34,930 nucleotides of DNA from Nitrospinaceae bacterium (GTDB lineage Bacteria; Nitrospinota; Nitrospinia; Nitrospinales; VA-1), in contig JAJDBI010000112.1 in NCBI GenBank assembly GCA_029261435.1, forward strand, positions 1 through 34,930, written 5' to 3'. Positions within the stretch are counted from its first letter, which is position 1. Each line of letters begins with the position of its first letter. The notes beneath the pieces were generated by a model. The model was given only the letters and a program-made list of their open reading frames with translations, ran no database searches and was not told the DNA's origin. A program made the position numbers and the translations under genes. Positions 1-34,930 of this stretch are shown one piece after another.

Positions 1-1
1 G

Positions 2-691
2 GTCAACCCCAACCGTCCAGCAAAACAGAAATTTAAAAATAAAATAACAAGGTATCCCCAAAAAGCTTCCCGCACTAACCACGTGCCTTTGCGAGGACCC
101 ATCGCAGTCGCCATCAACGGCGTAGTCTTCTTTGGTCCGGAAGACAGGGAAGGAAAAATAGCCTTGGAGAATCATGGGCTCGACTCATGCCGGGGGCATC
201 CGGCCCCATCGGGTGTTTATCATTATCACTGTACACCGGGGTGTGTGCATCGGGATTCCTCTCGCCAACATTCTTCGGTGATTGGCTATGCCTTCGATGG
301 ATTCAAAATTCATGGTCTGTTGGGTGAGGGAGGACAACCACCAATAGACCTGGATCAATGTAACGGTCACACTGACAATGACCGTGGCTACCACTATCAC
401 ACGACAGAGAAATACCCTTTCGTGCTGGGATGTTATAGGGGAGCACCCGTAACGGCAAACTATGACAACCGTCAGCAACCTGGGGGAGGAGGGACTGGGA
501 ATGGAAGAAATTCAATGAGAAGAAAAGGTGGGGATTCCATACGCCAGCACTGTGATGCGGGTCGTCAGAGGTATTGTCCCAACATGCCGCCCGGCCGCGC
601 GATGATGCAATGCATGATGCGCAATAAGAATAATTTCAGTATCCGGTGCAGAGAGGCTTTGCAAAACCATCGCCCACCTCCTCGTCGCTGA
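2..691 (+). CDS. YHYH domain-containing protein, 5'-truncated by window edge
   Basis: Frame is open from base 2 (VNPNRPAKQKFKNKITRYPQKASRTNHVPLRGPIAVAING...) so the listed GTG start at 83 is probably internal; GVYHYHCTPGC and RGYHYHTTEKYPF motifs. Confidence 0.8.
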   Translation, partial: VNPNRPAKQKFKNKITRYPQKASRTNHVPLRGPIAVAINGVVFFGPEDREGKIALENHGLDSCRGHPAPSGVYHYHCTPGCVHRDSSRQHSSVIGYAFDGFKIHGLLGEGGQPPIDLDQCNGHTDNDRGYHYHTTEKYPFVLGCYRGAPVTANYDNRQQPGGGGTGNGRNSMRRKGGDSIRQHCDAGRQRYCPNMPPGRAMMQCMMRNKNNFSIRCREALQNHRPPPRR

Positions 692-918
692 GGTGAGTGG
701 AAATAGCGGGTTCGAGTTGGTAAACAGTGGTCAATGCTTGAAAAGATTTTGTCCTTTATTTTCTAAAGAAACCGTATAATCTTCATACAGCCTGTGCACT
801 TTTTTGTTACTTAAAACCTGCCTCTTTCCTTCCTTAAGTTTCTTATGTTTTTCTTCGATATTTAAATTTAGATTTGTTTTCAAGTGTTTAAAGAGTGTCT
901 CTCAACGGCTGCACCTTG

Positions 919-935
919 TTGGCATGCAAATTGCT
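919..935 (+). promoter_or_regulatory. Candidate sigma-54 (-24/-12) promoter
   Basis: TTGGCATGCAAATTGCT: GG-N10-GC spacing, close to TGGCAC-N5-TTGC; 82 nt upstream of the 1017 CDS. Confidence 0.4.
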
Positions 936-1016
936 AATTAAGATAGTATGTGTGCCCGCAGTTGGGGATGACTGAGTTTACAAAACTAATTAAACCTAAT
1001 GGATTGTCGGTGAATC

Positions 1017-1475
1017 ATGAGAATAAATGCGCAGGCTTTAATTAAAGAAGATGCTGGTTGGTTCGTAGCGCAACTCAGGAAAGTTAAAGCCTTTTCAGTT
1101 CTTTCTGATAAAGACCTGGTGGATCTTGTTTCACAAATGAAAAGCTATGATTTTAAGGCCGGGACAACGCTTGTGAATCAGGGGGAGTCTGCAAACTTGT
1201 TTTTTATAGTTCATGAGGGTTTGGTAGAAGTTTCAGTGAAAAAGTTTTTCTTCTGGGAAAAGAAAGTCGCAACCCTTAAAGCGGGGGAATTTTTCGGTGA
1301 AAGCGTTCTGGTCTCGAATTCCAAACGAACTGCTACAGTTAAAGCACTGACAGATACTTCATGCTTCGTTCTGCTCAAGCCCAGCTTTAAATCCACGCTT
1401 AACCATAATGCCCTTTTCAAAGAAAATATGAAGGTCGTTTTCGCAAGACGAAAGCGCCAACTTCAGAGCACTTGA
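1017..1475 (+). CDS. Cyclic nucleotide-binding domain protein
   Basis: 152 aa; FKAGTTLVNQGESANLFFIVHEGLVEV...LKAGEFFGESVLVSNSKRTATVKALTDTSCFVL is typical cNMP-binding fold sequence. Confidence 0.85.
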   Translation: MRINAQALIKEDAGWFVAQLRKVKAFSVLSDKDLVDLVSQMKSYDFKAGTTLVNQGESANLFFIVHEGLVEVSVKKFFFWEKKVATLKAGEFFGESVLVSNSKRTATVKALTDTSCFVLLKPSFKSTLNHNALFKENMKVVFARRKRQLQST

Positions 1476-1613
1476 TAGACCAGTTGCCGGTAGCGGTAAC
1501 ATATCTCCTGTTTGTTTCTAGTCCAGCAATGACTTAAATTGGTGTGAAAACTGTTTTCGGGATGAGGGTGTGATGCCGGGAAAGCTATGCTTTCTCAGGT
1601 GCTTTAGCTGTTT

Positions 1614-2903
1614 TTAGCTGGCGGTTTGAGAGGAGCGCTTAAAAATAAAAGATTTTGTCTTATTATTTACTTCAGAAACAAGGTTACGCTTTGCATTCAG
1701 GGTTCTCCTGGCATGCTGAAAAAAAGCGATTGTACTTCCAAAAAACAAGCCTGCGAGCAGCCCGGTGAAAATGATTACATTTCTTTTATTTTGGAAGGGT
1801 TGAGTAGGTGGAATGCTGGGTTGGTTAATAATGACAAAGTTGGAGTGCTTCAATGTTTTGAAAGACTCCCATGTCTTGAATTCCATATCCAGGTTCTTTA
1901 TTTGAGTGTTGTCAATCGGCTTAGCTTCCTCGATTACATCAATCGACTTTGCACTCTCAATAACATCACTTTTTTTGGCTTGAGACTGCAATAGATTTAA
2001 TTCGGCTTCAAGAATTTTCGCGCCGAATAAATACCATCTTGGAGCTTTGTTGAGAGGTTGGTCATATTTGAAATTATTTTCTTCAATATTCATACTTCGA
2101 GCCAAGGCCAGGTCTTTTTTCAATAGCGCAATTTCGTTTTCAATTTTTTTCTTTTTTTGTGAAATCTGTTGTTCCTGATTTTTCTTTTGTTGTAATTGTT
2201 TGATCTTTTCTTGTGAGAGAAGAATTGCTTTCTTGGACGATATTTTTTTCAATTGTTGATCAATGGTGTTTAAAAGGTGATCTTCAATACGTATTGTTTT
2301 TATTCCTGTTTTCACCAGAGCGTTAATAAATTCCGCCATGGCCTCAGGTTTAGATCCTTCCATTTCCAGGAATACAGGTTTGTTGAAAAGCTCAGTATTT
2401 TTGGCCGGGACACCTGTCAGAGATATAGACTTATTTATCTCCAGCACCACAGCATCTGAATTAACTGAACCGTCGGAGTTATCAACGAACTTCTTCAGAA
2501 AGTTTCCACTTTCAAGTACTTCTTGTTGAAAATTAAAGGATTGGATCTTCATCAAAAAATTCTGATAAAGAGATGTTTTGGTTTCTTTAATAATTTTCTG
2601 GAATTCAGCAGTGCTTTTTGTCGAGAAAGATTCAACCGGTAAAGTTTCCTGAGGCATTAAAAAACTAATAGTTGTTTTGTACTTAGGAGTGATTGATAGA
2701 GCATAACCGGCAGCAAGCAGCGTGAAAATAATTGCAACAGAAAGAATAATGCTCCTTTTTCTAATCATAAAATCCACTATTCTGACCATATAATCCACTA
2801 TCTCAAAAAGGCTAATTTCGTCATTTTGGGTTTCATTGAATCTCTTATCCGAGGGAATCTGAATAGGGTCAATTTGGATAGGTGGATTTTTAGGAGCATT
2901 CAT
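1614..2903 (-). CDS. Wzz/chain-length determinant family protein
   Basis: N-terminal and C-terminal TM segments, SITPKYKTTISFLMP Wzz-like region, central coiled coil, no kinase domain. Confidence 0.75.
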   Translation of the reverse strand: MNAPKNPPIQIDPIQIPSDKRFNETQNDEISLFEIVDYMVRIVDFMIRKRSIILSVAIIFTLLAAGYALSITPKYKTTISFLMPQETLPVESFSTKSTAEFQKIIKETKTSLYQNFLMKIQSFNFQQEVLESGNFLKKFVDNSDGSVNSDAVVLEINKSISLTGVPAKNTELFNKPVFLEMEGSKPEAMAEFINALVKTGIKTIRIEDHLLNTIDQQLKKISSKKAILLSQEKIKQLQQKKNQEQQISQKKKKIENEIALLKKDLALARSMNIEENNFKYDQPLNKAPRWYLFGAKILEAELNLLQSQAKKSDVIESAKSIDVIEEAKPIDNTQIKNLDMEFKTWESFKTLKHSNFVIINQPSIPPTQPFQNKRNVIIFTGLLAGLFFGSTIAFFQHARRTLNAKRNLVSEVNNKTKSFIFKRSSQTAS

Positions 2904-2932
2904 GGATTAACCCTCGCTTGCAGCTGATGTTA

Positions 2933-2957
2933 AAAACCCTTGGAGAACAAGGGTTTT
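2933..2957 (-). terminator. Perfect 10-bp hairpin in wzz leader; possible terminator/attenuator
   Basis: AAAACCCTTG-gagaa-CAAGGGTTTT (+ strand); on the - strand the stem ends in a T5 run 30 nt before the wzz ATG. Confidence 0.5.
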
Positions 2958-3105
2958 AGCCTTTAAGGTCAAGTGACATCGCTCAAAACTAATAGATTAG
3001 GATGTAAACTTAAAGGCCTGTATTTATAAGTATCGGGATTTTTGCTCTAAACTTAAGTGAGGAAATAACAATAATTCAGTGTAAATCTATAGGTGGGGGT
3101 GCATT

Positions 3106-3789
3106 TTACAGTTTTTCCAGCCATTCCCGGGCATGTCCTATAGCTGTAATTATCTGACCGGGCTGCATTTTCTTTTCTATAATATCGGCATTTTTGCGTC
3201 CGGTTTCATTGCCGTTCACCCCGGCAATATTGAACCATTTGTGTGCTTCTACATAATCCTGTTCAACCCCCTGGCCTCTTTCATACATCAGGCCAAGGTT
3301 CGACTGCGCTCCAGTAATCCTCTGTTCGGCGGCCAGCCGGAACCAGCGGACCGCCTCCTGATCATTCATCGGGACTCCCTCACCCCGCATATGCATCAAC
3401 CCAAGATTGTATTGAGCCTGACCATATCCTTGCTCGGCCGCAAGTCTGAACCATTTGATCGCATCGAAAAGGTCCCGTACAACTCCCTGACCTCTGCCAT
3501 ACATCACCCCGAGATTGTGCTGAGCCTGGGCTAACCCCTGCTCGGCAGCCAGTCGGTACCATTTGACCGCTTCTGCATAATTCTGTTCAACTCCCTGACC
3601 CTTTCCATACATCAGGCCGAGATTGGTTTGAGCCTCGGGGAATCCTTGTTCTGCCGCCAGTCGATACCACCTGACAGACTTCTTGTCGTCCCTGGGAACT
3701 TCCTTGCCTCTGCTGTAAATCAGGCCGAGATTATATTGTGCTTCGGGAACTCCTTCTTCTGCCAGAGGCATCCACTCGTAAAAATTCAT
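3106..3789 (-). CDS. Sel1-like (TPR) repeat protein
   Basis: Five ~36-aa repeats such as AQxNLGLMYxxGQGVxxxxxEAVKWYRLAAEQG. Confidence 0.9.
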   Translation of the reverse strand: MNFYEWMPLAEEGVPEAQYNLGLIYSRGKEVPRDDKKSVRWYRLAAEQGFPEAQTNLGLMYGKGQGVEQNYAEAVKWYRLAAEQGLAQAQHNLGVMYGRGQGVVRDLFDAIKWFRLAAEQGYGQAQYNLGLMHMRGEGVPMNDQEAVRWFRLAAEQRITGAQSNLGLMYERGQGVEQDYVEAHKWFNIAGVNGNETGRKNADIIEKKMQPGQIITAIGHAREWLEKL

Positions 3790-3826
3790 TTTTGTTATAT
3801 CCTCGTTCTGGTGCTGAAATGTTTTT

Positions 3827-4456
3827 CTATTCCATGTTACGCCGCAATTGCAACCCCATATATCCTACAGTTATGGTGAACAGACTGATAAAGTAAACAA
3901 TTAAAACGGTTACCCAGAACTCTCCTGTATCTGCGACCGAGTCATAGATAGCATGGCAGGTGCTATTCCTGGGAGCAACACACTCCACACTGCCGCTGAG
4001 CACTGACTCCGCAAGGTGAAAAATCATAAACGAACCCAGCGCCATAAAGATGAAAATGGCCTTTTTATCGTATAGATTAAATCCATCCAACCCCCATTTT
4101 TTGTCGCTCTCTTCCTCAAACCGCTCCAACATAGTGGACGCTCTGGGGACAATTTGAACTCCAAGCCAGCACATGGCAAGCAGCATCAACACTCTGAAAT
4201 AGGGGTCTAGAAACGCAGGGAATTGCAGGAAAAGCATGGACCGGGAAAACAGCACTAAAAGAAAAAGGGCCACCATTGCAAAGAACATTAAATTACCACT
4301 ACTGCTTTTTTTTGGCGTGAAAGATGATTTGGAAGAGTGGGTGTCTTTCTGTTGTCTGCTTTCTTGTGCTTCCTTGTATTTTGAAAATATAACACCACAA
4401 TTTGTGCAAACATCCGAGACTTGCTGCTCAAATTTGCATTTAGGACATTTCATCAT
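3827..4456 (-). CDS. Zinc-ribbon integral membrane protein
   Basis: MMKCPKCKFEQQVSDVCTNCGVIF (paired CxxC) followed by several hydrophobic helices. Confidence 0.65.
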   Translation of the reverse strand: MMKCPKCKFEQQVSDVCTNCGVIFSKYKEAQESRQQKDTHSSKSSFTPKKSSSGNLMFFAMVALFLLVLFSRSMLFLQFPAFLDPYFRVLMLLAMCWLGVQIVPRASTMLERFEEESDKKWGLDGFNLYDKKAIFIFMALGSFMIFHLAESVLSGSVECVAPRNSTCHAIYDSVADTGEFWVTVLIVYFISLFTITVGYMGLQLRRNME

Positions 4457-4499
4457 TCACACCTGTTTCAGGACGAGACAGCAATTCCAGTGTTGAGGA

Positions 4500-4604
4500 T
4501 CAATACCCTAAAACCGTGTGAAATACCGCACCGATTCCAACACACCAATAAATACCGGCACCGATCAGGTTCCAAATTGTAGCTGTGATTTGTTCAAAGG
4601 TCAT
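4500..4604 (-). CDS. 34-aa single-TM small protein (not in ORF track)
   Basis: MTFEQITATIWNLIGAGIYWCVGIGAVFHTVLGY*; upstream AAGGTGGTGG; start overlaps previous stop as ATGA. Confidence 0.55.
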   Translation of the reverse strand: MTFEQITATIWNLIGAGIYWCVGIGAVFHTVLGY

Positions 4605-4705
4605 TGTGCCACCACCTTAATCACAAAGAAAAAGAATGAAAGGGTGGTGATCACGATGTTTGCCACTGCCGACCAAATCATGAGTTTGTGAGATATTTTT
4701 TCCAT
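4601..4705 (-). CDS. 34-aa single-TM small protein (not in ORF track)
   Basis: MEKISHKLMIWSAVANIVITTLSFFFFVIKVVAQ*; SD-like AGAAAGGGCT upstream; ATGA overlap with the next ORF. Confidence 0.55.
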   Translation of the reverse strand: MEKISHKLMIWSAVANIVITTLSFFFFVIKVVAQ

Positions 4706-4855
4706 AGCCCTTTCTTTAGTTTTAAGATCGTAAAGTGTCGGGTTAAATATACTTACAGCCAAGTCCTTTATCTATACCCTTAAAAGCATAATTGAATTTT
4801 ACAGGTTTGGTGGAGGTAGTACAAGGTTACCAGATTATCGTATAATTTGAGCGCT

Positions 4856-5200
4856 ATGGTAGAACTGATTCTTAGTGTTCATTTTTTTATTATTTTATTT
4901 GTTATTTTGGGGTTTCCGGTCGGGCTTATTATCAACTCTCGGCTGTTCCGCATTATCCATGTCAGCATTCTGGCAGGAATAGCCCTGCTAATGGTTCTGA
5001 AAATCCCATGTCCCCTGACTATATGGGAAGAGACTTTAAGGCAAGCTCCAGTATATGAAGGATCTTTCATTGAGAGCTGGCTCAACCGGATAATCTATCT
5101 GGAAGATTTTGATGCCTCCTTTGTTCCGTACATGGCGGTGGGGTTTCTCGTGCTGACGGTTTCTTCCTTTTTATGGAAACCCTTAAAACCCGCCAAATGA
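4856..5200 (+). CDS. DUF2784 family membrane protein
   Basis: CPLTIWEETLRQ...YEGSFIESWLNRIIYLEDF; four TM helices; ATG at 4856 preferred over TTG at 4847. Confidence 0.75.
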   Translation: MVELILSVHFFIILFVILGFPVGLIINSRLFRIIHVSILAGIALLMVLKIPCPLTIWEETLRQAPVYEGSFIESWLNRIIYLEDFDASFVPYMAVGFLVLTVSSFLWKPLKPAK

Positions 5201-5341
5201 AAGAGGGGGGAATCAAGGTATTTCGATATTTCTCATAAAGGTGTGAGTGGGAGCTGGGTTGATAGCAGAGGCAACACCGCTTTGACCCTTTAAAGGCTTG
5301 AAGGTATACTTGTTAACGATATATTTTTGAGGATCTCGCCC

Positions 5342-5869
5342 ATGGCAAGGATTACTTTAATTGTGCTTTGTTTTTTTTTGGCAACACCTGCCTGGGGAAA
5401 AATTTATAAATGGGTTGATGAAAAAGGGAAGACTCATTTCACCGATGACCTGAGAAAAGTTCCTGCTGACCAGAGGCCTGAAACTCAAAAAGAACCAAGA
5501 CCCCGCCCCCCGAAGAGAAAAGAGGCAGCCAAAAAAAATAAGGTGAATGACAAGGCACCTTCTTCTGACACAAAGCAAGTCTTCAACATATCCATTGAAG
5601 AATGTGGGAATGAAATTAGACAGGGAAAAACCAGGTCTCACCTGGATACGTTGCTCGATACATCCCAATGCAAAGAAAAGACAATCGCCAAAGCTGTAAC
5701 TTCCTGGGAATGTGAAACGGGCCCGAATCAAGAAAGGTTTTGCGATAATCAACTGGCATCTTTCTGTTCTCGAAAATACACATGTGTTAGTGAAACAAAG
5801 AATTATAGTCGATCCAAATTCAGCAAGGAAGAGGAAGCCGGAAATGCTCCGTTATCCCTTGTCGAATAA
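5342..5869 (+). CDS. DUF4124 domain-containing exported protein
   Basis: Signal peptide then KIYKWVDEKGKTHFTDD; ATG at 5342 preferred over TTG at 5327. Confidence 0.8.
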   Translation: MARITLIVLCFFLATPAWGKIYKWVDEKGKTHFTDDLRKVPADQRPETQKEPRPRPPKRKEAAKKNKVNDKAPSSDTKQVFNISIEECGNEIRQGKTRSHLDTLLDTSQCKEKTIAKAVTSWECETGPNQERFCDNQLASFCSRKYTCVSETKNYSRSKFSKEEEAGNAPLSLVE

Positions 5870-5918
5870 TGGTATGGTGTGCACTTAATTATAACTTTTT
5901 GATGGAGAGATATTCGAT

Positions 5919-6452
5919 ATGAAAAAGACTCTATTTATTTTTGTACCGATGTTTTGCTTTCTGTTTTTAGGAACGTCTTCAGCGGTAGCTGACCAGGGGC
6001 ACCACAAACCCTATGTCGGATCGAAAGCCTTCGAACGCATGAAGCAGCTGGTTGGCAACTGGGAAGGCACTATGGATATGGGGAAGGAAACCATGAAGAT
6101 GAAGGCCAGTTATAAATTGACTGCTGCCGGAAGCGCATTGGTCGAAACATTTCATGAGGGCACCCCGCATGAAATGGTATCGGTCTGGCACGACAACAAA
6201 AATAAGAAGCTGACCATGACCCACTATTGCGCTGAACACAACCAGCCCAAACTGGTTATGCAGGGGATGGGCAAAAGTCAATTAACAATGGACCTTATCC
6301 CTGATAGTGAAATCGATGTTGCCAATGAGAGCCATATCCACTCTGCCGCTATCCAGTTTGAAGGGGATGATAAGATGACTCACAAGTGGACTAGTTTCAA
6401 GGATGGCAAAAAAGATATGGTGGTTGAAATTTCCTTCAACCGCATGAAATGA
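5919..6452 (+). CDS. Exported DUF1579-like protein
   Basis: Signal peptide; LVGNWEGTMDMG...YKLTAAGSALVETFHEGTPHEMVSVWH. Confidence 0.6.
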   Translation: MKKTLFIFVPMFCFLFLGTSSAVADQGHHKPYVGSKAFERMKQLVGNWEGTMDMGKETMKMKASYKLTAAGSALVETFHEGTPHEMVSVWHDNKNKKLTMTHYCAEHNQPKLVMQGMGKSQLTMDLIPDSEIDVANESHIHSAAIQFEGDDKMTHKWTSFKDGKKDMVVEISFNRMK

Positions 6453-6544
6453 CTCGTTCTTGCCGTAGAGACGCAGGTCCAAAACATCATGCTCGGGCTG
6501 ACCTATGGCCTCGAACTATTCTGAATAACAACAGTGGCTCTGCA

Positions 6545-6871
6545 TTAGTTGTTTAGATCTTTGCTGGAGTTTTCGCCACCCTTGTCTAAGGGTTTTTGGT
6601 CATTACTATCGATGCCGCCCCAGTTGTCGTCTACGAAACGGTCGGTCATGGTGTGCAGGTCTTTTTTGTTTCTTTGGATTTTTTTCAGCAGGAGTTTGGT
6701 CTCTTCATCAGGGAACAGATCGTTGAGGTCGTTTTCTTCATCGGGGAACACTTCATTGAGGTCGACTTCCGATTCTGGAAAAGGCAGTTCGTTTTGTGGC
6801 GCAAAAATTTTCTCTCCGTCTTCTACAATTTCATTGTTTAAAGATGGGGTTTGTTCGGTTGCTTCGTTCAT
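6545..6871 (-). CDS. Acidic hypothetical protein
   Basis: Open frame with duplicated LNEVFPDEEND/LNDLFPDEETK motif; ATG at 6871 (MNEATEQ) likely start. Confidence 0.5.
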   Translation of the reverse strand: MNEATEQTPSLNNEIVEDGEKIFAPQNELPFPESEVDLNEVFPDEENDLNDLFPDEETKLLLKKIQRNKKDLHTMTDRFVDDNWGGIDSNDQKPLDKGGENSSKDLNN

Positions 6872-7056
6872 GCTCGGTTCTCCAGAGAAATTCAATTTTG
6901 ACTCGGCATTTTACTTACATTTTTTGAATTAATCAAACTCGCTTCAGGTCAATCACCTCAACGCAGTCCGAGGGAATTGAGTAAAATCTTTTCAAGCCGA
7001 GGTAACGGAATGTCAGCAGATAAAGCCATTGCAGTTGGCTCCACGCCGAGTGGCCG

Positions 7057-7380
7057 CTAGGAGCAGGCTTCTATTTGAATGAAGTCACGTAACTTGCCTT
7101 TGCCCCAATAGCCGTAGAACGCGCTTCCTGCTGTGGTGCAGGAGGTGGTCATGTGGATGAACTGCTTTTGTCCATTGTCACCTTTCAGAACCCCCACTTG
7201 TGAGAAAGGAGGGATGCAACCCCCGCAATTGGCGCACTGGGTGGAATGGAGTTCGCATAACTTATGCAGGCAGGGTTGGCAGACTATTGGATCAAACAGA
7301 TAGATTTCTTCCCCTTGATATTCAATCACGGTGGGAATAGTACTTACCGGAGCTTTACATTCCTGGCAGACCGAGCTCAT
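7057..7380 (-). CDS. Cysteine-rich, probable zinc-binding hypothetical protein
   Basis: CQEC, CQPC, CANC motifs in 107 aa. Confidence 0.55.
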   Translation of the reverse strand: MSSVCQECKAPVSTIPTVIEYQGEEIYLFDPIVCQPCLHKLCELHSTQCANCGGCIPPFSQVGVLKGDNGQKQFIHMTTSCTTAGSAFYGYWGKGKLRDFIQIEACS

Positions 7381-7429
7381 AGCAATCCGAAAAGATAATT
7401 GGGTGGTGAAAAATTCTACCTCAATCTGA

Positions 7430-8464
7430 TCAACTGATGCAGACTTTTTTCATATTTTGGAAGTCATCGAGAACCGCTCCGGCTCCCTTGACAATGCTGA
7501 GGAGGGGGTCTTCGGGGATAAAGACTTTCAAGGTGGTTTTTTCTTCGATCATCTTGTCCAGTCCTCGGATGAGGGCGCCTCCTCCGGTAAGGTATATGCC
7601 ATTTGAGTGAATATCGGAAGAAAGTTCCGGCGGAATTTTTTCCAGAGCCCGCATGATGACCGTGACAATATTGGTCAGCGGCTCTTTAAGTGCTTCGCGG
7701 ATTTCATCATCGCCTATGGTGATGGACATTGGGACGCCGGTTTTAACATTCAACCCTCTAACTTCGGTCGTCATGGATCCCGGCTGTGGAAACGCGCTAC
7801 CGATTTCCTTTTTGACGCGTTCGCCTTCAAACACGCCGATATTAAGATGATGCTGGAGCCGCATGTAGCGGACGATGGATTCGTCGATTTCGTCTCCGGC
7901 TACACGCACGGATTCGCCATAGGCGATGGCGGACAAGGAAATGACGGCGACATCGGAGGTGCCACCGCCAATATCGATAACCATGTTTCCTTCTGGCCGG
8001 TGTACGGGAATGCCAACGCCAATCGCGGCAGCCATGGGTTCTTCTACAAGATGGACCTCTCGAATTCCAGCCATCATGGAAGCGTCTATCACAGCTTTTT
8101 TTTCCACCTGTGTAATGCAGGTAGGCACGCCAACAACCATACGTGGTTTAAAGAACCGATGTTGACTCAGGACTTTTTTAATGAAGTATTGAATCATCCT
8201 GTTGGTGATATCAAAGTCGGCAATGACCCCGTCTTTCATGGGTCGGACGGTATTGACTCGAGAGTGTGTACGCCCATACATTTTTTTTGCTTCGATTCCA
8301 ACGGCTTCGATGGTGTTGTCATCCACATTCACTGCGACAACGGAAGGCTCGTTCAGAACGATCCCTTTTTCGGTGATGTAAACGAGGGTGTTTGCCGTGC
8401 CCAGATCCATAGCGATATCGGTGGAGAACAAGCTGAAAATATTGTTGAACAGTTTTCTTATCAT
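7430..8464 (-). CDS. mreB: Rod shape-determining protein MreB
   Basis: AMDLGTANTLVYITEKGIVLNEPSVVAV, HLVEEPMAAAIGVGIPV, MVIDIGGGTSDVAVISL, YLTGGGALIRGLD. Confidence 0.97.
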   Translation of the reverse strand: MIRKLFNNIFSLFSTDIAMDLGTANTLVYITEKGIVLNEPSVVAVNVDDNTIEAVGIEAKKMYGRTHSRVNTVRPMKDGVIADFDITNRMIQYFIKKVLSQHRFFKPRMVVGVPTCITQVEKKAVIDASMMAGIREVHLVEEPMAAAIGVGIPVHRPEGNMVIDIGGGTSDVAVISLSAIAYGESVRVAGDEIDESIVRYMRLQHHLNIGVFEGERVKKEIGSAFPQPGSMTTEVRGLNVKTGVPMSITIGDDEIREALKEPLTNIVTVIMRALEKIPPELSSDIHSNGIYLTGGGALIRGLDKMIEEKTTLKVFIPEDPLLSIVKGAGAVLDDFQNMKKVCIS

Positions 8465-9879
8465 GCCATTGCTTTCTTTTTCTGGGCCAGTCGGTTGCGT
8501 GAAAGATTAATGAGGTTGAATAGTTCTTTTCCTTCCTCAGGATAAACAGAAAGTCCCCATTGAAATTGTGCCTGTATGGAAACGCCATTTACATAAAGAG
8601 GGTTATATTCCAACAGGTGCTTCAGTTTTGATTTCAAGAGCCCCACGTCTTTTTGGTCGCGACCCATGAGTAAGATCAGAAAACAGGTTTCCGACAGGCG
8701 GAAAACAAATTTGGGAGACGGGACTACTTTCGAGAATAAGGCCATCATTTGCTTCAGGTAGGCATCGCCATTTTCTACTCCGTGGTTTTGATAGAGCTCC
8801 GCAAGATTGGTGATATGAAAAGTAAGGAAAAACACCGATTCTTCGGGCTTAAATACTTCTTCAGATAATGAATGATGATACTCCGTCAAAAACCGGTGAT
8901 TAGGAACTCCCGTGATGGGGTCCAGGTTTTTGTCATAAATCCATCGATCTTTGGTGTCAGCGCAGAACAAGGCAGAGGCAGCAGCTGATACGATCAAGGA
9001 TAACTTATCCAGATCGGCGTGGCTCACTCCATCGGGTTCAGCGGAACCGACCAGAAGGACTCCATAAAGTGTTTCGCCATGCTGAATGGGCAAGGCGGCC
9101 GCGCATTGCAGGTCTTCAGATTTTTCATCCTCAGAAAAGATGACAGCCTTTCTGCCTTCATGAATTTGCAGAAGAAGTGGCGACTTGTTTTTTGCGCAAG
9201 AACCTACCAATCCCTTGCCTGGGAATACCTGGGTTTCTGAAAGGTCATGCGCAAATCCTCTATGGCCGATGATTCGTCCTTCAGACTGGTTTTCTTCAAA
9301 CCAGGTCACAGCGATAGCAGGGCAGGGAATTAAGGATGTGGGAATCTGTGTCAACCTGTCAGCAACAGATGATCTATCCGGTGATTCGGCAAGAAACCGG
9401 CAGTATGAATTGATCTCCTGCAAAACAGGTTGTGCTGCTGATGAAGTGTCGGGCATTCTTGATTCCAGACTCCAGGCGACCTGTTGAGCGAATTCAGACA
9501 ATATTTTCTGTAGTTTGATGGAGAATTGGTATCGCTCCTTGGTGTCAATGGCGAGGACTGCTACCTGATCCGCATAAATTACTGGAAGAGCAATAAAACT
9601 TTTAAGGTCTTCATTTTTTTTGTAGATGCCGAGTATGCGAGTGTTCTGGTTAAAGTTTTCTATCAATTGTGGTTTGCGTGTTTGTGCCGCGATACCAATA
9701 GGTCCCTTTCCAATGACAATTTTTGCTCCCCTGTCTAAATTGCGACTGAGGGTGAAATGTTCACCCAGAACGAGTTTTTTTTCGTCCGGTTCCATTGTGA
9801 ACAGAGCGCAAGTATAGGCATCGGCAACGTTTCCGATCAGTTCGATGAGATGTCCCAAAATTATGTTGGATGGCGTCAT
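8461..9879 (-). CDS. GAF-domain protein with degenerate C-terminal GGDEF-like domain
   Basis: Two GAF-like halves; DPITGVPNHRFLTEY then RLSETCFLILL where GG(D/E)EF would be; ATGA overlap with mreB. Confidence 0.7.
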   Translation of the reverse strand: MTPSNIILGHLIELIGNVADAYTCALFTMEPDEKKLVLGEHFTLSRNLDRGAKIVIGKGPIGIAAQTRKPQLIENFNQNTRILGIYKKNEDLKSFIALPVIYADQVAVLAIDTKERYQFSIKLQKILSEFAQQVAWSLESRMPDTSSAAQPVLQEINSYCRFLAESPDRSSVADRLTQIPTSLIPCPAIAVTWFEENQSEGRIIGHRGFAHDLSETQVFPGKGLVGSCAKNKSPLLLQIHEGRKAVIFSEDEKSEDLQCAAALPIQHGETLYGVLLVGSAEPDGVSHADLDKLSLIVSAAASALFCADTKDRWIYDKNLDPITGVPNHRFLTEYHHSLSEEVFKPEESVFFLTFHITNLAELYQNHGVENGDAYLKQMMALFSKVVPSPKFVFRLSETCFLILLMGRDQKDVGLLKSKLKHLLEYNPLYVNGVSIQAQFQWGLSVYPEEGKELFNLINLSRNRLAQKKKAMA

Positions 9880-9895
9880 AGTTCTTGTCTGGAGT

Positions 9896-10342
9896 TTACA
9901 GGCCTCTTTTTCTGAGCATGTCTTGATAGTTTTTCACGGCTTCTTTGCTGACTGCTACGGCTGCGACTTCATATTCAGGGATGGTGCCAGGTTTTATTTC
10001 TTTGACTCGTACGGCTTGGCAGTCGATGATTTTTTTCTCTCCGGTCGAGGGCACTCTGAAAGAAACTCGTAAAATATCTCCATCAATAACGGTTCCTTTG
10101 ACAGAAAAAACCAAACCGTTGATCGACATTTCACGGATGAAAATTTTGTGAAGCTTATAAAAGAATTCTTTTTCTCGTTCTATTTCCAGGTTCCCGGAAA
10201 TTTTGACCTTGGCTCTTTGGCCTTTCCTTTTCCCCAGATCATCGTCATATTTTGATCGGATCAACTCATCCAGGTTTTTCCGAATAATAAGAAGATCTTC
10301 AGTCGGTAGGCTCTCAAGAGAAGCCATGATTTTTTCTATCAT
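9896..10342 (-). CDS. PilZ domain protein
   Basis: KRKGQRAKVKI (RxxxR-like) and REMSINGLVF (xxSxxG) motifs. Confidence 0.7.
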   Translation of the reverse strand: MIEKIMASLESLPTEDLLIIRKNLDELIRSKYDDDLGKRKGQRAKVKISGNLEIEREKEFFYKLHKIFIREMSINGLVFSVKGTVIDGDILRVSFRVPSTGEKKIIDCQAVRVKEIKPGTIPEYEVAAVAVSKEAVKNYQDMLRKRGL

Positions 10343-10512
10343 GGTGAAGCAGTCGGGGGTGATTCAGGTGAACCAGAAACGTTTGAAAAGGGCCCGAAAA
10401 TTCTATTTTCGGACTTTGAAAATCATCTTATAGTGAGGGGGGATAGCTGTCAATCATTTTAAAATCAATCTGTTCAATATTTTAAGGCAAATTTGTCGGT
10501 CACGAAAATCTC

Positions 10513-10541
10513 TTGACAGAGATGGTGCTCGTTTATATACT
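10513..10541 (+). promoter_or_regulatory. Sigma-70-type promoter for tRNA operon
   Basis: TTGACA-N17-TATACT. Confidence 0.75.
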
Positions 10542-10683
10542 CCTCTCCTCTTGTTGAAGAATTGTCACCGTTCTTATTTTTGAAGTGAGGGAAGAAACCC
10601 TCTGCGGGAAATAAGCCATATTTTTCTGGCTAGCGAAAATTATTTTGGTTCAACGAGTCTATGGCTGCTGGACTCATGCCGAT

Positions 10684-10759
10684 GGGCGGGTAGCTCAGCT
10701 GGGAGAGCACCGGCCTTACAAGCCGGGGGTCACAGGTTCGAGCCCTGTTCCGCCTACCA
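10684..10759 (+). tRNA. tRNA-Val (anticodon TAC)
   Basis: GGGCGGG TA GCTC...; anticodon loop CTTACAA; GGTTCGAGCC T-arm; encoded CCA. Confidence 0.95.
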
Positions 10760-10776
10760 TTTAGCAAAACGACCGC

Positions 10777-10853
<77 letters not shown>

Positions 10854-10860
10854 TTTTTTT

Positions 10861-10900
10861 CAGGACCAGATCTCATTGAGCTGGTCCTGTTGTCGTTTTT
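10861..10900 (+). terminator. Rho-independent terminator of tRNA operon
   Basis: CAGGACCAG-N11-CTGGTCCTG followed by TTGTCGTTTTT. Confidence 0.75.
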
Positions 10901-10902
10901 GA

Positions 10903-11676
10903 TCAGGAAATGACATTCAGAAGGTTGCCGGTGGTGATGCTGGAGGGATTAAACCGGTTCTCCACTCGTTTGGCAAAAGGATTGTCCTGACTGGTGTCGT
11001 TGCTGCTTTCCAAATTGGATTCGGATTCCTTGTTTCCTTCCACTGATGATGAAGATTTTTCGGTGGCTTCCTCTTTTTCTTCAGCTTTTTCTGCTTTTAC
11101 CTGCTGTCTCGCCTGAGCTTCCAATTGCGCCGCCTGTGCGGCTACTTGCCGGTCTTGAGCGGAAGGGTCGCTGGGGGCCAGAGCGGCTCGTTTAATTGTC
11201 TGTGCCTTGCGGACCGTTGCTTCAGGGTCGCCGGGAACAGGCGACGAGTCGATGGAAACTTCTCCTCCAACGGCATATTGCTGTCCATCAGGACCGGTTT
11301 GAAACTCGTACGTCGGGGCACCGTTGGCATAGGGCCCGGCGGCGGCAAGGTGGGCTTGTTCATGAGCCCTCACTTCTGCGTCCCGCGCTCGGAGTTCTTT
11401 CAATAACTGACGTTCTTCGTCCGACAACTCTAATTCAGATTTGGGACCGGTTTGTTGGGAAGTGCCTTCTTCTTCATCAGCCAATTCTTCGGCCTCGAGC
11501 AGGGCGCTGTGAGACAAGGATGCGCTGGAGAGACTGACTCGATCTCCCTCGATATCTTTTTTTAGCGCGTCTTCAAGTCGCTGCTCCTCTTCGCAATCGT
11601 CGCACTCGCCGGTATTTCCTGCAAATCGCAGTTGTGGACGCGCTTGAATTATTTGAACTTCCATGGTCATTACCAA
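10903..11676 (-). CDS. SprA-related / putative metalloprotease CJM1_0395 family protein
   Basis: LRARDAEVRAHEQAHLAAAGPYANGAPTYEFQTGPDGQQYAVGGEVSIDSSPVPGDPEATVRKAQTIKRAALAPSDPSAQDRQVAAQA. Confidence 0.85.
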   Translation of the reverse strand: MVMTMEVQIIQARPQLRFAGNTGECDDCEEEQRLEDALKKDIEGDRVSLSSASLSHSALLEAEELADEEEGTSQQTGPKSELELSDEERQLLKELRARDAEVRAHEQAHLAAAGPYANGAPTYEFQTGPDGQQYAVGGEVSIDSSPVPGDPEATVRKAQTIKRAALAPSDPSAQDRQVAAQAAQLEAQARQQVKAEKAEEKEEATEKSSSSVEGNKESESNLESSNDTSQDNPFAKRVENRFNPSSITTGNLLNVIS

Positions 11677-11778
11677 TTATAGAAACAGTTGTCCGTAGTG
11701 GTGATATCGGTAAAAAAACTTAAAACTTTAGCTCGACTATGAAAAAATTGGCTGTTTTCTGAAAGTTAGAGTCTAGAG

Positions 11779-11807
11779 TTGACATGCGTTATGCTTAATG
11801 GTATATA
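11779..11807 (+). promoter_or_regulatory. Sigma-70-type promoter of modABC
   Basis: TTGACA-N17-TATATA. Confidence 0.75.
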
Positions 11808-11810
11808 GCG
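11787..11810 (+). promoter_or_regulatory. ModE-like operator, copy 1
   Basis: CGTTAT-N12-ATAGCG; reverse complement CGCTATATA-N6-AGCATAACG resembles the ModE box; overlaps the -10. Confidence 0.65.
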
Positions 11811-11817
11811 ATGTATG

Positions 11818-11841
11818 CGTTATGTATTTGTAGATATAGCG
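11818..11841 (+). promoter_or_regulatory. ModE-like operator, copy 2
   Basis: CGTTAT-N12-ATAGCG, identical half-sites and spacing, 31 bp downstream of copy 1, abutting ATG at 11842. Confidence 0.6.
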
Positions 11842-12600
11842 ATGGCTCTAAAGAAAGGCCTGGGTGTGTGGGTAATCGCCTGGATTCTGGCTCTGCCGCA
11901 GGTGGGTTGGTCAGGGGAGGTGCATGTCGCAGTCGCATCCAATTTTTTGAGTCCGCTCAAAGAAATTGCCGCACGCTATGAGCAGGATACGGGAAACAGG
12001 CTGATCCTGATTTCCGGGTCGACGGGCAAGCTATACGCTCAGGCTCGCCATGGTGCTCCCTTTGATGTTTTGTTGGCAGCGGACTCGAAAAGACCGGCTC
12101 TGTTAGAGCGGGAGGGGGTGGGCATAATTGGTACCCGGTTCACCTATGCTGTAGGAGCTCTTGTTTTATGGGGCTTGGAATCGGGAAGGGTGCAGGAATC
12201 TTTAGCTCGAATGAGCAAAGGCAAATTGGCAATAGCCAATCCTAAAACTGCCCCTTATGGCAGGGCGGCACAACAGACTTTAAAAAATTTGGGTTTATGG
12301 AAAAAACTGCAACTGTTTCTGGTGCAGGGGGAAAACATTGCTCAGACCTTGCAATTTGTAGCGACCGGAAATGCAACGCTCGGTTTTGTGGCCAAGTCTC
12401 AGATGAAAGACCCACGTTTCAAATTTAAAGGAAGTCGTTGGGAGGTTCCGGTTGATATGCATGAACCAATTTTACAGCAGGCCATTTTGCTAAAGCCGGG
12501 ACTGGCTAATTCTTCTGCAAAACAGTTTCTAAAATATTTGGATGGCACGGTTGCAAAAAAAATAATGCGGTCTTATGGTTTTCGCTTTTTGGAGGAATGA
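11842..12600 (+). CDS. modA: Molybdate ABC transporter substrate-binding protein
   Basis: VHVAVASNFLSPLKEIAARYEQDTGNRLILISGSTGKLYAQARHGAPFDVLLAADSKRP; start 11842 or 11815. Confidence 0.95.
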   Translation: MALKKGLGVWVIAWILALPQVGWSGEVHVAVASNFLSPLKEIAARYEQDTGNRLILISGSTGKLYAQARHGAPFDVLLAADSKRPALLEREGVGIIGTRFTYAVGALVLWGLESGRVQESLARMSKGKLAIANPKTAPYGRAAQQTLKNLGLWKKLQLFLVQGENIAQTLQFVATGNATLGFVAKSQMKDPRFKFKGSRWEVPVDMHEPILQQAILLKPGLANSSAKQFLKYLDGTVAKKIMRSYGFRFLEE

Positions 12601-12604
12601 AGAA

Positions 12605-13288
12605 ATGGATTTTCCTTTGATGGATATAGAACCCATTTGGCTCTCTCTGCAATTAGCAGGAGTGACAGTGGTGATTCTTTTAGCTCTGGGCACTCCTATA
12701 GCCTGGTGGTTGGCGCAGACTCAATCCCGATCCCGGGTGGTGGTGGAAGCTTTGGTTGCCCTGCCGTTAGTTTTGCCGCCTACAGTATTAGGATTTTATC
12801 TGTTGATCCTGTTAGGCCCGCATGGCTGGGTGGGTGGTCCGGTTCAGGCTTTAACGGGTTCTGCGCTCTCATTTTCCTTTGCGGGCTTGGTGCTTGCTTC
12901 GACTTTATACTCGCTGCCGTTTGTGGTGCAACCCCTTCACAGTGCTTTTGAATCTATCGGGAAAAATCCTATGGAGACCGCACAGTCTTTGGGAGCATCT
13001 CGATTAGATGCTTTTTTCTCCGTCATCACTCCGCTGGCACGCCGAGGTTATTTAACTGCAATGGTGTTAGGATTCGCCCACACCCTTGGTGAGTTTGGCG
13101 TGGTATTGATGGTGGGTGGCAATATTCCAGGGAAGACAAAAGTGATTTCCATAGAAATTTATGACCGGGTTGAAGTTCTTGAATACGCTCAGGCGCATAT
13201 TCTTTCTGCGGGTCTTTTAATATTTTCTTTTCTGGTTTTGGTGATGGTTTACTCCGTTAACCGGAGACTGCCGATGCAGGTGACTTGA
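12605..13288 (+). CDS. modB: Molybdate ABC transporter permease
   Basis: LPLVLPPTVLGFYLLILLG, AFESIGKNPMETAQSLGAS, GFAHTLGEFGVVLMVGGNIPGKTKVISIEIYD. Confidence 0.95.
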   Translation: MDFPLMDIEPIWLSLQLAGVTVVILLALGTPIAWWLAQTQSRSRVVVEALVALPLVLPPTVLGFYLLILLGPHGWVGGPVQALTGSALSFSFAGLVLASTLYSLPFVVQPLHSAFESIGKNPMETAQSLGASRLDAFFSVITPLARRGYLTAMVLGFAHTLGEFGVVLMVGGNIPGKTKVISIEIYDRVEVLEYAQAHILSAGLLIFSFLVLVMVYSVNRRLPMQVT

Positions 13289-14382
13289 TGGACTTATTAG
13301 AAGCAAAGTTTAAAATGAACTATCCAGAATTCAATCTGGATGTGGAGCTGAACCTTCCTGCCAAAGGCGTTACTGTGGTGTTCGGTCCTTCGGGTTCGGG
13401 AAAGACCACTTTGTTGCGGTGCCTGTCGGGTCTGGAAAAAGCTCCTTCAGGGTATCTGAAAATAGCCGGTCAGGTCTGGCAGGACGATGGAATTTTTATT
13501 CCTATACAAGAGCGAAAGATTGGTTTGGTGTTTCAGGAGTCGAGGCTGTTCCCGCATTTGAGTATTCAGGATAATCTGCTTTACGGTTATCAACGAACCC
13601 AGCCTGCGGAGAGAAATCTCCAGTTGGATGAAGTGGTGCAGGTGTTGAACCTTGAAGCTTTGTTAAAACGCCGTCCTGAAAAATTATCGGGAGGGGAACG
13701 GCAACGGGTGGCGATTGGTCGTGCTTTGCTCACCAGCCCTAAATTATTGCTCATGGATGAACCGTTGGCCTCGCTGGATATGAAACTCAAGGCTGAGATC
13801 ATTCCTTTCATTAAAAGAATAGAAAATGAGTTCAAAACGCCAATCGTATATGTCACGCATTCGATGAATGAGGTGCTTCAGCTTGTTGATACGATCGTGA
13901 TTTTAAAGTCCGGGAAAGTGGAGAACATAGGGTCCGTGGAAGAAGTGTTCTCGGATGTCGGATTACGGGAAGCCGTGGGTGATGAACAGTTGGGAGCAGT
14001 GCTTGAAACATCGGTCTCGGAACATGATGAAGAATATGGACTTACCAGATTGGATTTTATGGGGCAGGTTTTGAATGTTCCCAGACAAAATATTCCTGTG
14101 GGTCAAAGCTTGAGGGTGCATATCCATTCTAAAGACGTAAGTCTATCAACCGCGCCACCAGCAGGAGCTACCAGCGTGTTGAATATTTTAAGAGCAAAAG
14201 TCGACAAGGTGGGTGTTCTTGATCCGAAAGGATATTCCGTCGACATTGAGTTGGATGCCGGGCGTCCGATTCTGGCAACGATCACGAGAAAATCTCTGGC
14301 TAATTTAAACCTGCAACCGGGCCAACCAATTTATGCCCACATCAAAGCTATCAAGATGGTTCATGATCTGGAGGATCTGTAA
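13288..14382 (+). CDS. modC: Molybdate ABC transporter ATP-binding protein
   Basis: Walker [12 protein letters not shown], signature LSGGERQRVAIGRAL, Walker B LLLMDEP, C-terminal TOBE-like region. Confidence 0.95.
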   Translation: MDLLEAKFKMNYPEFNLDVELNLPAKGVTVVFGPSGSGKTTLLRCLSGLEKAPSGYLKIAGQVWQDDGIFIPIQERKIGLVFQESRLFPHLSIQDNLLYGYQRTQPAERNLQLDEVVQVLNLEALLKRRPEKLSGGERQRVAIGRALLTSPKLLLMDEPLASLDMKLKAEIIPFIKRIENEFKTPIVYVTHSMNEVLQLVDTIVILKSGKVENIGSVEEVFSDVGLREAVGDEQLGAVLETSVSEHDEEYGLTRLDFMGQVLNVPRQNIPVGQSLRVHIHSKDVSLSTAPPAGATSVLNILRAKVDKVGVLDPKGYSVDIELDAGRPILATITRKSLANLNLQPGQPIYAHIKAIKMVHDLEDL

Positions 14383-14390
14383 GTCCGCTC

Positions 14391-14858
14391 TTAGTTGCCT
14401 CTGCTTTCTGCCTTAAACCGGGAGCGTATTTCTTCCAGTCGGCTGCGGTTTTTTCCAAAGTCCCAATAACCCGAACGAGAACTTGAGTGAATATGGATGG
14501 TTTTTTCTTTTTCATCCAAAAAAAACTGTATGTCATCGATAAAGCCAAAAAGGGAAGATGAAATCTCAGCATGAATAAAATTTTCCTCCTCCACTACAAT
14601 CCTGGTTTCTGGGGTTGAATGGAGGATGGCAAGAATCGTTTTTTTTGCTTCTCTTTTTGTGGCGGTATAAGTGAAGGGTTTTATGTGATGTGCAGAGTCT
14701 TGAGCTTGACTGGAGACACAATTGGGGGAGTCAGGACAAGTCTTTAGTTTAAGAGAGGAAGAACTTCCATAAACTTGGCTCGCCTGAAGAAGTAAGAACG
14801 TTAGCGGCAACGTCCATAAGCAGACAGCAGAAAATATACTTCGGATGGGTTGGTTCAT
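14391..14858 (-). CDS. DUF1499 domain-containing protein
   Basis: LKTCPDSPNCVSSQAQDSAHHIKPFTY...EISSSLFGFIDDIQFFLDEKEKTIHIHSSSRSGYWDFGKNRSRLEEIRSRF. Confidence 0.85.
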   Translation of the reverse strand: MNQPIRSIFSAVCLWTLPLTFLLLQASQVYGSSSSLKLKTCPDSPNCVSSQAQDSAHHIKPFTYTATKREAKKTILAILHSTPETRIVVEEENFIHAEISSSLFGFIDDIQFFLDEKEKTIHIHSSSRSGYWDFGKNRSRLEEIRSRFKAESRGN

Positions 14859-14944
14859 GGTTAATACAGTTCTTAAAGATTCATGCAGGCAGTTCCTTTG
14901 TTTGCTGGTGACGTGAGCTACAAAGAAACTGCCATGCGATAGGG

Positions 14945-16744
14945 TTATAACGTTTTCAAGTACTCGATGATAGCGAGACGTTCTTCTGGAGCGAGCTTAG
15001 GGCCAATAATGCCGTTGCCCCTACCTCCGTCATTGAATTCATGACCGGAGTTGGAACTCCCTTTAATGGAAGTGTCCAGCTCAAAGCCTCCAGAAAAGGA
15101 GCCGGTATTGAAGCCCACGTGTACCGGATCAAACTCTTTACTTCCAAGGAAAAAAGTTTTAGATCTCTCGTAAACAGGAGAAAGTAATTCGTAAAGGTTG
15201 GGAACCGACCCGTTGTGAAGAAACGGGGCTGTTGCCCAAACACCATTTAGAGGCCGGGCTTTGTAACCCCAGGGGGCTTGAATCAAGTTCTTGCGGTACC
15301 CGTTCATCCGATCCCGTTCCTCGGGAGGAATATTGTTAGCGTCGTACCAATAATTGTTCACATTTTCGACCACTTTTCCCAGAGCCGGGCCCATGTGCGT
15401 TCCTTCAGTTATTGGAATCCATTTATTAGTTTTTTCCAGGACCCCTGCATTTTTAACCACTCGCGTGTTGAAATTATCAAGAAGTGTGCGATCGGTTCCT
15501 ACTTGATCAATTTCAATGACATTTAGGTGCAGCAACCAAGGCCCAAACTTTTTGGTCCAGTATTTTGGATCACCACTTTCGAGATCTTTTTTCAACTCGG
15601 CCATGGGTGGAAGGTGACACCCCTGGCAATGCATGTCATACAAATTCTTGCCCTGTTCAGCTTTGGATTGATTGATTTGACCCAGTGTTTCTACGGGCCA
15701 TTTTGGAGACATGAGCCCATTGCTAAAAGGTTTTTCCCCGGCCAGCCATTGCTCGATATGAAAAAGATTGCGAACTTGGACGGTTGATTTATAGAGGTCT
15801 TGTTCTTTTCTCAAGTTGACAGGAGCCTGCACACCAAGAGCCTCTCCAGCATTACGAATCATGGGTTGGTGAATGGAAGCATTGTATTGCACCCAGTCGA
15901 ACCAGGATGAATCCCAGATATGCGGATAGTTAACCGGTGCATCCACTGGAGAAAGGTTTGCTGTGTTTATGGGGCCGGGGGGATTGGTGTTATTCATGCT
16001 CCAGCCGAAAACCTGGTTGAGAATACGACCCAACGCATCGGTACGAGCAAACCCTCCTTCCACCACCTCCAGTTCCAGTTTGTCATTAACTTCTGCTTGC
16101 TTGACTCCCGCATCGATTAGATTTTTAAAACTTGTTTTGAGTTTCTTGGCTGTCTCCTTGGAATAGGCAGTTTTTAAAACCCTTTTGGCAAAACGATCAA
16201 ACCTGCCCGGTACATAATAGGTATACGCCACTGAAAGCCCAACGGCTTTTTGAAAATCCGCGAGGTGGGTCATGGCGGGTCCACCTTCAATACGAATACC
16301 GATGGTTTTTCCATTTTTCTTAATGTGAAGCTCGGCTGTGTGGCAGGCCGCGCAAGTCAGGCCAAGCATAGGCATTTTTGCGCCACTAATAGGATCTGTG
16401 AAATCGGGGTCGAGGGCAAACCCTATGGGTAGATTATTGGGATTCAGCTTTGAGTCATAATTGGTATCGGGAATGAATCCGATTCTTGCTAAATAATCAC
16501 CATGACTGAGTAACTCGGGATCGCTGAAAAAAGTTAAGGTGGGTTGTTCAAGAGACACAAACCAGTCATAAGGAAGAACCCGCGTTCCTTGTGGGGTGTA
16601 ATAAAACTTCTGCCGTATTTCTGTCGACCAGTTCTGGTCCAGAAACTGATTCTCATCGACCTTTTGTAATTCGGGTAATGTTGACATGCAACCCGTTATG
16701 GAAAATAGAATATACAAAGCGGCCCAATGCCTGAAGCTTTTCAT
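14945..16744 (-). CDS. Diheme cytochrome c lipoprotein, RoxA/MauG-like
   Basis: Lipobox ITGC; CAACH and CQGCH heme motifs; GIRIEGGPAMTHL; LNGVWATAPFLHNGSVPNLYELL. Confidence 0.8.
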   Translation of the reverse strand: MKSFRHWAALYILFSITGCMSTLPELQKVDENQFLDQNWSTEIRQKFYYTPQGTRVLPYDWFVSLEQPTLTFFSDPELLSHGDYLARIGFIPDTNYDSKLNPNNLPIGFALDPDFTDPISGAKMPMLGLTCAACHTAELHIKKNGKTIGIRIEGGPAMTHLADFQKAVGLSVAYTYYVPGRFDRFAKRVLKTAYSKETAKKLKTSFKNLIDAGVKQAEVNDKLELEVVEGGFARTDALGRILNQVFGWSMNNTNPPGPINTANLSPVDAPVNYPHIWDSSWFDWVQYNASIHQPMIRNAGEALGVQAPVNLRKEQDLYKSTVQVRNLFHIEQWLAGEKPFSNGLMSPKWPVETLGQINQSKAEQGKNLYDMHCQGCHLPPMAELKKDLESGDPKYWTKKFGPWLLHLNVIEIDQVGTDRTLLDNFNTRVVKNAGVLEKTNKWIPITEGTHMGPALGKVVENVNNYWYDANNIPPEERDRMNGYRKNLIQAPWGYKARPLNGVWATAPFLHNGSVPNLYELLSPVYERSKTFFLGSKEFDPVHVGFNTGSFSGGFELDTSIKGSSNSGHEFNDGGRGNGIIGPKLAPEERLAIIEYLKTL

Positions 16745-17023
16745 GTTCTTTGTCCTCTCTTAGAATATCTAAATTGGAGTGGGTTGTTTTTTCGTAAACC
16801 GAAAAAATATTATACCCGAAAGGTTTGACTTTGGAAGGGGTTTGCGGGGGATAAACAAGTTTTTGTTTGGTTAGTGATTTGTTTTCATGTGTTTATGTGT
16901 TTTCTTGTTGTGTCTTCAAGTCCAGTTCTTGATGTGTATATTTTTGGTTATTGGAACATGCTCTTTTTATTTTTGGAGTTCCAAATTTTGGGGAGGTAGA
17001 TAGATTTTTTTTTAGCCAACCCA

Positions 17024-17566
17024 TTAATTCAAACTCCTCACGGCACGGACGCCGCCATGTTGACAGTTGCTTAGGTTGCGCCAAAAAGCACGCCCGGTTA
17101 CAAAATAAGCCGTGCGGGCACAACAATCTGCAAGATCATTTTCATCAAACTCTGCGGCCCAGTACCAATAGGCCGCTCCATCGGCAAAGAGTTCCGACAG
17201 GGCTAGAGGTTCTTCCGGATTGTGGTCCCAGGCCATGTTGTTTTCTTTTGTATCGTCATAAATCATTCCATATTCGATGGCCTTGGGAAGCCTCCAGTCT
17301 TTATACCCGCCTGTTTCAAGGTTCCCGACATATTCCCTGGCCTGATACCAGTTCAAACACTTTCCTAGATCGGCATAGCTGTCTTTTTGGGTCCACATCA
17401 AATGAGTCTTGGTTTCGGTCAATGTTCCATCGCCATTATCGACCAGATGGACCCGGGACTTTGGCGGCGGTGGAGGTACCCAGGGGGGTGCCTCGTAAGG
17501 TTCGGCCCAGGCTGACATGGTATTCAGCAAGAACAAGACGATGACTGTGGTGCTTTTGTAAATCAT
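17024..17566 (-). CDS. DUF1566 (Lcl C-terminal) domain exported protein
   Basis: DNGDGTLTETKTHLMWTQ...LNWYQAREYVGNLETGGYKDWRLPKAIE...GGVRAVRS; ATG at 17566 preferred. Confidence 0.8.
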   Translation of the reverse strand: MIYKSTTVIVLFLLNTMSAWAEPYEAPPWVPPPPPKSRVHLVDNGDGTLTETKTHLMWTQKDSYADLGKCLNWYQAREYVGNLETGGYKDWRLPKAIEYGMIYDDTKENNMAWDHNPEEPLALSELFADGAAYWYWAAEFDENDLADCCARTAYFVTGRAFWRNLSNCQHGGVRAVRSLN

Positions 17567-17609
17567 TATTAGTTCCTCCGTCTTTTTTTTGCCACTGGTC
17601 GTTGACCGG

Positions 17610-20183
17610 TTAGTTTTCACTTTCCCGGAGTGTCTTCAAGGGTTTTTCGCGAATCACATCAAGGCTACTCAAGATTCCTGTAGCGACTGTGATCAAAACC
17701 GCAAACCAGAATCCCCAGGCCATTGTGACGGGTTGTAAATGCCAGTCGGATTTGATCATATACTTCATCACCGCCCAGGAAAGTCCCTGCGCCAGTCCGA
17801 TACCTACGAATGCTGAAATGACTCCCAGTGTGGCGTACTCGATTCCTAAAATGGAGGCGACAACTTTGCGCCTTGCTCCGAGTATTTTTAGAACCGCCGA
17901 TTCTCGCAGACGTCGAAACTTGGTAGACGCGATAGAACCGGAGAGGATGAACAGTCCGGCGGCAATGGCGAATCCCGACATGAAATCGACAAGAGTGGTC
18001 AGCCTGGCAACCGTGGACTTAAGAGTGTTGACAATATCGCGTGTGCTTAAAGCGGTGATGTTGGGCAGTGCCTCTACAACGGCGTGTTGCAGTTGCATCT
18101 CTATTGAGTCAGGTACATTGACTGTGGCTACATAGGTCAGTGGAGCGTCTTGCAGGGCTCCGGGTGAATAGATCATGTAGAAATTTGTGCGCATGTTGCG
18201 CCAGTTTACTTTGCGGATGCTGGTCACTGTGGCACTAACAGGAATGCCCTGAATGTCGATGGTGAGCTGCGATCCGATTTTAGCTTTCAATCTTTTTGCC
18301 GCATCTTCTTCCAGGGATACTTCGGAATTATTGGCACGGGTTTCATCCCACCATTTCCCTTCGATGACTTCGTTGTCCTTCGGGGGTGGACCGGCCATAT
18401 AGGTTAAAACAAATTCGCGATTGATGAACCACTCTTCCCGTTTCTTGTCCTTATACACCCAGTCTGCGATCAGCCTTTCATCAACACTGTGCAGACGTGA
18501 GCGCACCAGAGGTGTGAGGGTGCGCTCTGCTTCTGGCGCGACCCTGTTAAGAACTTCGGTGAAAACTTCTTTCTGATCATGCTGGATATCAATGAAGAAA
18601 TAATTTGGCGGACTCACCTCGGTATTCTTGTTCAACATTGCCAGCATATCCATTTGCACGAGTCGGACAGTGAGAATCAACATGATGCCCATGCCAAGGC
18701 AGGTGATGATGGCGTTGGCCTGATTGTTGGGTCGACTGAGATTGGACATTCCATAACGACGGGTCATGGAGCCGGATTGAGGCAACGTTTTTAAAAGTTT
18801 TAAAAGAATAAAAGATGCCAGTGCAAGCACTCCTGCTGAAATCACCAACGCAGACAGAAAAATCAAGCCGCGCTTTATGGATTCTGCCTGCCAGCAAATC
18901 ATAGCGGCCAGGCCCAGCCCCAGTGTCAGGGAAGCGAGCCACCCTTCCCATCGAGTTCCCTGCTTTTCTTCCTCTTCAAAGTTGCGGCGGAACAGGCGCA
19001 GGGGTCGGGTTCTTACTGCGCGGATTAAAGGCCACATGCAAAACAAAAGAGTGGTGGTGCAACCAAGAAGAAGTGATTGCAAAGCCGGGACCCAATAGAA
19101 GACCGGTTCAAGAGTTAGATTAATCAGTCCTTCCATTTTTGGCGGAAGCAGGAACGTGAGTGAGAATCCAAGGCCCACACCTAAAAGACTGCCTGCCAGA
19201 CCCATCAACATGGATTGAAGCAAATACACTTTGAACAAAGTTTTGGATGATGCTCCAAGACAATTCAAAATCGCCAGTGTGTCGAGTTTCTGTGCCATGA
19301 AGGTTCGCACGATCATGGCGACACCGATGCCTCCCATGAGCAGGGCGATGACACCGAGGGCACCGAGATATTGGCCCATGCGTTCAATTGAGCTGGATAA
19401 AGAGGACTGCATGTCCTTATAGGTGCGAACAGAAGTTGATTTGTCGGTCAAGCCTGTCTCCAGAAGCACCTGGGCTTTTTCCAGGTCAAAGCTGCGGGGC
19501 AGTCTTATGAGTGTTCTGTGTTTGACTCGGCTCCCCGGTTGAACCAGCCCGGATTCATCCAAAGAGGAGCGGGAAATAAATACCCGTGGGCCTATACTGA
19601 AGGCTCTTGAGATGCGATCCGGCTCTGAGAGCACGACCCCATTGATGCGCACTTTGATTTTCCCCAGAGAAAACAGCTCTCCTTGCTTTAAACCTGTTTT
19701 TAACAGGAAGGAAGGTTCTACCACAGCACCACCATCAGTTAACAACTCTTGTAATGGTTTTTGTGGCTGGGTTTTAAATTCTCCGTAGAAGGGATATTGT
19801 GGTCCATCGATGGGAATGGTTTTGAGTTCGGTGATCAGGGAGGCTGGTTTTTCTCCTCCCTTGGGGTTTTTGAATTGCGCCATGCCGTGAAGTTCCTTGA
19901 TAAAAAGGAACTCGGTTTCAGCAGGTAAAACATTTTTTTGATACTCCAGGTCTTTTTGGCTTTGTTCCCAGCTTCCCTTGATAGCAAGGTCGGCGGATAA
20001 CAGTCCTTTTGCCTGACCTTGTATGGTTTCTCCGACGAGGTTGGAAAAACTTTTAACCGTCATCACAGCGCCGACACCGATGGCGATGCAAAGAACAAAA
20101 AACAGCATCCTGCGTTTGGCGCCACGCGACTCAGCGATTACTAATGCAAAAAGTTGTCGAAGATTTAATTGCGAAGTTTTCAT
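17610..20183 (-). CDS. ybbP: FtsX-like ABC transporter permease, YbbP type
   Basis: 857 aa, MacB-like periplasmic regions, two FtsX blocks, adjacent YbbA-like ATPase and divergent TesA. Confidence 0.85.
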   Translation of the reverse strand: MKTSQLNLRQLFALVIAESRGAKRRMLFFVLCIAIGVGAVMTVKSFSNLVGETIQGQAKGLLSADLAIKGSWEQSQKDLEYQKNVLPAETEFLFIKELHGMAQFKNPKGGEKPASLITELKTIPIDGPQYPFYGEFKTQPQKPLQELLTDGGAVVEPSFLLKTGLKQGELFSLGKIKVRINGVVLSEPDRISRAFSIGPRVFISRSSLDESGLVQPGSRVKHRTLIRLPRSFDLEKAQVLLETGLTDKSTSVRTYKDMQSSLSSSIERMGQYLGALGVIALLMGGIGVAMIVRTFMAQKLDTLAILNCLGASSKTLFKVYLLQSMLMGLAGSLLGVGLGFSLTFLLPPKMEGLINLTLEPVFYWVPALQSLLLGCTTTLLFCMWPLIRAVRTRPLRLFRRNFEEEEKQGTRWEGWLASLTLGLGLAAMICWQAESIKRGLIFLSALVISAGVLALASFILLKLLKTLPQSGSMTRRYGMSNLSRPNNQANAIITCLGMGIMLILTVRLVQMDMLAMLNKNTEVSPPNYFFIDIQHDQKEVFTEVLNRVAPEAERTLTPLVRSRLHSVDERLIADWVYKDKKREEWFINREFVLTYMAGPPPKDNEVIEGKWWDETRANNSEVSLEEDAAKRLKAKIGSQLTIDIQGIPVSATVTSIRKVNWRNMRTNFYMIYSPGALQDAPLTYVATVNVPDSIEMQLQHAVVEALPNITALSTRDIVNTLKSTVARLTTLVDFMSGFAIAAGLFILSGSIASTKFRRLRESAVLKILGARRKVVASILGIEYATLGVISAFVGIGLAQGLSWAVMKYMIKSDWHLQPVTMAWGFWFAVLITVATGILSSLDVIREKPLKTLRESEN

Positions 20184-20854
20184 GGATTCGTTTGATCTGA
20201 AATGATCTGTCCATCCGCAAGGGTCAGAATGCGTTCAGAGCGTTCGGCAACATGGAGTTCGTGTGTTACAAGTATAATGGTGGCCTGCTTCACTCTATGA
20301 AGTTCGAGTATGAGTTTGATGATGCGGTCGCTGTTTTTGGAATCGAGATTTCCTGTGGGTTCATCGGCGAGAATGATATCGGGTTCATTGATAAAAGCCC
20401 GGGCCAGAGACAGGCGTTGTTGTTCTCCGCCGGAAAGTTGTGCGGGGTAATGATGCAGACGGTCGCCCAGACCTACAGTGCCCAAAAGATCTGTGGCTTT
20501 TTTGGTCGCGCCGGGAGTGTTGTTCAATTCGGCTGAAAGGACTACGTTTTCCAGTGCTGTCAAAGTAGGGATGAGGTGAAAATTCTGGAATATGAAACCA
20601 AACCGTTTTCCGCGCAGGAGCGCAAGTTCATCCTCATCGAGTTTCGTGATATCCTGCTCGTCAATCACGATTTGACCGCTGGTCGGGGTGTCCAGCCCTG
20701 CGATCAGGCTGAGAAGGGTGGTTTTACCGCTTCCCGATTGTCCGGTGATTGCTATAAACTGGCCTGTAGGAACTGTGAGGTCGATAGATTTCAGAATTTC
20801 GACTTTATGTCCACCGCCGTGCAGGGTTTTTACTAAACCGATTGTTTCAATCAA
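20180..20854 (-). CDS. ybbA: ABC transporter ATP-binding protein, YbbA/LolD type
   Basis: [48 protein letters not shown] start. Confidence 0.9.
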
Positions 20855-20906
20855 AGGCTGTTACCATTTAGTGTCAGATTTTTATATATTGTAGTATAAA
20901 AATATA

Positions 20907-21551
20907 ATGGTCGTTTTGCTAAACTTTATACATACTTTTCGCGCAGTTTTATTGCTGGGTGCGTTTTTGGTGTTGTCCTCGACACCGGTATTATCGAAGG
21001 AGAAGGCTGTGGTTTTAGCGTTTGGAGACAGTTTGACGGCGGGCTATGGCGTGAAGGATGAAGAGAGCTATCCTTCCAGGTTGCAGGTGAAGATCACCTC
21101 TGCCGGGTTTCCGCATAAAGTGGTCAATGCCGGGGTGAGTGGAGACACCACTGCCGGTGGTGTGCGCCGCATCCGCTGGTTGATGAAGCATGAACCGGAA
21201 ATCGTCATTCTGGCATTGGGTGCCAATGATGGGTTGCGCGGACTTTCTGTCGCTGAAATGCGGAAAAACCTGGAAACCATGATTGCAATCTGCCGCGAAC
21301 ACAACGCGCAAATTTTACTTGCCGGAATGAAGGCCCTGCCTAATTATGGTGAAGATTATATGCGGGAGTTTGAAACAGTCTTTCCTGAGCTTGCTAAAAA
21401 ACACGACTTGATTTTTCTCCCGTTTTTACTGGAGGGGGTCGCAGGGGAACGTGCGCATACTCAGCCCGATGGTTTGCATCCTCTTTCTTCAGGATACAGC
21501 ATTGTCACTGATCTGGTCTGGCAACAGCTTGAACCGATGTTGTCCAAGTAA
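20907..21551 (+). CDS. tesA: SGNH arylesterase / lysophospholipase, TesA-like
   Basis: VVLAFGDSLTAGYGV, NAGVSGDTTAGG, ALGANDGLRG, DGLHPLSSGY catalytic blocks. Confidence 0.93.
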   Translation: MVVLLNFIHTFRAVLLLGAFLVLSSTPVLSKEKAVVLAFGDSLTAGYGVKDEESYPSRLQVKITSAGFPHKVVNAGVSGDTTAGGVRRIRWLMKHEPEIVILALGANDGLRGLSVAEMRKNLETMIAICREHNAQILLAGMKALPNYGEDYMREFETVFPELAKKHDLIFLPFLLEGVAGERAHTQPDGLHPLSSGYSIVTDLVWQQLEPMLSK

Positions 21552-21552
21552 A

Positions 21553-21567
21553 TGATTAGTTATCAGT
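21553..21567 (+). repeat. 15-bp direct repeat, left copy
   Basis: TGATTAGTTATCAGT identical to 24996..25010. Confidence 0.7.
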
Positions 21568-21946
21568 AGATTTGAAATGTTGGGTGACGTCAGCGAACTT
21601 CAATTTTACAATTGTCGGCTATCGGCCAAAAGCGGACATTTACCACTTCGAAAAGCACAGATTACGTAGAGTGGAAACCTCAAGGGTAATCGAACCTTTG
21701 TTTCCCGAGTGGGAGGCCGACGAACCACACTTCTATAACCGTTCAAGATCAGGAGGCTCGTCTGATAATCCAAAAATTTTAATACGTTACGAAAGCACTA
21801 ATAAAATGAGAATGGAATGATGTGTGCTCAAAAGTCCCGCAAGGGACTCGCAGTATTTGTGCAACTTCGAAGTTTTGATTAAGGTTTAGTAAGTCAGCAT
21901 CCATGACTACGTCATGTCGCGATTTGCCACGGTCAATAAAAAATAG

Positions 21947-22267
21947 CTAAGAAGGCAGACTTAAAATTATCTCATCGTTTTCTATCTTTACCGGATAAGT
22001 GTCAACGTAACACCCGTCATCACACCTGTCGAGAGTAATACATTCCCCACTGGTGATATCAAATTGCCAATCGTGGGCGGGGCAGGTCACCAGTTTGCCA
22101 TTTAGTTTGCCGGTTCCCAAAGAAGCTCCCACGTGTGGGCATTCATCGTCAAAAGCAAAAACCTCACCATCAATGCTAAACATGGCTATCTGCTGCTCAC
22201 CGACGGTAAATGTTTTGCCATGGCCATCGTGTACATGTTGCCATTTTCCTAAATTATGTTCGGTCAT
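21947..22267 (-). CDS. Rieske 2Fe-2S ferredoxin-type protein
   Basis: CPHVGASLGTGKLNGKLVTCPAHDWQFDITSG; SD AAGGAG upstream. Confidence 0.93.
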   Translation of the reverse strand: MTEHNLGKWQHVHDGHGKTFTVGEQQIAMFSIDGEVFAFDDECPHVGASLGTGKLNGKLVTCPAHDWQFDITSGECITLDRCDDGCYVDTYPVKIENDEIILSLPS

Positions 22268-22576
22268 AATTCTCCTTCTTATATAGTGAAAGGTAACTAT
22301 TCATTATGACCCCTTTTAGAATAGGGAAGTAAAAGAAAGCGTTTGGGGTGTCAGATTGCCTACCCTGTATTTTATTCACAACGGTAATCTGCTCCAGAAA
22401 ACGAGCAATACCCCACTTATTCTTGCTAAACATCTAACTATTTGTGAAGGAAGATTAACCAAAATTAATCTTAATTACCTAGCTATATGAACTAGTCAGA
22501 GTATTCTGATAGTAACCTTTCCTCTATTACTAATCGAGCTTGGGGAATAAAACACAACTCGGGATTTCTAAATATT

Positions 22577-22603
22577 GCCACTCCCCCTTTGGAGTGGCTT
22601 TTT
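22577..22603 (+). terminator. Rho-independent terminator
   Basis: GCCACTCC-ccctttGGAGTGGC followed by TTTTTATTT; no + strand CDS identified upstream of it. Confidence 0.75.
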
Positions 22604-22644
22604 ATTTACCTTCAATGCTTGAAGTTAAAAAGGCAGGTGGCTCT

Positions 22645-22821
22645 ATGCATGAAGTCAAAGTTTTCGATAGCCTCGGAAAATTAAAAAAGATCATATCAGA
22701 GCGAACTTTAATTACACGCTCTAACAAGCAACTGGAAACTCCGTCAATGTTCAGGAAAAATAAAAGAGGGCGACCATGGTCAAAGTCTACTAAAGCTCAA
22801 CAAAAAGTTGAAACACCATAG
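22645..22821 (+). CDS. 58-aa basic hypothetical protein
   Basis: MHEVKVFDSLGKLKKIISERTLITRSNKQLE...; AGGTGG SD; listed TTG start at 22540 would read through a terminator hairpin. Confidence 0.55.
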   Translation: MHEVKVFDSLGKLKKIISERTLITRSNKQLETPSMFRKNKRGRPWSKSTKAQQKVETP

Positions 22822-22879
22822 CAATTATCCAGAAACCCTGGTTTCACCTTAAAACTCTCTAAACAAGAATCGAGGCCAA

Positions 22880-23212
22880 ATGATCACAGATCGTTATACA
22901 AAAATCATATTAACTGTTCTCACTATTGCATTAATCCTCAATGTTTTTGACCGATGGATCGCTCCCTCTCATGCGGTGGCAGCAGAAAATACGTCCCTTG
23001 ATATAAACAAAAACCATAACAACTGCTCATCAGTAAACAAAAATTCGATAAAAATTATGGATGGAGTAAATAACGTAGAAAGATTGCTGGGATACATCGA
23101 ATCTTCGGTGAATGACATTCAATTAACCATTTTAGGCATTGATCGAAAGTTGAATAAGTCGTCTTCCAGTAGCTCATGGAACAAGGGCGAATTGATTGTC
23201 ACAAGAGAATAA
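22880..23212 (+). CDS. Small membrane-anchored/exported hypothetical protein
   Basis: MITDRYTKIILTVLTIALILNVFDRWIAPSHAVAAE N-terminal TM or signal segment. Confidence 0.6.
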   Translation: MITDRYTKIILTVLTIALILNVFDRWIAPSHAVAAENTSLDINKNHNNCSSVNKNSIKIMDGVNNVERLLGYIESSVNDIQLTILGIDRKLNKSSSSSSWNKGELIVTRE

Positions 23213-23213
23213 G

Positions 23214-23384
23214 ATGGAAGACCTTGCGTTTTTTACCCTGGTCGCTTCAATGATTGCTAATTTTATCGTTTTAGGTATTTCACTCAATCGACCTGATTCT
23301 TTTTCCCCTGTCATTCTTTCTTCCATTTCCATTTCTCTGCAAGCATACGCATTGCGGTTGATCGCTATGAACGCTGTTAGCTGA
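23214..23384 (+). CDS. 56-aa small membrane protein
   Basis: MEDLAFFTLVASMIANFIVLGISLNRPDSFSP...; starts 2 nt after the upstream stop. Confidence 0.5.
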   Translation: MEDLAFFTLVASMIANFIVLGISLNRPDSFSPVILSSISISLQAYALRLIAMNAVS

Positions 23385-23467
23385 ATTACTCAAATTAAAC
23401 AAATAGGTAGTTTTAATCATTTCTGTTCACAAAAAATTGATTTGAAGAAAACCACACTGACCATCAA

Positions 23468-24397
23468 ATGAAAAACATAATGTCGGAATCATTGGACCTT
23501 TTGAAGGTCCAATACTCCTTTACTAAGGCAGATGAAGGTTTACTTCTACAAATGAAACCTCACTTGGAATCTCATGTCGTTGAATTTTTGGATGGCTTTT
23601 ATGAGTCGATTTGGAAACTCGGAAATGTCTCTGAATTCTTTGAAAATGATCTGGCATTCAATCAGCATCGCGACATTATTCGTCAATGGTACCTTGACCT
23701 ATTCGCTGGGGCTTATGGAGCTGATTATTTTTTAAGTCTTGCAAAAATCAGAGAGGCACACGCAAAGTTGGCAATCCCTACCCACCATATGATGGCATTA
23801 TTTTACTTTACTCCAACATTTACCATAGACACTATCCAGAAGCATAATTATGACGATAATTACTTGTCCAAAAGGATTAAGGCAATTGAAAAAATCCTGG
23901 CAATTAACTTAGACATTTTAACGGGTTCCGTTCGAGAAATTGAAACAAGCCAATCTTCATCCATTTCCAGGCTTGAAGTTAAGTTACTTAGATATCTACA
24001 TACTGTTGGGGCCTATTTCAATTATCTGCTTATGGGAGCCCTTGTGATGGTGGCAACTTTCGCGATTGGGTTGTTCGGGTATGATATTTATCTCTTGTTT
24101 TCAGGGAACGCTTCTATTGAAATTGGCATTTTAACCACTTTAGGAAGTCTACTGATACTTTGGGCAGCGATTGAGTTAATCAATGAGGAAATTAAACATT
24201 TGAGCGGTGGAAGCTCTGCCTTGGTTGCATTTATAACACTTGCTATTGCGGCATTGATTCGGAAAATATTAATTGTTTCTCTCTCTCCAGATAAGACAAA
24301 CGAAATCCTTATGTATGGGCTATTAGTACTGCTTCTAAGTATTTCTTATTGGACAATTTCACTTACATTGAAACCTCAAAAGCTTCAGGTGAATTGA
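23468..24397 (+). CDS. Protoglobin-domain protein with C-terminal multi-TM (PsiE-like) domain
   Basis: Globin-coupled-sensor pattern DGFYESIW...YFLSLAKIREAHAKLAIPTHHMMALF followed by four hydrophobic helices including ALIRKILIV. Confidence 0.75.
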   Translation: MKNIMSESLDLLKVQYSFTKADEGLLLQMKPHLESHVVEFLDGFYESIWKLGNVSEFFENDLAFNQHRDIIRQWYLDLFAGAYGADYFLSLAKIREAHAKLAIPTHHMMALFYFTPTFTIDTIQKHNYDDNYLSKRIKAIEKILAINLDILTGSVREIETSQSSSISRLEVKLLRYLHTVGAYFNYLLMGALVMVATFAIGLFGYDIYLLFSGNASIEIGILTTLGSLLILWAAIELINEEIKHLSGGSSALVAFITLAIAALIRKILIVSLSPDKTNEILMYGLLVLLLSISYWTISLTLKPQKLQVN

Positions 24398-24444
24398 TCC
24401 ATAATCATTATTAAACCAAACTTTCATCAGGAAAGAAGGCTGAA

Positions 24445-24915
24445 ATGAACCCAAAAGACGAAATCCAGAAACTCATCCAAGCCGAAATGAAAAAGTGGGA
24501 GGACTACGAAGATAAGAATGATAAATTACGGATTCATCAAGCAGATAACTTCAAATTCATTTGTGCTCTCCTGAATGACCTTGTCGCATCGATCGAACCA
24601 GAATATACCAAGACAAATATTCTGGATGGCCATGCAACATTAAAGGTTGGCAATGATATAGACCGTTCGAGCTTTATCAGTTGGACCATCCAACCGAACT
24701 TTATAACACTGGAGAGTAAGGAAGAGTACTGGAACACCAATCTTTGGCAAGACAAAGTAAATATAGAGGCGGAACCCGGTTTTAAAGTACAGGAGAAGCG
24801 AGGTGATGACGTAGAAACGAACTCTGAGTTTGGGACAGAAAATGATTTAATTAATTATCTCGCTCAAGAAATCGCCAAGAGAGTCGCTTTTTACCGTTAC
24901 AGAAAAAACGTTTAG
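24445..24915 (+). CDS. Hypothetical protein
   Basis: 156-aa ORF with SD-like AGGAAAGAAGG upstream, co-directional with the globin gene. Confidence 0.5.
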   Translation: MNPKDEIQKLIQAEMKKWEDYEDKNDKLRIHQADNFKFICALLNDLVASIEPEYTKTNILDGHATLKVGNDIDRSSFISWTIQPNFITLESKEEYWNTNLWQDKVNIEAEPGFKVQEKRGDDVETNSEFGTENDLINYLAQEIAKRVAFYRYRKNV

Positions 24916-24995
24916 GATAGGCTCGTTTTCCCCAGGAGAATTAATAATGCCTAATAAATTAATGGAACAGACCACTACCAAACTGTAGATTTTTC

Positions 24996-25010
24996 TGATT
25001 AGTTATCAGT
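24996..25010 (+). repeat. 15-bp direct repeat, right copy
   Basis: TGATTAGTTATCAGT identical to 21553..21567. Confidence 0.7.
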
Positions 25011-25166
25011 CGGCTTTTTGAAGGGGTTACTAAATACTTTATCAATTGACTTAGAATGCTGTGAGAGGCTGGCGAACTTCAAATATTCAATGTCCGCTTT
25101 GGGTCGTTTGGAGACATTAAGATTTTTGTAATTTGTGCCACAACGTTCGCCGAGAGGATCTAATGA

Positions 25167-26234
25167 TTAGTTTCCAGCAGTCCATTGCATGAGCGATTCA
25201 TAAGCTTTTCCGGATTCAAGGAGGGCAAGGGCTCGGTCAAACCCTTCCTGAGAGGTGTTGAACACCCCGCAAAGGTGAGTCAATGTCCCTGCCTGACTGG
25301 CTATTTGCAGGCTTGCCGGCCCCTTTCCCGTTTTTAATGCGTTTTCTCCAAGTTTCACTATTGTTTCGAGATTGGATGTTATCGGCTTTAATTCTTCGTG
25401 GGCTTCGGCAATACGTTGTGCTGTTTCTTCGTTGTACAGGTTTTTGAGGGAAAGGTTTTTTTGTTCAGTTTCTTCAGAGCTATTCTGGATAAATACTTTT
25501 GCTTCTTTGTGTACACCGAACAAAGTGGTGCCCTCCATACCATTTCCGACGATAACTTTATCGAACTGGCTGAGTTTTCCGATTTCGGTGAGTGCTGTTT
25601 CGTAGCCGCGATGGAAGTAGGTGGTGGCGAGAATATTTTTCCGAGCTTTGACGGGCATTAGAATTTTTTCCAAAGTGGCGAGCATTGGGCGTTTAACGAT
25701 TTCAGTCCGTAAAGGTCTTAGCGCTTCTAATTGTGGCAGGGTGTCGGCGGTGCTGAGATAACCGAACTGATGTTTTTCCAGCAACGCCAGACGTTGTTTT
25801 CCTTCTGCCACTTTATAATGGTTCTGCAAAATGTCTTCGAAGGTGATGCCGAATTTTGGTGGTAACGGTAATGCCGAATGACCGTAAACAGGGAGGCCAA
25901 GTTGGGCAATCACCGGGATGGCGTAAAACCCGAAATAGGGGATGCGTTGGAATCCGTCAAAAGGATCGGCAATTTGCAGGAGTTGATCAAAGTCAACCGA
26001 TGCTGGAACAACGTGGTTTTGCAAGGCTCGCCAATAGCCGATATTTTCGGGCAGGGTTTCCAGTTTCATACGTGCGGCAATGAGAAAGACTCCAGCGCGG
26101 ACTTTTGAAACCTCATCATCGAGAATCAGGTTCAGGGCATCTTCGGCTTCTGCTGCGGTTAAGTCTTTACTCAAACGGGGACCCGCCGCAATTTTTTGCA
26201 GATAGTCTTTCATTCTGGCTTCCGGGTCCAGCAT
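25167..26234 (-). CDS. Anthranilate phosphoribosyltransferase-like (TrpD2-type, glycosyltransferase family 3) protein
   Basis: DLTAAEAEDALNLILDDEVSKVRAGVFLIAARMKLET; IPVIAQLGLPVYGHSALPLPPKFGIT; VGNGMEGTTLFG. Confidence 0.75.
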   Translation of the reverse strand: MLDPEARMKDYLQKIAAGPRLSKDLTAAEAEDALNLILDDEVSKVRAGVFLIAARMKLETLPENIGYWRALQNHVVPASVDFDQLLQIADPFDGFQRIPYFGFYAIPVIAQLGLPVYGHSALPLPPKFGITFEDILQNHYKVAEGKQRLALLEKHQFGYLSTADTLPQLEALRPLRTEIVKRPMLATLEKILMPVKARKNILATTYFHRGYETALTEIGKLSQFDKVIVGNGMEGTTLFGVHKEAKVFIQNSSEETEQKNLSLKNLYNEETAQRIAEAHEELKPITSNLETIVKLGENALKTGKGPASLQIASQAGTLTHLCGVFNTSQEGFDRALALLESGKAYESLMQWTAGN

Positions 26235-26323
26235 TTATTGAGGTTTCCTTTCTCAGTGCCATTATTTAGAGTATGATGATAACTCTTAATTAATAACTAA
26301 AAGTAATTTTTTTTTCGGTATTT

Positions 26324-28027
26324 ATGCAGGTTTCTCATTCAGCCGAATCGGCCCTCGACTCGACTATTTCACGCAATGATTTGCAGGTGCTTCTGGTTTA
26401 CCCCAACACTCGGGATGTGGCTATGGCCAACCTGGGTTTCCAGCAGGTTTATTCTCTATTGAACAAAATTGAAGGAGTGGTTTGTGACCGTTTTGCCATG
26501 CCCGTTGGGTGGAAGCCGGAAACGCAATCGTTGGAACGCGAAGAATTGCGTTCGATGGATCTACAGATGCACCCGCTTGAGTTCGATGTTATCGCGTTTT
26601 CAATTTCGTTTGAACCGGATTACCTGAACACGGTGCTGGCCCTGAAATACTTTGGTATTCCGCTGGATCGCAAGGGGAGAGACGCTTCTTTTCCGATGAT
26701 AACAGCAGGGGGATCGGCGATATTCATCAATCCTGAACCGTTGGCAGAGTGTATGGATGTTCTGTACATTGGTGAAGGCGAAGGCATGGCCGAAGACTTT
26801 TTTAGCTTGTTGCGCGAAAACGAAGATCGGGATCAATTTTTTGAACGCGCAGTTTCCATTCCCGGAATTTATTTGCCGCAGCATTATCGTCCTCGGATGG
26901 AGCAGGGCCTGCAAGTAGGCGTTTTACCTTTAGAGAGTGCCCCTGCCCGTGTGGTACGGCATTGGGTAGTGAAGGAGGAATCACTTTGCACACACTCGGT
27001 TCTGCATGATGAAGACTCTACTTTCAAAGATATGGCATTGATGGAGGTTACAAGAGGGTGCATTTGGGCCTGCCGGTTTTGCACGGCAGGTTTTATATAC
27101 CGTCCTCCTCGTTTGCCCGATCTCGAAAAAACATATAATTCTATGGATACCCTGCTCACCGGCCTTGGTAAATCAGCGCAGACCATCGGTCTGGTCGGGC
27201 CATCAGTGACCGATCACCCGGACTTGCCAGCGTTAGCCCGGAAAATTACCGAACAGGGTAAGAAACTTTCGTTCTCTTCTTTGCGGATGGAAACGCTCAC
27301 CGATGAGTTGGTGGATCTGATTCTGCAAAGTGGTCAGAAAACTCTGACGGTGGCTGTGGATGCTCCTTCTGAAAAAATGCGCGATGTCATTAATAAGGCC
27401 GCAACCGATGACTACATCGTTGAGAAGTGTCGGTTCCTCACCCGCAAAGGCATTCTTCATTTAAAAATCTATTCCATTATTGGACTGCCTTTAGAAACGG
27501 AAGATGATATTGACCAATTCATTCGGCTTGTTGAGAGGGTGCAGGAAGGTTATGTCGAGGAGTGCCGGAAGCTTGGGCGTATTGGCCAGTTGACGATTGG
27601 CCTGAGTCCGTTAGTGCCCAAACCCGGAACACCGTTTCAATGGCACCCGATGGAATCGGTGAAGAGCTTAAAGAAAAAGTTTGCCCGGGTGAGAAAGGCT
27701 CTGGGGAAAATACCGTATCTTAAAATGAGTTTTGGTTCTCCCAACGAAGCCTACCTGCAAACATATTTGTCGCGGGGAGATCGGAATACGCAGGAATTTT
27801 TCAAAACTTATTTGAATAACGGTCATGATGCCAAGAGCGCGTTGAAAGAGCATCCCGTTGATGAGTATGTTTACCGGCAATATGAAAAGAATGATTACCT
27901 TCCCTGGGATATTGTGGATCACGGTTACCGTGAGAACTTCCTTTGGGAAGATTATCAACGCGGATTAAAAGCCGCACACACTCCCGTATGTGATACGGCT
28001 ATCTGTCACATCTGCGGCCTCTGCTAA
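26324..28027 (+). CDS. B12-binding-type radical SAM protein (TIGR03960-like)
   Basis: TRGCIWACRFCTAGFIYRPPR (CxxxCxxC); N-terminal VLLVYPNTRDVAMANLGFQQVYSLLN. Confidence 0.88.
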   Translation: MQVSHSAESALDSTISRNDLQVLLVYPNTRDVAMANLGFQQVYSLLNKIEGVVCDRFAMPVGWKPETQSLEREELRSMDLQMHPLEFDVIAFSISFEPDYLNTVLALKYFGIPLDRKGRDASFPMITAGGSAIFINPEPLAECMDVLYIGEGEGMAEDFFSLLRENEDRDQFFERAVSIPGIYLPQHYRPRMEQGLQVGVLPLESAPARVVRHWVVKEESLCTHSVLHDEDSTFKDMALMEVTRGCIWACRFCTAGFIYRPPRLPDLEKTYNSMDTLLTGLGKSAQTIGLVGPSVTDHPDLPALARKITEQGKKLSFSSLRMETLTDELVDLILQSGQKTLTVAVDAPSEKMRDVINKAATDDYIVEKCRFLTRKGILHLKIYSIIGLPLETEDDIDQFIRLVERVQEGYVEECRKLGRIGQLTIGLSPLVPKPGTPFQWHPMESVKSLKKKFARVRKALGKIPYLKMSFGSPNEAYLQTYLSRGDRNTQEFFKTYLNNGHDAKSALKEHPVDEYVYRQYEKNDYLPWDIVDHGYRENFLWEDYQRGLKAAHTPVCDTAICHICGLC

Positions 28028-28097
28028 CCTCCACTCGGCGTGGGGCCTGCTGTAATGGCTTTTCCTGGCTAGCAAAAGTTTTTCTCGGCTCAAAGAA

Positions 28098-29003
28098 TTA
28101 ATGCTGTATTCCTCTCTGTTTAAAAACTTTCCAAGTTAGTAGACCTAAGCTGTATACGTTCATGAAAGTGACCAGTAGGATCATGAATAATTCCAGTTGA
28201 TTCAGTAGAGAAAAAAATACCAGCATCACGTTGTTGGTGCATAAGCATAAGGGGCTGACCCAGGCCAGAAATTTTTTGTCAGAGTACCAGTTCTGCAAAG
28301 CCTCTTCGGTGTCGGGGACCCGTGCAAGTCTTCTGCACATAGCATCCAGCTGTTCCACGGCTTTATCCTGCCAAACGTATGCCCAGACAAACAGCGTTTG
28401 CAGTCTCAGGTCCCAGGGGTCTGTCTGGCCTTCTTCTACTTTGCGCTTATCTTCTTCGGTTACGCTTTCGTCCACTCGGTTTTTTTCGTAGGAACCTACA
28501 CGGGATGTGTAATTGACAAGATAAAAAACAAAAAACGTGCTTTGCATGAAGCAGACCAGTAGTCCAAGCAGTCCCAGAACCCAGTACTCCTGCATTCCTG
28601 TTGTCCGAACCAGATACACCGTTACAGCAATATAAACCAGAACGGTGACGAGGAAATCAGCCAGCGAGTCGAGAAACCTGCCGAAACGTGATGTCGTGCC
28701 CCGCACGCGGGCAAGGTTGCCATCGACATTGTCGAGAAATACTTTTCCATAAAGAAAGATTGCTCCCCACACCAGAGCGTCAGGAATTCCGGAAACATAA
28801 AGTCCGGCTGAAGCCAAACCAAAAACCAGTGAAAGAAAAGTGATCTGGTTTGGCGTGACCGATGTGGGATACAACAGGCGAACGACCCAACGGTTCATGA
28901 AATACCAGATCTCGTTCACATCAAAAAACCGCTCCCCGGCTGGAAGCTTATTCATCTTTTCAATATCAAAATCCATTGCGAAAGAATAGCACAAGAGATA
29001 CAT
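28098..29003 (-). CDS. CDP-alcohol phosphatidyltransferase family protein
   Basis: DGNLARVRGTTSRFGRFLDSLAD matches DGxxARx8Gx3Dx3D; start may be 28976. Confidence 0.92.
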   Translation of the reverse strand: MYLLCYSFAMDFDIEKMNKLPAGERFFDVNEIWYFMNRWVVRLLYPTSVTPNQITFLSLVFGLASAGLYVSGIPDALVWGAIFLYGKVFLDNVDGNLARVRGTTSRFGRFLDSLADFLVTVLVYIAVTVYLVRTTGMQEYWVLGLLGLLVCFMQSTFFVFYLVNYTSRVGSYEKNRVDESVTEEDKRKVEEGQTDPWDLRLQTLFVWAYVWQDKAVEQLDAMCRRLARVPDTEEALQNWYSDKKFLAWVSPLCLCTNNVMLVFFSLLNQLELFMILLVTFMNVYSLGLLTWKVFKQRGIQH

Positions 29004-29182
29004 GGTGTTCCTCTATGTAAATCAACATCAAAAATACTCCTCTCAAAATCCACTGAGAAATCGCATGGTATTTTCTCCTGATCCAGCCTTAGAGATATGT
29101 TGCTTGCATTAAGTTTATGGTCATGTCAATAAATCCCCAGTCGAATAATATTCAATTCTAATATTTAGAGGAGGGTTTAAGC

Positions 29183-30673
29183 ATGAAAAAGCAATTGGCA
29201 TTTTTCACGGTATTCAGTTTTTTGTTGGTTTCTACAGGAGTGGGGGCGCAGACCATTGTGTTGGATGGCGTGCCTATAGGGCTTACCAATCCCAAAGAAG
29301 GACATTTCACCAACCTCGAAGCGACCACTCAAATCACACTGGGAGCAGAGACCATCACAAACTTCAGTGGACTAGACGATGACAAGGTTAAAGTTTCTTC
29401 TGGAGACACTGCCGATTTTCTGGAAACCCAGATTGTGGGTGGAACAGGAGTCACAGTAAACTCTGACGGAAGTCAGATCACCATCTCCGCGCCACCTGCG
29501 AATGTGGAAGACAGTACTGATGGAGTGGAAGTCACTTTTGCGGGATTGGGTGAATACGATCCGGGTACAGGAGTTGTACCGGCATTGGATTTGAACGGTA
29601 CGAATCTGGTGGTCAATCAAGCTAATCCCACTGTGACAGTGGGAGGAATTTCTTCGACGGTGCTTGCCAGCTCCGATAACCCGCAGCAGGTCATCGTGCG
29701 TGTTCCTCAAGGTTTGAGCACTGGCAACTATAAGTTGAAAGTGAAAAATGCCAATGGTTTTTCGGAAGGTCTCATTCCACTCAACCAGACTTTCTTTGAT
29801 GGAAGCGCTTGGAATGAAGCGACTGCATCTGCCGACTGGTCAGCTCGCATTTATCACCGTTCGGTGATTTATGACAATAAAATGTGGGTCATGGGAGGAA
29901 CTGATGGAGTTGATAAAAATGATGTCTGGTATTCCAGTGATGGCATCACCTGGACCTTGGCCACTGCCAATGCGGCCTGGTCTGCACGTACAAACCCCAC
30001 TTTACTGGTCTACAATAATAAAATGTGGGTCATCGGTGGATATGATGGAGTTAATAAAAACGATGTCTGGTCCAGTACGGATGGAATTACCTGGACTCAA
30101 GCTACCGGCTCTGCCGGTTGGTCGGCCCGTAGTATCCATACTTCGGTGGTTTTTGATGATGGAAGTGGAGAAAAAATGTGGGTCCTTGGTGGGTTAGGTA
30201 GCTCCAACAAGAATGATGTTTGGTCTTCTACGGATGGTGTTGCCTGGACCCAGACCACAGCCTCCGCTTCATGGTCGGTTCGCATTTTCCACAGCTCAGT
30301 GGTCTATGACAACAAAATGTGGGTCATCGGTGGAACCAACAATGGCTCCCATAAAGGCGATGTCTGGTATTCCAGCGATGGCATCTCCTGGGCTGAAGCC
30401 ACAGCCAATGCGCCCTGGGTTACTCGCTATGGTCACTCCTTGCTGGTCTACAATAATAAAATGTGGATCTTCGGTGGACATGATGGTGTCAGAAAGAATG
30501 ATGTCTGGTCTAGCACCGATGGAATCACTTGGGTTCAAGCCACTGCAGGTGCGGCTTGGGTTGCTCGCCTAAACCACACTTCGCTGGTCTTCAACAAAAA
30601 AATCTGGGTCATCGGCGGTAGTATTTCCAGCGGCGGTGGTTATGATAATGATGTCTGGCACACTTCCAACTAG
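29183..30673 (+). CDS. Exported kelch-like repeat protein with N-terminal IPT/TIG-like region
   Basis: Signal peptide; six ~47-aa repeats WTxATASAxWSARxxHxSVVYDNKMWVIGGxDGxxKNDVWSSTDGIT. Confidence 0.8.
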   Translation: MKKQLAFFTVFSFLLVSTGVGAQTIVLDGVPIGLTNPKEGHFTNLEATTQITLGAETITNFSGLDDDKVKVSSGDTADFLETQIVGGTGVTVNSDGSQITISAPPANVEDSTDGVEVTFAGLGEYDPGTGVVPALDLNGTNLVVNQANPTVTVGGISSTVLASSDNPQQVIVRVPQGLSTGNYKLKVKNANGFSEGLIPLNQTFFDGSAWNEATASADWSARIYHRSVIYDNKMWVMGGTDGVDKNDVWYSSDGITWTLATANAAWSARTNPTLLVYNNKMWVIGGYDGVNKNDVWSSTDGITWTQATGSAGWSARSIHTSVVFDDGSGEKMWVLGGLGSSNKNDVWSSTDGVAWTQTTASASWSVRIFHSSVVYDNKMWVIGGTNNGSHKGDVWYSSDGISWAEATANAPWVTRYGHSLLVYNNKMWIFGGHDGVRKNDVWSSTDGITWVQATAGAAWVARLNHTSLVFNKKIWVIGGSISSGGGYDNDVWHTSN

Positions 30674-30703
30674 CGGTCAGGCGAATGCCCATAGCAGTAT
30701 AGA

Positions 30704-30735
30704 GGGGGATGCCTGCAGGCATCCCTTTCTTATTT
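30704..30735 (+). terminator. Rho-independent terminator
   Basis: Palindrome GGGATGCC-TGCA-GGCATCCC at 30706..30725 followed by TTTCTTATTT. Confidence 0.75.
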
Positions 30736-30741
30736 GGCAAT

Positions 30742-31854
<1,113 letters not shown>

Positions 31855-32115
31855 AAGCCTTAAGCTCCTGAAGAAAAATACCGTTAAAAACATAATAGAA
31901 AAGGTACCTCCGAGTTTGGCTCGAGGCTGAAAGAGGTTATCAGAGAGACAGACTGAATACAATCCGGGTCGTCTGGTTTTGCATAGAAAGAGAAGGTATA
32001 CTGAACTTGGTCGACTCAAAGGATTGATTAAACCATTTTACCTTCTTGTCGGATTCCACAAGGCAACTTCCTTTATTGTGAGAACCTAAACCTTATATTT
32101 TGAAATTCACAATCC

Positions 32116-32964
32116 ATGCGTATTGGCGTGACCGGAGCAAAGGGTTTTATAGGAACGCATCTGCACTCTGCGTTAAAGGAGCAGGGAGCGGTGGTCACTC
32201 TTCCACGTCGGAAGGGACTTTCTGGAAAGCAGGAGCTCAAACGGTTTGTTGCGGATACCGATCTTTTTTTCCACTTGGGAGGGGTCAATCGAGACACTGA
32301 TGAGGAGATCATCAATGGGAATATCATTGGCACTGCACAATTGTTGGAATCCATTTTAAATGATGGTAAACCTTCTGCTCGGCTTGTTTTTGCATCCTCG
32401 TCACAGGTCTATACCCTGGCGAATAGCAAATCGCCCATTCGCGAAACAGGGAAGGCTAACCCCGAGACAGTTTATGGAGTGAGTAAGCAGTCTGCGGAAA
32501 ACCTTATAAGAAATTCCGGGATTCCATTTGTGATATTGAGAATGTCAAATGTTTACGGACCAGGGTGCAGGCCGAATTATAATTCTGTTGTGGCAACATT
32601 GTGTCACCGGGCGATAAAGGGTTTGCCCTTGGTGATCAACGGAGACGGTCAACAATGCAGGGATTTTATTTATGTCGAAGATGTGGTGCGGGCATTCATG
32701 CTTGCCGGGTTTGAATCTGTGAAAGGTTCGGCGAAGATATTTAACGTGAGCTCCGGGAGGATGATTTCTCTGAAGCAAATCGTGAAGCAGATTTGCAGAT
32801 TCCACAAAAACACAAAGGTCGAGTTTTTAATGGATAAAAAGAATTCAGAAACTTCCTATAGTTGCGATTCTTCAAAGTTTTCCAGAAAATATGGATGGCA
32901 GCCCTGGGTTTCTTTGGCAAAAGGGATAGAGCAGACGCTGTCCTATTTCCGAGGGAGAAAGTGA
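32116..32964 (+). CDS. NAD-dependent epimerase/dehydratase (extended SDR)
   Basis: GVTGAKGFIGTHLHSAL, YGVSKQSAENL, RDFIYVEDVVRAF. Confidence 0.92.
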   Translation: MRIGVTGAKGFIGTHLHSALKEQGAVVTLPRRKGLSGKQELKRFVADTDLFFHLGGVNRDTDEEIINGNIIGTAQLLESILNDGKPSARLVFASSSQVYTLANSKSPIRETGKANPETVYGVSKQSAENLIRNSGIPFVILRMSNVYGPGCRPNYNSVVATLCHRAIKGLPLVINGDGQQCRDFIYVEDVVRAFMLAGFESVKGSAKIFNVSSGRMISLKQIVKQICRFHKNTKVEFLMDKKNSETSYSCDSSKFSRKYGWQPWVSLAKGIEQTLSYFRGRK

Positions 32965-32966
32965 AT

Positions 32967-33371
32967 ATGAGACATTATGAAATTCAGGATTTGGACAAGA
33001 AGTCAGATGAGAGAGGATGGCTGATAGAGGTTCTGGGAGGTGAACTGCCGGAAGGATGCAAAGAGTTCGGTCAGCTACATGTGTCGGTGGCCTATCCGGG
33101 GAAAGTGAGGGGAAACCATTACCATACAAGGAAGGTGGAATGGTTTTGTGTTCCGACTGGAACGGGTCAACTATTGCTTAAAGACCGGGAAACCGGAGAA
33201 GTACAAGAAGTAATGATGGGTGTGAACGATCTGAAGACCATCAGAATAGACCCCGGAACCATTCATGCCATCAAGAATGTTGGCGAAGGAGATATGGTTT
33301 TACTGGTGTATGCCAATGAGAAATTTGATCCGGAAGACCCTGATACATATTATGAAAAGATTTTGGAGTGA
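32967..33371 (+). CDS. Cupin-fold sugar-nucleotide epimerase/isomerase-like protein (CapF C-terminal type)
   Basis: DERGWLIEVL...GQLHVSVAYPGKVRGNHYHTRKVEWFCV...IDPGTIHAIKNVG; ATG at 32967. Confidence 0.8.
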   Translation: MRHYEIQDLDKKSDERGWLIEVLGGELPEGCKEFGQLHVSVAYPGKVRGNHYHTRKVEWFCVPTGTGQLLLKDRETGEVQEVMMGVNDLKTIRIDPGTIHAIKNVGEGDMVLLVYANEKFDPEDPDTYYEKILE

Positions 33372-33455
33372 TTCATAACGACTGCCATTATTTTTCTGAA
33401 AAAATGAGATTGTGATTTTTCTCCCTTTGTTTCTCGACGCAGATAGAATTTTTTG

Positions 33456-34493
33456 ATGAAAAAAGTTTCCGCAATTGTTGTGAACTGGAACGGCAAGGAC
33501 ATCCTGTCCGAATGCCTTCAATCCTTATTGAAACAGGAATATGAGAACCTGGAAATCTGGGTCAGTGATAATGGCTCTGAGGATGGTTCGCAGGCGATGA
33601 TGAAGGAACTTTATCCTTCAGTGCACTTATTGGAAAACGGCCAGAACCTGGGGTTTGGTTCAGCTGTAAACCGAGCTTTAAAAAAAGCGCAAGGAGATTA
33701 CTTTCTGTTTTTAAATAATGATCTTGAGCTGAAGTCCGATTGTGTTGGGCAGCTTGTGGATTTGTTGGAGTCTGACAATGAAATTGGAGCCGCAATTCCA
33801 AAAATTCTTTATCACCGGGATGCTCAGGAATATTCGCCGAATGATTCAACGGTGATCAACTCATTCGGGGTTGTGGTGAATTATACGGGAGTGTCATACC
33901 CGAATTTGATAGGTCAGCAGGATATGAAAGATTTGCCTTTGACCGAAACTGCGTGTGGTGGAATCTTCATGTTCAGCCGGGAAGTGTATGAGCAGGTAGG
34001 TGGATTCGATGAGGACTTGTTTCTATATCATGAGGATCATGATTTGTCCTGGAGAATCAGGCTGGGAGGGTGGAAGTTGATGGTGACACCCAAGTCCGTT
34101 TGTACACATCACTACGATTTTAACAAAGGCGTGCAAAAGTTTTATCGGTCTGAAAAGAACCGGCTCCATATACTTCTCAAGAATATGGAATGTAAAACTC
34201 TTCTTATGATTTTCCCTGCTCTGATTTTTGTAGAGCTAGCCCAGATTGTTCATGCATTGATGCATGGTTGGTTGGGACTCAAAGTAAAAAGCTATTTTGA
34301 AATTCTTGGGCAATTTGCTCAGATTGCCAGAAAACGCCGGCAAATCAGGTCTTTCAGAACAGTAAGTGATAAAGAGATTACCCGGTTATACCGAGGCACG
34401 ATTGCTGTGAGCGGGATGAAAAACCCGTTAATGGACTATGTACTGAGCCCTCTGCTCAGTGCTTACTGGAAGCTCATTCGAGGTTGGATTTAG
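33456..34493 (+). CDS. Glycosyltransferase family 2
   Basis: VSAIVVNWNGKDILSECLQSLLKQEYENLEIWVSDNGSEDGS; LFLNNDLEL; GGFDEDLFLYHEDHDLSWRIRLGGW. Confidence 0.93.
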   Translation: MKKVSAIVVNWNGKDILSECLQSLLKQEYENLEIWVSDNGSEDGSQAMMKELYPSVHLLENGQNLGFGSAVNRALKKAQGDYFLFLNNDLELKSDCVGQLVDLLESDNEIGAAIPKILYHRDAQEYSPNDSTVINSFGVVVNYTGVSYPNLIGQQDMKDLPLTETACGGIFMFSREVYEQVGGFDEDLFLYHEDHDLSWRIRLGGWKLMVTPKSVCTHHYDFNKGVQKFYRSEKNRLHILLKNMECKTLLMIFPALIFVELAQIVHALMHGWLGLKVKSYFEILGQFAQIARKRRQIRSFRTVSDKEITRLYRGTIAVSGMKNPLMDYVLSPLLSAYWKLIRGWI

Positions 34494-34930
34494 GGTCTTG
34501 AATAAAGAGTTTTTCGATTTGTTGTCTTCTAAAGATAAAGATTTTCTCAAGATCTTTTTTGACATAGGCGTGAGCTAGAAAATCTCCCGGCACCCATCCT
34601 GGAAGTTTGTAAGCCACATTGTCTCGAATAACTGTGCCTCCCTTAGATTCGTAAAACTCATGGATATGATGCCAGAAAGTATAAGGCCCTCGAGTTTGCA
34701 GATCTGAAAATCGTTTGTCGGGAACCCAGCCTTTAATTTGGGATTGCCATCGCAGAGGAACACTGTGCAGTTTTAACCGGTAGTCCACGACGGTTCCTTC
34801 CTGGGCCTTAGGGTGAGAGACTTTCACAATTTTAAAATGCAGAAAACCGGGAGTCAGGAGTTCTAAATTTTTTGGATCGGAAAAAAACTCAAAAACCTTA
34901 TCAATAGGTTGTGGCACCCATTGCTCGGTG
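34474..34930 (-). CDS. SRPBCC family protein, 5'-truncated by window edge
   Basis: Frame continues to the window end (EQWVPQPIDKVFEFFSDPKNLELLTPGFLHFKIV); listed GTG at 34917 is probably internal. Confidence 0.82.
   Translation of the reverse strand, partial: TEQWVPQPIDKVFEFFSDPKNLELLTPGFLHFKIVKVSHPKAQEGTVVDYRLKLHSVPLRWQSQIKGWVPDKRFSDLQTRGPYTFWHHIHEFYESKGGTVIRDNVAYKLPGWVPGDFLAHAYVKKDLEKIFIFRRQQIEKLFIQDPKSNLE

Follow-up and report, generated by a model that had tools for sequence, protein, structure and literature searches.

A protoglobin-PsiE fusion protein of a Nitrospinaceae bacterium as a candidate membrane-bound globin-coupled sensor

Results and discussion

The gene at 23468-24397 of the window (the whole stretch of 34,930 nucleotides that was analysed) encodes a protein in which a protoglobin-type domain precedes a four-helix membrane domain of the PsiE family, and judged by its sequence this protein is best read as an integral-membrane globin-coupled sensor belonging to a widespread, uncharacterised family. 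The reading favoured here, with a probability of roughly 0.55, is that the heme ligand of the sensor (NO or O2) or its redox state would control the PsiE domain. The features on which this reading is built are listed in Table 1.

Table 1. Features of the fusion gene, its downstream neighbour and related BLUF fusions (window coordinates unless a locus is named)
Feature	Coordinates	Strand	Evidence
Protoglobin-PsiE fusion gene, 309 aa	23468..24397	+	Orf, Pfam, family model (E 1.2e-153)
Protoglobin (globin-coupled-sensor type) domain, residues 8-151	23489..23920	+	Pfam E 5.9e-19; 2W31 by sequence (E 2.5e-21) and by fold
Tyr45, topological B10, distal pocket	23600..23602	+	Aligned with Tyr70 of HemAT-Bs (1OR4); Tyr in 47/57 relatives
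His67, topological E7, distal pocket	23666..23668	+	Four residues before the GsGCS HisE11 position (Ile71 here); His in 47/57 relatives
His98, predicted proximal heme ligand HisF8	23759..23761	+	Aligned with His93 of 2W31; His in 52/57, Phe in 5
Linker, residues 152-184	23921..24019	+	Helical in model, net positive ahead of TM1
PsiE domain, residues 185-298, four transmembrane helices	24020..24361	+	Pfam E 4e-18, hydropathy, models
Glu236 in TM2	24173..24175	+	Invariant, 57/57
Arg265 in TM3	24260..24262	+	Invariant, 57/57
Next gene, 156 aa	24445..24915	+	Without Pfam or NCBIfam match; homologue also downstream of the globin-less PsiE in L130 (G048)
BLUF fused to PsiE	L129:5264-6148, L131:4581-5498, L132:5555-6439, L134:956-1840		BLUF E 6e-30 to 2e-32, PsiE E 2e-35 to 4e-37

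Domain organisation of the fusion protein

The orf runs from ATG to stop; translation could also start at Met5 (23480), the first residue covered when the family is aligned. The initial annotation had described a protoglobin fused to a PsiE-like domain in place of a methyl-accepting (MCP) or GGDEF output, and every element of this description holds: in a single frame of the orf, the Pfam profiles Protoglobin (PF11563, 69 bits against a curated cut-off of 25) and PsiE (PF06146, 66 bits against 23.9, model positions 3-118 of 122) match well above their cut-offs, and the second domain is PsiE by Pfam, with no MCP or GGDEF output. Both domains also score above cut-off in all six further intact fusions scanned, which come from three phyla; an NCBIfam search with the fusion protein of the window returned no model. 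The genome to which the window belongs (3.04 Mb, 81% complete) contains exactly two protoglobins and two PsiE domains, and these are paired as two fusions. A search with a narH profile, prompted by the guess that the organism oxidises nitrite, gave no more than a weak match over 52 residues.

In an AlphaFold2 model of the whole protein, built on only three alignment rows, pLDDT is mostly 75-86 in the globin and about 50-70 in the four helices, so that the model is of moderate quality overall. Foldseek placed this model closest to PDB entry 2W31 (TM-score 0.86 by target length), the globin domain from the globin-coupled sensor of Geobacter sulfurreducens (GsGCS), which is also the closest solved structure by sequence.

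Heme pocket

The register of the pocket was taken from alignments with 2W31 and HemAT, giving Tyr45 as B10, His67 as E7, Ile71 as E11 and His98 as F8. The histidine in KIREAHAKLAIP that had been singled out as a candidate proximal ligand is His98, and its alignment with His93 of 2W31 identifies it as HisF8. L098, the orthologue of the window gene, retains HisE7 and HisF8. The window copy departs from the consensus of an alignment of 57 fusion proteins, the relatives counted here, at globin positions R95, P116, A145 and V155. The globin of the window protein has TyrB10, HisE7 and HisF8 in its pocket and is predicted to bind heme b.

Membrane domain

The four-helix, PsiE-like character ascribed to the C-terminal half is borne out by the profile match and by four hydrophobic segments with peaks near residues 195, 228, 261 and 289. 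The distribution of lysine and arginine fits a four-helix N-in/C-in topology that places the globin in the cytoplasm, and this is probably the true topology. Besides the invariant charged residues of TM2 and TM3, residue 241 is glutamate in 53 of 57 relatives and residue 244 is histidine in 46 of 57; together E236, E241 and H244 make up an E/E/H cluster that closes TM2. A model of the PsiE half alone forms four helices, with pLDDT mostly 70-87 across the first hundred residues, and its comparison with the PDB gave no match with E below 0.001, so no mechanism for PsiE can be drawn by analogy. PsiE is a Pho-regulon protein, and its gene is also part of the locus of heat resistance of E. coli. 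E. coli PsiE is under the control of PhoB and cAMP-CRP (PMC4415409). In the literature search, no activity was stated for any PsiE protein.

These residues bear on one alternative to the favoured reading, that the protein senses redox state and not gas, a bis-His heme (E7/F8) reporting electron flow or the state of the quinone pool to the membrane domain or taking electrons from it. The heme of GsGCS162, the closest structure, is bis-His by way of HisE11 (PMC4476040), HisE7 would be an alternative sixth ligand in the window protein, and the E236, E241, H244 cluster lies at the end of TM2; yet His244 (46/57) and HisE7 (47/57) are not conserved throughout and nothing points to a cofactor in PsiE, and a purely redox role is considered unlikely.

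Selection on the two halves

Of 28 disjoint pairs of relatives, 24 show stronger conservation in PsiE than in the globin (Wilcoxon P 1.3e-5), and between the canonical copy and L075 dN is 0.003 in PsiE and 0.087 in the globin. The window protein and that of L098 are 64% identical in the globin and 85% identical in PsiE; dN is low and synonymous change is high or saturated, and for the globin half of the window copy pN is 0.195 against a pS of 0.81. Both halves are therefore under purifying selection, and the slower evolution of PsiE argues against its being a mere passive anchor. PsiE is also retained in lineages that have lost HisF8 or the entire globin.

Distribution, paralogy and loss of the globin

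The family model is matched by 32 of the 78 genomes of Nitrospinota, the phylum of the window. Reading by eye finds the fusion in 29 of the 78 (28 of them whole, one truncated where its contig stops); the other three matching genomes have only PsiE without globin, or BLUF-PsiE. Among Aquificota, 108 of 136 genomes match the model and about 78 have both halves, 62 of them in one piece and 16 in two pieces owing to an insertion. Only the two anchor genomes out of 369 have the fusion in Gammaproteobacteria (the class of MAG L001), a rarity that suggests transfer, and a plasmid collection contained no relative of the fusion. The architecture had been put forward as unusual; the domain pair is real, but it is no one-off, the family being spread over many genomes.

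Of the two fusion copies in its genome, the window gene is the second, divergent paralog. In a tree of PsiE domains, which has few columns and long branches and is unsure at its deep forks, the window protein groups with L098 (G017) and with the globin-less L130 (G048) and L146 (G046) with an SH-aLRT of 98. The gene that follows the fusion is probably an ancestral neighbour, its homologue lying downstream of PsiE in L130, and two upstream genes are common to L098 and L130. Given these shared flanking genes, the four loci look like one ancestral locus from which the globin was lost in G046 and G048; no globin remnant was seen in the 700 bases upstream of the L130 PsiE. A second, separate loss of the globin occurred in Aquificota (L127, L128, L141). 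Since the window copy is divergent and its sister genes have lost the globin in two genomes, it may sense differently from the canonical copy.

Intermediate forms are found as well. At L142:832-1635 and L143:846-1649, PsiE carries a short, degraded N-terminal domain, intermediate between the fusion and stand-alone PsiE; that of L142 has no Protoglobin match. Five fusion proteins, all in one Aquificota branch (L116-L120), have phenylalanine in place of the proximal HisF8, L116 still matching the protoglobin profile (E 1e-20), and judging by this substitution the branch probably no longer binds heme in the usual way. Since the globin of some Aquificota relatives is degraded or has Phe at F8, heme is not a requirement in every member of the family. 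In the fusions of L122, L123 and other Aquificota, roughly 30-40 extra residues are inserted into the globin near residue 130.

If PsiE is the working part, the globin of the divergent window copy could be a regulatory cap that is vestigial or works without heme, as it may be in the Phe-F8 Aquificota. At least two losses of the globin inside the fusion clade, one of them in the sister lineage of the window gene, and the degraded intermediates L142 and L143 speak for such a cap; TyrB10, HisE7 and HisF8 are nevertheless kept in the window copy, HisE7 and HisF8 are kept in L098, and the globin half is under purifying selection, all of which make a vestigial globin improbable in the window protein.

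Exchange of the sensor: BLUF-PsiE

The place occupied by the globin at the N-terminus of globin-PsiE is taken by a BLUF domain in proteins of 294-305 aa from three genomes of the window's phylum (G026, G046, G048) and in L134 of the Gammaproteobacteria set (BLUF E 6e-30 to 2e-32, PsiE E 2e-35 to 4e-37). The other BLUF proteins of the phylum are short, unfused frames of 105-175 aa. The PsiE domains of BLUF-PsiE form a clade separate from those of all globin-PsiE proteins, which indicates that the globin and BLUF fusions arose independently. If PsiE is an output driven by a sensor, one would expect to find a photosensor at the same N-terminal place. From its domains, BLUF-PsiE is a candidate for a natural light-controlled membrane protein; in those parts of the literature that the search brought up, no paper describing BLUF-PsiE was found, and co-mentions of BLUF and PsiE appear, by title and abstract, to concern other contexts. 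Larger PsiE proteins of Gammaproteobacteria (L135-L140) were considered and set aside, being apparently over-extended at the start and without a recognisable sensor; in this set only L134 is truly a two-domain protein.

Gene neighbourhood

Within about 4 kb of the fusion, loci of the window's phylum include truncated-globin genes (PF01152) at 10 loci against 0.17 expected, and near the fusion Rrf2 regulator genes at 6 loci against 0.07 and NnrS genes at 2 loci against 0.04, figures for which the neighbour pairs were taken from tables by hand and the loci, which span three families, were treated as independent regardless of shared ancestry. Two more truncated globins were seen at gene level, one of them adjoining the canonical fusion of the window's own genome. 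The clearest cluster (L096:3181-13205, G038) consists of Rrf2, a truncated globin, a second globin-like protein, NnrS and globin-PsiE. Among the 87 proteins scanned, a hand-picked nearer subset of 196, genes with CBS domains are common near fusions as well. The neighbouring Rrf2 proteins have only two conserved cysteines near the expected site and for this reason were not called NsrR. NnrS and group III truncated globins are tied to nitric oxide stress, and in this phylum the fusion family goes together with genes that hint at a nitrosative or oxygen-stress response. At the Aquificota loci whose neighbours were scanned there are housekeeping genes, with no link to gas sensing.

The fusion locus of the window itself has no truncated-globin, Rrf2 or NnrS neighbours, its neighbouring genes at 22880-23212 and 24445-24915 have no match in Pfam or NCBIfam, and promoter and terminator scans remained at the level of shuffled sequence. 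Elsewhere in the window, 14945-16744 (reverse strand) encodes a di-heme cytochrome c peroxidase family protein with weak similarity to rubber dioxygenases, and 26324-28027 (forward strand) a TIGR03960-like radical SAM protein that scores below the cut-off of the model. At L098:13594-15382 (G017) there are tandem short repeats with the translation LDPNFLSAKI / LGSNRN.

Truncated globins and NnrS as neighbours point to NO handling, and a pocket with HisE7 and TyrB10 could allow chemistry on NO or O2; the protein might then be a membrane-tethered globin that acts close to the respiratory chain by scavenging or dioxygenating NO or by binding O2, with PsiE mainly as an anchor. An anchor should evolve faster than the globin, yet PsiE is the more conserved half; it has invariant charged residues within the membrane, it survives without globin in L127, L128, L130, L141 and L146, and BLUF, which takes the place of the globin in a separate clade, is a sensor and not a scavenger. 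A tethered globin is accordingly given little credence beside a sensor that controls PsiE.

Proposed mechanism

The initial annotation had proposed a heme sensor acting directly through a membrane module, and this remains the best reading, although heme and gas binding and the activity of the membrane half are what we infer. In the favoured mechanism, a diatomic ligand (NO or O2) that binds to or leaves the heme, or a change in heme redox state, would move the globin and the linker, and this movement would switch the state of the PsiE domain, which would be the effector. One guess is that PsiE has a small permeation activity, or one linked to protons, centred on the invariant glutamate of TM2 and arginine of TM3.

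More tentatively, PsiE might be a membrane effector that sensors in general can drive, perhaps a gated channel of small size or a proton-linked switch, and one that became connected independently to a heme-based gas sensor and to a flavin-based sensor of blue light. If so, globin-PsiE would be directly gated by gas and BLUF-PsiE directly gated by light, without a kinase or second messenger. The fusion of PsiE to two unrelated sensors, of gas type and of light type, offers a handle on PsiE, the signal being one that can be supplied externally. Should PsiE respond, heme or light would be coupled to a membrane effector within a single protein, in contrast to the usual outputs of globin-coupled sensors.

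Comparison with known systems

Globin-coupled sensors combine an N-terminal protoglobin-type domain and a proximal HisF8, both of which are present in the window protein, with a C-terminal domain, which here is PsiE and whose role as output is inferred from the exchange with BLUF and from its conservation. HemAT, DosC/YddV, BpeGReg and AfGcHK likewise begin with a protoglobin-type heme sensor with HisF8; their output domains are MCP, GGDEF or histidine kinase, whereas the second domain of the window protein is a membrane domain, PsiE. The closest relative of solved structure by both sequence and fold is GsGCS of Geobacter, to which the globin half is 33% identical. Full-length GsGCS is about 300 aa long and consists of a globin and a C-terminal transmembrane domain, and because of this similar layout a globin-plus-membrane architecture is probably not new as such. 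The distal pockets differ: in GsGCS, His66(E11) is the sixth heme ligand and the heme of GsGCS162 is bis-His (PMC4476040), whereas the window protein has Ile71 at E11 and HisE7 instead, so that the HisE11/HisF8 pair of the GsGCS subtype is not present.

In its membrane half the window protein resembles E. coli PsiE, whose four-helix domain is matched by the same profile (PF06146); E. coli PsiE is a stand-alone protein that bears no N-terminal globin. BLUF-PsiE (L129, L131, L132, L134) shares the arrangement of a cytoplasmic sensor followed by PsiE but has a flavin-based blue-light sensor where the window protein has a heme globin, and its PsiE belongs to a different clade. A literature search for globin and PsiE together gave only an unrelated co-mention. 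What the protoglobin-PsiE family adds to the known globin-coupled sensors is the identity of the membrane domain as PsiE, the exchange of globin for BLUF, the series of decaying globins and the NO-type genomic context.
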